From NCBI RefSeq assembly GCF_006402735.1, contig NZ_CP017174.1, positions 437,001 to 501,000 of the forward strand: a DNA stretch of 64,000 nt. Reading direction: 5' to 3'. This DNA comes from Myxococcus xanthus. GTDB lineage: Bacteria; Myxococcota; Myxococcia; Myxococcales; Myxococcaceae. Shown piece after piece: positions 1 through 64,000 of the stretch. A model generated the notes under the pieces. That model was not told the origin of the DNA, ran no database searches, and saw only the letters and a list, made by a program, of their open reading frames with translations. The translations under genes and the position numbers were made by a program. Position 1 is the first letter of the stretch, and every line of letters begins with the position of its first letter.

Positions 1-203
1 AGACGTGGGTGGATGCGCTGAAGACGCACCCCGACCCCGCGCTGGTGCAGGACTACATCGCGAGGGCGCGTCGGCGCATCGCCAACACCACGGCCGCGGG
101 CGTGGGGCAGCGCGAGGTGGCCTTCGACCGCGTCCGCCCGGCGCGTACGTCGCTGGAAGCCGTAGGTGGCCGCCCCGAGGAAGCCGCGCACGAGCACGAC
201 TGA
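1..203 (+). CDS. C-terminal end of an unidentified protein (5' partial)
   Basis: The frame is open from base 3 to a TGA at 201-203, giving about 66 residues that continue an upstream gene cut by the window edge. The tail is Arg/Ala-rich and charged (QDYIARARRRIA, then REVAFDRVRPARTSLEA). No signal peptide, membrane segment or recognisable catalytic motif is left in this part. An internal GTG at 9 exists but has no Shine-Dalgarno sequence, so it is unlikely to be a start. The next gene converges on it with a 20-nt gap. I do not recognise the family. Confidence 0.6.
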   Translation, partial: TWVDALKTHPDPALVQDYIARARRRIANTTAAGVGQREVAFDRVRPARTSLEAVGGRPEEAAHEHD

Positions 204-223
204 CGCGGGGCGGACACGCCGCC

Positions 224-1138
224 CTACGCCGGGACGTCCAGCGTCGCTTCCAGCAGGTTCGCGGGGCCCGCCCCATCTTCGGAGAGGGCCGCCAGGAGCA
301 GCCGCACGCGCCCCTGTTCCACCCGGGCATCCACGCCCGTCACCGTCATGTGGCCCTCCAGCGCGTCGAGGAACTGCGGCGAGCCATCCGGCGCCAGCAC
401 GCCCACGACGGAGCCGCCCACGGTTGCCGTCGGGCCGGTGCTCTTCGCGGTCGCGGTGAAGACCATCCGCCCGCCGGGAAGCGGCGATGCCGCCGTGAAG
501 GACAGTCGCATGCCTCCGGCCTGTCCCAGCTCCCAGCGGCGCGTCATGCGCACCACGTCCGGGCCCAGCGCGCCGGCTTCCAGTCCGCGCAGCACCCGCT
601 CCGCGTCCAGGTCCACCAGTGCGTCGGTGCCGGGCTCGCCGCTGCCGCGCTGGAGCAGCCGCAGCAGTCCGCCCGACATCGCCGCCCCGGCGATACGGAG
701 CGGTCCGAACTCCCGGCTGATTTGGGTGTACAGCGCCGTGACGTCCACCGCCCGGGCGTCTCCCGCCAGGGTGCCGTCCGCGCCCAGGGCGACCAGCGCG
801 CCGCGCTGCCTGCCTGCGGAGATGCCCGCCGGCAGCACCAGCAGCGAACCGTGGGGCGAGCTGCCCTGGGGCGCGAGCAGACATGGCACTTCCAAGTCGG
901 GATGCGACGACTTGAGGGAGACGGGCTCGTCGGGCTGGTGGTTCGCGAAGAGCGCCACGCCATGCCCGGGACTTGCCCCCGACAGGGGGAACGCGGCCAG
1001 GTTCAGCGGCTCGTCCGCGACGGTGTAGAGCCAGTCGCCCGCGCGGACCAGTCCGCTCAAGACAGAGACGTGCGCAGGACGTCCTGGAGCGACGGGCGCC
1101 TCCAGGTCGAGGGTGCGCCGTGGGGTCAGGTGAAGCAT
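224..1138 (-). CDS. Hypothetical beta-rich protein (possibly DUF6929-like)
   Basis: This 304-residue protein has no signal peptide and no membrane segment. It consists of repeating short beta-type blocks (for example RAGDWLYTVADEPLNLAAF and HGSLLVLPAGISAGRQRGAL), suggesting a propeller-like fold. The general look recalls DUF6929-type myxobacterial proteins, but that is a memory-based guess. It lies 44 nt downstream of mgtE on the same strand, so the two are probably co-transcribed. No catalytic residues can be named and the function is unknown. Confidence 0.75.
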   Translation of the reverse strand: MLHLTPRRTLDLEAPVAPGRPAHVSVLSGLVRAGDWLYTVADEPLNLAAFPLSGASPGHGVALFANHQPDEPVSLKSSHPDLEVPCLLAPQGSSPHGSLLVLPAGISAGRQRGALVALGADGTLAGDARAVDVTALYTQISREFGPLRIAGAAMSGGLLRLLQRGSGEPGTDALVDLDAERVLRGLEAGALGPDVVRMTRRWELGQAGGMRLSFTAASPLPGGRMVFTATAKSTGPTATVGGSVVGVLAPDGSPQFLDALEGHMTVTGVDARVEQGRVRLLLAALSEDGAGPANLLEATLDVPA

Positions 1139-1182
1139 GGCCGTGTCTCCCGCGAAGCCGCGGCCTCACGGGCCCCGGTGCT

Positions 1183-2508
<1,326 letters not shown>

Positions 2509-2650
2509 GGGGGCTCACCTCCGGGCGTGTCGGGTGGAGCGCGTGGTGCCGCGGCGCGCCGGCCTCTCTACACCCGGAAGGCCAGGTATCGCGAGAGGCA
2601 GGCAGGCGACATTTCGCGCTTTTCCTTCCGTGTGTGCCCCAACCGTCTCG

Positions 2651-4012
2651 TTATTTCAACGGAGACGCACGCCGTTCGTATACCCGCGTGCCACCGAGCC
2701 CCTGCCCGCCGCCGGCCTCCCAGTAGAAGCGCGGAGAGAGGGTCCGCAGTCCGGGAGACAGGTCAGCGTTGCCCGGCAGCAGCTCCAGTCCCAGCGGGCC
2801 CTGTGACTCGGGTGGCACGGGCACGACGGAGCCGACGCGTGATTGCCGCCACTGGATGAAGGGGATTGCGAAGCCAGGGCGGAGGGGCGCGCTCACCAGA
2901 TCGAGTGGCGCGTCCACCACCAGGGTGCCTCGTTCAGTCAGCGCGCCATCCACCGCGGCCCATCGGTACAACGTCTGTCCTGGCTGCGGCAGGAGCAGTG
3001 AGTCCACGCGGGTCCACACCGCGCCGTCCTCGATGCCCGCTGGCACGCCCGGCAGGCGCTGGCACGGCGCCTCCGAGGCGACGAAGGCCCCGTCCGGGCC
3101 CAACCGGAACGTGCACGCGCGGCTGTCGGGGTCCTGCGTCGCCTGGATGACGCTGACCGTGTCGGGGCCCAGACGCACGAGCAGGCCCAGCACCATGTCG
3201 ACGCCGAAGGGCAGCTGGTTGACCCGTCCCCACGGCGTGGGGGCGGCACCGGTGACGACGCCTTCTGGGGTGAAGGCGAAACGGTGCAGGCGCTCCGAGT
3301 CGAGCACCCACAGCTCATCCGCGGTGGCGAGCCGGCTCTGGATGACCTTCACCGTGTCGCGCTGGTTGAGCAGGAGCGAGCCGGTGAGCTCGAGTTCCGA
3401 GCCGGTGTCGACGAAGCGGCGCACCCTGTCCTCGCCCACGACCCAGACGACATTTCCCGCGACGGCCACGTCGGGCATGCCAGAGACGCCGCCGAGTGGC
3501 GTCTGGGTTCCGTTCGCCGCGTGCACCGCCACGCCGTCACACAGCCAGGTGCCATGCGTGGTGCGGTCCAGTTGCGTGCAGCGGGGCAGCGGGAGCACCG
3601 TCGGACCTCCTCCGGTCCATGCGCGTGACACGTAGGCGCCGAACTGCTGGAGGCTGCCCACCGGTGCGAAGGCGACGCGGACATGGTGGCGTCCGGTGGT
3701 CGTCGGGGTGAAGCGGACGGTGGCCGCCTGTCCATTGCCGGTGAGGGACGCCTCTGAGGCCACGGTGTGGTTGTTCGGGTCGAACACCTCCGCCGTGATG
3801 CTGTCGGGGACCTGGGAGGTGTCGGGGCCCTCACAGATGAAGTTCATGCTCGGTTGGACGTGGAGCTCCGCGGGGACCTCCAGCGATAGCAGGGGCGGGC
3901 TCTGCCCCATGCCACCTGGAAGCGGGACGAGGCCGCAGTCATCGCCGGTGTCCGCACACCCGGACAGGGACAGCATCGCGGACCATGCGAGCAGGCAGGG
4001 AACGGTCTTCAT
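2651..4012 (-). CDS. Secreted lipoprotein of unknown function
   Basis: The start at 4012 is chosen because it opens a lipoprotein signal peptide (MKTVPCLLAWSAMLSLSGC) with lipobox LSGC. Longer in-frame starts upstream would only add a non-secretory, Arg-rich extension. The mature part (about 430 residues) is beta-rich. It has an early Ig-like segment (TAEVFDPNNHTVASEASLT... VRFTPTTTGRHHVRVAFAP) followed by repeated strand blocks suggestive of a propeller (DVAVAGNVVWVVGEDRVRRF). It should be anchored in the outer or inner membrane facing the periplasm or surface. No enzyme motif was found. It is divergent from the small peptide gene at 4169. Confidence 0.8.
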   Translation of the reverse strand: MKTVPCLLAWSAMLSLSGCADTGDDCGLVPLPGGMGQSPPLLSLEVPAELHVQPSMNFICEGPDTSQVPDSITAEVFDPNNHTVASEASLTGNGQAATVRFTPTTTGRHHVRVAFAPVGSLQQFGAYVSRAWTGGGPTVLPLPRCTQLDRTTHGTWLCDGVAVHAANGTQTPLGGVSGMPDVAVAGNVVWVVGEDRVRRFVDTGSELELTGSLLLNQRDTVKVIQSRLATADELWVLDSERLHRFAFTPEGVVTGAAPTPWGRVNQLPFGVDMVLGLLVRLGPDTVSVIQATQDPDSRACTFRLGPDGAFVASEAPCQRLPGVPAGIEDGAVWTRVDSLLLPQPGQTLYRWAAVDGALTERGTLVVDAPLDLVSAPLRPGFAIPFIQWRQSRVGSVVPVPPESQGPLGLELLPGNADLSPGLRTLSPRFYWEAGGGQGLGGTRVYERRASPLK

Positions 4013-4168
4013 CGAGGGGTGCGCCGCCCGGGTGACCTCGGCCAGGGGGAGGCGGCGCAGGCTCCGGGGCCTTCTTACCCCATCCGTGGTCCGGGCCGGT
4101 GACAGGCGTGGCGCCATGTCAGGTCCCGCGCTTCCAGCGCGTCATTTTTCACAGAAAGGAGCGGTGAC

Positions 4169-4315
4169 ATGCAGACGACGAACCTGACGAGCCCGATGAA
4201 TCCCGACACCTTGAACGACACTGTCATCGGCATCGGCGTGCTCGCGCCCGTCGCCCTGCTGCCCGCTCCCGTGCTGCCCGGTCTACCCATTGGCGGTAGA
4301 TGGCCCGGACTCTGA
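4169..4315 (+). CDS. 48-aa peptide, copy A of a duplicated cassette
   Basis: ATG at 4169 follows a strong Shine-Dalgarno (AAAGGAG, 4155-4161). Residues 1-22 contain the block NPDTLNDTVIGI, nearly identical to the peptide encoded at 9655. The remaining 26 residues differ fully and are hydrophobic and proline-rich (LAPVALLPAPVLPGLP), ending in RWPGL. A shared 60-nt terminator block follows about 25 nt after the stop and a tRNA-like gene 12 nt after that. A conserved N-terminus with a divergent tail is the layout of a leader/core precursor peptide, but a leader peptide controlling the downstream tRNA, or a passenger of a mobile cassette, are equally open. No maturation enzyme is adjacent. Too short for standard gene callers. 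Confidence 0.7.
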   Translation: MQTTNLTSPMNPDTLNDTVIGIGVLAPVALLPAPVLPGLPIGGRWPGL

Positions 4316-4339
4316 CGCCTTTCGCCCGTCCATCGACGT

Positions 4340-4399
4340 GGCATGGCAGGCCAGAGGCCGGGCTCCCCAAGGGAACCCGGCCTCTTTCTTTTCCGGGTC
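4340..4399 (+). terminator. Rho-independent terminator block, copy A
   Basis: A hairpin with a 10-bp outer stem (AGAGGCCGGG 4353-4362 with CCCGGCCTCT 4376-4385) is followed by TTCTTTT. The whole 60-nt block matches 9833-9892 at 59 of 60 positions; the one difference is in the loop. It ends the peptide-A transcript just before the tRNA-like gene. Confidence 0.85.
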
Positions 4400-4411
4400 G
4401 TCGCAGCACAT

Positions 4412-4483
4412 GCGGTCGTGGCCGAGTGGTCAGGCCCCTGGTCGCCATCCAGGTGAACACGGGTTCGAATCCCGTCGACCGCT
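4412..4483 (+). tRNA. tRNA-like gene, anticodon GCC (Gly?), atypical
   Basis: The sequence folds as a cloverleaf: acceptor GCGGTCG/CGACCGC (7 perfect pairs), D arm GCC/GGC, anticodon stem CCTGG/CCAGG with 7-nt loop TCGCCAT, short variable region TGAAC, and T arm ACGGG-TTCGAAT-CCCGT. The loop places anticodon GCC at 4444-4446, but position 33 is C instead of the near-universal U. CCA is not encoded. The D arm looks more like Ser/Tyr tRNAs than Gly tRNAs, so charging identity is uncertain. It sits 12 nt after the terminator of peptide A. Confidence 0.6.
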
Positions 4484-4520
4484 TTCCGGCAACCCACCCG
4501 GGTTGCCGTCATCGAATAAC

Positions 4521-4594
4521 GCCGCGGTAGCCCAACTGGTAGAGGCGCTGCACTCAGAATGCAGAGGGTGCGGGTTCGAATCCCGCCCGCGGCA
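4521..4594 (+). tRNA. tRNA with CAG anticodon, short variable loop (Leu-type halves)
   Basis: Acceptor GCCGCGG/CCGCGGC is perfect, the anticodon stem is CTGCA/TGCAG with loop CTCAGAA (anticodon CAG, U33 present), the T arm is GCGGG-TTCGAAT-CCCGC, and the discriminator is A at 4594. Acceptor, discriminator and anticodon suit tRNA-Leu, but the long class II variable arm of Leu tRNAs is missing (about 5 nt, AGGGT). Its 3' part from 4569 is repeated exactly at 8213-8240, and a tyrosine-integrase remnant ends 17 nt downstream, so this is the attachment-site tRNA of the island. The 3' half may have been supplied by the element. Confidence 0.7.
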
Positions 4595-4596
4595 AG
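4569..4596 (+). repeat. Left attachment-site repeat (attL), 28 bp
   Basis: This stretch covers the T arm, the 3' acceptor strand and two bases beyond the tRNA at 4521-4594. It is identical over 28 bp to 8213-8240; the bases just outside differ on both sides. Confidence 0.85.
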
Positions 4597-4610
4597 TTTT
4601 CCGAGTCTAG

Positions 4611-4959
4611 TTACGCAAGGTTGGCAACGGCCTCCGTCCGTGTTGCACCTGTGTCGCACGCGGGCGCAACAGGCAGGTCCAGGACGCTGACGGCGTTCCT
4701 CCGCGTGTCCGGGCTGAGATGGGCGTACCGCTCTCCGTCATATCGATGGTGGCGTGGCCCAGCAGCTCCTGAATGACCTTCACTTCAGCGGAACGCCCCG
4801 CATGGGGAGGTGGCTTCCGTAGGTGTGGCGCAGGTCGTGCCAGCCGATGATTCCCATCTCGCGAGCGATGCCCGCTCGTCGACGCGGCCTGTCCATCCTA
4901 TGGGCAGTCAGCGGCTTGCCGTCATCCAGGCAGAACACGTAGGGCCCGCGCAGGTTCCC
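4611..4959 (-). pseudogene. Tyrosine recombinase/integrase, C-terminal remnant
   Basis: Reading the minus strand gives a phage-type integrase C-terminus: LDDGKPLTAHRMDRPRRRAG, then GWHDLRHTYGSHL with the H-x-x-R catalytic box, then KVIQELLGHATIDMT, then ERYAHLSPDTRR with the nucleophilic tyrosine. These pieces lie in three frames. An apparent 5-nt duplication near 4779-4789 creates a stop after GVPLK, and a 2-nt insertion near 4733 breaks the frame before RYAHLS. The stop codon is at 4611-4613. The N-terminal half, including the first catalytic Arg, is missing and replaced by the IS3 fragment near 4960. The enzyme once recombined the element into the adjacent tRNA. Confidence 0.8.
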
Positions 4960-5080
4960 GCCTGGTTCGACGACTACAACCGATGCCACCCTCATCGCGG
5001 ATTGAAGATGATGTCACCCCGCGAATTCCGTATTGCTATTTCCCAAGCCTGAGCTGTCCGATTTGACGGGGGCAACTCCA
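4960..5080 (+). pseudogene. IS3-family transposase (OrfB) C-terminal scrap plus IS end
   Basis: The frame ending at 5052 encodes WFDDYNRCHPHRGLKMMSP followed by REFRIAISQA, the conserved end of the IS3-family DDE transposase (the YN..HPH.GL..SP signature). It is followed by TGTCCGATTTGACGGGGG (5055-5072), which resembles an IS3-family terminal inverted repeat. Only about 30 residues remain; the left part of the IS is gone. The scrap abuts the truncated integrase and probably marks the event that inactivated it. Confidence 0.75.
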
Positions 5081-5296
5081 CCGCGACTGCTACGCGCTAT
5101 CGCGCTCAACGCCGCCAAGCTACCTGTCTGCCCAGCATCCAGCCTGTCGACTCAGAAGCTACTGCGGTGGACAAAACGGCCTCGCTGGGCTAGTACGCCA
5201 GCCGCACCAGCTGCACTCAGTTCAGATTGCAGCCCTGCCCGGACGAGATGCGCCGTACCCGGTTACGTAAGACGACGCCCTGACCAGGGGTGCGTT

Positions 5297-5626
5297 ATGT
5301 CGTGGCTGCTTGTTCTCGTTGCTGGGTTGCTGGAGACGTGCTGGGCTGTGGGCCTCAAGTATACGCAGGGCTTCACCCGGCCTTGGCCCAGTCTCTTTGT
5401 TGCCGTCACGTTGATTAGCAGCCTGGCGCTGCTGTCCATCGCGATGCGCACGCTGCCGGCCGGGACTGCGTACGCGGTTTGGGTTGGAATTGGGGCCTTG
5501 GGCGCCGCGCTTGTTGGCATCGTGCTCTTCCGTGAGCCGGCCACACTGGGGCGCTTCTTCTTCCTTGGACTCATGGTCGTCTCTGTCGTCGGCCTGAAGT
5601 TCACCAGCGGCGGGGACGCGCACTAG
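5297..5626 (+). CDS. sugE: SMR-family exporter SugE/Gdx (guanidinium exporter type)
   Basis: 109 residues with four predicted helices, standard SMR length. The start MSWLLVLVAGLLETCWAVGL with the essential helix-1 glutamate (Glu13) and the following KYTQGF match the SugE/Gdx subgroup better than EmrE; GTAYAVWVGIGALGAA in helix 3 is the SMR signature. Gdx proteins export guanidinium in exchange for protons as antiparallel dimers in the inner membrane; some members instead confer tolerance to quaternary ammonium compounds. The ATG at 5297 gives the normal N-terminus. No guanidine riboswitch could be recognised in 5081-5296. It is cargo of the tRNA island, upstream of ndh with a 307-nt gap. Confidence 0.9.
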   Translation: MSWLLVLVAGLLETCWAVGLKYTQGFTRPWPSLFVAVTLISSLALLSIAMRTLPAGTAYAVWVGIGALGAALVGIVLFREPATLGRFFFLGLMVVSVVGLKFTSGGDAH

Positions 5627-5933
5627 GGGCTGTCTGTCCGAGCGCGCAGTGCGCTCGGGCAGCCGCGCCTCGGCCGTGGCTCGCCGAGCCAGGTCTTGGC
5701 CTTCCGCGAGAGTGCGCCCCCAAGAGGCTTCTCACGGGGCCTCTCAGACGAGCGGCAATCTTGGCTTCGTGCCCAGCGCGTGCGCGCCGGGCGGTCGCTG
5801 TACGAGCGCGCGCAGTACGTGTCGAGCCTTGGCGACGACGCGCACCGCGCCTATCGGCTGAGCCTCATCAACGCCATGGTGGTGCACCACGGTGACTCGG
5901 CCGTGTGCGCCGGCCAGGTGAAGGAGATGTCCC
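5627..5933. other. Gap between sugE and ndh, no firm gene
   Basis: A plus-strand frame from about 5696 encodes plausible protein text (SLGDDAHRAYRLSLINAMVV) but has no good start and runs on into ndh before a stop at 6112. It may be the C-terminal relic of a lost gene. I see nothing else here apart from the ndh ribosome-binding site at 5922-5927. Confidence 0.4.
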
Positions 5934-7364
5934 ATGGACCCCATCACGCCTCCGCTCGCCCCCGGCCAGAAGCACGTCGTCGTGCTGGGGGCGGGCTTCG
6001 CCGGACTCACGGCCGCCAAGGCGCTCGCGCGCCACTCGGCGCTGTACGTGACGGTCCTCGACCAACGCAACCACCACCTCTTCCAGCCGCTGCTCTACCA
6101 GGTGGCTACTAGCGGACTGAGCCCCGCGGACATCGCGGTGCCCATCCGCTCGCAGTTCGCACGCAAGCCCAACGTGTCGGTGCACTTGGGCCGCGTCACG
6201 TGGGTGAACCTCAAGGAACGCTGGGTGGGCGGCGAGGGCGACGTGCGGCTGCGCTACGACTACCTCGTCATCGCGTGCGGCGCGCAGCACAGCTACTTTG
6301 GCAAGTCGGAGTGGGAGGACTTCGCCCCGGGCCTCAAGACGCTGGAGCAGGCGACGGAGCTGCGCCGCCGCATCCTCAGCGCCTTCGAGCAGGCGGAGAA
6401 CGAGCGCGACGCCGAGCGCCAGCGCGCGCTCCTGAGCTTCGTCGTCGTGGGCGCAGGCCCCACGGGCGTGGAACTGGCGGGCGCCATCGCGGACATCAGC
6501 CGCACGGTGCTGGTGCGCGATTTCCGCCGCATCAAACCGTCCCGCGCGCGCGTCTTCCTCGTGGAGGCAGGCCCACGCATTCTGCCGTCCTTCAGCGAGA
6601 AGCTGAGTGTGCGTGCGCACCGCGACCTTGCGGCCCTGGGCGTGGAAGTGCGCACGGAGGCACGCGTGACGGCGGTGGACGCCGAGGGTGTGACGCTCGG
6701 CTCCGAGCGCCTGGCCTCGCGCACGGTGGTGTGGGCTGCAGGCGTGCAGGCCGAGTGCCTCACGCGCGGGCTCGGCGTGCCGCTGGACCGCGCGGGGCGC
6801 GTGCAGGTGGCGGCGGACCTCACGCTGCCCGGCCACCCGGAGGTCTTCGCCGCGGGTGACGTGGCCCACGTGAAACTGGACGGTAATCTCGTGCCCGGCG
6901 TCGCGCCTGCGGCCATGCAGATGGGCCGAGCCGTGGCGCGCAACGTCCTCGCGGACCTGCGCGGCCGCCCCCGCACGCCCTTCCGCTATAAGGACAAGGG
7001 CGCGATGGCCACCATCGGCAAGCACCGGGCCATCGCTGAGACGGGCCGCGCCAAGCTGACGGGCTTCGTCGCGTGGGTGGCGTGGCTCTTCATCCACGTC
7101 TGGTACCTGGTGGGCTTCAAGAACCGCTTCGGCGTGTTCGTCACGTGGGTGTGGAGTTACCTGTTCAGCACGCGCGGCGCGCGGCTCATCACGGAGAGCG
7201 AGTGGCGGCTGAGCCCGAAGGTCGCGTCTGAGCGCGCGCCGCACGCGGGCAAGGTGACGGCGGACGACCCCACGGCGCCCACCAGTGACGCGCGGCCGCC
7301 GGACGGGACGACGACGGCGACGCGCGGCACCGAGGGCAACCGCGCAGGGGCCTCATGGACCTGA
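5934..7364 (+). CDS. ndh: Type II NADH:quinone oxidoreductase
   Basis: The 476-residue flavoprotein has two Rossmann folds: the FAD-binding VVVLGAGFAGLTAAKAL near residues 15-31 and the NADH-binding VVVGAGPTGVELAGAIAD near 168-185. The second FAD contact FAAGDVAHV lies near residue 304. The hydrophobic C-terminal stretch around 382-410 (WLFIHVWYLVGFKNRFGVF) is the usual membrane anchor of NDH-2. It transfers electrons from NADH to quinone at the inner face of the membrane without pumping protons. AAGGAG at 5922 precedes the ATG at good spacing. A charged, likely disordered tail follows the anchor. Located inside the tRNA island, so probably accessory. Confidence 0.92.
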   Translation: MDPITPPLAPGQKHVVVLGAGFAGLTAAKALARHSALYVTVLDQRNHHLFQPLLYQVATSGLSPADIAVPIRSQFARKPNVSVHLGRVTWVNLKERWVGGEGDVRLRYDYLVIACGAQHSYFGKSEWEDFAPGLKTLEQATELRRRILSAFEQAENERDAERQRALLSFVVVGAGPTGVELAGAIADISRTVLVRDFRRIKPSRARVFLVEAGPRILPSFSEKLSVRAHRDLAALGVEVRTEARVTAVDAEGVTLGSERLASRTVVWAAGVQAECLTRGLGVPLDRAGRVQVAADLTLPGHPEVFAAGDVAHVKLDGNLVPGVAPAAMQMGRAVARNVLADLRGRPRTPFRYKDKGAMATIGKHRAIAETGRAKLTGFVAWVAWLFIHVWYLVGFKNRFGVFVTWVWSYLFSTRGARLITESEWRLSPKVASERAPHAGKVTADDPTAPTSDARPPDGTTTATRGTEGNRAGASWT

Positions 7365-8212
7365 GTGCACCCAAGCCCAGCGCTCACCCCGCCGGACTGC
7401 TGGCCATCGTTCTATTTTCGGAGAGGGAAGAGTCGCAGCCGCGCCTCCTCGGTTGCGTGTTCCGGGGCATGCCGAGCCCGGTCCGGGCCTCTCCCATTGG
7501 CCGGTTGACGGTGAATCTTCATTGCAGCCCCGCTCGCGTTGCGGAGCCGTTCCACATCGGCACGGTCCTCGAAAATGGCCAGCCAGTTCAGCACCTCGTT
7601 TGGTCGACAATCGCAGGGGAGCTGGGGCCAAGGCTGTTGAGCGGGAAGCGGCAGTAGAGGTCAGGCGTGAGCAACGCGGCCAAGAAAGCTTGGGGCTTGC
7701 CGATTCGGGCTCTCGCCGAGGAGTGCATGGACGAGGGGGCGTGTGGCGCGAGCGTTACCCAGTCGCGAATCTGCCGGTCAGGGTCGGGGCTCTCGGCTGC
7801 CAGGCCATGGATGCCCCCCCCTCCATGACGTAACCCGTCAGCCCCTTACCCGACTCCCTGAAGGGGGTTAGGTCCTGATGACGAGCTTCTGAGGACACTC
7901 CTCCCCGACGAAGAAGCGTGACCAATAGCCCGGCTTCGCAGGTTGGTGAGGCGGGCGCCGCATACCTGTCAGGCTCGCAAAGGCTACGGCCACACTCGAT
8001 GGCCCCAACTGTCGGTACAAGAGAGGTCGAGCCATCCGCAACTCGGCCCCTCTCTATCAGGCCCCTCCATGTTGCACGTGTGCCGCATGAACCTGCGGAG
8101 CGCTCCGGAACAGGGCGGGACGACAGGGAACGCGGCGGGATGGTGAATCCGAAGCACTCCGGGAGGTTGCAAGGTAGGGGCGCTATCCTGCTGGGGTTTC
8201 GCTCCACCCGGT
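7365..8212. other. Island right arm, no convincing gene
   Basis: About 850 bp in which no frame has both a ribosome-binding site and recognisable protein text. A minus-strand frame at 7412-7612 reads like part of a real protein (CDCRPNEVLNWLAIFEDRAD) but has no start and is probably a relic. The last 30 bases before the right repeat (GGGGTTTCGCTCCACCC) look like the variable arm of a class II tRNA, as expected if the element carried a longer copy of a Leu-type tRNA 3' half. Confidence 0.45.
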
Positions 8213-8240
8213 TGCGGGTTCGAATCCCGCCCGCGGCAAG
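8213..8240 (+). repeat. Right attachment-site repeat (attR), 28 bp
   Basis: An exact copy of 4569-4596, here without the 5' half of the tRNA seen at 4521. It marks the right end of the island. Confidence 0.85.
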
Positions 8241-8248
8241 GTTGTTTC

Positions 8249-8294
8249 CGGGACGTAGCTCAGCTTGGACAAGAGCGCGCGCTTGGGGTGCGCT
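8249..8294 (+). pseudogene. tRNA-Pro(TGG), 5' part only
   Basis: The sequence starts like a tRNA-Pro: acceptor 5' strand CGGGACG, then TA, D-arm stem GCTC/GAGC, and an anticodon stem with loop CTTGGGG giving anticodon TGG at 8284-8286. The variable region, T arm and 3' acceptor strand are absent; the sequence runs into the 3' end of the VOC gene at 8299. It cannot give a functional tRNA. Confidence 0.65.
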
Positions 8295-8298
8295 GTCA

Positions 8299-8688
8299 CT
8301 ACCCCTCCATCGGCGAGCAGAGCTCCACCAGGACGCCGTTGAGGTCTCTCACGTAGGCCACCGTCTGCCCCCAGGGCTTCTGCTTGGGAGGCTGCGTGGC
8401 CTCGGAGCCCGCCTCCACGGCGCGCGTGTATGCGGCGGCCACGTCGGTGGTGACGAGCGCCAGTTCGATGGCCGCCGCGTCCTCCTTCGGCCGCAGATGG
8501 CGCACGGTGAAGCCGTGCTCCTTCGCCGCGCCTTCCTCGACGAAGGCCAGGGCGGTGGTGCCTGTCTCCATCTCCGCGTAGCCACCGCTCTCGTGGATGA
8601 AGCGGCGCGCCAGTCCGAAGGCCTTCTCGTAGAACGCGATGGCGGCGCTCACGTCCGGTACGTAGAGGATGATGTAGCCGAGCTTCAT
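8299..8688 (-). CDS. VOC-family (glyoxalase/bleomycin-resistance fold) protein
   Basis: 129 residues with a single VOC module pair: MKLGYIILYVPDVSAAIAFYEKAF at the N-terminus and VAYVRDLNGVLVELCSP at the end, the usual paired betaalphabetabetabeta repeats with a C-terminal metal-ligand glutamate (VLVEL). Such proteins act as small metalloenzymes or binding proteins; the substrate cannot be told. The start at 8688 is chosen because upstream in-frame text is Arg/Cys-rich nonsense. It lies 88 nt downstream of an AraC-type regulator on the same strand, a common regulator-target arrangement. Its 3' end abuts the broken tRNA-Pro. Confidence 0.85.
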   Translation of the reverse strand: MKLGYIILYVPDVSAAIAFYEKAFGLARRFIHESGGYAEMETGTTALAFVEEGAAKEHGFTVRHLRPKEDAAAIELALVTTDVAAAYTRAVEAGSEATQPPKQKPWGQTVAYVRDLNGVLVELCSPMEG

Positions 8689-8776
8689 GGCGGACTCCTG
8701 TCGGTCAGTGGGACGTCTGTGTGAGTGCGTCGTCACACGGATGGCGCGGGCCTGTCTTGAAGGAATCGGACAGCGC

Positions 8777-9631
8777 TCAACCCACGAGTGCGGTGGGTGA
8801 CACGCCGGCCAGTTCCCGCACGTCTCGTGACAAATGCGCCTGGTCCGCGTAGCCGCATTCGAGCGCGACGTCACACAGGTCCGTGCCCTCGCGGGAGCGC
8901 AGCAGGGACACCGCCCGCTGGAAGCGCAGGACGCGCGCGAGCAGCTTCGGCGGTACGCCGGCTTCGTCCAGGATGTCCCGGTGCAGGGTGCGCTCACTCA
9001 CGCCCAGCGCGCGAGCGAGCGCGGCCATGCGCACCTGCCCCGACGAGGCTTGAATGTGTCCCAGGGCCTGGACGGCACGCGGCTTCGCGATGCTCCGGAA
9101 CGAAGCCCAGCGTCGGGCGATGGTCTGCTGGAGCAGGGCCATGGCCTGGGCGGGCGAGGCACAGTCTTCCATCCGCCGCTGAAGCTGCGTGAGGGCGGGC
9201 GAGCAGTCCTGGGCGGAGACGTTGAGTCCGCAGAGTTCACGCGGACTGACACCCAGCAGGGCCTGCGCCCAGCCAGGACGGAGCCTGACGCCCAGGCTCA
9301 CCCCGCCGGGCTCGAGGTCGACGAGGACGAAGCGCTTCATGGGGCCGACGACGGCCAGCCGGGGTGCGGCCAGCCACACCGGGCCTGGGGCGTGTTGGAA
9401 GCCGAAGATGAGGTCGGTGCAGCCATCCGGAAGCACCCGGTGCTGCCGGGGGAGGGGGACGCCGTGTTGCTTTCGGGGCACCCAGAACTGCCAGAACGCG
9501 TCCACCGCATCCGCCATCTCGATAGGCGGTGCCCACTGGGTGTAGCCCTGCTGCTGTGCGTCCTCCGCCATCGCGTCCCTGTCTTCAGCCCGTGCACAGC
9601 CCGTCAGGCTCTGTGCGGCCATTGCGTCCAT
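8777..9631 (-). CDS. AraC-family transcriptional regulator
   Basis: About 284 residues (264 if the internal Met at 9571 is used). The N-terminal half contains HRVLPDGCTDLIFGF and RPGWAQALLGVSPREL, typical of the DUF6597 sensor domain that precedes many AraC DNA-binding domains. The last 100 residues carry the two HTH motifs (MAALARALGVSERTLHRDI and ICDVA-like ALECGYADQAHLSRDVREL). The ligand is unknown. It probably controls itself and the VOC gene downstream. It is divergent from the small peptide gene at 9655, only 23 nt away, so their control regions overlap. Confidence 0.88.
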   Translation of the reverse strand: MDAMAAQSLTGCARAEDRDAMAEDAQQQGYTQWAPPIEMADAVDAFWQFWVPRKQHGVPLPRQHRVLPDGCTDLIFGFQHAPGPVWLAAPRLAVVGPMKRFVLVDLEPGGVSLGVRLRPGWAQALLGVSPRELCGLNVSAQDCSPALTQLQRRMEDCASPAQAMALLQQTIARRWASFRSIAKPRAVQALGHIQASSGQVRMAALARALGVSERTLHRDILDEAGVPPKLLARVLRFQRAVSLLRSREGTDLCDVALECGYADQAHLSRDVRELAGVSPTALVG

Positions 9632-9654
9632 TTCCCATGAAAGGAGCGGTGGCC

Positions 9655-9807
9655 ATGAAGACGGCGAACCTGTCGAGCCCGATGAATCCCGACACCCTGA
9701 ACGATACTGTCATCGGCATCGATGCGCTCGCGTTCGCTGGCCAGGCCACCGCTCTTGATTCCGAGCGGGGAGAGACCTCCCGTCGAGATCGCCCGCCTGG
9801 ATTCTGA
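9655..9807 (+). CDS. 50-aa peptide, copy B of a duplicated cassette
   Basis: ATG at 9655 follows GAAAGGAG (9639-9646). Residues 1-22 match peptide A except Q2K, T4A and T7S, including NPDTLNDTVIGI. The remaining 28 residues are unrelated to A (polar and charged, with DSERGETSRRDRP) but also end in P-G-aromatic (RPPGF). The 5' leader (GCGTC...ATTT...GAAAGGAGCGGTG) and the downstream terminator are conserved too, whereas the middle is not. Same hypotheses as for copy A. No enzyme gene for peptide maturation lies next to it. Confidence 0.7.
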   Translation: MKTANLSSPMNPDTLNDTVIGIDALAFAGQATALDSERGETSRRDRPPGF

Positions 9808-9832
9808 CCCACCGTGCCCCGTCGAAGGACAG

Positions 9833-9892
9833 GGCATGGCAGGCCAGAGGCCGGGCTCCCCGAGGGAACCCGGCCTCTTTCTTTTCCGGGTC
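9833..9892 (+). terminator. Rho-independent terminator block, copy B
   Basis: Same 60-nt block as 4340-4399 with one base change; the hairpin spans 9846-9878, followed by TTCTTTT. It lies between peptide B and the tRNA-like gene at 9902. Confidence 0.85.
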
Positions 9893-9901
9893 AACCCCAC
9901 T

Positions 9902-9973
9902 GCTCCGGGATGCGATTGGAATCGCAGCACGGCCGTCTACCGTGTGAACAGGGTTCGATTCCCTGTCGGAGCG
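9902..9973 (+). tRNA. tRNA-like gene, anticodon GTC (Asp?), atypical
   Basis: Cloverleaf: acceptor GCTCCGG/TCGGAGC (six Watson-Crick pairs and one G-U), D arm TGCG/CGCA with loop ATTGGAAT, anticodon stem CACGG/CCGTG with loop CCGTCTA, variable TGAA, T arm CAGGG-TTCGATT-CCCTG. The anticodon would be GTC (9935-9937). Position 33 is C, position 37 is T, and U8 is replaced by G, all against the tRNA consensus, and CCA is not encoded. It could be a decaying tRNA or a tRNA mimic. It starts 9 nt after the peptide-B terminator, the same layout as at 4412. Confidence 0.5.
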
Positions 9974-9994
9974 CTCATCCCCGAGGAGACGCCC

Positions 9995-10057
9995 ATGAAT
10001 CCCCTCTCCACTGATTCCGAGCCGGAAGACCTGTTCGACGGCATCGCTTCCTTCTGA
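9995..10057 (+). CDS. 20-aa acidic micropeptide ORF
   Basis: ATG at 9995 is preceded by GAGGAG (9983-9988) at optimal spacing and the ORF ends in TGA at 10055-10057. The product is MNPLSTDSEPEDLFDGIASF. A 7-bp GC hairpin follows 5 nt after the stop. The very good ribosome-binding site and the terminator-like hairpin argue for a translated micropeptide or leader peptide between the tRNA-like gene and tRNA-Arg. No relatives can be named. Confidence 0.45.
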   Translation: MNPLSTDSEPEDLFDGIASF

Positions 10058-10061
10058 CACC

Positions 10062-10081
10062 GCGCCCCGTGGCTGGGGCGC
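10062..10081 (+). terminator. GC hairpin after the 20-aa ORF
   Basis: GCGCCCC (10062-10068) pairs perfectly with GGGGCGC (10075-10081) around a 6-nt loop. No U-tract follows, so it is a weak terminator or an RNA-processing signal ahead of tRNA-Arg. Confidence 0.5.
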
Positions 10082-10099
10082 TCTCGCAGTCGCAGTTCC

Positions 10100-10172
10100 G
10101 GTCTTGTAGCTCAGAGGATAGAGCACTCGGTTGCGGACCGAGAGGCCGCAGGTTCGACTCCTGCCAGGACCA
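10100..10172 (+). tRNA. tRNA-Arg (anticodon GCG)
   Basis: A regular 73-nt cloverleaf: acceptor GGTCTTG/CAGGACC, U8, D arm GCTC/GAGC, anticodon stem CTCGG/CCGAG with loop TTGCGGA (anticodon GCG at 10133-10135, U33 present), and T arm GCAGG-TTCGACT-CCTGC, discriminator A. CCA is not encoded. Most bacteria read CGN with an inosine-modified ACG tRNA, so a GCG tRNA-Arg is uncommon. Confidence 0.85.
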
Positions 10173-10263
10173 TACCTCCTTCAGTTGTCTGGCGCACCGT
10201 GGGTATGGCAAGTGGGGTCCACTCCGTCATGGATGACGCGACTTCCCTCTTGCTGGACACTCC

Positions 10264-11226
10264 GTGAGCCCGGTCACCCTGCAAATCAACCTCGCGCCCA
10301 CGGACCATCCGCACGCGCGCCTCATCCTTCCGCATCAGCTTCGCCAACTCGGGCCCTCCGTGCAGGAGGTGCTGCTCGTGCTGGACCTGCACCGCAGCCA
10401 GGGCAGCCGCTTCGCGGGTGCGTGGCTGGAGCGAAAGCCGAAGATGGACGCGCTGCTGTCGGAGCTGTCCTCGGCGGACTCGCGCATCCGGGTGGCGGAG
10501 GTGGACTACTCCCCCGCCGTCACGAAGGCGCTCTCCGAGCAGTTCTTCGGAGGCTCCCGGCTGCCCATGAAGGACTCGCGCGGCGGGCCCTTCCATTCCT
10601 ACTTCTTCGGGCTCGCGGCGGCGAAGCACCCGCACGTGATGCACCTGGACGCGGACATGCTCGTCGGTGGAGCGTCACGCACCTGGATGGCGGAGGCGGC
10701 CGCGCAGCTCGCGTCTCGCGAGGAGTTGGTGAGCTGCAGTCCTTTGTCGGGCCCGCCGCGCGCGGACGGGACGATTGCGGGAGACGGTCGCTGGTACGAG
10801 CCCGATGCACAGGGCTCCCACGCGTTCCGTTTCCGGCGCTTCAGCAGCCGCGCCTTCTTCGTGGACCGCGACGCCATGGTGCGCCGGGTGGGGCCGCTGC
10901 AGGCGAAGCTGGCGCCGCCCATTCACGTGCTGCGTGCCTTGCGCGCGGGCAATCCGCCGTACCGCGAGCCGGAGAACCTGGTCACCCGGAGGCTCAAGCG
11001 TCGCGGCTTGTGGCGGCTGGACTTCCTGGGCGCCGCGCCGGGCCTGTGGACGTTGCATCCCCAGTACCGTTCGCCCACGTTCTACGAGCGGCTGCCGGAG
11101 CTGATTACGCGCGTGGAGTCCGGGGACATGCCTGACGCCCAGCGCGGCCAGGAGAACGTGCAGGACTGCCTGGTGGACTGGTCCGACGTGAGGGCCGCGC
11201 GGCGGAAGTGGTGGCGACGCGGGTAG
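10264..11226 (+). CDS. Glycosyltransferase-like protein with DxD motif
   Basis: 320 residues starting at GTG 10264. No signal peptide. The centre has HVMHLDADMLVGG (Asp129-Ala-Asp131), the metal/nucleotide-sugar-binding DxD of GT-A glycosyltransferases, preceded by a strand-rich Rossmann-like half (VQEVLLVLDLHRSQGSRFAG). The C-terminal third is Arg/Trp-rich. Likely transfers a sugar in cell-surface polysaccharide or lipid synthesis, but no donor or acceptor can be inferred and there are no polysaccharide genes beside it. It stands alone between tRNA-Arg and the convergent rraA. Confidence 0.65.
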   Translation: MSPVTLQINLAPTDHPHARLILPHQLRQLGPSVQEVLLVLDLHRSQGSRFAGAWLERKPKMDALLSELSSADSRIRVAEVDYSPAVTKALSEQFFGGSRLPMKDSRGGPFHSYFFGLAAAKHPHVMHLDADMLVGGASRTWMAEAAAQLASREELVSCSPLSGPPRADGTIAGDGRWYEPDAQGSHAFRFRRFSSRAFFVDRDAMVRRVGPLQAKLAPPIHVLRALRAGNPPYREPENLVTRRLKRRGLWRLDFLGAAPGLWTLHPQYRSPTFYERLPELITRVESGDMPDAQRGQENVQDCLVDWSDVRAARRKWWRRG

Positions 11227-11256
11227 TGCCAGCACTTCCGCCCGGGGCCCCTGGCG

Positions 11257-11754
11257 TCAGCCCAGGGGTGACTCAGAGGTGACGATGCCGTCCAGGTCCG
11301 CGTAGACGTAGTGGCCGGGGCGGAAGGTGACTCCGGCGAAGCGGACCTCCACGTCGCGTTGTCCCTCGTTGCGCTTGAGGCTCTTGAGCGGGTGGGTGCC
11401 CAGTGCCTTGACGCCGATGCGCATGCGGCCCACGTCCTCGGCGTCGCGGATGCAGCCATTCACCACCACGCCCGCCCAGCCATTCTGCTGGGCGAGCAAC
11501 GCGAGCTGGTCTCCCACGAGCGCGCAGCGGCGGCTGCCTCCGCCGTCCACCACCAGCACCCGGCCCTGGCCGGGTTCCTCCAAGGCCTTGCGCACGAGGG
11601 AGTTGTCCTCGGGCGCCCGCACCGTGCTGATGGGTCCCGCGAAGGTCCGGACGCCGCCGTAGTCCTGGAACCCGGGCTCGGCAATCTGGAACCGCGGGGT
11701 GCCCACGTGGGCATCGCAGAGGTCGGCCGTTTTGAAGTCGGTGAACGTGCTCAT
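11257..11754 (-). CDS. rraA: RraA-family protein (RNase E regulator / HMG aldolase fold)
   Basis: 165 residues, normal length for RraA. TADLCDAH at the N-terminus, then [20 protein letters not shown] and [16 protein letters not shown] are the family signatures; the GDQLA...GCIRD segment forms the ligand/metal pocket. RraA binds and inhibits RNase E; close relatives are class II 4-hydroxy-4-methyl-2-oxoglutarate aldolases, which keep the RD (here Arg-Asp of CIRD) pair, so an aldolase role cannot be excluded. Downstream of the aldo/keto reductase gene by 15 nt on the same strand, hence probably co-transcribed. Confidence 0.88.
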
Positions 11755-11769
11755 GGGCTTCGAGCCTTC

Positions 11770-12747
11770 TCAGGCCTCGCGGGACGACGCAACGTCCAGG
11801 GTGCGGAGGTCCTCCTCCGTCAGTTGCAACGTGAACGCACCCAGCAACTCCTGCGTCTGACTGGCGGACGTCGCGCTCGCGATGGGCGCCACGATGGTGG
11901 GCTGCGCCGCGAGCCACGCGAGCGCGACCTGGGCGAAGTTTGCTCCCGGATGCCGGCGCGTCACGGCGTCCAGGGCATCAATCACCGCCCAGCCGCGCGC
12001 GTTTCCATACTGCTTCAGCACGCCTTCGGCGCGGGCCGACTTTGGAGGCGGCTGGTCCTTGCGGTACTTGCCCGTGAGGAAGCCCGAGGCCAACGCGAAG
12101 TAGGGCGCCACCACGAGCCCTTCCCGTTCGCAGATGCCCCGGAGCGATGACTCGAAGTCCTTGCGCTCGACGAGGTTGTAGTGCGGTTGCAGCACCGCGT
12201 ACCGGGCGAGGTTGTTGCGGCGGGATACCTCCAGTGACTCGGTGAGCCGCTGCGGGGAGTGGTTGCTGGTGCCCAGCGCGCGGACCTTGCCGGAGCGCAC
12301 CAGCGCGTCGAAGGCCGCCATCGTCTCCTCCACCGGCGTGCCCAGGTCCTCGTAGTGCGCGTAGTAGAGGTCGATGACGTCCACCTGCAACCGGCGCAGC
12401 GAAGCCTCCACGCTGCGCTGGATGTGCTCGCGGCTCAGGCCCTTCCCCAGCTCCGTCTGCGAGCCCACCTTGGTGGCGATGACGATGCGCTCCCGAGCGC
12501 CGCGCGACTTCAGCCACTTTCCGATGAGCGTCTCCGACTCGCCGCCGCGGTTGCCGGGAACCCAGCTCGAATAGACGTCCGCCGTGTCGATGAAGTTGCC
12601 GCCGTTGTCGACGAAGGCATCGAGCACCGCGAACGAGGTCGCCTCGTCGGCTGTCCAACCGAAGACGTTTCCACCCAGGCACAGGGGGGATACCTGAAGG
12701 CCCGTGGTTCCGAGCGCCTTGCGTGCTTCGAGCTTCGTCTGGGGCAT
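11770..12747 (-). CDS. Aldo/keto reductase
   Basis: 325 residues with the (beta/alpha)8 AKR fold. The catalytic tetrad is visible: Asp and Tyr in FIDTADVYSSW, Lys in IVIATKVGS, and His in DLYYAHYED. NADPH-binding text near the end (IVAPIASATSASQTQELL) is typical. The sequence resembles the YajO/perakine-reductase-like group. It reduces aldehydes or ketones with NADPH in the cytosol; the substrate is not evident. First gene of a likely two-gene unit with rraA. Confidence 0.92.
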   Translation of the reverse strand: MPQTKLEARKALGTTGLQVSPLCLGGNVFGWTADEATSFAVLDAFVDNGGNFIDTADVYSSWVPGNRGGESETLIGKWLKSRGARERIVIATKVGSQTELGKGLSREHIQRSVEASLRRLQVDVIDLYYAHYEDLGTPVEETMAAFDALVRSGKVRALGTSNHSPQRLTESLEVSRRNNLARYAVLQPHYNLVERKDFESSLRGICEREGLVVAPYFALASGFLTGKYRKDQPPPKSARAEGVLKQYGNARGWAVIDALDAVTRRHPGANFAQVALAWLAAQPTIVAPIASATSASQTQELLGAFTLQLTEEDLRTLDVASSREA

Positions 12748-12840
12748 TGCCTGTCTCTCCCTCGATGAGTGGTCGGCCAGCGGGCCGTGACCGGCGTAGC
12801 TAACGCGTCCCGGAATGGGGTGCAGGTCAAAATGCCCCGT

Positions 12841-13926
12841 TCATCGGCGAGAATGTCTCCGTGCGGTATCGAGCATTTCCCACCGCAGGGGATGCTCCGC
12901 GAGCAGTGCAATCCAGGGGTTCACTTCGTTTCGAGCCGTGGCGCTCGCATTACGGAGCCGCTCGAGGACGGGCACGGCGCGGCTCAAGCCCAGCCGGGAG
13001 ATGGATTCCAGCAGCGCCTCGCGCACGCTCGCCTCTGGTTCGGCGCTGTAGCGGGCGGCGAGTGCATCGAGGTTCGCGGAGAGCTCTGCCACGGGCGAGG
13101 TCGCCAGGGCCCGTGCAGCCGCGGCACGCACGACGGGGGACTGCGCTGACAGGAGCAATGTACGGGCCTGCGCCACGGACGGTCCTCTCACCGCTTCGAT
13201 GGAAGACGCGCCCAGGAGTCCCGCTGCCGTGGCAGGGTCTTCCGCGACGGTGGCCAGCGACACCGCTCGCTCCGCCACCACGCGGTAGCGGCCGGCGTTG
13301 CGAGCGGCTTCCTCCCGGAAGTTCTCCACCGCGGCCGCGCGGACCTCGGGCGCTGCGTCCGTCACCCAGTCGCGGTAGACGTCTCGGCCCTTGAGGACAT
13401 GGATGCCCAACAGTTGGGTGGAGGGCTCCCCCGTCTGTTGCAGTGAACGAATCAACACGGCACGCAGGCGCGCGTCGGGTGACTCACTGACGCGGTCCAC
13501 CAGCCGCTCCAGGATGCGGGCCCGTCCCTCCAGTGCGTAGCGCAGCACCCAGGTGTCGGAGAGCAAGGCGAGCACGTCGGCGTCCTGCTCCTTGCTGAGG
13601 TGCTGCCAATGCACGTCCTCGGACAGTGACTCCACGAGCCCGCGGAGTTGTTCTCGCACGTAACGCCGGTACGCCGGTGAGGCGTGGCCCTGGCGATACT
13701 CCGCGAGGAGCGCGGTGAGCTCACACGGCACCTCCTTCAGCGGCTGCGCATGGGCGGGCAGGGGCGGGAGCGTCGAATGTCCGGCGTCAGCGTCCTGCGG
13801 CGTCGAGGCATCGAGGACAGGGTCGGTGTTCCTGTCTGGAGCCCTCCAGAGGCGTGTGCCCACCACGGCTGCGCCCAGCGCCCCGGCGAGGAGGACGCAG
13901 CCGAGCCTTCCACGCGGATTCCTCAT
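12841..13926 (-). CDS. HEAT-repeat-like exported/anchored protein (second of a pair)
   Basis: 361 residues. The N-terminus (GRLGCVLLAGALGAAVVGTRL) is a signal anchor. The rest is Ala/Leu/Arg-rich helical hairpins in tandem (VTDAAPEVRAAAVENFREEA, SPVVRAAAARALATSPVAEL), the pattern of HEAT/PBS-type repeats used for protein binding. It overlaps the upstream gene by 4 nt (ATGA), so the two are translationally coupled. Both share a late block on residual chain length and an RYVREQL/YDAGHVDF-like ending, suggesting related function, possibly in a periplasmic complex. No enzymatic motif. Confidence 0.75.
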   Translation of the reverse strand: MRNPRGRLGCVLLAGALGAAVVGTRLWRAPDRNTDPVLDASTPQDADAGHSTLPPLPAHAQPLKEVPCELTALLAEYRQGHASPAYRRYVREQLRGLVESLSEDVHWQHLSKEQDADVLALLSDTWVLRYALEGRARILERLVDRVSESPDARLRAVLIRSLQQTGEPSTQLLGIHVLKGRDVYRDWVTDAAPEVRAAAVENFREEAARNAGRYRVVAERAVSLATVAEDPATAAGLLGASSIEAVRGPSVAQARTLLLSAQSPVVRAAAARALATSPVAELSANLDALAARYSAEPEASVREALLESISRLGLSRAVPVLERLRNASATARNEVNPWIALLAEHPLRWEMLDTARRHSRR

Positions 13927-15008
13927 GGCGTCCGGGCCTCCACGTCCTCAGGGCAGCGGTGATACACGCGCTTGTTCAGCCACAGCCGGTCGAAGTCCAC
14001 GTGTCCCGCGTCGTAGAGCGCCTGGAAGTCGGCGACGTCTCGTGCGAATCGGCGGTCCTGCTTCGCGTAGTCCCGCACCTGGGGAAGGGCCTCGGCGCCG
14101 CCGGCCCGGAGCGTGTATCGCAGGAGCGCCCAGCGCACGCACAGGCGCTGCTCTCCAGGAAACGCGGCGCTGAAGTGCTTCAGCACCGCGCGCGTGTCGC
14201 GGCCATCGGACAGCGCTAGCGCCGCCAGCTCCCGGATGTTGGCATCTGTGTCACTCTCGAGCACCCAGGCCAATTGCTCCACGGCCCGCGCATCCAGTCG
14301 CACGGACAAGGATGCGGCCAGCTCCACCGCCAGGGCGCGAACGTGACGGTCCTCGGACTCCCGCGCCAGTGTCAGGAGCCGTGTGAGGTAAGGCTCCTCC
14401 GAGCCTCCTGCCTGGAAGTCGTTCTTCATCACCCAGCCCAGCGTTCTCACCGCGAGCAGGGACATGCCCTGAGGGGCCGTGCTTCTCCTGGCCAACGCCA
14501 TCAGCCGGTCCTGCGCAGGGGCGCCGAAGCGCGCCTGTGTCTCCAGTGCCTGCAGCGCCTGTGCGCGGTGGTCGATGGAGGCGTGCTGCTCCGCCATCGT
14601 GAGGAGCCGCTCGGCCACCCGCGCATCCCTCACCGCGGAGGCTTCACGCAGGCCCGCCATCAGTACGGAGGCTTCGGGCGCCGGTGCGGTGTCAGCCCAG
14701 TCGAGCACCTGAAGCGCGGCCTGGGCGTCTTCACCCAGGACTTCCGGAATCCGTTCGGAGAGGAAGGTGAGGGCGGCGGGGTCGTGCTGCGCCAGGGCCT
14801 GCTGGATGGCGGCTCGCACCGTCGGCAGCCCGTGAAGTTGTTCGAAGTCCAAATAGCCCGCGCGGCAGGTGAGGTGTGGAAGACGTTGGATGGGCGGCTT
14901 GGCGGCCATGGCGGGGGTGACGCCACACACGAGGAACGGCCAGAGCGCGCGGGCCCAGCCTCGGACTCGTGCGCGAAGGGCCTGGCTGTGGGGAGGGGAG
15001 GCGGGCAT
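13923..15008 (-). CDS. HEAT-repeat-like secreted protein (first of a pair)
   Basis: 361 residues, the same length as its downstream partner. The N-terminus has a basic region, a hydrophobic core and an Ala-x-Ala cleavage site (LVCGVTPAMAAKPP), so export to the periplasm is expected. The mature part is a run of helix pairs (LAVRTLGWVMKNDFQAGGS, HVRALAVELAASLSVRLDAR, NIRELAALALSDGRDTRAV) typical of HEAT repeats. First gene of a two-gene operon with a 4-nt overlap. It is divergent from hemL across 191 nt. Confidence 0.75.
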   Translation of the reverse strand: MPASPPHSQALRARVRGWARALWPFLVCGVTPAMAAKPPIQRLPHLTCRAGYLDFEQLHGLPTVRAAIQQALAQHDPAALTFLSERIPEVLGEDAQAALQVLDWADTAPAPEASVLMAGLREASAVRDARVAERLLTMAEQHASIDHRAQALQALETQARFGAPAQDRLMALARRSTAPQGMSLLAVRTLGWVMKNDFQAGGSEEPYLTRLLTLARESEDRHVRALAVELAASLSVRLDARAVEQLAWVLESDTDANIRELAALALSDGRDTRAVLKHFSAAFPGEQRLCVRWALLRYTLRAGGAEALPQVRDYAKQDRRFARDVADFQALYDAGHVDFDRLWLNKRVYHRCPEDVEARTP

Positions 15009-15067
15009 GGCGCGTGTCGAGCCCCGGACGATGCGTCGCTGAAACCATCCAATTTAGTCAGATTTAC

Positions 15068-15084
15068 AAGAAAGACGGTTTCTT
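15068..15084. promoter_or_regulatory. Inverted repeat in the divergent hemL promoter region
   Basis: AAGAAA (15068-15073) and TTTCTT (15079-15084) flank GACGG. They lie in an unusually AT-rich patch (15040-15085) of the divergent intergenic region between the HEAT operon and hemL. This is a plausible operator or promoter spacer; no regulator can be assigned. Confidence 0.35.
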
Positions 15085-15199
15085 CCGCACTGCCTGAGAC
15101 TGTCCATAATGTGTCGACGACGGCACGAAGAAGCGGGGGGCATGGGAGCGGGCGTGCGGGGACGCAGACTGCCTCGTGCCGCATGTTATGGAACGCGCC

Positions 15200-16495
15200 A
15201 TGAACCACGCTCACAGTCAGGCTCTCTTCGCTCGCGCGCAGGCCCGCATCCCCGGCGGAGTGAATTCCCCGGTGCGCGCCTTCCGAGGCGTTGGCGGCGA
15301 CCCTGTCTTCTTCCGTGAAGGCACAGGTGCCTGGCTCACGGATGTGGACGGCAACCGCTACGTCGACCTCGTGGGGAGCTGGGGACCGCTCATCCTGGGC
15401 CACGCATATCCGCCCATCTTGGACGCCATCATCGACGCCGCCCGCCGGGGCTCGTCCTATGGCGCGCCGCATGCGGGCGAGGTGGAGTTCGCGGAGCTCA
15501 TCTGCGCCACCATGCCCGCGGTGGAGATGGTGCGCCTGGTCTCCAGTGGCACCGAGGCCACGGTGGCGGCCATCCGCGTCGCGCGGGGCTTCACCGGCCG
15601 CGAGCACATCCTCAAGTTCGAAGGCTGCTTCCACGGCGCGGGAGACCCGTTCCTGGTGAAGGCGGGCAGTGGCGTGGAGACGCTGGGCCTGCCGGACTCG
15701 CCGGGCGTGCCGTCGGCGCTGGCGAAGCTCACGCTCACCGCGCCCTTCAACGACCTGGCCGCCGTGGAGCGCATCTTCGCGGAGAATGGCCAGGACATCG
15801 CGTGCGCCATCATCGAGCCGGTGGTGGGCAACATGGGCGTGCTGGTGCCGAAGCCGGGCTACCTCGAAGGGCTGCAGGCGCTCTGCCAGAAGCACGGCGT
15901 GCTGCTGGTGCTGGATGAAGTCATGACGGGCTTCCGGCTGTCGCGAGGCGGCGCGCAGGAGCTGTACGGCCTCAAGCCGGACCTCACCACCATGGCCAAG
16001 GTGATTGGCGGGGGCATGCCGATGGGCGCGTATGGTGGCCGCCGCGACATCATGGAGAAGGTGGCTCCCGCGGGCCCGGTGTACCAGTCCGGCACGTTGT
16101 CGGGGAACCCGGTGGCGGTGGCGGCGGGCCTGGCGTGCCTCAAGGCCCTGGCGGCCCCCGGCACCTACGCACGGCTGGAGGAGGTCAGCCGCATGTTGGA
16201 GGTCGGCCTGCTCGCCGAGGCCAAGGCCGCGGACGTGCCCGTCACCGTCAACCGCGTGGGCAGCATGCTCACGGTGTTCTTCACCGGTGAGCCCGTCTAC
16301 GACTACACCAGCGCGAAGAAGGCGGACACGGCGCGCTTCGGGAAGTTCTTCCACGCCATGCTGAACGAAGGCGTCTACCTGCCGCCCAGCCAGTTCGAGG
16401 CGGCGTTCGTGTCGCTGGCCATTGGCGAGCCGGAAGTCGCGCACGTCCTCGCGGCGGCGAGAAAGGCCTTCCGTTCGCTTGGCAAGACCGGTTGA
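15200..16495 (+). CDS. hemL: Glutamate-1-semialdehyde 2,1-aminomutase
   Basis: 431 residues from ATG 15200 (MNHAHSQALFARAQARIPGG); in-frame ATGs at 15176 and 15188 would add 4-8 residues and lack a better ribosome-binding site. The fold-type I PLP enzyme signature is complete: VSSGTEATVAAIRVARGFTG binds the cofactor phosphate and TMAKVIGGGMPMGAYGG carries the Schiff-base Lys267. It converts glutamate-1-semialdehyde to 5-aminolevulinate, the C5 entry to haem. Its 3' end overlaps the start region of the kinase downstream. Cytosolic. Confidence 0.95.
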   Translation: MNHAHSQALFARAQARIPGGVNSPVRAFRGVGGDPVFFREGTGAWLTDVDGNRYVDLVGSWGPLILGHAYPPILDAIIDAARRGSSYGAPHAGEVEFAELICATMPAVEMVRLVSSGTEATVAAIRVARGFTGREHILKFEGCFHGAGDPFLVKAGSGVETLGLPDSPGVPSALAKLTLTAPFNDLAAVERIFAENGQDIACAIIEPVVGNMGVLVPKPGYLEGLQALCQKHGVLLVLDEVMTGFRLSRGGAQELYGLKPDLTTMAKVIGGGMPMGAYGGRRDIMEKVAPAGPVYQSGTLSGNPVAVAAGLACLKALAAPGTYARLEEVSRMLEVGLLAEAKAADVPVTVNRVGSMLTVFFTGEPVYDYTSAKKADTARFGKFFHAMLNEGVYLPPSQFEAAFVSLAIGEPEVAHVLAAARKAFRSLGKTG

Positions 16496-18479
16496 GCCCG
16501 CGCCCCTCGAGGGGCCCGTTCGCTTCGGTCCCTATACCCTCGTGCGCCGCATTGGCGCCGGGGGGATGGGAGAGGTGTTCCTCGCGCGTGAGGAGGCGCC
16601 TCGTCGTGCCTGTGTGGTGAAGAAGGTCCTCCCGCAGCTCATGGCGAGCCCTCAGTTCGCCGGACGCTTCCGGGATGAAGCCCGCGTCGTGGTGCGGCTG
16701 CACCACCCGAACATCGCGCGCGTGTACGCCATGGGCGAGGTGGAAGGGCAGCTCTACCTGTCCATGGAGTACGTGCAGGGCAAGACGCTCAGCCGGCTGA
16801 CGTACCGGTTGCGGCAGCTCGGGCGGACGCTGCCGCTGGGCATCATGCTCCACCTGGGGCAGCGGCTCTGTGAGGGCCTGGCCTACGCGCACGACGCGAC
16901 GGATGAGTTCGGCAATCCGCTGCACCTGGTCCACCGGGATTTGTCTCCCGCGAACGTGTGCATCAGCTACGCGGGCGAGGTGAAGATCATCGACTTCGGC
17001 GCGGCGCAGTCCACGCTGAAGGAGCAGCAGACGGCGCCCCGGGTGGTGATTGGCAACCTGACGTACATGGCACCGGAGCAGGCGCGGAAGCGCTTCGTGG
17101 ACCGGCGCGCGGACGTGTACGCGGTGGGCGCGCTGCTGTGGGAGCTGTTCGCGTGGAAGCCCCTGGCGCAGCGGGGCGACCCGGTGGAGCGGTGGCGGCG
17201 CGCGGCATACCCCCAGTGGGAGCCAGCGGGGAGCGTCCGGCAGGGCGTGCCTACCAGCGTGGATGCGTTCCTGATGCGCGCGCTGGCCTCCGAGCCCGAC
17301 AATCGCTTCCCGGACGCGGCCGCCATGGGCGCGGAGCTGGCGCGGATGAAGGCGAAGCTGGCGCCCAACGTGGGGGATGCGGACGTCGCGCGCCTCATCG
17401 CGGCCGCGTTCCCCCGCGAGAAGAAGGCGGAGGAGCTCGTGCTCCGCGAACTGCTGCGGGAGCCGCGTTCCCGCGCACTCACCGAGCCAGCGTTGGCCAT
17501 CGTGCTCGCTCCGCCCACCGCGCTCGCGTTCGAGCACGAAGGCATCGACGCGCCCGAGGACTACGTCCCGGCCGAGCGCGGCGACGCGGAGACTTCGAAG
17601 GCGCCGCCGTCCGCCCAGTCTGATGCGAATGTCCCAGCCGCGCCGGATGCCTCCACGCGAGGCATGCCAGCGAAGGCCGCGCCCGCCGCGCGTGATGACG
17701 CGGATGAACTTGAAGTCACGGTGCGCGGGATTCCTGGAAGGGCGCCGGAGTTGCCCCGCGCTGTGAATGCGCCTCGCGTCACCGCGCTGTACGGGACGGA
17801 GGACGAGGCGACGGTGGTGGAGGGCGGAGCCTCGCGAGCGCGACGGGGCCTTCCCGTCGGCGAACGGGCACACCTCGATGAGGACGGGGATGCCACCGTC
17901 GTCCATCCATCGCGAGGCCCGGCCGCGAGCGCGCCATTCGATGCGGACGAGGAGACCACGGTCGTTCAGCCCGAGCGTGCCCGGATGGCGGCGGACGCTG
18001 GCGTGGCTGCGAAGTCCTCGGTGGACCCTGGGGCCGCGAACTCCGGAGCCCGCCTGGGCGGAGACGCGGCGGCTACCGAAGCCGTCGATGCGGCGAAGCT
18101 GATGGTCGCGCTCGAACGGGCAGAGGCCAGCCGAGGCCAGGGCGCCCGTGCCACCGCGCCCGAGGATGTCACCGTGACGGAGGTGAATCCCGCCAGGGCG
18201 CTCCAGTCCTTGCCGCCCCAGGCCGCGCAGCTGCGCCGAGCCACCCGCGAAACACAGGTGGGCTTCGGCGTGGACATCTCCCAAGCGGTGGATGCCGCGG
18301 CGGTGGAGGCCCGTCGTCTGGAGCTGGTGCGCGCCATCACGGGGGATGAAGCGCTGCCCGTGCCAGAGGTCGAGGAGGACTCCGGCACATGGCTTCGCGG
18401 CGGGCGCCCCTGGCTCGTCGCGGGGCTCTGCGCGGGCGCGTGTGCCCTGGGGCTCGCGCTGGCGTGGGCGCTGGCCTGA
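16479..18479 (+). CDS. Membrane-anchored Ser/Thr protein kinase
   Basis: TTG at 16479 overlaps the hemL stop and is preceded by GAGAAAGG; another TTG at 16422 would add 19 basic residues. The kinase domain (about 10-290) is intact: Gly loop GAGGMGEVF, VVKK lysine, HLVHRDLSPANV with catalytic Asp, IIDFGAAQ, and YMAPEQ. A long low-complexity linker (about 300-640) follows, then a C-terminal membrane helix (LVAGLCAGACALGLALAWAL), so the catalytic part is cytosolic. The linker contains at least three acidic blocks with a TVV core (EDEATVV, DGDATVV, DEETTVV). These look like repeated phospho-acceptor sites, possibly read by FHA domains. Typical of the large kinase repertoire of myxobacteria. Confidence 0.9.
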   Translation: MARPVEPAPLEGPVRFGPYTLVRRIGAGGMGEVFLAREEAPRRACVVKKVLPQLMASPQFAGRFRDEARVVVRLHHPNIARVYAMGEVEGQLYLSMEYVQGKTLSRLTYRLRQLGRTLPLGIMLHLGQRLCEGLAYAHDATDEFGNPLHLVHRDLSPANVCISYAGEVKIIDFGAAQSTLKEQQTAPRVVIGNLTYMAPEQARKRFVDRRADVYAVGALLWELFAWKPLAQRGDPVERWRRAAYPQWEPAGSVRQGVPTSVDAFLMRALASEPDNRFPDAAAMGAELARMKAKLAPNVGDADVARLIAAAFPREKKAEELVLRELLREPRSRALTEPALAIVLAPPTALAFEHEGIDAPEDYVPAERGDAETSKAPPSAQSDANVPAAPDASTRGMPAKAAPAARDDADELEVTVRGIPGRAPELPRAVNAPRVTALYGTEDEATVVEGGASRARRGLPVGERAHLDEDGDATVVHPSRGPAASAPFDADEETTVVQPERARMAADAGVAAKSSVDPGAANSGARLGGDAAATEAVDAAKLMVALERAEASRGQGARATAPEDVTVTEVNPARALQSLPPQAAQLRRATRETQVGFGVDISQAVDAAAVEARRLELVRAITGDEALPVPEVEEDSGTWLRGGRPWLVAGLCAGACALGLALAWALA

Positions 18480-18494
18480 ATCCATCCGCGGGCG

Positions 18495-19038
18495 TCAGCT
18501 TCCCCAGGGCAGCCGGTAGCTGAAGCCCAGGCTGATGGTGGCGGTATCAATCCAGTTGCTGGTGAAGCCGTCGCCAAACTCGTCCTCGTTGTCGTCCGAC
18601 GTGCCGCGCGCGCCGCCGCCCAGGTAGCGCAGGTTGAGGAACGCATCCACGTTGTCGGTGATGCGCACGCCGCCGCGCAGGGACGCGTCCAGCAGCGCGC
18701 CCGTGGTGTTGGAGTCACTGTCGCCGTTGATGATGGCCGTGGGCGCGTAGCTGCCGTCCGCCTCGAAGCCCAGCCACCAGCCACCGCCCAGTCCCCACCG
18801 TCCGCGCACCTTCAGCAGCGGCACTGGCCCCACGTCCCGCGCGGTCCGCCGCAGCGTTCCGTCCGCGGAGGTGAAGACATAGCTGGCGGATGCTGTGAGC
18901 CAGCACGTCCAGGAAGCCCATCTCTCCCACGAACTTCAGCTGCACCCGAGGCTCGTCCGGAGATGTGGGCGCCTGGGCCTGGACGGTGAAGGCGCGCAGA
19001 CAGAGAAGGACTCCCAGGACGGCGGCATGGCGGTGCAT
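18495..19038 (-). pseudogene. Outer-membrane beta-barrel protein, frameshifted
   Basis: Two frames together make one protein. From 19038 (good ribosome-binding site GAGGAG) a signal peptide MHRHAAVLGVLLCLRAFTVQ and LKFVGEMGFLDVLAHS are read. The rest is in another frame: SASYVFTSADGTLRRTARDV, FEADGSYAPTAIINGD, RITDNVDAFLNLRYLGGG and a terminal strand ending SYRLPWGS. The final aromatic strand and alternating strand pattern indicate an outer-membrane barrel. The break lies near 18885-18905, where a segment also seems to be missing. Either a true pseudogene or a sequence error. Confidence 0.65.
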
Positions 19039-19090
19039 TTCTGCTCCTCGCGAAGGGATTTGCGCCCCGGACGCGTGAGCTTCAAGTGCG

Positions 19091-21790
<2,700 letters not shown>

Positions 21791-21886
21791 AACCCGGTGC
21801 CAGCCCTGCGGCTTGTACTTAGAACGGGCCCGGCCGCGCAGGGCGGCCGAGCCCGTGTCCTCATGGTTGCTGTCGCCCGAGCCGAA

Positions 21887-22405
21887 TCAGGCGGGAGTGG
21901 CCCCGGGGGACTCCGCGCCGCGGTGGTGGACCTTGGTGTACAGGCCGATGAGCTCCGCCTGTCCCACGATGTGGCCTTCCATGGCCTCCCGGAGCTGTGT
22001 GCGCGAGGCGCGGCCCAGGTCCGGTAGCACCGTGTCCAGGGCGAACAGGCGGAAGTAGTACCGGTGCATGCCCACGGGCGGCATGGGGCCCCCGTAGTTC
22101 TGGCGGCGGAAGTCGTTCTGACCCTGGCGGGCGCCCTCGGGGAGGACGTCCGGCGTGGCGCCTTCCGGCAGGCCCTGGGCCGAAGGTGGGATGTTGTAGA
22201 CAACCCAGTGGGAGAAGGTCATTTGGGGATTGCGCGGGTCTGGCGCGTCCGGATCCTCCACGATGAGGGCCAGGCTCTTCGTCCCGGCGGGCATGCCCGT
22301 CCATTGAAGCGGCGGTGAGATGTCCTCGCCCTCGCCGGTGTAGGCAATGGGGATGAGGTCGCCGTCCTTGAAGCGGGGGGACGTGAGCACGAGCGGCTTC
22401 GGCAT
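21887..22405 (-). CDS. PEBP-family protein (YbhB/YbcL type)
   Basis: 172 residues from MPKPLVLTSPRFKDGD. The ligand-site motifs of phosphatidylethanolamine-binding proteins are present: SPPLQWTGMPAGTKSLAL and EDPDAPDPR, then FSHWVVYNIPPSAQGLPEG and YGGPMPPVGMHRYYFRLFAL. Bacterial members are cytosolic or periplasmic proteins without an established substrate; this one has no signal peptide. The start at 22405 is followed by the family's usual first strand; the longer frame upstream is proline-rich noise. Divergent from the ATP synthase operon. Confidence 0.9.
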   Translation of the reverse strand: MPKPLVLTSPRFKDGDLIPIAYTGEGEDISPPLQWTGMPAGTKSLALIVEDPDAPDPRNPQMTFSHWVVYNIPPSAQGLPEGATPDVLPEGARQGQNDFRRQNYGGPMPPVGMHRYYFRLFALDTVLPDLGRASRTQLREAMEGHIVGQAELIGLYTKVHHRGAESPGATPA

Positions 22406-22818
22406 GGAGTCCTCCAGAGGTGTCACGGTGGGTTGACGCGTATCGGGTGCAAGCTGGCGACGCAGGCGCCCGGGCGCCGAGGAGCGGGCCGGCCGGCGCC
22501 CGGAGGCTGGCCACCCGGGCGTTGGGGCAGGCGCCCCCATCCCCATGCGCCTGCTCGGGCCGCCGGACCCCAGCGCCTCACCCAGAGGCGAACCCGGGCC
22601 CTGGCGAGCCCCCAGGAAGGGCCCTCGATTCCATGCGGGGCAGATCGGCGATAGCTGAGCTTGCCGAAGCGGCAATCGCCACTGGGGGCCGGGGGCCGCT
22701 GCCCATGGTACCGGTTGCGTGTGCCGCGTGTTCGGTGTTAAGCGGCGCCCCGCGTAGAGGGGTTGGATCGGCGGGGTTGGAAAAGCGAGGTTTTCCCAGG
22801 GTTTGGGGAGGCGTCCGA
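22406..22818. other. Divergent control region between PEBP gene and atp operon
   Basis: 413 bp without a credible gene. It contains a perfect 14-bp palindrome GGCGCCCGGGCGCC at 22465-22478 and GC-rich sequence related to it nearby. The atp promoter should lie between about 22700 and 22800, where the sequence becomes more AT-containing (GTGTTAAGC), but I cannot place -35/-10 boxes. Confidence 0.4.
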
Positions 22819-23085
22819 ATGGAAGTGAAAGAGCCCCGGAAACCGGGCGGTTCGGACGGCAGCGAGTTGGGGGAGACGGCCCGGCAGATGAGGGCGGCGC
22901 AACCCTACATCTCGGCGGTGTGGAAGCTGGTGGGCGGATCGGTGGTGGGCGTGCTGGGCGGCTACTGGCTGGATGGGTGGTTGGGGACGGGCCCCTGGTT
23001 GATGGTGGTGATGAGCCTGGTGGGTATCTGCGTGGGCTTCTATGGGTTCCTCCATGAGATGGCCCGGCTGGGGAAGCGGAAGTGA
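22819..23085 (+). CDS. atpZ: AtpZ-type ATP synthase accessory protein
   Basis: 88 residues with two transmembrane helices: VWKLVGGSVVGVLGGYWLDG and WLMVVMSLVGICVGFYGFLH. Size, helix hairpin and position at the head of the Fo genes match AtpZ (ATPase_gene1), which with AtpI helps c-ring assembly and is linked to Mg2+ or Ca2+ uptake in some bacteria. The stop overlaps the next start (GTGA), so translation is coupled. Confidence 0.8.
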   Translation: MEVKEPRKPGGSDGSELGETARQMRAAQPYISAVWKLVGGSVVGVLGGYWLDGWLGTGPWLMVVMSLVGICVGFYGFLHEMARLGKRK

Positions 23086-23492
23086 CGGCGCGTGGCGGCG
23101 GTAGCGGGACGGACTCCTTCAAGAGTCATGCGGCGCTGGCGGGTGGCGTGGCGGTAGTGGGCCTGGCGCTGGCGGCGTTGATGCCGCAGGTGGTGGAGGA
23201 CCGGGTTTCGGCGGTGTGGGGCGTGGGGCTGGCGGCGGTGACGGGCGCGGTGGCGCTGGTGCTGAAACGGCGGGCGGTGCGGCAGGACCTCAATGCCGCG
23301 CTGAAGGTGGTCGGAATCATCTTTGGCCTTCGGGCCGTGGGCGTGTTGGCGGGGCTGTTGGGCGTGGTGTCGCGGGGAATGGCGGCGGTGCCGTTCATCG
23401 CCGGCTTCTTCGGCGTCTACTTCGCGCTGCAGTGGATTGAAGTGAGCTACGTGATGGCCGCGTCGAAGGAATCGGCGGGCGGAGACGAGTGA
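23082..23492 (+). CDS. AtpI-like membrane protein
   Basis: 136 residues starting at GTG within the atpZ stop codon. Four hydrophobic helices are visible ([71 protein letters not shown]). This is the pattern of ATP-synt_I proteins, which assist c-ring assembly. The stop TGA shares its A with the atpB start (TGATG). Sequence identity in this family is low, so the call rests mainly on topology and position. Confidence 0.7.
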
Positions 23493-24502
23493 TGCGCAAG
23501 GCAATGGTGCTGTTCGCCAGTCTGTTTGCTGCCACGGCGTGGGCCGCGGGGTCCGAAGACGACGTGCCAGGGTACATCCTCCACCACGTCGTGGACTCGC
23601 CCTACATCGAGATCGAGGTCCCGCTCAGCACCCCCATCAAGGTGCTGGAATTCCCGAAGTGGCACGTCCCGCTGAAGGCCAACGGGTGCGCGCCCCGGAT
23701 GACGGAGCACGGCGAGGAGGTTCCGGGCTTCATGGAAGGCTGCCTGGACCTGTCCCTCACGAAGCACGCTGTCATGGTGTTTCTGGCCGCGCTGCTGGTG
23801 ATGGCCACCCTGTTCATCTGGAGCAACCGCGACAAGACGAAGCTGGTGCCGCGCGGCGCGGGCGCCAACCTCCTCGAGATGCTGGTGTTGTTCATTCGTG
23901 ACGAGGTGGCCATCAAGAACATCGGCAAGGAGGAGGGCCCCCGCTATGTGCCCTTCCTGCTCAGCGTGTTCTTCTTCATCCTGTTCATGAACCTGCTGGG
24001 CATGATTCCCTGGATGGCGGCCGCCACCGGCAACGTGTCCGTCACCTTGGCGCTGGCGGTGTGCACCTTCGTCATCACCCAGGCGGCCGGTATCCGCGCG
24101 GCGGGTCTGGGCGGCTACCTGAAGCACCTGACGGGTGGCGTGGCCCCCTGGCTGTGGCCCATCATGATTCCGGTGGAGGTGCTGGGTCTGGTCACCAAGC
24201 CCTTCGCCCTCACGATGCGTCTGTTCGCCAACATGCTGGCGGGCCACATCGTCCTCTTCTTCCTCCTGGGCCTCATCTTCATCCTCGGCCACCCCGCGGT
24301 GGCGACGGTGAGCGTGCCCTTCGCCTTCGCCTTCTACCTGCTCGAGCTGTTCGTGGGCTTCGTGCAGGCGTACGTCTTCACGATGCTGTCGGCGCTGTTC
24401 ATCGGCATGAGCGTGGCCATGGGTCACCACCATGACGACCACGGCCACGACCACCCGGAAGCGGGCCCCAGCCACGACCACGGCAAGGCGCACCACGTCT
24501 AG
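23492..24502 (+). CDS. atpB: ATP synthase subunit a
   Basis: 336 residues, longer than E. coli subunit a because of an N-terminal exported segment ([20 protein letters not shown], then about 70 residues with two cysteines) and a His/Asp-rich C-terminal tail. The core is standard: [20 protein letters not shown], and the helix with the essential proton-path arginine, [17 protein letters not shown], followed by [19 protein letters not shown]. It forms the two half-channels against the c-ring in the inner membrane. The start overlaps the preceding gene by one base. Confidence 0.95.
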
Positions 24503-24554
24503 GTCGTTCTGACGAGTTAGCGGGGCGCTGAAGTCCGGTGCCCCGGTCGAAGAC

Positions 24555-24577
24555 CCGGCGGTTCGAAAGGCCGCCGG
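24555..24577 (+). promoter_or_regulatory. Intercistronic hairpin between atpB and atpE
   Basis: CCGGCGG (24555-24561) pairs with CCGCCGG (24571-24577) around a 9-nt loop, 69 nt before the atpE start. There is no U-tract. It probably stabilises or processes the mRNA so that the c subunit, needed in many copies, is made in excess. Confidence 0.5.
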
Positions 24578-24646
24578 AGGTAGTCCTCAAGGGACATCAC
24601 GACCCCCCCACAAGCGGGTCCACGCTACGAAAGAACAAGTGTCACC

Positions 24647-24877
24647 ATGACCAACCTCGCTCTTGCCTTCCTCGCCGCCGGTCTGGGTGCCGGTCTCTCC
24701 ATCATCGGTGCCGCGCTCGGCATTGGTAAGCTGGCCGCCGCCGCCATGGACGCCACGGGCCGTCAGCCGGCCGCGGGCGGCGACATCCGCACCACGATGA
24801 TCATCGCGGCGGCCCTCATCGAAGGCGCCACGCTGTTCGCGCTGGTCGTTTGCGTTCTGCTCGCCACCAAGTCTTAA
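24647..24877 (+). CDS. atpE: ATP synthase subunit c
   Basis: 76 residues, two helices. Helix 1 LAFLAAGLGAGLSIIGAALG, polar loop GRQPAAGGDIRTT, helix 2 MIIAAALIEGATLFALVVCV. The ion-binding carboxylate is Glu59 in LIEGAT. The residues around it (Gly60, Ala61) and the lack of a helix-1 Gln fit an H+-coupled rather than an Na+-coupled ring. It forms the rotor ring in the inner membrane. Confidence 0.95.
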   Translation: MTNLALAFLAAGLGAGLSIIGAALGIGKLAAAAMDATGRQPAAGGDIRTTMIIAAALIEGATLFALVVCVLLATKS

Positions 24878-24910
24878 GGCGAGCGCAGGTCGAGTCATCG
24901 CTGGACGGTC

Positions 24911-24947
24911 GCCGGTGCCCGTAGGGAATTCCACCGCGGGCGCCGGC
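24911..24947 (+). promoter_or_regulatory. Intercistronic hairpin between atpE and atpF
   Basis: GCCGGTGCCCG (24911-24921) pairs with CGGGCGCCGGC (24937-24947), 11 pairs with one G-U, loop 15 nt, no U-tract. With the hairpin before atpE it brackets the c-subunit cistron, consistent with differential mRNA stability. Confidence 0.5.
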
Positions 24948-25008
24948 CGCTCCTGCCGCGGAAACCGAAGTCTTCGCAGCATCCCTCCCTCACGCTGGAC
25001 ATCCCGCC

Positions 25009-25563
25009 ATGTTCCTGCCCTCCGTCCTCGCCGCCAGTAACCTCGTGAAGGTCCAGCCGGGCCTCATCTTCTGGACCCTTGTCACCTTCATCCTCGTCGC
25101 CATCGTCCTGAAGATGAAGGCGTGGGGCCCCATCCTTTCGCTGGTCGAGGAGCGCGAGAAGCAGATCGCCAACTCCATCGAGAGCGCCAAGCGTGAGCGC
25201 GCCGAGGCGGAGAAGCTGCTGGCCGACCAGAAGACGGCCATCGCCGAGGCCCGTCGCGAGGCCGCGGAGATGATGCGCCGCAACACGCAGGAGATGGAGA
25301 AGTTCCGCGAGGAGCTCATGGCCAAGAGCCGCAAGGAGGCCGAGGAGCTCAAGCTGAGCGCGCGTCGCGAGATTGACGAGCAGAAGGCGAAGGCCATCGC
25401 CGAGGTCCGCTCCATGGCGGTCGACCTGGCCATGGAAGTCGCCGGCAAGCTCATCAGCGAGCGCATGGACGACAGCAAGCAGCGCGCGCTGGCCGAGCAG
25501 TTCGTCCAGGGCCTGCCGCTGAACGGCACCAGCGCTACCGGCGCCGTGCGCCGCACTGCCTAA
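25009..25563 (+). CDS. atpF: ATP synthase subunit b
   Basis: 184 residues. One N-terminal transmembrane helix (LIFWTLVTFILVAIVL) is followed by a long charged helix with the heptad-like, right-handed coiled-coil pattern of subunit b (ANSIESAKRERAEAEKLLAD ... KAIAEVRSMAVDLAMEVAGK). It is the peripheral stalk tethering F1 to Fo. It is the last ATP synthase gene here; atpH, atpA, atpG, atpD and atpC are not downstream, so the F1 genes must be elsewhere. Confidence 0.93.
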   Translation: MFLPSVLAASNLVKVQPGLIFWTLVTFILVAIVLKMKAWGPILSLVEEREKQIANSIESAKRERAEAEKLLADQKTAIAEARREAAEMMRRNTQEMEKFREELMAKSRKEAEELKLSARREIDEQKAKAIAEVRSMAVDLAMEVAGKLISERMDDSKQRALAEQFVQGLPLNGTSATGAVRRTA

Positions 25564-25564
25564 T

Positions 25565-25596
25565 CCCCTTTTGGGGAAGCGCGCCCCCCGGCGCGC
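25565..25596 (+). terminator. Two stacked hairpins between atpF and ychF
   Basis: CCCC-TTTT-GGGG (25565-25576) is followed directly by GCGCGCC-CCCC-GGCGCGC (25579-25596). No U-tract. They may attenuate or process atp readthrough into ychF, whose start is 19 nt further on. Confidence 0.45.
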
Positions 25597-25614
25597 GTGT
25601 TCCAGGGAATCACC

Positions 25615-26724
25615 ATGGGTCTATCCATCGGAATCGTCGGGCTGCCCAACGTCGGCAAGTCCACCCTGTTCAACGCGCTGTCGGCCGCGGGCGCGCAGGC
25701 GGCCAACTATCCCTTCTGCACCATCGAGCCCAATGTGGGCGTGGTGCCCGTGCCGGATGACCGCCTGGACCAGCTGTCCGCGCTCATCAAGCCGCTGAAG
25801 AAGGTGCCCACCTCACTGGAGTTCGTGGACATCGCCGGCCTGGTGCGCGGCGCGTCCAAGGGCGAAGGCCTGGGCAACCAGTTCCTGGGCAACATCCGCC
25901 AGGTCAACGCCGTGCTCCACGTGCTGCGCTGCTTCGAGGACGACAACGTCACCCACGTCGAGGGCGGGGTGAATCCGGTGCGGGACCGGGACGTGGTCGA
26001 CACGGAGCTGTGCCTCAAGGACCTGGAGACGGTGGAGAAGCGCCGCGAGCGCACCTTGAAGAACACGAAGGTGGGCGGCAAGGCCGGCGAGGAGGCCAAG
26101 GCCGAGGTGGCGTTGCTGGACCGCATCAAGGCGAGCCTGGACAACGGCATCACCGTGCGCGCCCAGAAGCTCACCGAGGAGGAGAGCGCTGTCATCCATG
26201 ACCTGTTCCTGCTCACCGACAAGCCCGTGCTGTACGTGGCGAACATCGGCGAGGCGGAGCTGGGCAAGGAGGACGCCAACCCCCACGTGAAGGCTGTTCG
26301 GGAGATGGCCGCGAAGGAGGGCTTCGAGGTCGTGGTGCTCGCCGCCGCGCTGGAGTCCGAAATCCAGCAACTTCCGGAGTCGGAGCGTCCGGGCTTCCTG
26401 GAGAGCGCGGGCCTGTCCGAGCCGGGCCTGCACAAGGTGGTGCGCGCCGGCTACAAGCTGCTGGGCCTGTGGACGTACTTCACCGTGGGCGAGCAGGAGT
26501 GCCGCGCGTGGACCATCCACCAGGGCTACAAGGCCCCGCAGGCCGCCGGCGTCATCCACTCCGACTTCGAGCGCGGCTTCATCAAGGCCGAGGTGATGCG
26601 CTGGGAGGACCTGGTGAAGCTGGGCAGCGAGTCCGCAGTGAAGGAGAAGGGCATGCTGCGCGTGGAAGGCAAGGAGTACGTCGTCCAGGACGGCGACTGC
26701 ATGCACTTCCGCTTCAACGTGTAG
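25615..26724 (+). CDS. ychF: Ribosome-binding P-loop ATPase/GTPase YchF
   Basis: 369 residues, a typical YchF length. G1 GLPNVGKSTLFNAL at residues 8-21, PFCTIEPNVGVVPVPD as switch I, G3 VDIAGLVRGASKGEGLGNQF, a central coiled coil, and a C-terminal TGS domain with WTIHQGYKAPQAAGVIHSDF and GFIKAEVMRWEDLV. YchF (OLA1) prefers ATP over GTP, binds ribosomes and is linked to stress and translation-quality control. The start at 25615 gives the canonical MGLSIGIVGLPN. Confidence 0.95.
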   Translation: MGLSIGIVGLPNVGKSTLFNALSAAGAQAANYPFCTIEPNVGVVPVPDDRLDQLSALIKPLKKVPTSLEFVDIAGLVRGASKGEGLGNQFLGNIRQVNAVLHVLRCFEDDNVTHVEGGVNPVRDRDVVDTELCLKDLETVEKRRERTLKNTKVGGKAGEEAKAEVALLDRIKASLDNGITVRAQKLTEEESAVIHDLFLLTDKPVLYVANIGEAELGKEDANPHVKAVREMAAKEGFEVVVLAAALESEIQQLPESERPGFLESAGLSEPGLHKVVRAGYKLLGLWTYFTVGEQECRAWTIHQGYKAPQAAGVIHSDFERGFIKAEVMRWEDLVKLGSESAVKEKGMLRVEGKEYVVQDGDCMHFRFNV

Positions 26725-26745
26725 CGGTCAGCACACGGCAGTCAT

Positions 26746-26793
26746 CGCGGGCGCTGTGCTTCCGGACGGTTCAGTCTGGAGGCGGCGCCCGCG
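26746..26793. terminator. Long bidirectional terminator hairpin after ychF
   Basis: CGCGGGCGC (26746-26754) pairs with GCGCCCGCG (26785-26793). Inside it CTTCCGGAC pairs with GTCTGGAGG (two G-U). It lies between convergent ychF and the membrane-protein gene at 26816. Confidence 0.65.
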
Positions 26794-26815
26794 AGCCGTT
26801 TCAGGGCCTGGCGGC

Positions 26816-27133
26816 TCAGAAGCCGCGCGGGCCTTGCAGCACGGTGTAGACCCAGATGCCCACGGCGATGAGCGCCAGCACGGTGGTGAGGGTCGCCGTG
26901 CGCCGCATGCGTGGGCGTTCCTCCACCGGGTGGCGCGAGGCGAAGAGCCACATGCCGCCGACCCGCAGGACGAGGAACATGAGGAGCAGGAGCGGGCCGA
27001 CCACCTGCCAGCCCGAGGGACGCATCAGCACCACGCCCCAGGAGGCGAGGAAGGCGACGTTGCCGAGCAGTGAGGCGATGGCGAAACGGGGATATACGCG
27101 TCGAGTGTCCACGGCGCGGGAGTTTCCCCTCAC
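26816..27133 (-). CDS. Small integral membrane protein, unknown
   Basis: 105 residues starting at GTG. Three hydrophobic helices: FAIASLLGNVAFLASWGVVL, VVGPLLLLMFLVLRVGGMWL, and TVLALIAVGIWVYTVLQG, with a short basic loop RHPVEERPRMRRT. No motif recognised. It is downstream of the HTH-citrate synthase gene on the same strand (72-nt gap), so possibly co-transcribed. Confidence 0.65.
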   Translation of the reverse strand: MRGNSRAVDTRRVYPRFAIASLLGNVAFLASWGVVLMRPSGWQVVGPLLLLMFLVLRVGGMWLFASRHPVEERPRMRRTATLTTVLALIAVGIWVYTVLQGPRGF

Positions 27134-27205
27134 GCGTGCGTGCCTCCAACGACGGACTTCGTTGGGTGCGCGGCAGGAGACAGTGGCCGTTGGCTCAGTC
27201 CCGCG

Positions 27206-28501
27206 TCACGCCGTGCCTGGACGCTTCGCTTCCACGTAGCGGGCCCGGGGGCGCAGCAGGTGGCCTTGCTCGCGTTGCTCCAGGACGTGGGCCACCCAGC
27301 CCGCCGCGCGCCCCACGGCGAACAGCGTGGCGCCAGCGCCCGGAGGCAGCCCCAGCGCTCCGGCGAGCATCACCAGCCCGAAGTCCACGGACGGGGGCGG
27401 ATGTCCCGCCGCGCGCATGGCTTCCAGCACGGCGCTGGCGATACGGACACTGGCAGCCTCGGGGCTCACGGCACGAGCAGCTTCCACCAGCGGCGGCGTT
27501 CGCGGGTCTCCGTCCGGGTAGAGCTGATGGCCGAAGCCGGTGATGGCCTCACCGCGCCGCAGCCGCTCCCGGATGACCTCCGCGGCACGCTCCGGCCGTC
27601 CCACCTCCACGAGCAATGCCTCCACGCGGTCGCAAGCCCCTCCATGCTTGGGGCCGGAGAGCGCGGCCAGTGCGGCGCTCAGGCAGGCGTAGAGGTCCGC
27701 GCCGGAGGAGGCCACCACGCGCGTGGCGAACGTGGACACGTTCAGCTCATGGTCCGCGCACAGCACCAGCGCGCGGTTGAGCAGCTCCGGTGCGCGCTTC
27801 AGGCGGGTGTTCCAGGCGCGCGCCAGGGATTGCGCCACCGTGGGCTCGTTCAAGGCTTGCGTCACCCGCCCCGGCGCGTTCGCCACGCAGACCCACGCGG
27901 ACAGGTGGCGCAGCAACCTCCGGGCGCGGGCCCGCTCCTGCTCGGGCGGAGAGGCAAAGCGCACCTGGTCCCGTGTGCCTAGAAGTGGCACGAGCGCAGA
28001 CAGCGCGGCCACGGGAGGTGTTCCACGGGGCAACAGCTTCGCCAGCTCGGATGGTGGAAACGCCGGCTCGGGTGAGGGCCACCGTGACGCTTCTTCGGGC
28101 AGCGTGCCTGTCCACAACAGCTCGGCCACGTCCTCGAACGCGCGCCCCTCCACCGCGAGCGTCACCGCCGAGTGGCCTCGGTACGCGAGCCCCTCCGCGC
28201 CCACGCGGGACACCGACGAGTCGATGACGGGCTCGCCCCAGCGCAATGCGCCCGAGGCTACCGCTGCGTGTCCCGCTCTCGCGTCGTGCCGCGCTTTCAG
28301 GCGCTCCAGGTCGGAGCGCACATAGCGGTTCTCCTTGGTGCCTCGCTCCGGCACGCAGCGCACGAGGCCTCGGCTCACGTAGGTGTAGAGCGTGGCTCGC
28401 TTCACGCCCAGGAGCGCGGCGGCCTGTGCCGCGGTCACCAGTTCCTCCTCAGGTCGATGGTCGAATCGAGATTGAGAGCGTCCGCCCTTGGGCCTACTCA
28501 T
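27206..28501 (-). CDS. Citrate synthase-family protein with N-terminal HTH
   Basis: 431 residues. Residues 20-70 are an excisionase/MerR-like winged helix (LVTAAQAAALLGVKRATLYT, followed by a YVSRGLVRCV wing). The remaining part is a citrate synthase domain. Counterparts of the catalytic triad are present: His286 in GPKHGGACD, His325 in GFGHQLYPDGDPR, and Asp373 in PSVDFGLV; His251 is in CADHELNVSTF. The fold could condense acetyl-CoA or propionyl-CoA with an oxoacid, or the protein may have become an acyl-CoA-sensing regulator. It is not the housekeeping GltA, which lacks the HTH. Confidence 0.85.
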   Translation of the reverse strand: MSRPKGGRSQSRFDHRPEEELVTAAQAAALLGVKRATLYTYVSRGLVRCVPERGTKENRYVRSDLERLKARHDARAGHAAVASGALRWGEPVIDSSVSRVGAEGLAYRGHSAVTLAVEGRAFEDVAELLWTGTLPEEASRWPSPEPAFPPSELAKLLPRGTPPVAALSALVPLLGTRDQVRFASPPEQERARARRLLRHLSAWVCVANAPGRVTQALNEPTVAQSLARAWNTRLKRAPELLNRALVLCADHELNVSTFATRVVASSGADLYACLSAALAALSGPKHGGACDRVEALLVEVGRPERAAEVIRERLRRGEAITGFGHQLYPDGDPRTPPLVEAARAVSPEAASVRIASAVLEAMRAAGHPPPSVDFGLVMLAGALGLPPGAGATLFAVGRAAGWVAHVLEQREQGHLLRPRARYVEAKRPGTA

Positions 28502-28607
28502 GTCTCACGCACCTCCGCGAAGGCCATTGTCGACTCGACTGGATGACGTGTCGATACGTCCCCAGGTCGGCGGGGCCCGCGTGTGCCCGCGAGGAGAGGA
28601 GCCTGTC

Positions 28608-29387
28608 ATGCAGGTGGACTTCGGACGCACGTCGTCGGACTACGTGAGGCACCGGGCGGGCTTTCCGGAAGCCTTCTTCGAACGGCTCGACAAGGAGGGC
28701 CTCCTTCGTCAGGGCCTCCGCGCCGTCGACCTGGGGACGGGCACGGGCACGGTGGCCCGGGGATTGGCACAGCGCGGCGCCGTGGTGACGGGGCTGGATG
28801 TGTCCGCGGACATGCTGGATGCCGCCCGTGGGCTCGCTGCTGGAATGGGCCTGGGCATCGACTTCCGACAGGCGCCCGCGGAGAACACGGGCCTGCCGTC
28901 ACAGGCGTTCGACCTGGTGGTCGCGGGACAGTGCTGGCACTGGTTCGACCGGCCCGCCGCGGCGCGTGAGGCCGCGCGGTTGCTCGTTCCCGGGGGCCGT
29001 CTGGTCATCGCCCACTTCGACTGGCTGCCGCTGCCCGGCAACGTGGTGGAGGCCACCGAGTGGCTCATCGAGCGCTTCAACCCGGGCGCGCCCGCGCCCT
29101 TCGTGCCCTTGAGCCAGTCTTCCGGTGTCTATCCTCCGTGGTTCCGCGACGCCGCCGAGGCGGGCTTCACCCGGCTCACCTCGTTCTCCTTCGACGTGTC
29201 CGTGTCGTACAGCCACCGCGCGTGGCGGGGCCGCATCCGCGCCAGCGCGAAGGTGGGCGCGTCCGTGCCCGCGACCACGGTGAGCCGCTTCGACGCCGCG
29301 CTCGCGGACCTGCTCGCCGGGAGCTTTCCGGCGGACCCGCTCGACATTCCCCACCGCGTCTTCGCGCTGCTCGCGACGCGACCCTGA
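28608..29387 (+). CDS. Class I SAM-dependent methyltransferase
   Basis: 259 residues from ATG 28608, with GAGGAGAGGA at 28591-28600; the longer frame from 28488 has no ribosome-binding site. Motif I VDLGTGTGTVARGLAQRGA binds SAM, followed by GLDVSADMLDAARG (acidic loop) and LVVAGQCWHWFDRPAAAREA (motif IV/post-I), AARLLVPGGRLVIAHFD. This resembles the Methyltransf_11/UbiE-like group; the substrate is unknown. It starts a run of three plus-strand genes. Confidence 0.9.
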   Translation: MQVDFGRTSSDYVRHRAGFPEAFFERLDKEGLLRQGLRAVDLGTGTGTVARGLAQRGAVVTGLDVSADMLDAARGLAAGMGLGIDFRQAPAENTGLPSQAFDLVVAGQCWHWFDRPAAAREAARLLVPGGRLVIAHFDWLPLPGNVVEATEWLIERFNPGAPAPFVPLSQSSGVYPPWFRDAAEAGFTRLTSFSFDVSVSYSHRAWRGRIRASAKVGASVPATTVSRFDAALADLLAGSFPADPLDIPHRVFALLATRP

Positions 29388-29403
29388 ACAGGAGCACCTG
29401 CCC

Positions 29404-29907
29404 ATGTCCTCGCATCCTCACGTCGTCCACGAGCCCGAGCTTCCCTGGATCGAAGTCACGCAAGGTCCCCGGGTGGAGTACCGCCGCAAGCAGTTGGGCG
29501 CCGCCGCCAAGGGCCGCAAGCTGGGGTGCAGCTTGATGGAGCTGCCACCCGGCAAACACGCGTGGCCGCGGCACTACCACCTGGCCAACGAAGAGGCCTA
29601 TTTCATCCTCGCGGGCACGGGCCGGCTGCGCCTGGGGGACGACACTGTCGCCATCAAAGCGGGCGACTACGTGGCGCTGCCGGTGGGGCCTGGTGGCGCG
29701 CACCAGCTCCTCAACGACGGAACTGAGACGCTGCGCTACCTCGCCTTCTCCACCATGGTGGAGCCGGACGTCATGGTGTACCCGGACTCAGGGAAGGTGG
29801 TCATCTCCGCGGGCAGTGCTCCTGGGGGCGACAAGGCGGCTCGGACCCTGTTCACCACGCTGCCCCTCTCCGCGGAGGTGGACTACTGGAGCGGTGAGGA
29901 GCGATAG
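29404..29907 (+). CDS. Cupin-domain protein
   Basis: 167 residues, no signal peptide. The cupin motifs are WPRHYHLANEEAYFILAGTG (motif 1: two His, Glu) and VGPGGAHQLLNDGTETLRYL (motif 2: His), so a metal site of three His and one Glu is likely. Could be a small metalloenzyme (isomerase, epimerase, dioxygenase) or sugar-binding protein. 16 nt after the methyltransferase and 13 nt before the next gene: probable operon. Confidence 0.88.
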   Translation: MSSHPHVVHEPELPWIEVTQGPRVEYRRKQLGAAAKGRKLGCSLMELPPGKHAWPRHYHLANEEAYFILAGTGRLRLGDDTVAIKAGDYVALPVGPGGAHQLLNDGTETLRYLAFSTMVEPDVMVYPDSGKVVISAGSAPGGDKAARTLFTTLPLSAEVDYWSGEER

Positions 29908-29920
29908 GCTGTGGGGCTCG

Positions 29921-30418
29921 ATGGCCCCATTGCTCGACGTGCTCATCCAGGAGCGACTCCTCAAGGACCGCGATGCCGCCGCGGCGCTGCTGCCGCGTGG
30001 CGAGCCTCCCCATGTGTCCATGCTGCGTCTGTGTGACGCGGGCCTGCTCGAAGGCGGCTTGTCCGTGGGGTACGGCGTGCGCGCCGACGAACTGGTGGGG
30101 CCGCTCACCACCGCCATGGGCGGCGCGGCCCGCCGCTTCAAGGTGGTGGACGTGCGCGAGCGCCCCGTACTGGAGCTCCACGTCATGGCCGGTGACGTGA
30201 CGGAGCGCTGGGAGGTGGAGGACCTGTCCGCGTTGGTGCACAACCTCAACAGCCTCTATCGCGATGCGCCGGACGTGCGCGCGGTGGCCGAGCTGGGCGA
30301 GTGGGAGGATGCGCTCCAGCTCTGGTGCGTGGACAAGCGCGCCCTGCCGAGGCTCGCGCGCCAGCCCTTCTTCGCACCGCGCAACGCCCGGGCGCTGATG
30401 AACCCTTCGGGGGAGTGA
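29921..30418 (+). CDS. Conserved hypothetical protein
   Basis: 165 residues from ATG 29921. No signal peptide or membrane segment. The sequence mixes helix and strand (LLDVLIQERLLKDRDAAAAL, DVRERPVLELHVMAGDVTER, WEVEDLSALVHNLNSLYRD). No known motif seen. The last codons overlap a GGGGGAGTGAGTCCCCC hairpin (30410-30426), a likely end of the methyltransferase-cupin operon. Confidence 0.65.
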   Translation: MAPLLDVLIQERLLKDRDAAAALLPRGEPPHVSMLRLCDAGLLEGGLSVGYGVRADELVGPLTTAMGGAARRFKVVDVRERPVLELHVMAGDVTERWEVEDLSALVHNLNSLYRDAPDVRAVAELGEWEDALQLWCVDKRALPRLARQPFFAPRNARALMNPSGE

Positions 30419-30476
30419 GTCCCCCAGGGGGCCCGCACTCGCGGTAGACCCGGTTTCTGAGGCAGCATGAGGGGGC

Positions 30477-32837
30477 ATGCGCTTCGTCCTCTCCTGCCTG
30501 CTCGTGTTGCTCCCGGCGTCCCCCGCGTTGGCGGAGCTGGATTCCTTCGGCCTGGGCTCGGGCCGCGATGGCGCGCTGTCCGTCTCGACGGTGGGGCGCG
30601 TCCTCAATGCCGCCACGCCGCTGACGGACCTCGCGGTGGCCGGCGCCCGCGACGTTCCGGTGCAAAGCGTCTCGGGCTTCACCGCCGGCACGTTGGTGCT
30701 CCTCCATCAGAGTGGTGGGGCGCAGGAGGCAGTGGTCTCCAGCGATGGCGGCACCCTGGAGCTTCGACGGATGGGCCACTGGGAGCTGGCGCGCGTGGAT
30801 GCCGTGACGGCCTCGCCGCCCGTGCTGCGCCTCTCCGAGCCCCTGGTGCATGCCTACACCGCGCCCGGCGCGCAGGTGGTCTCCGTGCCCGAGTACACGA
30901 ACGTCCTCGTGTCCGCGGGCGCCACCGTCATGGCCCGCCCATGGGATGGGCGCAGCGGCGGCATCCTGGCCTTCCTTGCCACGGGCACGGTGACGAACCA
31001 GGGCCTCATCAGCGCGGAAGGAATGGGCTTCCGGGGCGGGCTCTTCGTCAATCACGCGGACCTCATTGGCTGCACCGACCTGGACCTCACTCCCGAGGCA
31101 GGTGGTGCCTACAAAGGGGAGGGCCTGCGGATGGGCCGCTTCGGCACGGCCTCGGGGCGCGGCTCCGTGGCGGGTGAGGGCGGCGGTGGCAACTGCCACA
31201 ACGCGGGTGGTGGCGGAGGCGGGAATGGGGGCCGGGGCGGTGTCGGGGGCCGCACATCGGAGGCGGACATGACGCGGGACGAGGGCGGTTTCGGTGGCGC
31301 GCCCGCGAAGTACTCGCTCATCGACAAGTTTGTCTTCGGGAGTGGCGGTGGCGCGGGGGAGGGCAACGATGACCTGGGCTCGAGTGGCGGCGCGGGCGGC
31401 GGAGTTGTGTTCATCCGGGCCAGGGCGTTTTCGGGCGCCGGGCGCTTCTCCGCGGATGGGCTCGCCGCCAGCCACACGCCGGGCGACGATGGCGCGGGCG
31501 GTGGTGGCGCGGGCGGTGTCCTCATCCTTCGCGCGCAGGACTCACTGTCCTGCGGGAGCGCCCGAGCCGCGGGCGGCAACGGTGGCAACGTCAGCTACCC
31601 GGGCTGGGTGCTCGGCCCGGGCGGCGGTGGTGGTGGCGGCGGCGTGCTGCTGCAAGGGGCGATGGCGTCGTGTCCCAGGAGCATGTCGGGCGGCGCTGCT
31701 GGGACCCTCACCCCGTCGGATGGTGGAACGCATGGCGCGGGTACGGGGAGCGAAGGCTTCGCCGAGGAATACCACGTGGCCTACCGCACGCCCGGGACGC
31801 CGTCTGTCAGCTCTCCCGTGTCCGGAGCGGTGGGCGTTCCTCACCGTCCTCGCATCGAAGGCCAGGCGGACCCTGGCGTTCGAGTCCTCGTGTTCGTCGA
31901 TGGCGTGGAGCGGCTTCAGGTGAGCTCTGGCGCGGATGGTGTGTTCACCGCTGGCATCCCTCCGCAGCAGGCGCCGCTCGATGTCGGCACGCACACGGTC
32001 CACGTGGTGACGGAGGGGCTGGGGGCGTACAGCGCGCCCTCCGCGCCTGTGTCGTTCTCTGTCGCGGCCACCTTGGAGGATGGTGGCGTGGTGGTGGAGC
32101 CCATCCTGGTGATTCCGCAGGACGGGGAGACGGTGGGAACCACGCCGTTGTTCGCGGGCGTCGCGCCCAACGGGCAGACGGTGGGCATCGAGGTGGACAA
32201 TGGCCCCGAGGTCATCATCCCCGTGGATGGCGCGGGCCGCTTCCGCTACCAGTGGCCTGCTGAATCGCCGCTGACGCCGGGCCCTCATTTCGTCACCGTT
32301 CATTCGCACAACGAGGCGGGAATCAGCGGGCCCTACTCGCAGCCCATCCGATTCGAGTCCCAGGCGGTGAGCGGCGAGGGTGACGGAGGGACGTCCGGGC
32401 AGGATGCGGGCACGTCCCAGGGAGATGGCGGCACCCAGGTCCCGGAGGACGGCTGGCCGGTGCTGGTGGTCCCCGCTGATGGCGAGGTGGTGGACTCCAC
32501 GCCGCTCTTCGCGGGCGCGGCGACGGCTGGCGCCACGGTGGTCATCGAGGTGGATGGCATTGAAGTCGCCACGGTGACGGCCGATGACACCGGGGCCTTC
32601 CGTTACCAGGTGCCCCGCGAGAGCGCGCTGTCCGTGGGCGCGCACAGCGTCGCGGCGCAGGAGCAACTCGTCACCTCCAGCCGCGTGCCGGCGCGCTCGC
32701 GGACCACGGGCTTCGAGGTGCGGGGGCCCGCGGCGCTCGACGTGGGGTGTGGCTGCGGCGCATCGCCCGTGGGCGTGGTGGGCTCCTGGGTGCTGCTGGC
32801 GGGACTGGCCGGCCTGTCGCGGCGGCGGCGCGGATAG
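30477..32837 (+). CDS. Large MYXO-CTERM surface protein, Gly-rich with Ig-like repeats
   Basis: 786 residues. Signal peptide MRFVLSCLLVLLPASPALAE. Residues about 180-420 are extremely Gly-rich (GGGGGNGGRGGVGG, GSGGGAGEGN, GPGGGGGGGG). Then three Ig-like or Big-type repeats follow; each has a LVIPQDGETVGTTPLF/LVVPADGEVVDSTPLF block and TVVIEVDG. The C-terminus has VGCGCGASP, a membrane helix and LSRRRRG, matching the MYXO-CTERM sorting signal that is cleaved and lipidated at the Cys and exposed at the cell surface. The repeats recall AgmC-type motility proteins, but that link is only a resemblance. Possibly an adhesin or matrix protein. Confidence 0.85.
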   Translation: MRFVLSCLLVLLPASPALAELDSFGLGSGRDGALSVSTVGRVLNAATPLTDLAVAGARDVPVQSVSGFTAGTLVLLHQSGGAQEAVVSSDGGTLELRRMGHWELARVDAVTASPPVLRLSEPLVHAYTAPGAQVVSVPEYTNVLVSAGATVMARPWDGRSGGILAFLATGTVTNQGLISAEGMGFRGGLFVNHADLIGCTDLDLTPEAGGAYKGEGLRMGRFGTASGRGSVAGEGGGGNCHNAGGGGGGNGGRGGVGGRTSEADMTRDEGGFGGAPAKYSLIDKFVFGSGGGAGEGNDDLGSSGGAGGGVVFIRARAFSGAGRFSADGLAASHTPGDDGAGGGGAGGVLILRAQDSLSCGSARAAGGNGGNVSYPGWVLGPGGGGGGGGVLLQGAMASCPRSMSGGAAGTLTPSDGGTHGAGTGSEGFAEEYHVAYRTPGTPSVSSPVSGAVGVPHRPRIEGQADPGVRVLVFVDGVERLQVSSGADGVFTAGIPPQQAPLDVGTHTVHVVTEGLGAYSAPSAPVSFSVAATLEDGGVVVEPILVIPQDGETVGTTPLFAGVAPNGQTVGIEVDNGPEVIIPVDGAGRFRYQWPAESPLTPGPHFVTVHSHNEAGISGPYSQPIRFESQAVSGEGDGGTSGQDAGTSQGDGGTQVPEDGWPVLVVPADGEVVDSTPLFAGAATAGATVVIEVDGIEVATVTADDTGAFRYQVPRESALSVGAHSVAAQEQLVTSSRVPARSRTTGFEVRGPAALDVGCGCGASPVGVVGSWVLLAGLAGLSRRRRG

Positions 32838-32868
32838 CGGTCCGCGAACGGCCGGCCTGCCCGGTGCG

Positions 32869-33666
32869 CTAGTCGTCGCCGAGCAGGCTGCCCAGTCCGA
32901 CACCACCCAGCACGCTGCCCTCGTCGCGAGCGCCACCCGGGCGCGAGGCGGAGAGGATGCGGCCCGCGAGCCGGCTGAACGGGAGCGACTGGAGCCACAC
33001 CTTGCCGGGGCCGCGCAGGGTGGCGAAGAAGAGGCCCTCGCCGCCGAAGAAGGCCGTCTTGATGCCGCTCACCATCTGGATGTCGTAGTCCACGGTGGGC
33101 TGGAACGCGACGATGCAGCCGGTGTCCACGCGCAGCAGTTCACCCGGGCCCAGCGTGCGCTCGTGCAGCGTGCCGCCGGCGTGGATGAAGGCGAGCCCGT
33201 CACCCTGGAGCCGCTGCATGATGAATCCCTCGCCGCCGAACAGGCCGGTGCCCAGCTTCTTCTGGAAGGCGATGCCCAGCGTCACGCCCTTGGCCGCGGC
33301 GAGGAAGCTGTCCTTCTGCGCAATCAGCTCGCCACCGAGTTCACCCAGGTTCACCGGGATGATTTTGCCCGGGTAGGGCGCGGCGAAGGACACCTTGCGC
33401 TTGCCGCCACCGCTCTTGTTGAGGAAGACGGTGGTGAAGAGGGACTCGCCCGTCAGCAGTCGCTTGCCCGCGCCGAGCAGCGAGCCGAAGAAGCCACTCG
33501 TCTTCTCCGAGCCGTCACCGAAGATGGTCTCCATCTCGATGCCGTCTTCCATGTACATGAGGGTGCCGGCTTCGGCGACCGCGGCTTCTCCCGGGTCCAA
33601 CTCCACCTCGACGAACTGCAGGTCCTCGCCGTAGATGTGGAAGTCCACTTCGTGCATGCGTGCCAT
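32869..33666 (-). CDS. AIM24/TIGR00266-family protein
   Basis: 265 residues. The family features are [20 protein letters not shown] at the start, [40 protein letters not shown], and [20 protein letters not shown] followed by [23 protein letters not shown]24-fold proteins are beta-prism trimer formers of unclear role; no catalytic residues are known. The C-terminus here is Gly/Ser-rich and disordered. It stands alone, converging on the MYXO-CTERM gene. Confidence 0.9.
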
Positions 33667-33720
33667 GGATGCGCTCCGTCGTGAGGGAAACGGCGCGCAC
33701 CATAGCCGCCCCGCGGTGGG

Positions 33721-34245
33721 CTACCGCGACAGAATCAAAGCCAGGGTGGCCACGAGCCGGGCGTCGTCGCCGCCAATGGCAGGCGGAATCGACAGCGATA
33801 CCGGGTTCTCCAATCCGGCGAGACACGAACGCCAGCCTTGATAGCGACCTTCCGCGGAGGCCGTGAGCTGGTAGCTGCACCGGCCCACGTCGCCCTTGAA
33901 CGTCTGCGGCGTCACCTGGAAGTCGGTGAGCTGCCCACCGAACGTACCCTTGGCGCGCAGGGCTCCTTCTTCCTGCGTCATCCGCAGGTCCACGGGACCG
34001 CTTCCATAGATGCCGCGGATCCGCGCGGCGTCCAGCGTGAGGTTGAGGGGCCTGCCGAAGGCCCGGCCTCGAAAGAAGTCGTCGCTGAAGCCGACCTGCA
34101 GGTCTGGGCTGGTGAGGTCGCGGTCGGTGACACGCGCGTTGAGCGCGACCCGAGGCGTTCGCAGGTCCAGGTACTGGACGGGCTGGGCCCAGGCCGAGCC
34201 TGCCGCTGCAAGCATTGCGGCTGTGAAGATACGTGAAGTTCTCAT
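33721..34245 (-). CDS. Small secreted hypothetical protein
   Basis: 174 residues with a Sec signal peptide (MRTSRIFTAAMLAAAGSAWAQ, AWA cleavage). The mature part is a beta-rich single domain (VALNARVTDRDLTSPDLQVG, ALRAKGTFGGQLTDFQVTP) with a disulfide-like Cys pair in CSYQLTASAEGRYQGWRSC. Periplasmic or secreted; no known family. The start was taken at the signal peptide, not at the longer proline-rich frame. Upstream neighbour is the divergent phosphoesterase gene. Confidence 0.75.
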   Translation of the reverse strand: MRTSRIFTAAMLAAAGSAWAQPVQYLDLRTPRVALNARVTDRDLTSPDLQVGFSDDFFRGRAFGRPLNLTLDAARIRGIYGSGPVDLRMTQEEGALRAKGTFGGQLTDFQVTPQTFKGDVGRCSYQLTASAEGRYQGWRSCLAGLENPVSLSIPPAIGGDDARLVATLALILSR

Positions 34246-34424
34246 GCGTTGAACGTAGCTGGCTCGCCAACCCGTCGCCCGTGTCTTAGGTGTGGTGCAC
34301 GAGATGAGGCGTTGACCCGCCTGGCGTACGGGCGGGTTGCCGGGCATCGGCCCTAGGCGGTCGTTATGTCCCCGCGTTCCGGGCGCGGTCATGGCTGGCA
34401 CCGGTGAGAAGGAGGACGTCGTTC

Positions 34425-35666
34425 GTGGCGGAGCTGACCCCAGGTGTGGAGCCGGAGGCCCGGCGGCCCAGAGTGTCCCTGTCGCTGGCATTGCGGTGGT
34501 TGATGTCGCTGGGTGGCATCCTCACGCTGATGGGCGGGCTGCACGCGTACATCGCGGTGCGCCTGTTCGTGAGCCCGCAGCTGCCCCTGCCGTGGGCATG
34601 GCTGGGGCCCGTCCTGGTGGCGCTGCTCTTCCTGGCGCTGCCAGTGGGGATGGTGGCGTCGCGCCGCGAACCGACCTTCTGGACGCAGGCGCTCCAGTGG
34701 ACGTCCTACGTGTGGCTGGGGGCCTTCGGCATCCTGCTGAGCGCGGTGGTGGTCGCGGACCTGGTGGGGCTGGGCCTTTCGTGGTCGGGCGTGGTGACGG
34801 ACGCGCTGGCCCTGACCCGGGGCAAGGCCCTGGCGGCGGTGGGGGTGACGGTGCCGGCGGTGGTGTACGCCTTCATCACGGCGCGTGGCCGGGCGACGGT
34901 GGAACGGGTGACGGTGCCGGTGGTGGGCCTGGCGCCCGGGCTCAGCGGCATGAAGGTGGTGCAGATTTCGGACATCCACGTGGGGCCCACGTTGGACGGA
35001 CGCTGGCTGCGGCGCGTGGTGGAGCAGGTGAACGCGCTCCAGCCTGACGTGGTGGCGGTGACGGGCGACCTGGTGGACGGCACCGTGGACGCGCTGCGGG
35101 ACGAGGTGAAGCCCCTGTCGGAGCTGCGCGCGTCACTGGGCGTCTTCTACGTCACCGGCAATCACGAGTACTACCACGGGGGCCCGGCCTGGGCGGCGGA
35201 GGTGGCGCGCCTGGGCCTCACCGTCCTCCAGAACGAGCACCGGGTGGTGGAGCGCGACGGAGCGCGGCTCACCATCGCGGGAGTGACGGACCATGACGCG
35301 GGGCACATCATTCCCTCGCATGCCAGCCGTCCGGAGCTGGCACTGCGCGGGGCGCCGCGGGGCGTGCCGCGTCTGTTGTTGGCCCACCAGCCCCGGTCCG
35401 CCCTGCGCGTGGCGGAGGCTGGCGTGGTGGTGGACCTGCAGCTTTCCGGGCACACGCACGGCGGACAGGTGTTTCCCTTCATGTTCCTCATCAAGTTGCA
35501 GCAGCCGGTGGTGCGCGGTCTGGCAACCATTGCCGGGGTGCGCGTCTATACCCACAGGGGGACAGGCTATTGGGGGCCGCCGCTGCGGTTGGGGCCCTCG
35601 CCTGAGATTGCGGAACTGACCCTGGTGCCTGCCCCGGGGTCATTGCACACCATGTGCAACTGTTGA
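34425..35666 (+). CDS. Membrane-bound metallophosphoesterase
   Basis: The GTG at 34425 is chosen because AAGGAGG (34410-34416) precedes it; 413 residues. Four N-terminal helices (ILTLMGGLHAYIAVRLFVSP, LGPVLVALLFLALPVGMVA, YVWLGAFGILLSAVVVADLV, and GVTVPAVVYAFITA) are followed by a calcineurin-like domain: QISDIHVGPTLDG (Asp-x-His), VVAVTGDLVDGTVDALR, VTGNHEYYHG, and LSGHTHGGQVFPF. It belongs with YaeI-type enzymes, which act on membrane-lipid or nucleotide phosphoesters at the cytosolic or periplasmic face. Divergent from the secreted protein. Confidence 0.9.
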   Translation: MAELTPGVEPEARRPRVSLSLALRWLMSLGGILTLMGGLHAYIAVRLFVSPQLPLPWAWLGPVLVALLFLALPVGMVASRREPTFWTQALQWTSYVWLGAFGILLSAVVVADLVGLGLSWSGVVTDALALTRGKALAAVGVTVPAVVYAFITARGRATVERVTVPVVGLAPGLSGMKVVQISDIHVGPTLDGRWLRRVVEQVNALQPDVVAVTGDLVDGTVDALRDEVKPLSELRASLGVFYVTGNHEYYHGGPAWAAEVARLGLTVLQNEHRVVERDGARLTIAGVTDHDAGHIIPSHASRPELALRGAPRGVPRLLLAHQPRSALRVAEAGVVVDLQLSGHTHGGQVFPFMFLIKLQQPVVRGLATIAGVRVYTHRGTGYWGPPLRLGPSPEIAELTLVPAPGSLHTMCNC

Positions 35667-35693
35667 GTATCCGCCTAGAATCCGGGACCTTCC

Positions 35694-36788
35694 TTGCTGA
35701 AGAGGGTCACTCCCCTGGATCTGGCAACGCTTAACAAGCTGCTCGCGGTCGGTGTGCAGAACGGTGCATCGGACATCCACTTCCGGCCGGGGGACCCGCC
35801 CATCTACCGGGTCAATGGCGCGCTCCGGCCCTTGAAGATGGAGAAGCTTCACGCGGACCACACGCGACAGGTGGCAGTCCATGTCGTGTCGGACCCCGAG
35901 GTGAAGAAGCAGATTGACACGCTTCAGGAGTGCGACGCGTCCTACAGCCTCCCGGGCGTGGCGCGCTTCCGGGTGAATATCTACCGGCAGCGGGGCTCGC
36001 TGGCGTGCATCCTGCGCATCATCCCGGATGAAATCCCAACCATTGACGGACTGGGATTGCCGCAGGTGTTGAAGAAGATTGCCGGCAACGAGCGCGGGCT
36101 GGTGCTGGTGACGGGCGCGACGGGCTCGGGGAAGAGCTCCACGCTGGCGGCGATGATTGACCACATCAACCGCACGGAGAACCTGCACGTCCTCACCATC
36201 GAGGACCCCATCGAATTCATCTACAAGAACATCAAGTCCTCCATCTCCCAGCGGGAGATTGGTCCGGACACGCAGAGCTTCGCGATTGCCCTGCGCGCGG
36301 CGCTGCGCCAGGACCCGGACGTCATCCTGGTGGGCGAGATGCGCGACACGGAGACCATCGACATCGCGCTCAAGGCGTCGGAGACGGGGCACCTGGTGCT
36401 CTCCACGGTGCACACGACGGATGCGTCACGCACCATCAACCGCCTGGTGTCGGTGTTCCCCGCCGAAGAGCAGACGATGGTGCGCATGCGCCTGGCGGAC
36501 TGCCTCAAGGCCACGGTGTCGCAGCGCCTGCTGCCCCGGGCCAGCGGCAAGGGCCGCACCGTGGCGCTTGAAATCATGGTGCAGACGAAGACGGTGGAGC
36601 AGTACATCCGCGACGACCGCGCCAACGAGCTGAAGGACGTCATCGAGAAGGGCCGCGACATGTTCGGCATGCAGTCCTTCGACCAGCACCTGACGCAGCT
36701 CTACCGGGAGGGGCTCATCACCCTGGATACGGCGCAGAGCGCGGCCTCCAACCCGGCCGACTTCCAGCGCGCGCTCGAGTTCGAGTGA
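35694..36788 (+). CDS. pilT: PilT-type pilus retraction ATPase paralogue
   Basis: 364 residues starting at TTG 35694. N-terminal PAS-like domain with NGASDIHFRPGDPPIYRVNG, then the RecA-like core: Walker A GATGSGKSST (141-150), Asp box HVLTIEDPIEFIYKN, Walker B DVILVGEMRDTETIDIALKA (AIRNLIRE is replaced here by a divergent end), and His box TGHLVLSTVHTTDA. PilT disassembles the type IV pilus during S-motility. No other pil gene is nearby, so it is likely one of the additional PilT paralogues of myxobacteria. Confidence 0.92.
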   Translation: MLKRVTPLDLATLNKLLAVGVQNGASDIHFRPGDPPIYRVNGALRPLKMEKLHADHTRQVAVHVVSDPEVKKQIDTLQECDASYSLPGVARFRVNIYRQRGSLACILRIIPDEIPTIDGLGLPQVLKKIAGNERGLVLVTGATGSGKSSTLAAMIDHINRTENLHVLTIEDPIEFIYKNIKSSISQREIGPDTQSFAIALRAALRQDPDVILVGEMRDTETIDIALKASETGHLVLSTVHTTDASRTINRLVSVFPAEEQTMVRMRLADCLKATVSQRLLPRASGKGRTVALEIMVQTKTVEQYIRDDRANELKDVIEKGRDMFGMQSFDQHLTQLYREGLITLDTAQSAASNPADFQRALEFE

Positions 36789-36833
36789 GCGCCACGAGCG
36801 CCGCCTTGCCCGAGGGGGCAGGGCTGGCGCTTT
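36787..36833 (+). terminator. Branched terminator after the PilT gene
   Basis: AGCGCCA (36788-36794) pairs with TGGCGCT, enclosing an inner CTTGCCC/GGGCAGG hairpin, followed by TTTCTGTC. Likely ends the pilT transcript. Confidence 0.55.
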
Positions 36834-36902
36834 CTGTCAGGGCGGGGCCCCTGAGGCGTAGGTCGGCGGCGTAGAATCCACGCCACGCTGAGGGGGCTGC
36901 CG

Positions 36903-37465
36903 ATGCTGACGTTCGAGGTGGATGCCGTCGAGGAGGCCTCGACGCCTCCTGTCACCGCGCCGTTGGGGACGTTCGTGGAGGATGCGCTCTGGATGGCGCC
37001 CGGGCCGGACACGCGGGTGCTGGAAACGCATGGCGTGCACCCGTTGCTCGCCGCCGTCCACACGGCCTTCGCGGAGCATCGGCCGCTGGTGCTCTCGCCG
37101 GACGCCATCTGGCTCACGATGGCGCAGGGCGTGGCGCAACACATCCGGTTGAACGGGGAGTCCCTCCGTGACCGCCTCGTCCGGCATGAGGGCCGCAAGA
37201 AGCTGACCGTCGAGCGAGCCAACTGGTGCCCCAGCCGCCTCCTCCCAAGGTGGATGGGCTCGAGCTTGATGGCTGGATCGTAACGGGTGGGCGGCCAGGG
37301 ATGCGCCTCCTGAGCGCCCAGCAACCGGCCGCGGAGGTTCCTGTCGTTGGTACTTCCCTCGTGGCTGTGCTCATGCACGCACTGGAGCACGGCGGCTCCA
37401 CCGACCTCCCCGTCTTGGGGATGCTCGGCGACCGGCTGTTGCCCTGGGAACGCCTGCGCAAGTAA
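36903..37465 (+). pseudogene. DUF4419-like protein, broken
   Basis: The first frame (36903-37283) encodes 126 residues that begin like DUF4419 proteins: VHPLLAAVHTAFAEHRPLVL, SPDAIWLTMAQGVAQHIRLN and RHEGRKKLTV. It then goes off into non-family text near 37215. A second frame (37226-37465) gives KVDGLELDGWIVTGGRPGMR and a leucine-rich end, LPVLGMLGDRLLPWERLRK, plausible as the original C-terminus. The middle of about 250 residues expected for DUF4419 is missing. So a deletion plus frameshift has destroyed the gene. The function of DUF4419 is unknown. Confidence 0.55.
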
Positions 37466-37663
37466 CGCGAGCGCACCTGTCCCCACCTGAAACGACGGGT
37501 CACTCTAGACCCGATACACCTGGATAGGTGTTACTTCCGACCCACTGAACAGACGTGTCAAAGCGTCCGTCTCCGCGGGTTTGGAGGTCCCGTAAACCAG
37601 GAACTATGCCCGAAAATTGAAGCAAAGATTGATATTTCCGCTATTGCTGGTTATTGTCGCGTT

Positions 37664-38197
37664 GTGTCCAGCGCCCCCTCCCCCCTGATTCGCCGTGCGC
37701 AGTCCCTCCTCGATACCCGCCACCTGGTGGAGGCTGGCGCACTGCGTCTTCCCATCGAGCCCACTCCCGCGCCCGCACGGCGTCACCGGAGCGTGCCCAA
37801 GGGGCCTCGGGTGATGCTCGTCTCGGAGGAGCCGCTCTTCCGGCTGGCCATGGGCCGCGAGCTGGCGTCAGACTTCGAGCTGGTCCCTACGTTGGGCATC
37901 GCGTCGGCGGACCGTCGGATGGACCTGGGCGTGGTGCCCGAGGCGGTGGTCGTGGACCTGGACTCCGTGGAGCGAGCGGCCGTGCCGACCTTCCTGGCGC
38001 GGTTGGTGGAGCGCGACCTGGCGGGGCCGCGCATCCTCGTGTCGTCCCACTTCCGTCCCGAGGTGGCGGCGGCCTACAGCGCCTCCAGCCTCACGCACTT
38101 CGCGCTGTCCCGCCCGTGGCGCCCGGGTGCGCTGCGCACGCTGGTGGAGTCCGTCATGGGCCTCTCCGGGCTGCGCGCCATGGCGGCGGGGCGCTGA
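37664..38197 (+). CDS. Degenerate response-regulator receiver protein
   Basis: 177 residues from GTG 37664. After a 45-residue basic leader comes a receiver-like fold: RVMLVSEEPLFRLAMGRELA (the acidic pair reduced to Glu-Glu), then VVVDLDSVERA with a candidate phospho-acceptor Asp98, ILVSSHFRPEVAAAYSASSL, FALSRPWRPGALRTLVESVM. The conserved Lys of the fifth strand is replaced by Arg-Pro-Trp (SRPWRP), so phosphorylation may be lost. There is no output domain. It is 10 nt upstream of the HExxH protein and probably in the same unit. Confidence 0.7.
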   Translation: MSSAPSPLIRRAQSLLDTRHLVEAGALRLPIEPTPAPARRHRSVPKGPRVMLVSEEPLFRLAMGRELASDFELVPTLGIASADRRMDLGVVPEAVVVDLDSVERAAVPTFLARLVERDLAGPRILVSSHFRPEVAAAYSASSLTHFALSRPWRPGALRTLVESVMGLSGLRAMAAGR

Positions 38198-38207
38198 GGA
38201 ACATGGA

Positions 38208-38981
38208 ATGAGCCACGCGTCCACCTTCTCTGATCGGCTGGTGGATGCGGGCCGGGGTCTGCTCACCGGTGTCACGAGCGCGTCGGTGGGAGTGGCTCGC
38301 AGCGTGGGCGTGGTGCTGAAGGCGATGGGCGGAGGCGTGGCGCAGTGCGCGCGCGGCCGGCCTCGCGAGGGACTGCCCCAACTGGGCCAGGGACTGACGC
38401 GCGTGGCGCAGCTTCCCGCGGATGCCGTGTTGATGGTGGGCGGGCGCGTGCTCAGCTCGGTGCAGGTGCTGGTCGGTCTGGAGCCGCCGGGCCGCCGCCT
38501 CACGGCGGATGAAATCGTCCGTCTGCGACCCGTCTTCGGAGACAGCCTGAACTACGCGGCGGTGCGGGTGAAGGTCGGCCGGCTGGGACTGCTGGGCCTC
38601 CCCGGGCGGGCCTTCGCGCACGGCAACACTGTCTTCGTCCCGCCTCGGAGCGGGGGCGTGGATTTCGGCCTGCTCGTCCATGAGCTGACGCACGTGTGGC
38701 AGCACCAGCACGGCGGCACGGCCTACCTGAGCGCCGCCCTGGCCGCGCAGTGGTCCGGCGATGGATACGACTGGCGCAAGGGAGTGAGCCGCGAGAAGCG
38801 TTGGGCCCAGCTCAATCCCGAGCAACAGGCTCAGCTCATCGAGGACGCCGCCGTCGCCGGCCTCATCCCCGTCACCACGTCTGTGTCCCCGCGCATGAAG
38901 CTGCGGGGCTGGTCCGACGCGGCGCTCGACCTGCTGGATGAGGCCGTGGTCTGCCTGCACGCGGGCCGCGGCGCGCCCTGA
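38208..38981 (+). CDS. DUF4157-like zinc-metallopeptidase fold protein
   Basis: 257 residues from ATG 38208. The first 90 residues are helical and Gly/Val-rich. The second half has a zincin motif, VHELTHVWQHQHGG (His158-Glu159-x-x-His162), in the context FAHGNTVFVPP ... VDFGLLVHELTHVW, typical of DUF4157, which is frequent in phage-tail-like (eCIS) effectors and other secreted proteins. No signal peptide and no tail genes nearby. It probably forms a two-gene unit with the receiver-like protein. Confidence 0.75.
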   Translation: MSHASTFSDRLVDAGRGLLTGVTSASVGVARSVGVVLKAMGGGVAQCARGRPREGLPQLGQGLTRVAQLPADAVLMVGGRVLSSVQVLVGLEPPGRRLTADEIVRLRPVFGDSLNYAAVRVKVGRLGLLGLPGRAFAHGNTVFVPPRSGGVDFGLLVHELTHVWQHQHGGTAYLSAALAAQWSGDGYDWRKGVSREKRWAQLNPEQQAQLIEDAAVAGLIPVTTSVSPRMKLRGWSDAALDLLDEAVVCLHAGRGAP

Positions 38982-38985
38982 GCAC

Positions 38986-39285
38986 TCACAGCTTGGGCGG
39001 GGCCAGCGGGTCATGCTCGGAGAGGAGCCGGGACACGCGCGCCTCATCCAGCCGCGTGCCGAGCTGGTCCATTTCATGCTGGTCACGCACCGTCTTCGAC
39101 AGGCTGAAGGTCGAGCCGACGGTGAAGAGCAGGCCCATGCCCAGGAAGGACTTCACCCAGATGTCCACGGGCAGGTTCCAGATACCGACCGCCGTCACTC
39201 CGACGGAGAGGACGAAGGAAAGCCAGGTCTGGGCGACCCAGGCGGAGCTGTGGGCAACGACGACCTTCGGCGTGGCGCGGGACAT
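38986..39285 (-). CDS. YiaA/YiaB-type inner-membrane protein
   Basis: 99 residues from ATG 39285. Two helices (VAQTWLSFVLSVGVTAVGIW and VKSFLGMGLLFTVGSTFSL) with the short loop NLPVDIW fit the YiaA/YiaB two-helix family; a charged tail with KTVRDQHEMDQL follows. Function unknown in all organisms. Divergent from the LysR gene with 109 nt between them, which suggests control by that regulator. Confidence 0.8.
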   Translation of the reverse strand: MSRATPKVVVAHSSAWVAQTWLSFVLSVGVTAVGIWNLPVDIWVKSFLGMGLLFTVGSTFSLSKTVRDQHEMDQLGTRLDEARVSRLLSEHDPLAPPKL

Positions 39286-39394
39286 GGCGACTTCCTCCTC
39301 GTGGCGAGTCGTGCTCGCTGACGGGAAGAACCATGCGCCTTTCCACCGTAAAGCGCATGGAACTAATTGAAGCGCCATTGATAACCTGGAGTGA

Positions 39395-40270
39395 ATGATT
39401 CAGCTCCAGCGGCTCGAAGGCTTCTACCGGGTGGCGCGCGCGGAAGGGTACGCGCGTGCCGTGCCCACCTTCCCGTATCCGATTACGCAGCCGGGAATCC
39501 ATCAGCAGGTGAAGCGGCTGGAGGCGGAGGTCGGCGTGCCGCTCTTCGAGCGCGTGGGCAAGGACCGCGTGGTGCTCACGCCCGAAGGCCGCACGCTGTA
39601 CGCGCACGTGGCGCCGTTCCTCGAAGGACTGGACACCGTGGTGCAGTCGCTGCGCAAGGGCGAGGTGGGCGGCACGCTGCGCATCCATGCCTCCGGCCAC
39701 GTGCTGCGGCACCTGCTGCCCGCGTGGCTGCGCAAGCTCCAGGCGAAGCGGCCGGACATCGAGGTCGCCCTCTTCGAATCCAAGACGCCCGCGCTGGACG
39801 TGCTGCGCCTGGGGGACACGGATCTGGTGGTGGACCATCTGCCGGCGGTGCCCGATGACGTGGAGACGCGCGAGGTGGGGCGCACGCATCCCTTCCTCGT
39901 GCTGCCCGCGCACCACCCGCAGGCGAAGCGGAAGCAGGTGCGGCTGGAGCAGCTCCGTGACGACGCGTTCATCGCCTACAGCACGGACCGGTACCTGAGG
40001 GATCTGCAGCTCGCGGCGCTGGCGCGGGCGGGCGTCACGCCCAGGCGCCTGCACGCCGCGGATTCCTCGGAGACGATTCTGGGCTTCGTGGCCGCGGGGC
40101 TGGGCTTCTCACTGCTGGCCTCGCTCCTGCCGGGAGGTCCACGCGAAGCCGGCGTGGTGTCCAAGGCGCTTCCGGGCGCGGGCACCGGCACCGTCCACGC
40201 CGCCTGGCGCAAGACGGCCGCACGCAGCCCGCTCATCCAGGCCGCGTTGCAGCTGGCGCCGCGGCTCTGA
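39395..40270 (+). CDS. LysR-family transcriptional regulator
   Basis: 291 residues. N-terminal HTH: IQLQRLEGFYRVARAEGYAR, then PITQPGIHQQVKRLEAEVGV and PLFERVGKDRVVLTPEGRTL, which is unmistakable. The effector domain (about 90-290; TLRIHASGHVLRHLLPAWLR, DLVVDHLPAVPDDVETREVG) is complete. Ligand unknown. It is divergent from the YiaA/B-like gene and may regulate it. Confidence 0.93.
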   Translation: MIQLQRLEGFYRVARAEGYARAVPTFPYPITQPGIHQQVKRLEAEVGVPLFERVGKDRVVLTPEGRTLYAHVAPFLEGLDTVVQSLRKGEVGGTLRIHASGHVLRHLLPAWLRKLQAKRPDIEVALFESKTPALDVLRLGDTDLVVDHLPAVPDDVETREVGRTHPFLVLPAHHPQAKRKQVRLEQLRDDAFIAYSTDRYLRDLQLAALARAGVTPRRLHAADSSETILGFVAAGLGFSLLASLLPGGPREAGVVSKALPGAGTGTVHAAWRKTAARSPLIQAALQLAPRL

Positions 40271-40295
40271 GCCGCCGCGGGCGCGTGAACGCCAG

Positions 40296-40337
40296 CGGGG
40301 CCCCGGGTCCGCCTGGAAGGTCGGACGCGGAGCCCCG
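40296..40337. terminator. Bidirectional terminator between LysR and LysM genes
   Basis: CGGGGC (40296-40301) pairs with GCCCCG (40332-40337) and GTCCG (40307-40311) with CGGAC (40322-40326), with a symmetric internal loop. It separates two convergent genes. Confidence 0.5.
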
Positions 40338-40366
40338 TGGGTGCTCGCTCATGTTCGTGCGGGCGC

Positions 40367-41077
40367 TCAGCCCTGGTACTGGTGCACTGCCATGATGGGG
40401 TAGTTCATGCTGGAGATGGTGACGCGCTGCGAACCATCCGAGTTGACGTTGTTGGAGCCGATGAACGTCGGCTTGCCGTCCTTCCAGCCCGCGAACATCA
40501 CCACGTGCTGGCCGCCGTTGGTCTTCATGGAGACCACGTCACCCGGCTTCGCGTCCTTCAGGTCGATGCGCTTGAAGTTGGGGTCCCTGTCCAGCTTGGC
40601 CATCAGGCCCATCACGCTGTTGTCGTGCTGCGCGTCGGAAATCTGGCCCGCCTGCTCCAGCACGGCGGACACGAAGTTGGCGCAGTTGACGTTGTTGGGG
40701 ACCCAGTCCTCCATGTCCGCGCCCACGCCGTTCTTCTCCAGCTTCAGCGAGCTCGCGTTCTTGTTCAGGTGCTGCGACGCGATTTCAAAGGGGCTGCCCT
40801 TGGGGCCGCGGATGCCGGGGCCGGAGCTGCTGGGGCCCTGCACGCCCTGCGCACCGCCGCTGCTGCCACCACCGCCCGTGGCGCCACCCGCGCCACCCGC
40901 GGAGCCGCTCTCGAAGGAGTCCCGCGAACCCGGGATGTTCAGCGACTTGCCGGCGTAGATGAGGTCCGCGTTCTTGATCTGCGGATTCGCCTTCATCAGC
41001 GCGCTGACGCTGGTGTTGTAGCGCTGCGCCAGGTGGGAGAGGGTGTCGCCCGACTTGATGCGGTAGCTGCTGCTCAT
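40367..41077 (-). CDS. LysM plus CHAP/NlpC-like cell-wall hydrolase
   Basis: 236 residues from ATG 41077. An N-terminal LysM domain binds peptidoglycan (YRIKSGDTLSHLAQRYNTSV, LIYAGKSLNIPG). A Gly/Ser-rich linker (55-90) leads to a cysteine-peptidase-like domain: NVNCANFVSAVLEQAG with nucleophile Cys132, PGDVVSMKTNGGQHVVMFAG with His191, and FIGSNNVN. There is no signal peptide, so release may be by lysis or a dedicated route, as in secreted effectors. Predicted amidase or endopeptidase on cell-wall peptides. Confidence 0.85.
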   Translation of the reverse strand: MSSSYRIKSGDTLSHLAQRYNTSVSALMKANPQIKNADLIYAGKSLNIPGSRDSFESGSAGGAGGATGGGGSSGGAQGVQGPSSSGPGIRGPKGSPFEIASQHLNKNASSLKLEKNGVGADMEDWVPNNVNCANFVSAVLEQAGQISDAQHDNSVMGLMAKLDRDPNFKRIDLKDAKPGDVVSMKTNGGQHVVMFAGWKDGKPTFIGSNNVNSDGSQRVTISSMNYPIMAVHQYQG

Positions 41078-41308
41078 GGGGGCTCCGTAGGGGGGTAGAG
41101 CGGCACGGGGGCGCCGCATGTACGTCTTGCACCTATTCTCGAAGGTTGAGACCTGGAGTTGCGTGCCTCTCGATTTTCGAGGCTGACACCGCGGAACCCC
41201 CTGTGATTCCAGCGGATTTCCCAGAAGGTGGGTCGAAAAACACTTCAAAAGGCGTCCTGGCGTCCGCAGAGGCTGCCAGCGCCAGCGAGCTGCCCTACCT
41301 TGGGCCGC

Positions 41309-41872
41309 ATGAGCGCGCTGTCCCGGAGATTGAACCTGGACTGGGTGCTGCCCTCGCTGGCGGTGGGGGGCCGCTTCCCCATCGATACGGCGGAGCATCT
41401 CGCGGGGGCGCTTGGCATCCGCTGTGTGGTGGACGTGCGGGTGGAGGCCTGTGACGACGAGCACGTCCTGCGCGAGCACGGCATCACCTTGTTGCACCTG
41501 CCCACCGAGGACCTCCGGGCCATCCGTGGCGACCGGCTGGATGACGGCGTCGCGTGGGTGACGGAACAACTGGCCCGGGGCCACAAGGTCTACATCCACT
41601 GTGAGCATGGGGTGGGGCGCAGCGCGCTGCTCGCCTTGTGCGTCCTGGTGGCGTTGGGGCATCCCCCGCTGGAGGCGCTGTCCCTGGCGAAGCGGCGGCG
41701 CTGGCAGGTGTCGCCCAGCACGGAGCAGCTGCGCACCTTCATTGCGTGGGCGGATGCCTGGCGTCAGCGGAACGCGGCGACGTGGCGTGTGCCCAGGTTG
41801 GAGGAGCTGGCCGCGATTGCGCACAGCCACCTGACCCAGCCGCCACCCGCTTCCCGCGGGAATGAGGACTGA
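41309..41872 (+). CDS. Dual-specificity/Tyr-type protein phosphatase
   Basis: 187 residues from ATG 41309. The phosphatase loop HCEHGVGRS (His97-Cys98 ... Arg104) is the CX5R active site, preceded by VYIHCEH and the partial general-acid loop EDLRAI; the early CVVDVRVEACDDEHVLREHG resembles DSP folds. It hydrolyses phosphate from protein or a small phospho-molecule (sugar, inositol, nucleotide). 12 nt before the PRTase-kinase gene on the same strand, so the two are almost certainly one functional unit. Confidence 0.9.
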   Translation: MSALSRRLNLDWVLPSLAVGGRFPIDTAEHLAGALGIRCVVDVRVEACDDEHVLREHGITLLHLPTEDLRAIRGDRLDDGVAWVTEQLARGHKVYIHCEHGVGRSALLALCVLVALGHPPLEALSLAKRRRWQVSPSTEQLRTFIAWADAWRQRNAATWRVPRLEELAAIAHSHLTQPPPASRGNED

Positions 41873-41884
41873 GGGAGCGCCGCG

Positions 41885-43723
41885 ATGCTGGTGTCCGGAG
41901 AACATCCGCGAGAGGTGGACCCGACCGCGGAGGCGCGGGCGCTGGCCTGTGCCTGGTGGGAGGTGGACGCGCTACCGCCGGGCCTGACGCGCCACGCGGC
42001 GCTGGTGTCGCTGCTCATCCGCGCGGGGGAGTGGGCGCAGGGGGTCCTGGACGCGGAGCAGGTCGTCCATCAGGGCGAGGATGGCGACACGGTGCTGGCG
42101 CGGGCCTGCGAGTCCACGCTGCTGGCGCTGGGCCACGCGGTGGTGGCGTCCTGGACGGACGGCTTCCGCGCGGACCTGTCGCAGGTGGGCAGCTCGCTGG
42201 AGACGCTGGGTGGACTGGGGCTGCCGCAGCGGGTGCGGTGCAAGGTGCCTCGGGGGTATGCGCTTCAAGGCCTCTACCCGGAGAGCTACCTGGCGTCGGC
42301 GCGGGCGCTGCCGAAGCAGGGCGGCCCCTGTCGCGTCGTGGGCATTCGCGGCATCGGCACGGGACTGGCGGGCGTGGTGGCCGCGGCGCTGGGCACCCAG
42401 GCGTTGTGCTTCGTCCGGCCTCGCGGGCATCCCTACCGGCGCACGTTGTCGCTGTCACCCGAGCGGACCTCGCAACTGGTGGACGAGGCACGCGCGGGCT
42501 ACCGCTTCGTGGTGGTGGACGAGGGTCCGGGACGGTCCGGCTCCTCGTTCGGCGCGGTGGCCGAATTCCTGGAGGCGCGTGGCGTGGCGCCTTCGTCTCT
42601 GTACTTCCTGCCGGGACACGGCGGTGACGTGGGACCTCACGCAACGCCGAGGCACCGGGAGCTCTGGCGCCGAGCCCAGCGCGGCGTGGTGGATTTCGAG
42701 TCGGTGATGGTGACGCCGACCGAGCCTTCACATGCGCTGGCCAGCTGGGTGGAGGACGTGACGGGTAAGGCGACCGCGCCGCTGGAGGACCTGGGTGCTG
42801 GAGGCTGGCGGAAGCACCTGCTGCACGACATGCCGAAGGCGGCGTGGCCCCCAGTGCACCGCTGGCGTGAGCGCCGCAAGTACCTGCTGCGCGCGGGCGG
42901 TCGGCCCTGGTTGCTGAAGTTCGCGGGCCTGGGGGCCTATGGCGCGCGCGCCTATCTCCAGACGCGGGTGTTGGCGGACGCGGGCTTGGGTGTGCCTGTC
43001 TCGGGGCTCAAGCACGGCTTCCTGGTGCAGCCGTGGCTGGAGGAGGCGCGGCCCCTGAGCGCGGTGGGGCGCGGGGTGGACCGCTGGGAGCTGGTGGCGC
43101 GCGTGGGGGCGTACCTGGGTTTCCGCTCGCGTCACTTCGGCAGGGTGGAGGAGGGGTGCGGCGCCTCCACGCGCGAGCTGTGGGAGATGGCTCGCTACAA
43201 CACGGAGGTCGCGTTGGGGCGCGAGGTGGCGCAGGCCCTCCATGTGTGGATGCCCCGGCTGGGCGCGCTGGAGCGGATGGTGCGCCGGACGGTGACGGAC
43301 AACCGGATGCATGCGTGGGAGTGGCTGGTGTTGCCCGGTGGCCGCGTGCTCAAGGTGGATGCGGTGGACCACCATCGGGCGCACGACCTGGTGGGCTGCC
43401 AGGACCTGTCCTGGGATTTGGCGGGCGCGGCGGTGGAGCTGTCGCTGGACTCGGAGGAGTTGGCCGCGCTCTGCGCCGTGGTGGAGCGCCACAAGGGCCG
43501 GCTTCCACCCCTGGAGTTGCTGCGCTTCCACCGGCAGGCCTACCTGGCATTCCAACTGGGGGACCATGCGCTGGCCGCCGAGTCCTACGACGCCCACGCG
43601 CCAGACGAGGCGGCCCGGCTGCGGCATGCCGCGGCTCGCTACGCGGAGTTGCTGCGTCGTGAGCTGGCCCCGGCCAGCAGCCGTCCGCTGATGGGCGGAG
43701 TGGGTGTGGGCGCGCGGATGTAA
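41885..43723 (+). CDS. Phosphoribosyltransferase-like/kinase-like fusion protein
   Basis: 612 residues. Residues about 110-290 look like a phosphoribosyltransferase: RVVGIRGIGTGLAGVVAAAL and the PRPP loop FVVVDEGPGRSGSSFGAVAE (208-227). The second half resembles an aminoglycoside-phosphotransferase/ATP-kinase fold: KYLLRAGGRPWLLKFAGLG with a candidate ATP-Lys345, and a catalytic-type end LKVDAVDHHRAHDLVGCQDL SWDLAGA (489-513). I know no characterised protein of this fusion. PRTases of this loop type occur in tellurite-resistance-associated biosynthetic modules. Role inferred as making or phosphorylating a ribosyl conjugate, with the neighbouring phosphatase trimming it. Confidence 0.7.
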   Translation: MLVSGEHPREVDPTAEARALACAWWEVDALPPGLTRHAALVSLLIRAGEWAQGVLDAEQVVHQGEDGDTVLARACESTLLALGHAVVASWTDGFRADLSQVGSSLETLGGLGLPQRVRCKVPRGYALQGLYPESYLASARALPKQGGPCRVVGIRGIGTGLAGVVAAALGTQALCFVRPRGHPYRRTLSLSPERTSQLVDEARAGYRFVVVDEGPGRSGSSFGAVAEFLEARGVAPSSLYFLPGHGGDVGPHATPRHRELWRRAQRGVVDFESVMVTPTEPSHALASWVEDVTGKATAPLEDLGAGGWRKHLLHDMPKAAWPPVHRWRERRKYLLRAGGRPWLLKFAGLGAYGARAYLQTRVLADAGLGVPVSGLKHGFLVQPWLEEARPLSAVGRGVDRWELVARVGAYLGFRSRHFGRVEEGCGASTRELWEMARYNTEVALGREVAQALHVWMPRLGALERMVRRTVTDNRMHAWEWLVLPGGRVLKVDAVDHHRAHDLVGCQDLSWDLAGAAVELSLDSEELAALCAVVERHKGRLPPLELLRFHRQAYLAFQLGDHALAAESYDAHAPDEAARLRHAAARYAELLRRELAPASSRPLMGGVGVGARM

Positions 43724-43822
43724 TGACGCGCAGTTCCCTCGTTACTGTCACCCGCCGACATCTGGTGGCCCGCGGATGCCGAGGCGCTTGAAGCGGGCCA
43801 GGGCTCCGCGCATGGTGCTGGT

Positions 43823-44938
43823 GTGAGCTCCATTCCTCATCCTGACTTCACGGCCGCGCGTTTCTCCTCCTGTCCGGACGCGCGCTTCCAGCCGGCGCCC
43901 GCGGACGGCGTGTTGCCGGAGGGCTTCTTCACCACGACGAATCTGCCTACCTACGTGCGCGTGGGCGGCGCGTGGCGCATGCCGCGCGAGCCGCGCATGG
44001 ACGGGGCGCTGGTGCTGGATGCGCAAGGCGAGCTGTGGATTCGCGAAGGCCGTCGCGTGCGTGCGGGCGAGCACGTGGTGGTGGGCTTCGCGGAGGACGG
44101 CAGCGAAGGCGTGTACGTGAACGCCGCCTACCTCGCGGGTGAGGGGGAGGGGGAGTTCAAGTTCATGACGAGCGCGGTGTCCCGCGAGAAGCCCATCGAC
44201 TACGCGCACATGGCCCGGGTGCTGGTGGACGAGCGCGAGCGCGGGGGCTACCCCATCTGGGTGACGGGGCCGGCGCTGGTGCATTCGCGGGCGCGCGCGG
44301 ACATGACGTGGTTCGTCGCCAATGGCTTCGTAGGCGCGCTGCTGGCGGGCAACGCGGTGGCGGTGCATGACATCGAAGCCTCCATCTTCGGCACCACGCT
44401 GGGGATGAGCGGCTCGGGCGAGGCCACCTCGGGCGGCCACGGCTTGCATATGCGCGCCATCAACAAGGTGCGGGCGGCGGGCTCCATCGCCAAGGCGGTG
44501 GAGGCCGGGGTGATTACCAACGGCATCATGCACGCGTGCGTGGTGCACAAGGTGCCCTTCGTGCTGACGGGCTCCATCCGTGATGACGGGCCGCTGCCGG
44601 ACGTGGTGACGGACAACCTGGAGGCGCAGGTGGCCATGCGCGAGCACGCGGTGAAGTCCACCATGGCGGTGATGATCGCCACGGCGCTGCATGCCATCGC
44701 CACCGGAAACATGCTGCCGGCGTTCGTCACGGAGAAGGACGGCTCGTTGCGGGAGCTGCCCACCATCTGCGTGGACTCGTCCGAGTTCGTGGTGAGCAAG
44801 CTGAAGGACCGCGGCACGCACCAGGCCTTCGGCGTGGTGACGAACGCGCAGGACTTCATGCATGTCCTACGGCTGTACGTGGAGCGTGACCTGGCGGCGC
44901 GCGGGCTGCCGGTGCCGGGTGACGCGCTGAGGAAGTAG
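43823..44938 (+). CDS. TIGR00300 (LOR/SDH)-family protein, ornithine cyclodeaminase-like
   Basis: 371 residues. The conserved text VHSRARADMTWFVANGFVGA and LLAGNAVAVHDIEASIFGTT, LGMSGSGEATSGGHGLHMRA and NLEAQVAMREHAVKSTMAVM, identifies TIGR00300, the LOR/SDH C-terminal domain whose archaeal members are NAD-dependent ornithine cyclodeaminases and whose cyanobacterial homologue is fused to arginine dihydrolase. Here only this domain is present plus a short N-terminal beta region. It may convert ornithine to proline, or act on a related amino acid. Cytosolic. Confidence 0.8.
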   Translation: MSSIPHPDFTAARFSSCPDARFQPAPADGVLPEGFFTTTNLPTYVRVGGAWRMPREPRMDGALVLDAQGELWIREGRRVRAGEHVVVGFAEDGSEGVYVNAAYLAGEGEGEFKFMTSAVSREKPIDYAHMARVLVDERERGGYPIWVTGPALVHSRARADMTWFVANGFVGALLAGNAVAVHDIEASIFGTTLGMSGSGEATSGGHGLHMRAINKVRAAGSIAKAVEAGVITNGIMHACVVHKVPFVLTGSIRDDGPLPDVVTDNLEAQVAMREHAVKSTMAVMIATALHAIATGNMLPAFVTEKDGSLRELPTICVDSSEFVVSKLKDRGTHQAFGVVTNAQDFMHVLRLYVERDLAARGLPVPGDALRK

Positions 44939-44964
44939 CGGGCGCCTTCCGGCCGCGACGGCGG

Positions 44965-44985
44965 GCCTGGCACCGGTGGCCAGGC
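44965..44985. terminator. Hairpin between convergent TIGR00300 and acyl-CoA dehydrogenase genes
   Basis: GCCTGGC (44965-44971) pairs with GCCAGGC (44979-44985), loop 7 nt, no U-tract. Confidence 0.5.
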
Positions 44986-45004
44986 TCGCCTCGGTGTCTC
45001 CGCG

Positions 45005-46819
45005 TCAGAACGACTCTTCCGGCACCTCCATCAGGTCCAGGTTGCCGTGCTCCACCATGCGGGCGGCGTGGGCGACGCCGGGCAGCACCTCGTGGCAGAA
45101 CCAGCGGGCGCTGGCGAGCTTGCCCACGTAGAAGGCGCGGTCCCCGGGGTTGCTCTTCATGCGCTCCAGCGCGACCTCCGCGTGGCGCACCAGCAGCCAG
45201 CCGATGACGACCTCCGCGACGGCGGCCAGCACGCGGTTGCCCTGCAGGCCCACGTGGTAGACGGACTCGCCTAGCTTGCCCATCAGCGTGCCGAGCATCG
45301 TCTCCAAGTCGCCCAGCGCACGGCCCAGCGCGGCGCGCTCGGCCTCCAGCTCCTTGCCCTCACCGGTGCGCTCGGCTGTCTCGCGAATCTGCGACAGCAG
45401 GCCCTGGAGCGTCGCGCCGCCGTCACGCGCCACCTTGCGCATGAGCAAGTCGAGCGCCTGGATGTGCGTGGTGCCCTCGTAGAGCGTGTCGATTTTCTGG
45501 TCCCGGATGTACTGCTCCACCGGGTAGTCCTGCAGGTAGCCGGAGCCGCCGTGGACCTGGAGCGACAGCGCCAGCAGCTCGTAGACCTTCTCCGAGCAGT
45601 AGCCCTTCACCAGCGGCAGCAGCATGTCGTTGAGCGTGTCCAGCTCGCCCGCCTCGGTGGCGCGGTGGCCGCCCTTGCGCTCCACTCCGTCCTGGATGAA
45701 CGCGGTGTAGAGGCACAGCGCGCGCATTCCCTCCGCGTGGGCCTTCTGCGCCATCAGCATGCGGCGCACGTCGGGGTGGCGGAAGATGGGCACGCGCGGC
45801 GCCGTCTTGTCCCGGGCCTGCATCAGGTCCGCGCCCTGGAGGCGGTCCTTGGAGAAGGCCAGCGCGCGGCCGTAGCCGGCCGACAGCGTGGCCATGGACT
45901 TCACGCCCACCGCCATGCGGGCCTGCTCGATGATGTAGAACATCTGCCGGATGCCGTCGTGGACCTCGCCCAGCAGCAGGCCGCGACAGGGCTTCCCGTC
46001 GCCGAAGGTCATCTCACAGGTGACGGAGCCCTTCAGCCCCATCTTCTTCTCCAGCTTGGTGCACACCACGCCGTTGGCTTCACCCAGGCTGCCGTCCTCG
46101 TTCACCCAGTACTTGGGCACGACGAACAGCGACAGGCCCTTGGTGCCGGGCGCCGCGCCCTCCGGACGCGCCAGCACCATGTGGATGATGTTCTCGGACA
46201 TGTCCGAGTCACCGTTGGTGATGAAGCGCTTCACCCCTTCGATTTCCCAGACGGTGTCGGAGACGCGGCGGGCCTTGGTTCGGGCGGCGCCCACGTCACT
46301 GCCGGCGTCGGGTTCGGTGAGCACCATGGAGCCACCCCAGCGGCGGTCCAGCATGTGCGGCAGGAAGCGCTGCTTCTGCGCGTCCGTGCCCAGCCGGTCG
46401 ATGATGCGCGCCAGCAGGTTGCCCAGCGTATAGAAGGCCAGCGAGGCATTGGCGCCCACCAGCAGCTCGAACGCGGCCCATCCCAGAGAGGGCGGCGCGC
46501 CCAGGCCGCCCAGGTGCGGCGGCTGCTCCAGCAGGTGCATGCCCGCGTCGAAGAAGGCATTCATCGCCTTCTTCAGTCCGGGCGGCAGCGTCACCTCGCC
46601 ATTCTCGAGCTTCGGCGGGTTGTGCTCCGGCTCCTCGAAGCTCTGGGCCAGTTCGTTGGTGCTGAGCTGGGCGAACATCTGGAGCATCTGGCGTGCGGCC
46701 GTCTCGTCCAGGTCGCCAAAGGGTGCGTGGCCCAGCGAGGCTCGGCCGATATCGAGGAACTCGAAGAGGTTGAACTCGATATCGCGCAGGTTGGGGACGT
46801 AGTGGTTCGAAGACGACAT
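45005..46819 (-). CDS. Acyl-CoA dehydrogenase (large, FadE-like)
   Basis: 604 residues, the longer group of bacterial ACADs with a C-terminal extension. Order: N-terminal helices (RDIEFNLFEFLDIGRASLGH), FAD-binding MVLTEPDAGSDVGAARTKA, KRFITNGDSDMSENIIHMVL, and the helical end with KIDTLYEGTTHIQALDLLMR, whose Glu (YEGTT) is the catalytic base. It oxidises acyl-CoA to enoyl-CoA, passing electrons to ETF, in fatty-acid degradation. Monocistronic, convergent with the TIGR00300 gene. Confidence 0.95.
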   Translation of the reverse strand: MSSSNHYVPNLRDIEFNLFEFLDIGRASLGHAPFGDLDETAARQMLQMFAQLSTNELAQSFEEPEHNPPKLENGEVTLPPGLKKAMNAFFDAGMHLLEQPPHLGGLGAPPSLGWAAFELLVGANASLAFYTLGNLLARIIDRLGTDAQKQRFLPHMLDRRWGGSMVLTEPDAGSDVGAARTKARRVSDTVWEIEGVKRFITNGDSDMSENIIHMVLARPEGAAPGTKGLSLFVVPKYWVNEDGSLGEANGVVCTKLEKKMGLKGSVTCEMTFGDGKPCRGLLLGEVHDGIRQMFYIIEQARMAVGVKSMATLSAGYGRALAFSKDRLQGADLMQARDKTAPRVPIFRHPDVRRMLMAQKAHAEGMRALCLYTAFIQDGVERKGGHRATEAGELDTLNDMLLPLVKGYCSEKVYELLALSLQVHGGSGYLQDYPVEQYIRDQKIDTLYEGTTHIQALDLLMRKVARDGGATLQGLLSQIRETAERTGEGKELEAERAALGRALGDLETMLGTLMGKLGESVYHVGLQGNRVLAAVAEVVIGWLLVRHAEVALERMKSNPGDRAFYVGKLASARWFCHEVLPGVAHAARMVEHGNLDLMEVPEESF

Positions 46820-46874
46820 CTCGGGCTCCTCGCGGGTGTGGGACCGCGAGGCTAACCCGAGATTGATTCGCGAG

Positions 46875-47999
46875 TCAGTGACTCTTCAGCTGCAGGGTGG
46901 GCACTGCGCCCTCGCCGAGGACGAGGTGCACCTGCCCCACCTTGGACGCGAGGTCCTTATAGGCCTCCAGCTCCTTGAGGCGCACCAGCAGCGGGTTCTC
47001 CGCCAGCACCTTGGCCGTCTGCGCCATGGAGCGGGTGGCGGCCGTCTCCTCGCGCCGCATGATGACGTTGGCCTCCGCTTCCTTCTGCGCCTGGATGACG
47101 CGGTTGAGCAGCTCCTTCATCTCACCCGGGAGGACGACGTCCTTGATGCCGAAGCGCAGCAGCTCCAAGCCCACCGTGCTGGCGCGGTCCTTCACCTGGG
47201 TGAAGAGGCTTTCGGCCACGGCTTCGCGCGAGGCGAGCAGCTCATCCAGCGTCCGCTCCGACACGGCCTCGCGCGCGGCCAGCTGCATGGCCAGGTAGAG
47301 GACGTCATCCGGAGCGCGGGACACGACGGCGAGCCGGCGCGCGTCCGAGACGCGGAAGGCCGCTGACAGGTTGAGGCGCAGGGTGACGCGGTCCTTCGTC
47401 ATCACCTCCTGGCCGGTGACGTGGAGCAGGCGCTCGCGCAGGTCGATGAGGGCCAGCTGCACCTTGCGGGCGACCGTCCACGCGGCGTGACGTCCCGGAG
47501 GAAGTTCGGCGTCCAGCACACCATCCACGTAGCGGAGCACGACGGTGCCCTCGGTGGCGGTGGCCTCCGTGTAGTCGCTGGCGGGGACCAGGGCGCGCAC
47601 GTCATCGTGCAGCGGCGCCGTGGCGACACCCGAGGTGTCCACGCGCTCCATGCGCACGGTGGGGGCGCCGGGCGTCAGCTCGCGGCTGGGAAGGCGCTCC
47701 ACCGTCCACGCCTGGTGCAGGCCCCGGCCGAGCCAACGCACGGGGCGGCCCTTGTGGAAGAGGATGGCGCGTTCGTCGGCGCCGAGTTCGATGACTTGCA
47801 GGTCCGCTTCCGGCACGAGGGCCAGGAGCGCCGCGTCCAACTGGACGCGGGGCTGCTCGGTGCTCACGCGCACCAGCCGGACCTTGCGGAAGGGGTGGAT
47901 CAGCCAGTATCGGCCGGGAACGAGGTATCGCTCCGGCTTCTCGTCCACCAGTACGAACGCCCGCTCATTCTGCCCGACATCCACACGCATGATGCTCAT
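46875..47999 (-). CDS. Slipin/SPFH (band 7) protein
   Basis: 374 residues from ATG 47999, preceded by AAAGGAGGTG; the longer frame is discarded. Residues 1-130 are a beta-rich N-domain (MRVDVGQNERAFVLVDEKPE, RYLVPGRYWLIHPFRKVRLV). The SPFH core includes QEVMTKDRVTLRLNLSAAFR, DVLYLAMQLAAREAVSERTL and GLELLRFGIKDVVLPGEMKE, and the C-terminus a coiled coil with QAQKEAEANVIMRREETAAT. Slipins oligomerise at membranes and form scaffolds; this one lacks an obvious transmembrane anchor. Stands alone. Confidence 0.88.
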   Translation of the reverse strand: MSIMRVDVGQNERAFVLVDEKPERYLVPGRYWLIHPFRKVRLVRVSTEQPRVQLDAALLALVPEADLQVIELGADERAILFHKGRPVRWLGRGLHQAWTVERLPSRELTPGAPTVRMERVDTSGVATAPLHDDVRALVPASDYTEATATEGTVVLRYVDGVLDAELPPGRHAAWTVARKVQLALIDLRERLLHVTGQEVMTKDRVTLRLNLSAAFRVSDARRLAVVSRAPDDVLYLAMQLAAREAVSERTLDELLASREAVAESLFTQVKDRASTVGLELLRFGIKDVVLPGEMKELLNRVIQAQKEAEANVIMRREETAATRSMAQTAKVLAENPLLVRLKELEAYKDLASKVGQVHLVLGEGAVPTLQLKSH

Positions 48000-48670
48000 C
48001 GCGCACCTCCTTTCCCCCGCCGGGGGAGCTTGAAGAACCGGGACGTTCCCGTGCGCGTTGTCGCGCGTGTCCCGGGCACTGCTGAAAAGTGAGGGCCCCA
48101 CCGTTCACGGACGTGGAGCGCGGACTGCCTGTCGTGGCCGCCTCCTGGCTGCTCGCGCCTGCGCGTCGGGCACATCCGCGGGCGGCGGCAGGGGCTTCCG
48201 CTGACGGCTCGGAAGGGGCCTTGTCGCCCTGGCGGAAGGCCGGGCATCGAGGTGGGAGGAGTGGGAAGCGGTGGACCCGCGCTCACGTCAGCTCGCGGCG
48301 GAACCCTCTGGATTGAACGAAGGAATCGAACCTTCTCCGCAGGATTGGTGACCTGTGCTCTACCAGTGAGCGAGTTCGGAGCCAGGCGCATCTGGCGCCT
48401 GCTGCCTGTTGGACCCGACGGGGGCCCGGCCGGGCGGTCCGATGCGAGGAAACCACTGCGAGCGATGGACCCGGGAACACCCGCGTCGGCACCTGGGCGC
48501 AGCGCACCCGAGCCCGGAGCCGGGAGCCCAGGGACAGCCCCGTGACACCTCTGGATTCCGCCGAGGTCGAGCGACGGGACGCCGCGTGGAGTCTGACAGC
48601 GTTGATGGCGAGCACGCGGAAGGCCGCCCACTTCGTGTGAAGGGGCGGCCCGCGGTGGTGTGTCTCGGCG
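48000..48670. other. Intergenic region with a degenerate tRNA
   Basis: About 670 bp without a credible protein gene; the open frames are Arg/Pro-rich shadows. It holds the slipin ribosome-binding site (48000-48012), a tRNA-like remnant on the minus strand (48311-48380), and a GC hairpin CAGGCGC/GCGCCTG near 48382-48400 directly in front of that remnant. Confidence 0.5.
48311..48380 (-). pseudogene. Degenerate tRNA
   Basis: Read on the minus strand: D arm GCTC-ACTGGTA-GAGC, anticodon arm CAGG/CCTG with an 8-nt loop TCACCAAT, and a perfect T arm GAAGG-TTCGATT-CCTTC. The acceptor has only four inner pairs (GAAC/GTTC); the outer three fail. The anticodon-loop core GGTCACCA..TCC resembles GGTCGCCA.TCC of the tRNA at 4412. 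Probably not functional, though a novel tRNA-like RNA is possible. Confidence 0.5.
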
Positions 48671-49645
48671 TTACTTCACGTCGTCAGCGTCCTGGGGCAC
48701 CAGCGGGATGGGCGCCTTCGCTGTCTGCTGCGCGGGCGTTGCCAGGATGGCCTCCTCCGGCTCGGCGGGCTGGAAGGAAGGCGCAGGCTTCATCGGCGTG
48801 CACTCGGCCGCGTTCCGGACGCCGGGTCGCTTCTTCCCCGAGGACGAGCGCGACTGATTCGCCTTCGCCATCGTCGCTGACGACAGCTCGCACATGGGCG
48901 GCGTGTCGTCCGTGGTGTCGATGATGGGCTTCATTACCTTCGGCGGTGGCGCGGTCTGCGTCCCCTGCGACGACGAGCTCTGTCGTTCCGTGGACGACAC
49001 GTCACCCCGGAGCGCCGCGTCGCTGCGCTGCGTGGAGTCGGTCTGCGTGTTCGCCATGCCCTCGCTGCTGGACGTGGAGGTGGACGTCGCCACCGCGGAG
49101 GGCGCGGGCTTCTTCGCTGCTTCGCCCAGTGCCTCCGCGAGCAGGTTGTTGCTCTCGTGCATCTGGTTGCGCGCCCGCTCCATGCTGGCGTCGTGACGGT
49201 TGAGCTGCTCCGTGAGGGTGGCTTGATGTTGGTTGCGCTCCTTCTCGATGCTCGCCTTCAGCGTGTCCCGCTCCTGCGCCACCTCGCTCAGCCGCTGCTC
49301 CAGTGCGCCCTTCTCCGTGTTCAGGATGGTCTCCGCCCGGGCCATGCAGGCCGCGAGGACCTTCTCCTCGGACTCCCGTTCCGGCAGGGGTTCGCTCCGG
49401 TTCCAAGCCACCAACGCACTGCTCTGCCAGCGGTAGTCCGTGTGCATCACGCACTCCTGCACCAGCCGCGTGAGCCGATCCTCGGACCAGACGGGCACGG
49501 GCCGAGCGCAGGGCCCCACTTCCTCCTTGAGCGTGGAGGGAAAGGCCCGGGTCTGCTTCACCCAGCAACCGTCCCGCTGCTCCATCCGCACCGAGGTACA
49601 CGCGCTCGCCATCATCGCGAGCGACACCGCAACCACAAGCCTCAT
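48671..49645 (-). CDS. Coiled-coil lipoprotein
   Basis: 324 residues from ATG 49645, a lipoprotein signal MRLVVAVSLAMMASACTSV with lipobox ASAC. A short Cys-containing domain (QRDGCWVKQTRAFPSTLKEE) is followed by a coiled coil (ETILNTEKGALEQRLSEVAQ, ERDTLKASIEKERNQHQATL) and a Ser/Thr-rich disordered tail (ATSTSTSSSEG, SSTERQSSSSQG). No family recognised. Periplasm- or surface-facing lipid-anchored protein, possibly a structural spacer. Confidence 0.8.
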   Translation of the reverse strand: MRLVVAVSLAMMASACTSVRMEQRDGCWVKQTRAFPSTLKEEVGPCARPVPVWSEDRLTRLVQECVMHTDYRWQSSALVAWNRSEPLPERESEEKVLAACMARAETILNTEKGALEQRLSEVAQERDTLKASIEKERNQHQATLTEQLNRHDASMERARNQMHESNNLLAEALGEAAKKPAPSAVATSTSTSSSEGMANTQTDSTQRSDAALRGDVSSTERQSSSSQGTQTAPPPKVMKPIIDTTDDTPPMCELSSATMAKANQSRSSSGKKRPGVRNAAECTPMKPAPSFQPAEPEEAILATPAQQTAKAPIPLVPQDADDVK

Positions 49646-49892
49646 GTTCTCCCTCCGTCCCCTACGCCCATCGGCCCGTGCTTCTCCGCGGGACGGTAGG
49701 GACGGCGAGGACCCGCGCCCATGTCCGTGAACCCTGGAGCCGTGTGGGAATGTCCGGGGACAGACCTTCACCGGCAGGCAAGCGAGCGTGGAATGACCCA
49801 ACTGGCGTGTGCTGGCCAACGCTCCTGTCCGTGCGGGCGAGGCACTGTCGCATCGCCCGCGCCTGCCCGCCTGCTCCGCGCCGCGAGGTCGC

Positions 49893-50678
49893 TCAGCGGA
49901 GCAGCGCTTCCGTGTGGCTCAGCAGCTCCGGCCCACCGGGCTGTCCGTGCCCCGGGACCACCACGCGTGCCTCCGGAAACCGCTGCCGTGCGCGCGACAG
50001 GCTCGTGGGCCAGGCCGCCACGTCCGCGTCCTCCACGTTGCCCAGGTTCGTCGCGGCGCCGTCCTTCACGAAGCAGCCGCCGAACAGCACGCCGCTGTCC
50101 TTGTGCCACACGACGATGTTGTCCTTCGCGTGGCCCGCGCCCGGGAAGAAGAGCTCCAGGGCGCCCACCGTGCGCGTCTCGGCGAAGGTCTCCGTGGGGC
50201 CTGGCCGGCCCATGCCAGACGCAATCCGCGCCGTCTCCTCCAAGCCATGGACGGGGATGCCATGCGGGACGAGCGCCGGAACACCGCCGAGGCGATCCTC
50301 ATGGAAGTGCGTCACCACCGCCGTGCGGACCGGACGCCGAAGCGTGTCCCGGGCCCAGTCGAGCAGCAGCGCGCCCTGCCGTGCATCCCAGCCCGTGTCG
50401 ACCAGCAAGGACGTTTCACCGTCCTCGATGATGAGCCCGTTGGTGGAGACGCGGCCGAATGGCTTCAACGTCACCACCGTGACGTGCAACCACACGCCAG
50501 GCGCGAGCTTCCGAACGCTCACGTCATCCGCCAGCACGTACTCGTCCGGACCCTGGGACTGCGCCTTCACGGGGGGGGGCCGCTCCACCGTCGCAGCCGG
50601 CGTGGAGCGGGTGCAGGCGGTGCTCAGGGTGATGAAAAGAGCACCGGCACAAAGCCAACGGGGGGGAAGAAGCGTCAT
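49893..50678 (-). CDS. Subclass B1-type metallo-beta-lactamase lipoprotein
   Basis: 261 residues from ATG 50678. Lipoprotein signal MTLLPPRWLCAGALFITLST followed by AC (Cys22). All six B1 zinc ligands are at the right spacing: His124-x-His126-x-Asp128 (VVTHFHEDRLGG), His183 (GAGHAKDN), Cys202 (GGCFVKD) and His244 (VPGHGQPGG). So a two-zinc lactamase in the periplasm or outer membrane is expected. The 5' end of the gene has two homopolymer runs, C7 over codons 4-7 and C9 over codons 33-37, which could cause slippage. No mobile element surrounds it, so it looks intrinsic. Substrates cannot be predicted. Confidence 0.88.
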   Translation of the reverse strand: MTLLPPRWLCAGALFITLSTACTRSTPAATVERPPPVKAQSQGPDEYVLADDVSVRKLAPGVWLHVTVVTLKPFGRVSTNGLIIEDGETSLLVDTGWDARQGALLLDWARDTLRRPVRTAVVTHFHEDRLGGVPALVPHGIPVHGLEETARIASGMGRPGPTETFAETRTVGALELFFPGAGHAKDNIVVWHKDSGVLFGGCFVKDGAATNLGNVEDADVAAWPTSLSRARQRFPEARVVVPGHGQPGGPELLSHTEALLR

Positions 50679-50784
50679 CGTCAAAAGGCCTCGGCAGCGG
50701 CGATGCCGCGTCGGAGTGGAGGGATTCGAGCGGTACACCGAGGCGGGCCTGGGACCTGGCGCGGTGTGCCCCGGTTGTACCGAA

Positions 50785-51318
50785 TCAGTGCGCCTCGGAG
50801 AGATGGGAGGTGGCGAGCCAGCCCTTGCCGTCGAACCGGTAGATCCAAGTGGCATTCCCCTCACCCCAGTCGACCAGTCCCTGTCCCGGAGGCAGGGACG
50901 CGTCATTGGAGACGTAGCGCTGAAGGCAGCTCAACTTGCGCGGCAGCGCCTGGACTTCCCGCAGGTGTCCGCCCCGCGTGAAGAGCACCCGCACCGGGAC
51001 GGACCGGTTGCACGAGTAGCCCTCGCCCGGAAAGGCATAGTCCTGCTCTCCGTCCTGGTCGAAGTCACCCGGTACGCACGGCCAACCGTTCTTTTGCAGG
51101 GCGTCCAGGTCCACGCCGATCTCTTGAAGGTGGGGCGCCGCGTCTCCGACGTTCCCTACGCACAGGCACCGGAAGTTCGTTTCCGGGTCGCATCCGCCCT
51201 CCACGAGCGCAATCGACACGCTCGGCGGCGTTGTGTCGTCGCGGAGGGGGGCTTCCGCACAGCCCACGGCCAGTGCCAGCAGAGACGCCCCGATGCAGGT
51301 CCAACGCAGCCGAATCAC
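50785..51318 (-). CDS. Lipoprotein of unknown function
   Basis: 177 residues from GTG 51318, with GGAGG 8 nt upstream. Signal LRWTCIGASLLALAVGCAEA, lipobox AVGC. The mature part has five further cysteines (GGCDPETNFRCLCVGNVGD, GWPCVPGDFDQDGEQDYAF, LSCLQRYV) and an EF-like DFDQDGEQDY segment that may bind Ca2+ in the style of FG-GAP repeats. Ends WIYRFDGKGWLATSHL. No known family. Confidence 0.75.
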   Translation of the reverse strand: MIRLRWTCIGASLLALAVGCAEAPLRDDTTPPSVSIALVEGGCDPETNFRCLCVGNVGDAAPHLQEIGVDLDALQKNGWPCVPGDFDQDGEQDYAFPGEGYSCNRSVPVRVLFTRGGHLREVQALPRKLSCLQRYVSNDASLPPGQGLVDWGEGNATWIYRFDGKGWLATSHLSEAH

Positions 51319-51423
51319 GTGTCGATGCCTCCAGGGAGGAGGCCAGTGCAAGCCTCGTGCACACCTTGGAATGGCCGGGCCGTGGCCCTCAGGCAACGGA
51401 AGCGCGGTCCTGGAGCCACGCGC

Positions 51424-52074
51424 TCAGCGCCGCTCCACCTCCCACCACCCGAACCACATGGTCCGCTGTTCCGTGAGCTGCACCCAGCCGGGCGCATGCG
51501 CGTACGTGCGTGGGAGCAGCCCTGCTTCCGTGACAGCCCGGGCGGTCTCCTCGAATGAGTACAGGTGCAGCGTCACCGCCGGCCCCGCCGTTTGAATCGG
51601 CTGCACGGGCGCCTCGTGCCCGTCCAACCCCGGCCGCCGCTCCAGCACGGTGAAGAGCAGCTTGCCGCCCGGCTCCAGCGCCTCCGCGAGGTGCTTCAGC
51701 ACGCGCGGCAGGTCGTCGCAGAAGTCCAGACAGCCAATGGCGAGCGCGACGGTGAAGCGGCCCCAGTCGGGAGGAATCGGCTGGTGGTAGCTGTGGACAT
51801 GCCACGCGCCACCCGGCCGCGCTGTCCGAGCCAGCGCGAGCATGTCCTCGGAGAGGTCGGTGCCAACCACGGCGATGGAGGCGTCCAGGCCCCGGGTGTG
51901 AAGCCCCGGTCCACACCCCACGTCGAGCACGCGGGCGCCGGGCGCCACCATCGCCGCGAGGAAGCGCTCCACCCGCTCCTCGTACCGGTGCAGGGCGGGG
52001 AAGAGCGCCTCGTAGGCCGAGGCAATCTCCCCGTACACCTGCTTCACGCCCTCTTCCTGTGCATCCCGCGACAC
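51424..52074 (-). CDS. Class I SAM-dependent methyltransferase
   Basis: 216 residues if the GTG at 52074 (GGAGG 4 nt upstream) is used; an ATG at 52176 would add 34 residues with no ribosome-binding site. Motif I RVLDVGCGPGLHTRGLDASI, GTDLSEDMLALARTA, FTVALAIGCLDFCDDLPRVL, ALEPGGKLLFTVLERRPGL. This is the UbiE/Methyltransf_11 pattern; the substrate is unknown. Separated from glgX by 114 nt on the same strand. Confidence 0.88.
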   Translation of the reverse strand: MSRDAQEEGVKQVYGEIASAYEALFPALHRYEERVERFLAAMVAPGARVLDVGCGPGLHTRGLDASIAVVGTDLSEDMLALARTARPGGAWHVHSYHQPIPPDWGRFTVALAIGCLDFCDDLPRVLKHLAEALEPGGKLLFTVLERRPGLDGHEAPVQPIQTAGPAVTLHLYSFEETARAVTEAGLLPRTYAHAPGWVQLTEQRTMWFGWWEVERR

Positions 52075-52188
52075 GGTTCCTCCGGCGCGTGCGAGCGCCC
52101 TGGCGGCGGACCTGCTTCGCTCAGGCACCGGCACGCCGCACCCGCCGAGGAAGGCCTCGGCGGGGAACCCTAGCATGCGGCATCTGCC

Positions 52189-54315
52189 TCAGTCCGCGAC
52201 CTGCCGGAACACCGCGAGCGAGCGGCCGATGAGCTCGAACGTCTCACCTTTCACCGGCTCCGGTCCCCGGTTGTCGTCGGTGGTGCAGAGCTCCAGCTCC
52301 CATCGCTGGCCCTGCGAGGCGGGCGGCAGCTTGTACGTCACCGGCTCATGGTGCGAGTTGAGCAGTATCAGCAGCGCGTCACCGATGATGCGCTGCCCGC
52401 GCTCGTCCGGCGTGGGGATGGCGTCGCCGCCCAGGAGGAACGCCAGCGAGCGCACGAAGGGCTTCTCCCAGTCCTCCGCCTTCATCTCCGAGCCATCCGG
52501 CCGGAACCACGTCAGGTCCTTGTGCTCGGAGTCCCACAGGTGCTGGCCCTTGAAGAAGCGGCGGCGCTGGAGCACCGGCTGGCGGTGGCGGAAGTGGATG
52601 AGCTTGCGCGTGAACTCCAGCAGCTTCCGCCGCCGCTCATCCAGGTTCCAATCCACCCACGACAGCGCGTTGTCCTGGCAGTACGCGTTGTTGTTGCCAC
52701 CCTGCGTGCGGCCCATCTCGTCACCCGCGACAATCATCGGGATGCCGGTGGAGAGGAAGAGCGAGGCCAGCAGGTTGCGCTTCTGCCGCTCGCGCAGTGC
52801 GATGACATCCGCGTTGTCCGTCTCACCCTCCACGCCGCAGTTCCACGACTGGTTGTCGTCCGCGCCGTCGCGGTTGTGCTCGCCGTTGGCCTCGTTGTGC
52901 TTGTGGCTGTACGTCACCAGGTCGTGCAGCGTGAAGCCGTCATGCGCGGTGACGAAGTTGATGCTCGCCTGGGGCCGCCGGTGCGCCTCCGCGTACAGGT
53001 CCGCGTTGCCCGTGAGCCGGTAGCCCATCTCACTGGCGAGGTTCTCATCGCCCTTCCAGTAGCGGCGCAGCGCGTCCCGGTACTTGCCGTTCCACTCGCG
53101 CCAGGGCGAAGGGAAGCCGCCCACCTGGTAGCCGCCGAGGCCCACGTCCCAGGGCTCGGCGATGAGCTTCACGCGGCCGAGCACCGGGTCCTGGTGGAGA
53201 ATCTGGAACAGCGCCGCGTTGCGGTCGAACGCGCCTTCACCCGTGCGGCCCAGCACCGTGGCGAGGTCGAAGCGGAACCCGTCCACGTGCATCTCCGTCA
53301 CCCAGTAGCGGAGGCTGTCGATGATGAGCCGCGCCGTCTGCGGGTTGGACGAGTTGACGCTGTTGCCGCACCCGGTGAAGTCCAGGTAGTGCCGCCCATC
53401 CGGCATCAGCCAGTAGTAGCTCGCGTTGTCGATGCCCTTGAGCGACAGCGTGGGCCCCAGGTGGTTGCCCTCGCAGGTGTGGTTGTAGACGACGTCGAGG
53501 ATGACCTCGATGCCCGCGGCGTGCAGGTCCCTCACCATCGCCTTGAACTCGGCGACGGCGGCGCCGGGCGTCTTGCGGCTGGCGTAGTACTGCTCCGGCG
53601 CGAAGTAGCCCAGCGTGTTGTAGCCCCAGAAGTTGGACAGCTTCTTGTCGTCGAGGAACGAGTCGTCCGCGAAGGCATGCACCGGCAGCAGCTCCACCGA
53701 CGTCACGCCCAGCTTCAGCAGATGCTCGATGACGGGCGGGCAGGCCAGGCCCGCGTAGGTGCCGCGAAGGTGTTCGGGCACGCCGGGGTGGCGCATGGTG
53801 AGGCCGCGCACGTGGGCCTCGTACAGCACTGTCTTGCGCCAGCTGATGTCCGGGCGCCGGTCATTGCCCCAGTCGAAGTAGTCGCTCACCACCACGGACT
53901 TGGGCACGCCCGCCGCGCTGTCGCGTTCGTCTCGTGCCAGGTCCTGCTGCTCGTGCCCCAGCGGATAGCCGAACACCGGCTGGCGCCAGTCCACGTCGCC
54001 GTAGAGCGCCTTGGCGTAGGGGTCCACCAGCAGCTTGTGCGGATTGCAGCGGTGTCCCTTGGCGGGCTCGTACGGGCCATGGACGCGCAGACCGTAGAGC
54101 GTGCCTGGCTCCAGGCCCGGCACGTAGCCGTGGTGCACGAAGTCCGTGGACTCCGGCAGGCCGAACCGTTCGATTTCACGCGCCGGGTCCGCGGGGTCGA
54201 ACAGGCAGACCTCCACGCGGGTCGCGACCTGGGAGTAGATGGCGAAGTTGACCCCTGAACCATCGAAGGTGGCGCCACGAGGCCAGGGCTTGCCCGGCCA
54301 GACTTCCCTACTCAT
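52189..54315 (-). CDS. glgX: Glycogen debranching enzyme GlgX
   Basis: 708 residues from ATG 54315 (MSREVWPGKPWPRGATFDGS). N-terminal CBM48 domain, then a GH13 barrel: VVYNHTCEGNHLGPTLS, nucleophile Asp in MHVDGFRFDLATVLG, acid Glu in LIAEPWDVGLGG, and the transition-state Asp in FVTAHDGFTLHDLVTY. GlgX hydrolyses alpha-1,6 branches of phosphorylase-limit dextrins in glycogen breakdown. No other glg gene in the window. Confidence 0.95.
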   Translation of the reverse strand: MSREVWPGKPWPRGATFDGSGVNFAIYSQVATRVEVCLFDPADPAREIERFGLPESTDFVHHGYVPGLEPGTLYGLRVHGPYEPAKGHRCNPHKLLVDPYAKALYGDVDWRQPVFGYPLGHEQQDLARDERDSAAGVPKSVVVSDYFDWGNDRRPDISWRKTVLYEAHVRGLTMRHPGVPEHLRGTYAGLACPPVIEHLLKLGVTSVELLPVHAFADDSFLDDKKLSNFWGYNTLGYFAPEQYYASRKTPGAAVAEFKAMVRDLHAAGIEVILDVVYNHTCEGNHLGPTLSLKGIDNASYYWLMPDGRHYLDFTGCGNSVNSSNPQTARLIIDSLRYWVTEMHVDGFRFDLATVLGRTGEGAFDRNAALFQILHQDPVLGRVKLIAEPWDVGLGGYQVGGFPSPWREWNGKYRDALRRYWKGDENLASEMGYRLTGNADLYAEAHRRPQASINFVTAHDGFTLHDLVTYSHKHNEANGEHNRDGADDNQSWNCGVEGETDNADVIALRERQKRNLLASLFLSTGIPMIVAGDEMGRTQGGNNNAYCQDNALSWVDWNLDERRRKLLEFTRKLIHFRHRQPVLQRRRFFKGQHLWDSEHKDLTWFRPDGSEMKAEDWEKPFVRSLAFLLGGDAIPTPDERGQRIIGDALLILLNSHHEPVTYKLPPASQGQRWELELCTTDDNRGPEPVKGETFELIGRSLAVFRQVAD

Positions 54316-54381
54316 TGCAGGCTCTCGATTCTGATGGAAAGGCCTGCCCAATGTGGGATTGCACCTCTGGGCTGGCAAGCG

Positions 54382-55653
54382 TCACGCGGCGACAGCGTGG
54401 TCCAGTGAGCGCCAGGTCCCCAGCGCCCAGTCCTGCTCGTCCGGGTCGTCGAAGCTCACCACGCACAGGGCGCGGCGCTTGCCCGAGGTACACAGGGCGG
54501 TCAGCCGGCACTCGCCCGGCTCCATGCGGAGTGATGCCCGTCCGCTGACCCGCTTGCCGTGGTGCTCCAGGTCCATCGCGCGGCGCTCCATGATGGAGGG
54601 CATGAGGCTGTCGGCGCCGCCGTCCTCCAAGGGGACGAAGCGCACGCTGCGCCGGTGGTCCCGGGCCACCCATGTTCCATCCTGCAGGTGCGCCTCCGCG
54701 AGCGACCCCGGGATGCGAATCTCCCAACCCGCTGGCAGCGCCACCTGGACCTCGCCGCGCCGGTAGCCCATGGGCGGGCCGCCGGGTGCCTGCGATGCGC
54801 GCTGGTGGACTTCCTCGGCCAGGGTGCCTCCCACGCCCAGGAAGCCGAGCACCTCCTGCCACTCCCGCCACGGGTAGGGCAGGGACGGGTCCTCGCGCCA
54901 GGCCTGCTCCAGCAGGCGGGCCACGTCGCGCATCAGGTGGCGCTCGTCGTCCAGCAGCGGTGGGCGCCAGACCACGTCCGTCCACAGGCGGCACCGCGCG
55001 CGATTGAGCCGCATGCGCGCGTCGATGCCCGGCGTCCACCAGGGGAACACGTCGATGCCCCTGCGCGGGTCCTCGTAGACGTCCACCAGCCAGCGCGCGT
55101 CGCGAGGCCCCAGCGGCGTCAGCAGCGCACCGGGATATTCGAAGGTGTGGCCGAAGCGCAGGGACATCGCGAAGCCGGACTCGCCCTGGCGGCGCATGCG
55201 CAGCACCCACCCCACGGCTTCCTGGAGCGACGCCAGCATGTGCACATCCACGGGCCCGGCGTCTCCAGTGTGGAAGTAGCCGGTGGGGTCGCCCCCCTTC
55301 GAGGACGCGCGTTCATCCGCCCAGACGATGCCGAGCGCGTCACCCATGGCCCTCAGCGTGTCGCAGAGGAAGCGGTGGTAGCCGGGGCCCACGGCGGACG
55401 TCTCCGCGGACACGGAGACGTGGGCGCCCGAGGTGGCCACCAGCGCGACCTCGCCCGCCGCCGGGTGCAGCCGCAGCCGGAAGGTGGGAGCGCCCAGGGG
55501 GCCAGTGCCCAGTGCGGCGCTTTCGAGCAGCTCGCCGTGGTGCTCGTGGAACCACGACGACATCCGCTGGAGCCAGGGGATGGGGCCCTCGGGAGGGGAG
55601 AACAGGTGTTCGCTTCCCCGTCGCCTGCCGGCCAATGCCAACTTCACGCTCAT
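54382..55653 (-). CDS. Conserved hypothetical protein
   Basis: 423 residues, no signal peptide or membrane segment. The first 270 residues are a mixed alpha/beta domain rich in Trp and Arg (HEHHGELLESAALGTGPLGA, DVFPWWTPGIDARMRLNRAR, WREDPSLPYPWREWQEVLGF). The C-terminal part resembles a small beta-sandwich (VALPAGWEIRIPGSLAEAHL, RRALCVVSFDDPDEQDWALG), as seen in DcrB-type domains. The division into two domains is inferred. No function known; upstream of glgX by 66 nt but probably independent. Confidence 0.7.
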   Translation of the reverse strand: MSVKLALAGRRRGSEHLFSPPEGPIPWLQRMSSWFHEHHGELLESAALGTGPLGAPTFRLRLHPAAGEVALVATSGAHVSVSAETSAVGPGYHRFLCDTLRAMGDALGIVWADERASSKGGDPTGYFHTGDAGPVDVHMLASLQEAVGWVLRMRRQGESGFAMSLRFGHTFEYPGALLTPLGPRDARWLVDVYEDPRRGIDVFPWWTPGIDARMRLNRARCRLWTDVVWRPPLLDDERHLMRDVARLLEQAWREDPSLPYPWREWQEVLGFLGVGGTLAEEVHQRASQAPGGPPMGYRRGEVQVALPAGWEIRIPGSLAEAHLQDGTWVARDHRRSVRFVPLEDGGADSLMPSIMERRAMDLEHHGKRVSGRASLRMEPGECRLTALCTSGKRRALCVVSFDDPDEQDWALGTWRSLDHAVAA

Positions 55654-55911
55654 CGCATCCCACCCAGATTCTGAACCGCGCTTCAGGTTCCGTTCACTAT
55701 TTCAGCGTGGCTCTCCTCGAAGGTGCCACCGACGGGCAGTGGCTGCCCGCTCGTCCTCAATGTGGTCACGCACGGCAGGCGTGGGTTCATCCATACGGCG
55801 GGCCGTGTGCGGGTCTCCAAGAGGAAGTCATAAGCATCCGTTCAGGCAGGCGGCCAGATGCCAGGTGCCCATTTCGGAGGGGGGCCCCAGGTTGGAGGAA
55901 AGGAGGCCGCC

Positions 55912-56130
55912 ATGAGCAAGAAGGACGTGTTGCACATTCCACCTGAAGCCGTACCTACCGCGCCTGACCGGAATGCAGACACCGAGGACGAGGAGCGCTC
56001 GCCGCGCGGCAGTCCGCCCGTGCTGCAGCCGGAGGGTGGTCCCGCTGGCACGCCGGGGACAGGTGGCAGCCAACGCATCATCGAGCCGGTGAAGTCACCG
56101 CAGCCGTATCCAGGCTTCAGCGTGAGCTGA
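55912..56130 (+). CDS. Small acidic, disordered protein
   Basis: 72 residues from ATG 55912, with AAAGGAGG right upstream. The sequence (MSKKDVLHIPPEAVPTAPDR, NADTEDEERSPRGSPPVLQP, GTPGTGGSQRIIEPVKSPQP) is polar, Pro/Gly-rich and without a hydrophobic core. It contains a GTPGTGG unit like the tails of the two lipoproteins downstream. A strong terminator follows. Good ribosome-binding site and terminator support a real gene. Confidence 0.65.
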   Translation: MSKKDVLHIPPEAVPTAPDRNADTEDEERSPRGSPPVLQPEGGPAGTPGTGGSQRIIEPVKSPQPYPGFSVS

Positions 56131-56156
56131 GTCCCACGTTGATGACACACAGGGCA

Positions 56157-56184
56157 ATGCCCGCGGCACGGTCGCCGCGGGCAT
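56157..56184. terminator. Strong bidirectional terminator
   Basis: ATGCCCGCGGC (56157-56167) pairs perfectly with GCCGCGGGCAT (56174-56184), loop ACGGTC, then CGTCTTGTT. It lies between two convergent genes. Confidence 0.8.
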
Positions 56185-56213
56185 CGTCTTGTTGCCGTGA
56201 AGTGCGGGCCGGC

Positions 56214-56723
56214 TTAGCGCGTCGAGCCCGTCTCCGGGAGCGGCGTGGGCGGCGTCATCCGGTTGTCCGGATCCGTCATGCCGCTGCCGCCGGTGCCTGG
56301 CTTCAGCGTGGAGTCGTCATCAGCATCCATTTCATCGGTGTCCGTGTTGTCGAGCGGCTCCACGTCACCCGCGCCGCCGGTGCCCGGCTCGCTGCTCATG
56401 TCCGGGTCCACTTCCGCCCCGGTGCCGCCGGTGCCCGGGTTCAGCGTCGGGTCCGCGTTGGGGTCCACGCTGTTCGGGTCCACGGTCTCCGACTCGGGCG
56501 ACAGGGCCGGGTCATCCATGCCCGTGCCGCCCGTGCCAGGTGGCGTCGTGGTGTCCGTACTCGTGCCGGTGTTCGGGTCACTCATCGTGCCCATGCCGCT
56601 GGTGTCAGTGGTGTCCGTCGTTTCTCGGGTCGCGCCCGAGTCGGACTTACAGGCGGTGCCAAACGCGAGGGCGCCGGCGGCGAGAGAGGCAAGGACGGCC
56701 TTCGTCTTGAGGAGCTTCGTCAT
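56214..56723 (-). CDS. Lipoprotein with disordered PGTGG-repeat tail (1)
   Basis: 169 residues from ATG 56723. Lipoprotein signal MTKLLKTKAVLASLAAGALA followed by FGTAC (lipobox GTAC). The rest is acidic, Thr/Asp/Gly-rich, with five PGTGGTG-like units (PPGTGGTGMDDP, NPGTGGTGAEVD, EPGTGGAGDVEP, KPGTGGSGMTDP) and no hydrophobic core, so likely disordered and possibly Ca2+-binding. Paralogous in design to the lipoprotein at 57709. Confidence 0.75.
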   Translation of the reverse strand: MTKLLKTKAVLASLAAGALAFGTACKSDSGATRETTDTTDTSGMGTMSDPNTGTSTDTTTPPGTGGTGMDDPALSPESETVDPNSVDPNADPTLNPGTGGTGAEVDPDMSSEPGTGGAGDVEPLDNTDTDEMDADDDSTLKPGTGGSGMTDPDNRMTPPTPLPETGSTR

Positions 56724-56878
56724 GGTTCGTTCTCCGGTTGGTTGGTGTCTGACTGCTGCTGGCCGGGAACGTGAGCAGCCGATGAGCGGTCTGCTAGAGG
56801 CCCCTCCCATGGCCGCTTGCTCTCCAGGCGGCGGCGGGAATGAGACGCGGGGACGGTTGGCTATGCGGGCACTGTCCT

Positions 56879-57592
56879 TCAGTCGGCGGTGTTGGGGCCC
56901 ACCAGCCGCGGGCGGTCGTCTCCCCGGTTGCCTTGCGCGCGTCTGCGGAGCGAGTCACGCCAGCTCGGCGTCAGCAAGGGACACTCCGCCATCAGCGCGG
57001 CGTCCTCCGGCGCGTGGCCGTGCATGGCGTGGTTGGCGAAGGCGACGGTGAAGGTGGGAAAGGGCCGCTCGAGCAGTTCCACCGCGTCGCCTTCCTGGAC
57101 GGGCCCTTCCTCCAGCACGCGGTAGTACCAGCCGGTGCGCCCGGTCTGCTGAATCAGCAGCGACAAGTCCCGTTGTCCCCAGCGGCGCGCGGGCTTCCAG
57201 CAGGGCTGGCGAGGTTGGGATACCTGCACCCGTGCGCCGCCCACGCGCAGCACGTCTCCGATGCAGACATCCGCTTCCGTGCCCTGGGAGAGCACCCAGT
57301 TCTCACCGAAGGCGCCCGCGCCGACGTCGTCTCGCGCCAGACGTTCGCGCCAGAAGTCGTAGTGCGTGATGGGATAGGCGAGGACTGCCTTCTCCGGGCC
57401 GCCGTGGACCTTGCGGTCCGCCTGGCCATCTCCAGCGAGCCCCATGCGCGACAGCCACACCGGCTCTGTCACCGGCTCCTTGAAGATGGCGCTGGTCCAG
57501 GGCCGCTCCAGCGGCGAGGCGGCACCGGCCACGCCGAGCTCCCGGGGCATGCCCACTCGCAGCGACAACAAGCGCGTCACGAGGGTCTCCAT
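56879..57592 (-). CDS. MOSC-domain protein (YiiM type)
   Basis: 237 residues from ATG 57592. The MOSC fold is recognisable from DRKVHGGPEKAVLAYPITHY, AGAFGENWVLSQGTEADVCI and the Cys-containing SQPRQPCWKPARRWG (Cys131), followed by the 3-alpha domain. YiiM reduces N-hydroxylated compounds with a molybdenum cofactor bound through the Cys. The start is uncertain by 21 residues. It lies between the two PGTGG lipoprotein genes on the same strand. Confidence 0.88.
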   Translation of the reverse strand: METLVTRLLSLRVGMPRELGVAGAASPLERPWTSAIFKEPVTEPVWLSRMGLAGDGQADRKVHGGPEKAVLAYPITHYDFWRERLARDDVGAGAFGENWVLSQGTEADVCIGDVLRVGGARVQVSQPRQPCWKPARRWGQRDLSLLIQQTGRTGWYYRVLEEGPVQEGDAVELLERPFPTFTVAFANHAMHGHAPEDAALMAECPLLTPSWRDSLRRRAQGNRGDDRPRLVGPNTAD

Positions 57593-57708
57593 GCCCGCGG
57601 GACAAAGCAGGCGCGGACGCGCCTGTCCAGCATGGCAACGCCCCATCAGCGGCACCGCGAGGCCCGCGGCGCCGGATGGGGCGCTGCTTCAGGGTGACGC
57701 CGCGAGGG

Positions 57709-58230
57709 CTAGAAGCCGGTGCCGCCGTCGTTGATGACGCCGGAGGGCGCGGGGACGGTGTTGGACGTCCCGGTGCCGGTCGGGGCGTCGAGCCCGGGCG
57801 TGGTGCCGATGCCCGGCGTGGGCAGCACCCCGGAGCCGCCCGTGCCCGCGTCCGCGTTGTAGGGCGTGGTGCCAGGAACGGTGGACGTGGCGCCCTCCGC
57901 GCCCGTGTTGTAGGGCGTGGTGCCCGGAGCGCCGGAGCCGCCCGTGCCCGGCGTCGTCGTGGACGTTCCCGGGGGCAGGGTGTTGGGGTTCGTCGCCGGG
58001 GGCAGGGTGTTGGGGTTCGTGTTCGTCGAGCCCGTCTGCGGCGTCGTGCCGGGGCCCGTGCCCGGCGTGGTGTTGCCCGGCGCGGTGCCCGGCGTCACCG
58101 TCTGCCCGGTGGACGGGTCCACCTGCGCCACCTGCACCGGAGCCTCCGTCGCGCTACACGCGGTCCCCAACGCCAGGGTACCCGCCAGTGCTCCGGCCCA
58201 CATCCAACCCCGCTTCATCTGCTTCGCCAT
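57709..58230 (-). CDS. Lipoprotein with disordered PGTGG-repeat tail (2)
   Basis: 173 residues. Lipoprotein signal (MWAGALAGTLALGTACSATE, lipobox GTAC). The mature part is almost only Pro/Gly/Thr/Asn: TPGTAPGNTTPGTGPGTTP, NTNPNTLPPATNPNTLPPGT, TTPGTGGSGAPGTTPYNTGA, DAGTGGSGVLPTPGIG. Sequence diversity and the near absence of hydrophobic residues suggest a flexible spacer or surface coat. It sits immediately downstream of the RND transporter gene (28 nt). Confidence 0.75.
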   Translation of the reverse strand: MAKQMKRGWMWAGALAGTLALGTACSATEAPVQVAQVDPSTGQTVTPGTAPGNTTPGTGPGTTPQTGSTNTNPNTLPPATNPNTLPPGTSTTTPGTGGSGAPGTTPYNTGAEGATSTVPGTTPYNADAGTGGSGVLPTPGIGTTPGLDAPTGTGTSNTVPAPSGVINDGGTGF

Positions 58231-58258
58231 GTTGCTCCCTCCGTCGTGGGTGTGTGTG

Positions 58259-60793
58259 TCAGTTTGCGTGCGTGGGCTCGCCGCGCCCCGAGTGGCGCGG
58301 TGGCTCCGGTTTCTGCGATTGCTTTCGGGCGGAATGGCGCTTCAGCCTGCGCTCCGACAGCACCAGCAGCAGGGCCGGGAAGGCCACCAGCATGATGAGG
58401 AGGTTGGTGGCGAAGCCCAGATTGGCAAGTGCGCCAATGGAGTTGAGGCCCGGGTGGTCAGCGAGGAAGAGGGCACCGAAGCCCATCGCGCTGGTCAGCA
58501 AGCCGCCGCAGATGGCCTTCCCCGTCTCCGAATACACCGACACGAAGTCATGGCCCGGTGATGACAATCGCGTCAGCAGGTGCACCCCCGCGTCCACCGT
58601 CGTTCCGATGAGAATCGGGATGACGAGGATGTTGAGGTAGTTGAACTCCAGCCCCAGCAGCGGCATCAGCCCCAGCAGCGCCACCAGTGACACCACGGTG
58701 GGCGCCATGCACAGCAGGGCGATGCGCAGGCCGCCCAGCGTCAGCCACATGGCCAGCAATACCGCCAGCGTGGTGCCGCCGAGGATGAGCGGTGCCTCGT
58801 GCGTCACCATGTCGAGGATGTCCGCCATCACCATGGACTCGCCGGCCGCGGAGACGCGCGGGCCGTCCGGTGTCCCCACGCCGCGAACCTCCCGCGCCAG
58901 CGTGCGGACCGCCACCCCGTCCGACTGGTCCACGGACGGGTAGACCATGACGAAGCCCCCCGACGCGCCCTGCCGGCCCAGGAACTGTTGCTGGACGCTC
59001 GGCGGCAGGTCGTCACGGGTGAAGGGCGGTGAGGCTGCCTGCCTTCGCAGCGACGCCACCTGCTCCCGTTGCCGTGCATCCAGCCGGCCCTCCGGGACGC
59101 GCTCCAGCAGCCGCGAGATGTCCTGGAGGACGCGCTGCTTGCGCGGCTGGTCCTCGGGCACCAGCGAGGACAGCGAGGCCACGAAGTCGATGGTGGAGTC
59201 CTTGCCCCGCTCGCGTTGTCGCGCGTGGAGCCGCTCCACCATCGCCTGTTCCTCCTCGGGTGATTGGGTGAGCACCACCACCGGTGTCTGCGAATAGCCG
59301 ATGAGGCGGTTGACCTCGCGGTCCAGTTGGAAGGACGGCAGGTCCTGGTCCTCCAGCGAGCCGAAGTCGAAGTCGAAGCGCACGCGCCCCGTCTGGCTCA
59401 GCAGCCCCAGCAGCAGCACGGCGGACACGACGGTGACGACGTGGCGCCGCCGCAGCAGCAGCTGGCCCATGGGGGAGCGCGCGGTGGTGACGGAGGCGCG
59501 CCGGGGTGTCCACCCCCAGCGCGAGGCCAGGCCCAGCAGCGCGGGCAGCACCAGCACGTAGGCGGCGATGAGCACCACCATGCCCACGCCCGCGATGACG
59601 CCGAACTCACGGAACGCGCGGAAGCGCGAGGTGCCCAGCACGAAGAACGTGACGGCCGCCACCAGCGCGGAGACGAGCGCCGCGCCGCCGGTGTGCGTGA
59701 AGGACGTGCGCGTGGAAGCCTCGGACGTGTGGCCTTCGCCGCGCAGGTGCAGGTAGCGCCCCAGCAGGTGGATGCCGTGCTCCAGGCCCAGGCCACCGAG
59801 GATGGCGCCCAGGAAGCCCGTCAGGAGATTGACCTCGCCGAAGACGAGCGCCACCAGGCCGTACGTCCACGCCAGGCCCGCGGCCACCGGCGTCAGCACC
59901 AGCCCCACCGCCAGCGCGCTGCGGAAGTGGAAGAGGAGGTAGAGCAGCATCAGCGCGGTGGCCACCGCCGAGGCCACGCCGATGTCGCGCGCAATCTGCT
60001 TCTGCTGATCCAACTTCTTCTGGAAGGTGCCGGTGATGTCTACCTTGAAGCCGGCCCCGTACTTCGACAGGTCCTGCGCGGCGAGCAGCCCGCGCACCTC
60101 ATCGGTGACCTTGCGCGAGAAGCCCAGGTCCGCGGACGTGGTGTCCGGCTTGGCCAGGAGCACGATGCGGCGCTGGCCCTCATCCAGGTAGTAGTCACCC
60201 TGGCTGGTGGACAGCCGCTGTCCGGCCCCGCCCGCGTACTTCGCCTCCAGGTCGGAGAAGTCCAGGGACGGCGGCTCCTCCTCCACCAGCGGCACGTAGA
60301 GCGGGTTGGCCTGCTGCTGTTCCCACTGGAGCCGCGCCTCCAAGCGGCGGTACACCTCCCGCAGGTCCTCTTCCGACAGGAAGTACAGTGCCCGGTCGCG
60401 GAAGAAGGCGCCGGGGCGCTGCGCCTCGACGAAGCGGATGCCGGGCAGGGCCTCCAGCTTGGGCGCCAGGTCGTCCGCGAAACGCTTCAGGGACTCGGGG
60501 TCCGCGCCCTCGCCCACCACCGCCACCCAGCCGAGCGCGCCGAAGCGGCGCTCCAACTCCCGCAGGTCCTGCACGCTCTCGAAGGAGGACGGGAGCAGAT
60601 CCACGAGGTTGGCGTTGAGGTGCAGTCCTCGCGCGAAGAAGCCACCCACGGCGGCCAGCACCAGCGCCAGCAGCAGCGCCAACACCGGACGCCGGTGGTT
60701 GTGCGCGGCCATCGCGCCCAGCGCGCGCTCCACGCGCCCCATCCACCGCGGCTCGCCCGGAGGTGTCGTGTCGTTCGGATGCGGTTCCATCAT
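58259..60793 (-). CDS. RND/MMPL-type transporter (paralogue 1)
   Basis: 844 residues from ATG 60793. Two copies of a six-helix SSD-like unit with large periplasmic loops: VLALLLALVLAAVGGFFARG, LHLNANLVDLLPSSFESVQD (loop start), FHFRSALAVGLVLTPVAAGL, GGLGLEHGIHLLGRYLHL, and the second half ending LNILVIPILIGTTVDAGVHL. It resembles HpnN/MMPL lipid transporters more than the AcrB drug pumps. No membrane-fusion or outer-membrane partner is adjacent. Divergent from its paralogue at 61190; probably arose by tandem inverted duplication. Confidence 0.9.
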   Translation of the reverse strand: MMEPHPNDTTPPGEPRWMGRVERALGAMAAHNHRRPVLALLLALVLAAVGGFFARGLHLNANLVDLLPSSFESVQDLRELERRFGALGWVAVVGEGADPESLKRFADDLAPKLEALPGIRFVEAQRPGAFFRDRALYFLSEEDLREVYRRLEARLQWEQQQANPLYVPLVEEEPPSLDFSDLEAKYAGGAGQRLSTSQGDYYLDEGQRRIVLLAKPDTTSADLGFSRKVTDEVRGLLAAQDLSKYGAGFKVDITGTFQKKLDQQKQIARDIGVASAVATALMLLYLLFHFRSALAVGLVLTPVAAGLAWTYGLVALVFGEVNLLTGFLGAILGGLGLEHGIHLLGRYLHLRGEGHTSEASTRTSFTHTGGAALVSALVAAVTFFVLGTSRFRAFREFGVIAGVGMVVLIAAYVLVLPALLGLASRWGWTPRRASVTTARSPMGQLLLRRRHVVTVVSAVLLLGLLSQTGRVRFDFDFGSLEDQDLPSFQLDREVNRLIGYSQTPVVVLTQSPEEEQAMVERLHARQRERGKDSTIDFVASLSSLVPEDQPRKQRVLQDISRLLERVPEGRLDARQREQVASLRRQAASPPFTRDDLPPSVQQQFLGRQGASGGFVMVYPSVDQSDGVAVRTLAREVRGVGTPDGPRVSAAGESMVMADILDMVTHEAPLILGGTTLAVLLAMWLTLGGLRIALLCMAPTVVSLVALLGLMPLLGLEFNYLNILVIPILIGTTVDAGVHLLTRLSSPGHDFVSVYSETGKAICGGLLTSAMGFGALFLADHPGLNSIGALANLGFATNLLIMLVAFPALLLVLSERRLKRHSARKQSQKPEPPRHSGRGEPTHAN

Positions 60794-61189
60794 CGGCCTG
60801 CGGCCACCACCCGCGGCCCCGGCCCTCCCGGTCGCGCGGAGGGCGGAGCGGCTTCCCCTCCCTCGTGTGCTCGCACGCGCGAGCCCGTGTCGCCGGGGAA
60901 CGTGACCATGGTGGGGGTGCGATGCAGGCATCCACGTCTGCCTGTCTGCCCACCAGGTAGGGACAGCCAACAGCGCATATGGGGTCCATTCAACCCGTCA
61001 CATCCTCCAGGGCGGCGGTGTGTCGGGTGTCACAAGCAGGCGAGCATTCGCTCCAGGGGCGCGTTACATGAGGCAGGTGATTCGCAGCCTTACTTTCCGC
61101 CTCGCGGCATAAACGCGTTGACTCTCCCGTTAGCGCGTGCCCAAGGTGTCCGGCGATTCGGCCAGTCAACAGATGCAGGTGTCGCAAGC
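60794..61189. other. Divergent promoter region of the two RND genes
   Basis: 396 bp between the two transporter starts; no ORF with a ribosome-binding site seen. A short GTGTCGGGTGTCACAAGC stretch at 61020-61037 contains direct GTGTC elements, possibly regulatory. No promoter can be fixed. Confidence 0.4.
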
Positions 61190-63670
61190 ATGAGTGAGAA
61201 GCGTTGGTCGGAGCGGTTCGAGGGAGCCATGGGCCGCCTGGCGGTGCGGAACCACCGGAAGCCCTTCCAGGCGCTGCTCCTGGCTCTGGTGCTCACCGTG
61301 CTCGGCGCGTACTTCGCCAGGACGCTGACGCTCAACGCGGACTTCGTGGGACTGCTGCCGAAGAACTTCCCCAGCGTCCAGGACATCGAGAAGCTGCGCA
61401 AGCGCTTCGGTGGTCAGGGCAACGTGGTGGTGGTGGGGATGGGCGCGGATCCAGAGGTGCTCAAGCGCTTCGCGGACGACATGGCGCCGAAGCTCGGGGA
61501 GCTGTCGGAGATTCGCTACGTCTCCCACCAGCGGCCCCGGGCCTTCTTCGACGAGCACTCGCTCTACTACGTGGACGTCGAGGACCTGGAGACCATCCAG
61601 GAGCGCATCGACGCGCGCATCCTCTGGGAGAAGCAGCAGGCCAATCCGCTCTTCGTCTCGCTGGTGGAGGAGGACCCTCCGTCAGTGGACTTCGCGGACA
61701 TCGAGCAGAAGTACACCGGCCGCGCCAACCAGCGCCTCTCCGGGCAGGGCGACCTCTATTACATCAACCCCACCGAGCGCATGGTGGTGCTGATGGCGAA
61801 GCCCCGGGGCAGCGCCGCGGACCTGAACTACTCGAAGAAGGTCGTGGGCCAGGTGGAGGACTTCCTGGCGCAGCAGGACCTGTCGAAGTACGGGCCCGGC
61901 TTCAAGACGGCGGTGACGGGCACCTTCAAGAAGAAGATTGATCAGCAGCGCGTCATCATTGGCGACCTGGCGAGCGCGTCCACGCTGGCCATGGTGTTGC
62001 TGCTGGCGTACCTGGCCTTCCACTTCCGCAGCGCGCTGTCGGTGGGCCTCACCATGGCGCCGGTGATGGCGGGCCTGGGGTGGACGTACGGCTTCGTGGG
62101 GCTCGCCTACGGGCAGGTGAACCTCCTGACGGGCTTCCTCGCGGCGGTGCTGGGAGGCCTGGGCGTGGAGCACGGCATCCACCTGCTGGGGCGCTACACG
62201 ACGCTGCGCTCGGAGGGGATGAACTCCGAGGAAGCGGTGGATGAGTCCTTCCGGCACACCGGCTTCTCCGCGCTCATCGCGGCGCTGGTGGCGGCGCTCA
62301 CCTTCCTCAGCCTGGCCATGTCGGAGTTCAGGGCGTTCCGCGAGTTCGGCATCATCGCCGCGGTGGGCATGCTGGTGAGCATCTTCTCCTACGTGCTGCT
62401 GCTGCCCGCGCTGCTGGGGCTGGCCACGCTCTTCGGTTGGGCGCCGCGGGTGCAGCAAGAGGGTGCGGCCGGGCCGCTGAGCCTGCTGGCTCGCTGGCTG
62501 CCGCGCTCCTACCGGGGCGTGGGCATCGTGGTGGGCGTGGGCGTGCTGGCGCTGGTGTCGCAGGCGTACCGCATCTCGTTCAACTACGACTCGCGCACGC
62601 TGGAGGACTACAAGCAGGCGTCGGCGGTGCTGGACCAGAAGGTGAACGACATCCTGGGCTACTCGCAGACGCCGGTGGTGGTGCTCACCGATTCGCAGGA
62701 GATGGAGCGCGAGGTGGTGCGCCAGCTGGAGGCGCGCAAGGCGGCGCGGGGCAAGGACTCCACCATCGACTTCGTGGGCGCGCTGGATGACCTGGTCCCC
62801 AAGCGGCAGGACGAGAAGCAGGCCATCCTCCAGGCCATCTCCGCGAAGCTGGAGAAGCTGGACCCGGAGCGGCTGCCCGAGGACACGCGCAACACGCTGG
62901 TGCGCGCGCTGAACATGGCGAAGGCGAAGCCCTTCACCCAGGAGGCCCTGCCCACCAGCGTGCGGCACCAGTTCGAGAGCCTGGATGGCAGCACGGGCGG
63001 CGTGGTGCTGGTGTACGCAGGTGGCGTCAGTTTGTCGGACGGTGAGGGCACGCGGAAGTTCTCCAAGGAAGTGCGCGGCCTGCAGATGCCGGACGGCAGT
63101 CAGGTGTCGGCGGCGGGAGAGGCGCTCATCCTGGCGGACATCCTGGACATGGTGTCGCGTGAAGGGCCGCGCATCCTCGCGGCGGCGGTGCTGAGCGTGC
63201 TGGTGGCCATGTGGCTGACGCTGGGCAAGCTGCGCACCGCGCTCATCTGCATGTTGCCCACGCTGCTGTCCGTCGTCGGCCTGGTGGGGCTGATGTCGCT
63301 GCTGGGGCTGCAGTTCAACTACCTCAACATCATGGTGCTGCCGGTGCTGGTGGGCACCACGGTGGACGCGGGCGTGCACCTGGTGCAGCGGCTGGGCGAG
63401 CGCGGCGCGGACTTCGTCTCCGTGTATGCGGAGACGGGCCGGGCGATTACGGGCGGCCTGCTGACGAGCGCCATTGGCTTCGTCGCGCTCATCCTGGCGA
63501 AGCACCCGGGCCTCAACTCCATTGGTGACCTGGCCAACCTGGGCTTCGGCATCAACATGGTCATTGTGCTGCTGGGCTTCCCGTCGCTGCTGCTGATGGT
63601 GGAGCGCTGGCGCCGCAAGCACAGCACGTCGCCGGAAGAGCAGACTGAGCAGCCCGCGCCGGAGGCGTGA
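61190..63670 (+). CDS. RND/MMPL-type transporter (paralogue 2)
   Basis: 826 residues from ATG 61190; text upstream in frame is the shadow of the opposite gene. Same architecture and near-identical landmarks as paralogue 1: ALLLALVLTVLGAYFARTLT, NADFVGLLPKNFPSVQDIEK, GLGVEHGIHLLGRYTTLR, and ILGYSQTPVVVLTDSQEM. The second half ends LNIMVLPVLVGTTVDAGVHL. Both copies contain the block RGKDSTIDFV, so they are true paralogues. Likely moves lipids or hopanoid-like compounds between membranes; substrate not inferable. The C-terminus is a charged tail. Confidence 0.9.
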   Translation: MSEKRWSERFEGAMGRLAVRNHRKPFQALLLALVLTVLGAYFARTLTLNADFVGLLPKNFPSVQDIEKLRKRFGGQGNVVVVGMGADPEVLKRFADDMAPKLGELSEIRYVSHQRPRAFFDEHSLYYVDVEDLETIQERIDARILWEKQQANPLFVSLVEEDPPSVDFADIEQKYTGRANQRLSGQGDLYYINPTERMVVLMAKPRGSAADLNYSKKVVGQVEDFLAQQDLSKYGPGFKTAVTGTFKKKIDQQRVIIGDLASASTLAMVLLLAYLAFHFRSALSVGLTMAPVMAGLGWTYGFVGLAYGQVNLLTGFLAAVLGGLGVEHGIHLLGRYTTLRSEGMNSEEAVDESFRHTGFSALIAALVAALTFLSLAMSEFRAFREFGIIAAVGMLVSIFSYVLLLPALLGLATLFGWAPRVQQEGAAGPLSLLARWLPRSYRGVGIVVGVGVLALVSQAYRISFNYDSRTLEDYKQASAVLDQKVNDILGYSQTPVVVLTDSQEMEREVVRQLEARKAARGKDSTIDFVGALDDLVPKRQDEKQAILQAISAKLEKLDPERLPEDTRNTLVRALNMAKAKPFTQEALPTSVRHQFESLDGSTGGVVLVYAGGVSLSDGEGTRKFSKEVRGLQMPDGSQVSAAGEALILADILDMVSREGPRILAAAVLSVLVAMWLTLGKLRTALICMLPTLLSVVGLVGLMSLLGLQFNYLNIMVLPVLVGTTVDAGVHLVQRLGERGADFVSVYAETGRAITGGLLTSAIGFVALILAKHPGLNSIGDLANLGFGINMVIVLLGFPSLLLMVERWRRKHSTSPEEQTEQPAPEA

Positions 63671-63676
63671 GGTCCG

Positions 63677-63711
63677 CTGGCCGCTGGCTGCTGGCTGCTG
63701 GCTGCTGGCTG
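63677..63711 (+). repeat. 7-bp tandem repeat (CTGGCTG)x5
   Basis: Four perfect copies of CTGGCTG (63684-63711) preceded by one with a mismatch (CTGGCCG, 63677-63683), in the short gap after the second RND gene. A slippage-prone array, outside coding sequence. Confidence 0.85.
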
Positions 63712-63792
63712 CTTCGCTCGATATGAGTGCCCTCTTGAGGGCACCGCGTCCGTGAGGGCGTGGTGCCTCTGGGAACTCCGTCGAGGTGGACC

Positions 63793-64000
63793 ATGACGCG
63801 GATGTGGATGCAGAGCAGTGGGCAGCGGTGGCTGATGCTGGCGACCGTCGGAGCGGCGGCCCTGGCCGGCTGCCGTCACGGTTCGGAGCGCGACGAGAAG
63901 AAGGGCGAGACGCGCTGCGCCGAGTCCCGGAACCTCACATGTGTCACCGGCGTGAACTGCACCATGGACCGCGAGCGCGGCTGTGAGGTGTGCCGGTGCT
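63793..64000 (+). CDS. Cysteine-rich lipoprotein (3' partial)
   Basis: The frame is open from ATG 63793 to the window end, 69 residues. Signal peptide ending LATVGAAALAGC (lipobox LAGC). The mature part has Cys spacing TRCAESRNLTCVTGVNCTMD and RERGCEVCRC, a small disulfide- or metal-rich module. Family not identified. Confidence 0.75.
   Translation, partial: MTRMWMQSSGQRWLMLATVGAAALAGCRHGSERDEKKGETRCAESRNLTCVTGVNCTMDRERGCEVCRC

Follow-up and report, generated by a model that had tools for sequence, protein, structure and literature searches.

Predicted leader-peptide attenuators before accessory tRNA arrays in Myxococcus xanthus and related genomes

The question raised by this locus is why short peptide genes whose ends are conserved and whose core varies lie directly before a terminator and tRNA genes. 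The window, a stretch of 64,000 nucleotides from Myxococcus xanthus, contains two such loci. A sequence-only reading had described them as a duplicated cassette and had offered three explanations: a modified-peptide precursor, a leader peptide or attenuator controlling the tRNA, and a small mobile cassette; its wording inclined to a precursor-like peptide whose core is exchanged between conserved ends. Leader-peptide attenuation is textbook knowledge for amino-acid operons. The comparison of related genomes indicated that each unit is probably a ribosome-controlled transcription attenuator placed before an accessory tRNA array.

Units of the window and their relatives

Units 1 and 2 were present in the window as two short ORFs together with the leader GAAAGGAGCGGTG (Table 1). 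Both peptide ORFs were confirmed, and the terminator blocks, described earlier as near-identical, differed by one base on direct reading (CAAG/CGAG). The tRNA-like genes had been given as 72 nt long and without CCA; CCA was encoded in neither, but the length was correct for the Gly tRNA only. Three tRNA matches in the window reached the gathering score of Rfam; the Asp(gtc) tRNA was not one of them and was more degenerate than the Gly tRNA. The tRNAs Leu(cag) and Arg(gcg) and a third short ORF had been overlooked. This ORF may possibly be the remnant of a class E leader, because its ending is common to class E. At gathering score, the window had no T-box covariance-model match and no riboswitch before the tRNAs; its sole riboswitch match was Guanidine-III at 5224.

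Table 1. Positions of the unit parts and neighbouring features in the window
Feature	Unit	Position	Strand	Remark
Promoter-like motif GTCAGG-N16-CGTC	1	4118..4143	+	Counts only through conservation
Ribosome binding site GAAAGGAG	1	4154..4161	+
Leader peptide ORF, 48 aa	1	4169..4315	+
Predicted antiterminator strand	1	4301..4315	+	Last codons and stop, complementary to terminator 5' arm
Stop-to-terminator gap	1	4316..4352	+	With inner hairpin
Intrinsic terminator and T-rich tail	1	4353..4392	+
Array tRNA-Gly(gcc), 72 nt	1	4412..4483	+	ARAGORN; passes Rfam tRNA cut-off
Array tRNA-Leu(cag), 74 nt	1	4521..4594	+	ARAGORN, Rfam; without long variable arm
28-bp repeat	1	4569..4596 / 8213..8240		Beside unit 1, with integrase-like remnant
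Promoter-like motif GTCAGG-N16-CGTC	2	9603..9628	+
Ribosome binding site GAAAGGAG	2	9639..9646	+
Leader peptide ORF, 50 aa	2	9655..9807	+
Predicted antiterminator strand	2	9793..9807	+
Intrinsic terminator and T-rich tail	2	9846..9885	+
Array tRNA-Asp(gtc), 73 nt	2	9902..9974	+	ARAGORN; degenerate, C33; below Rfam gathering score
Short ORF MNPLSTDSEPEDLFDGIASF		9995..10057	+	Ends DGIASF
Array tRNA-Arg(gcg)		10100..10172	+	ARAGORN, Rfam

The two-locus cassette was real and proved to be part of a larger system, with four units in the source genome (two in the window and two elsewhere). The compared set comprised 75 units from 29 genomes: class 1 (n = 38), class A (n = 24), class E (n = 12), and class B (n = 1). 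Inclusion required a terminator found by regular expression, an SD-ATG ORF of 20–120 codons, and a chain of tRNAs beginning no more than 260 nt away; duplicates were removed. Every unit showed the order ribosome site, ORF of 40–56 codons, stop, strong terminator, and tRNA array (up to 18 tRNAs), of which ribosome site, ORF, and terminator are ordered so by the selection criteria. Cases left out of the count include the class A unit of G017 and the loci of weak peptide matches in G074 and G075, which yielded no unit; the wide loci cover part of the family, leaving out the window-type loci of G001, G018, and G023. Independently of selection, the stop was TGA in 75/75 units. The gap from stop to terminator was 35–42 nt except for values of 21 and 46. 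The array began at most 60 nt from the terminator match in 69 of the 75 units and would therefore have to be transcribed through the terminator, unless a promoter is hidden there.

Copies in other genomes, on which the earlier reading depended, were common. Their recurrence exceeded chance: the peptide matched at E<1e-5 in 24/25 genus genomes, and no match below E=0.35 was found in 16 order-level genomes. In the 25 genus loci read, the ORF was followed by tRNAs in 24; the remaining locus, L032, had matched by chance. Units were found in 26/27 genus genomes; they are related by descent, so the counts are non-independent trials.

This distribution bears on whether the units are phage-derived mobile tRNA cassettes spread between tRNA loci, which was judged very unlikely. 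The arrays are laid out like phage tRNA arrays, and 813 phage records have tRNA genes that match array DNA. Unit 1 is adjoined by a 28-bp repeat and by the remnant of an integrase-like gene, and some genomes carry several class A copies. Against this, units in most genus genomes leave the mobile-cassette idea unsupported, and the phage matches reached at most 14% of the query among the matches listed, with 0/813 records covering 80%, as expected for tRNAs in general. A phage origin of the arrays was rejected, the 813 records matching by single tRNAs alone. What stands of the idea is that the window array was apparently broken by an integrated element, with tRNA-Leu as its site; such an element interrupts the array and does not carry it.

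Leader codons and the antiterminator

The codons of each leader were compared with the tRNAs behind it. The own array fitted better than the array of another class in 58/58 within-genome swaps, although in one of them (A with B) the difference was only 0.01. In class 1, residues were commoner in the variable part when the array had the matching tRNA: Ala (p=3e-6), Pro (3e-5), Leu (6e-5), Arg (3e-4), Gly (7e-4), Glu (4e-3), and Asp (6e-3); in class A this held for Ile and His (1e-4 each), kinship being ignored in all these values. Most class A residues showed no trend with array content. Nearest-neighbour pairs gave 69 for and 5 against in class 1, 56 for and 29 against in class A, and 62 ties in all. 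Leu tRNAs, present in 13/24 class A arrays, were gag or caa there, and CTC, CTT, and TTG made up 82/89 Leu codons of class A ORFs. Mismatches occurred for Ala (arrays with tgc, yet ORFs with GCC 66 vs GCA 1) and Gly (arrays with ccc, yet GGC 49 vs GGG 2). The codon table was anchored on the residues SPMN, with one row (G024) skipped. Codon matching between leader and array is thus well supported computationally, with exceptions, and in dozens of genomes simple inspection suffices to check it.

The end of the ORF was folded with the 5' arm of the terminator. With 36 nt of ORF, at least 5 expected pairs were obtained in 37/38 units of class 1, 21/24 of A, 12/12 of E, and 1/1 of B; the numbers were 35, 23, 12, and 0 with 60 nt, and 29, 20, 12, and 0 with 90 nt. 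The mean number of pairs for classes 1/E/A was 9.8/10.1/9.7, compared with 3.4/4.6/2.8 in dinucleotide shuffles and 4.7/5.2/4.0 in codon shuffles. Single units seldom beat all 20 dinucleotide shuffles, doing so in 17/38 (class 1), 1/12 (E), 9/24 (A), and 0/1 (B) cases. When partners were ranked by raw duplex energy, the ORF end did not come first in three classes, its median rank being 6 of about 52 windows in class 1, 10.5 of about 55 in class E, and 14 in class B. Swapping ORF ends among arms gave a result as good in 1/2000 trials over all classes; within classes, this occurred in 93/2000 trials for class 1 and 1763/2000 for A.

Covariation was investigated in 50 units. Paired cells amounted to 87.4%, compared with at most 46.8% when the strands were slid, and the score was reached by 0/500 shuffles. 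Double-change pairs showed no excess, with 6 observed, 4.9 in shuffles, and up to 7 in slid versions. Pairs at the antiterminator tip were undercounted, because the alignment misplaced shorter terminator arms by one base. One arm position covaried both with the ORF end (UA 31, CG 13 of 50) and with the terminator 3' arm (AU 36, GC 12). The P-P-G-x-stop end is kept constant by an RNA constraint: it pairs with the terminator 5' arm as an antiterminator and takes part in this three-way covariation. Folding, shuffles, and covariation agreed on an antiterminator that excludes the terminator, except for the class B unit at 60 nt of ORF. Transcription attenuation of the tRNA arrays is well supported computationally, with exceptions.

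These results also bear on the idea that the ORF, lying merely upstream of the tRNAs, encodes an exchanged-core precursor of a peptide that is modified or secreted. Its N-terminus is conserved, and class A peptides are conserved over their full length (65–98% identity in most full-length matches). However, the core follows the array, and the constant end shows complementarity to, and covariation with, the terminator. Three peptides had no Pfam match, and one of them had a single, meaningless NCBIfam match (kinase, E 0.28); the one neighbouring protein gene scanned (10264–11223) gave no family. A precursor is therefore most improbable. The peptide is better understood as a test strip for the ribosome than as a product. 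Attenuation explains the variable core and the constant C-terminus; the conserved N-terminus is outside its reach. The case is a warning that a small ORF in which a variable core lies between conserved ends can belong to an RNA switch and need not encode a peptide precursor.

For the attenuator, which was one of the original proposals and is now strongly supported by codon match, pairing, and covariation, the following course is proposed. Transcription would start near GTCAGG-N-CGT[CA], the polymerase probably carrying an ECF sigma factor. A ribosome at GAAAGGAG would translate the ORF, in the middle of which those residues and codons are enriched that the following array serves. When these codons are decoded, the ribosome at the stop would cover the last codons, as the predicted folding geometry allows; the terminator would then form, and the tRNAs would not be made. 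When decoding fails or no ribosome is present, the last codons and the stop would pair with the terminator 5' arm around the inner hairpin, block the terminator, and let the array be transcribed. The array, a divergent second tRNA set, would most likely replace scarce tRNAs or tRNAs damaged, for instance, by tRNA-cutting toxins.

Attenuators of trp, his, leu, and ilv likewise have a short ORF with control codons, an intrinsic terminator before the regulated genes, and a mutually exclusive antiterminator switched by ribosome position. Unlike in those systems, the regulated genes here are the tRNAs for the control codons, not biosynthesis enzymes, and the antiterminator strand is the ORF end with its stop codon. 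A further difference is that no 1:2 protector helix was predicted: class means were 0.6–1.8 expected pairs between the middle and segment 2, and 9.0–10.6 between segments 2 and 3. In trp-type attenuators, though perhaps not in all attenuators, a protector helix favours termination without translation. Its predicted lack here means that absence of translation should also give read-through. Since the controlled tRNAs read the control codons, sensor and remedy share one code. Searches of open-licence PMC papers yielded no description of attenuated tRNA arrays or of these Myxococcus arrays, and a tRNA supply switched on by failed decoding of matching leader codons appears to have no precedent in that literature.

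The shared promoter motif and the role of the arrays

A promoter-like motif, GTCAGG-N14..17-CGT[CA], lay upstream of 73/75 tRNA units, of an ECF sigma gene in 6/8 loci, and of tRNA-mimicking Y RNA-like elements in several loci; a phosphatase was grouped under the same motif. In the window, the motif counts only through this conservation, because 3 matches were found vs 1.85 expected. A genome-wide scan was rejected as a regulon finder, being too unspecific (36 matches vs 30 in the backward control). The grouping suggests that the tRNA units, the sigma gene, and the Y RNA-like elements form an RNA-stress regulon, and the ECF sigma factor may direct transcription at these putative promoters. A known anti-phage system was rejected as well, because the matches were generic only: ThiF/E1, HNH, and, weakly, HTH for the sigma factor.

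The same attenuator could instead be triggered by amino-acid starvation, the uncharged extra tRNAs amplifying the stringent response or starvation-induced development. The switch as read would sense any decoding failure, and the stringent response is classically signalled by uncharged tRNA. On the other hand, the leaders probe many amino acids simultaneously, and the arrays share one motif with the Y RNA-like elements and the phosphatase, which suggests RNA stress. A starvation trigger was thus considered rather unlikely.

Array tRNAs might also be decoys or relics, little used in translation, with the leader merely limiting their synthesis. The Asp tRNA misses the Rfam cut-off, array Gly, Asp, and Leu(gag) tRNAs have C33, Leu lacks the long arm, and the arrays of the source genome have lost members compared with relatives. 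However, many array tRNAs score like ordinary ones (the Lys tRNA of the source genome reached 73.8 bits), the M. eversor set covers all 20 amino acids, and the codon match is most sensible if the array tRNAs decode. This explanation was regarded as unlikely. The arrays appear to be a spare, divergent tRNA set that is read only if ribosomes fail on the short leader; their replacing damaged or depleted tRNAs is our working hypothesis.

A more far-reaching version, put forward tentatively and at somewhat less than even confidence, is a double-locked emergency set for all 20 amino acids. An RNA-stress ECF sigma factor, also running the tRNA-mimicking Y RNAs, would be one lock, and one attenuator per array the other. 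The leader peptide would then test directly whether the codons served by the array can still be decoded, and the array tRNAs would be altered to escape the nuclease activity of tRNA-cutting toxins. Attenuated arrays would offer a possible, testable explanation for the large sets of odd tRNAs kept on some bacterial chromosomes. They would also give a possible readout of tRNAs failing under stress, such as tRNA-cutting toxins in a predatory bacterium.

Phages and mycobacteria also have tRNA arrays, and phage tRNAs evade tRNA-targeting defences, according to the excerpts consulted (PMC10264068, PMC9569102). Like those described there, the present arrays are dense sets of divergent extra tRNAs with HNH genes nearby and may serve against tRNA cleavage. 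Unlike them, they are chromosomal and genus-wide, each behind a leader ORF and terminator. In the excerpts of PMC7790460, the Salmonella rsr-yrlBA-rtcBA RNA repair operon with RtcR is induced by damaged tRNAs and includes Y RNAs with a tRNA-like domain, a part that the Y RNA-like elements here may share. In contrast to what those excerpts describe, the regulator here would be an ECF sigma factor with a zinc-finger anti-sigma factor, extra tRNA genes share the motif, and TROVE (Ro60, PF05731) was over the cut-off in 0/13 genomes searched. A Ro60 identity of the 588-aa vWA protein beside the elements was not supported, with no Ro60 match among solved structures and no TROVE match over the cut-off in the genomes searched.

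The Y RNA-like elements lie at C1:1.779-1.788 Mb. One of the three gave 46.8 bits against Rfam RF02553 (YrlA; cut-off 69, E 1.3e-7), and an end stem and a closed tRNA-like acceptor were seen by eye. The 1.788-Mb query matched in 24/27 genomes, but in four of them (G001, G006, G018, and G023) the match was confined to the flanks and the element was absent; the element was covered in 20/27 genomes.

Leader-peptide units and their tRNA arrays

The sequence-only reading had described two window loci in which a short peptide ORF with a conserved N-terminus was followed by a near-identical terminator block and a tRNA-like gene. Reading of the sequence and calls of tRNAs and ORFs confirmed both. Each unit consists of a ribosome site, a leader-peptide ORF, a stop, a terminator and a tRNA array, and is assigned to class 1, A, E or B by peptide type. 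The complete 9.32 Mb chromosome (C1, with the window at C1:437001-501000) carried four units, of which two lay outside the window, both on the minus strand. The ORFs of these outside units were unlike those of the window; their ribosome site and terminator were of the same kind.

At E<1e-5, the first peptide was matched in 24 of 25 genus genomes; for the second type (class A), at E<1e-12, the count was 19 of 27. A search of the family (E<=0.003) gave matches in 26/27 genus genomes, 6/6 of genus g17 and 2/4 of genus g21; none of the 59 other genomes had a leader-peptide match below 0.09. After filtering, the fetched loci yielded 75 units from 29 genomes: 38 of class 1, 24 of A, 12 of E, and 1 of B. 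The codons AGC CCG ATG were identical in 37/37 class 1 rows anchored on residues SPMN, so N-terminal conservation was partly at the nucleotide level.

In M. eversor, 18 tRNAs lay behind the class A unit, with two Ser tRNAs about 770 nt beyond. The two remaining units had Gly, Ala, Leu, Pro, Pro, Asp, Ala and Glu, Glu, Arg, Val. Judged by anticodon, these arrays and the two putatively co-transcribed Ser tRNAs covered all 20 amino acids. In the M. xanthus genome, ARAGORN found 49 main and 14 array-type tRNA genes (a Ser gene included in the 14) on the stretches taken. Of the 14, 11 shared their anticodon with one of the main tRNAs found, at 57-74% identity. Array Leu tRNAs were 74 nt and had no long arm, and C33 was present in array tRNAs Gly, Asp, and Leu(gag). 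An HNH endonuclease gene came immediately after the last tRNA-Leu of unit A. Large mycobacterial tRNA clusters are also accompanied by HNH genes (PMC9569102).

Coordinates of features in the chromosome (C1), the window and the extracted loci L005 and L196 (local coordinates)
Feature	Position	Strand	Remarks
Leader-peptide unit	C1, near 1762.5 kb	minus	array Tyr, Ile, Met, Gln, Ala, Leu
Leader-peptide unit	C1, near 1767.8 kb	minus	array Pro, Lys, Asn
28-bp direct repeat of tRNA-Leu 3' end	window 4569-4596 and 8213-8240		
Tyrosine-integrase-like remnant	window 4600-5000	minus	frameshifted
Guanidine-III riboswitch	window 5224-5281		47.1 bits; inside putative integrated element, before ORF at 5297
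Third motif match	window 36836-36860		no tRNA behind
HNH endonuclease gene	L005:5985-6524	minus	
ThiF/E1 and small unknown protein	L005:13221-14183	minus	region of tRNA unit B
vWA protein, 329-aa protein without family match, JAB-like protein	L196:1889-5057	minus	
Three Y RNA-like permuted tRNA mimics	3' ends L196:5217, 6097, 13916	minus	within 9 kb; two with GTCAGG-CGTC

Correspondence between peptide middle and array

The peptide's middle part tracks the array behind the ORF. Units of different class were paired within one genome, and the ORF codons readable by each array were counted. The own array was better than the swapped one in 58/58 pairs (1-A 28, A-E 14, 1-E 13, 1-B 2, and A-B 1), the single A-B pair by only 0.01. 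In class 1, Ala, Pro, Leu, Arg, Gly, Glu, and Asp each made up a larger share of the residues when the array contained the corresponding tRNA; Val showed no such rise. In class A, the trend was clear for Ile and His, weak for Arg and Pro, and absent for most remaining residues. Nearest-neighbour pairs, which are not wholly independent of each other, favoured the correspondence by 69 to 5 in class 1 and by 56 to 29 in class A, with 62 ties overall. The second window locus is an example, with an Asp-Arg array and the peptide tail DSERGETSRRDRPPGF. Of the Leu codons in class A, 82/89 suited the Leu gag/caa tRNAs of class A arrays; the Ala and Gly codons did not fit array tRNAs Ala(tgc) and Gly(ccc).

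Pairing of the ORF end with the terminator arm

At its end, the peptide ORF probably serves as an RNA switch. Its last codons and stop (CCC GGA CTC TGA and variants) were complementary to the terminator 5' arm (CAGAGGCCGGG and variants). When the RNA was folded up to this arm, the ORF end paired with it around a hairpin in nearly all units. Agreement on this fold decreased with longer ORF, being 37/38, 35/38, and 29/38 in class 1 at 36, 60, and 90 nt. Shuffled ORF ends paired far more poorly on average; individual units seldom exceeded all 20 of their shuffles. By raw duplex energy, the ORF end was not in every case the best partner for the arm. Swapping ORF ends among arms within a class gave a marginal result in class 1 and was uninformative in A.

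Across 50 class 1 and E units, the antiterminator and inner hairpin had 87.4% standard pairs, versus at most 46.8% when slid. Their covariation score was unreached in 500 shuffles, which is not a probability since the sequences are related. A single arm position covaried simultaneously with the ORF end and the terminator 3' arm, matching what an attenuator requires.

The effect of ribosome position was folded for seven units from two genomes. With free RNA beginning 15 or 30 nt ahead of the stop's last nucleotide, 7/7 units kept the pairing, as did 6/7 at 45 or 60 nt, where class B failed. Covering the stop itself abolished pairing. The antiterminator formed in folding without a ribosome too, which suggests that only successful translation would keep the array switched off. 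Mechanisms of this type are already known; the novelty lies in which genes are regulated and in the self-matching code. No comparable system was found in searches of open-licence PMC papers.

Promoter motif, ECF sigma factor and neighbouring elements

In 73/75 units, the motif NGTCAGG-N14..17-CGT[AC] lay no more than 95 nt ahead of the start. It also preceded the ECF sigma gene in 6/8 loci, including two genera whose protein was only 61-63% identical. A stricter form gave 36 matches in the whole genome versus 30 in the backward control; the motif alone is not rare. The window had three matches versus 1.85 expected, and arithmetic from the window scan put the chance of finding the motif in any chosen 300 nt of one strand at about 0.4%. 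We take it to resemble ECF41-type promoters. The sigma factor was found in 82/92 family genomes and was kept in genera without leader-peptide matches; the regulon therefore probably predates the tRNA units.

Divergent from the sigma gene in the M. xanthus genome, the motif lay upstream of a Y RNA-like element and further genes. The motif links the units to the sigma factor and Y RNA-like elements, and we infer that the sigma factor reads these promoters. The YrlA match (Rfam) in this group scored 46.8 bits, below the cut-off of 69. The Y RNA-like elements are candidates, judged from this one match and from an end stem and a closed acceptor recognised on visual inspection. The group also contained a metallophosphatase, which matched parts of the NCBIfam models for ApaH, PrpE, and Pnkp, in each case below the cut-off. 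A vWA protein, a 329-aa protein with no family match and a JAB protein, whose match was likewise below the cut-off, completed it. These three, together with the ThiF/E1 protein and the small unknown protein, may form a ubiquitin-like set connected with Y RNA. The closest precedent for the setting is the RNA repair operon of Salmonella, which contains Y RNAs and is induced by tRNA halves (PMC7790460).

The Y RNA-like element 8 kb further on (L196:13916) has the motif. Matches covered it in 20/27 genus genomes; in G001, G006, G018, and G023 the flanks alone matched, indicating an empty site.

Beside the first window unit, the 3' end of tRNA-Leu recurred as a direct repeat, with an integrase-like remnant between the two copies. 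The 5' part of a Pro-tRNA-like sequence lay beyond the second repeat copy. An element has probably integrated at tRNA-Leu and split an ancestral array. The ORF behind its riboswitch presumably resembles a small multidrug-resistance transporter.
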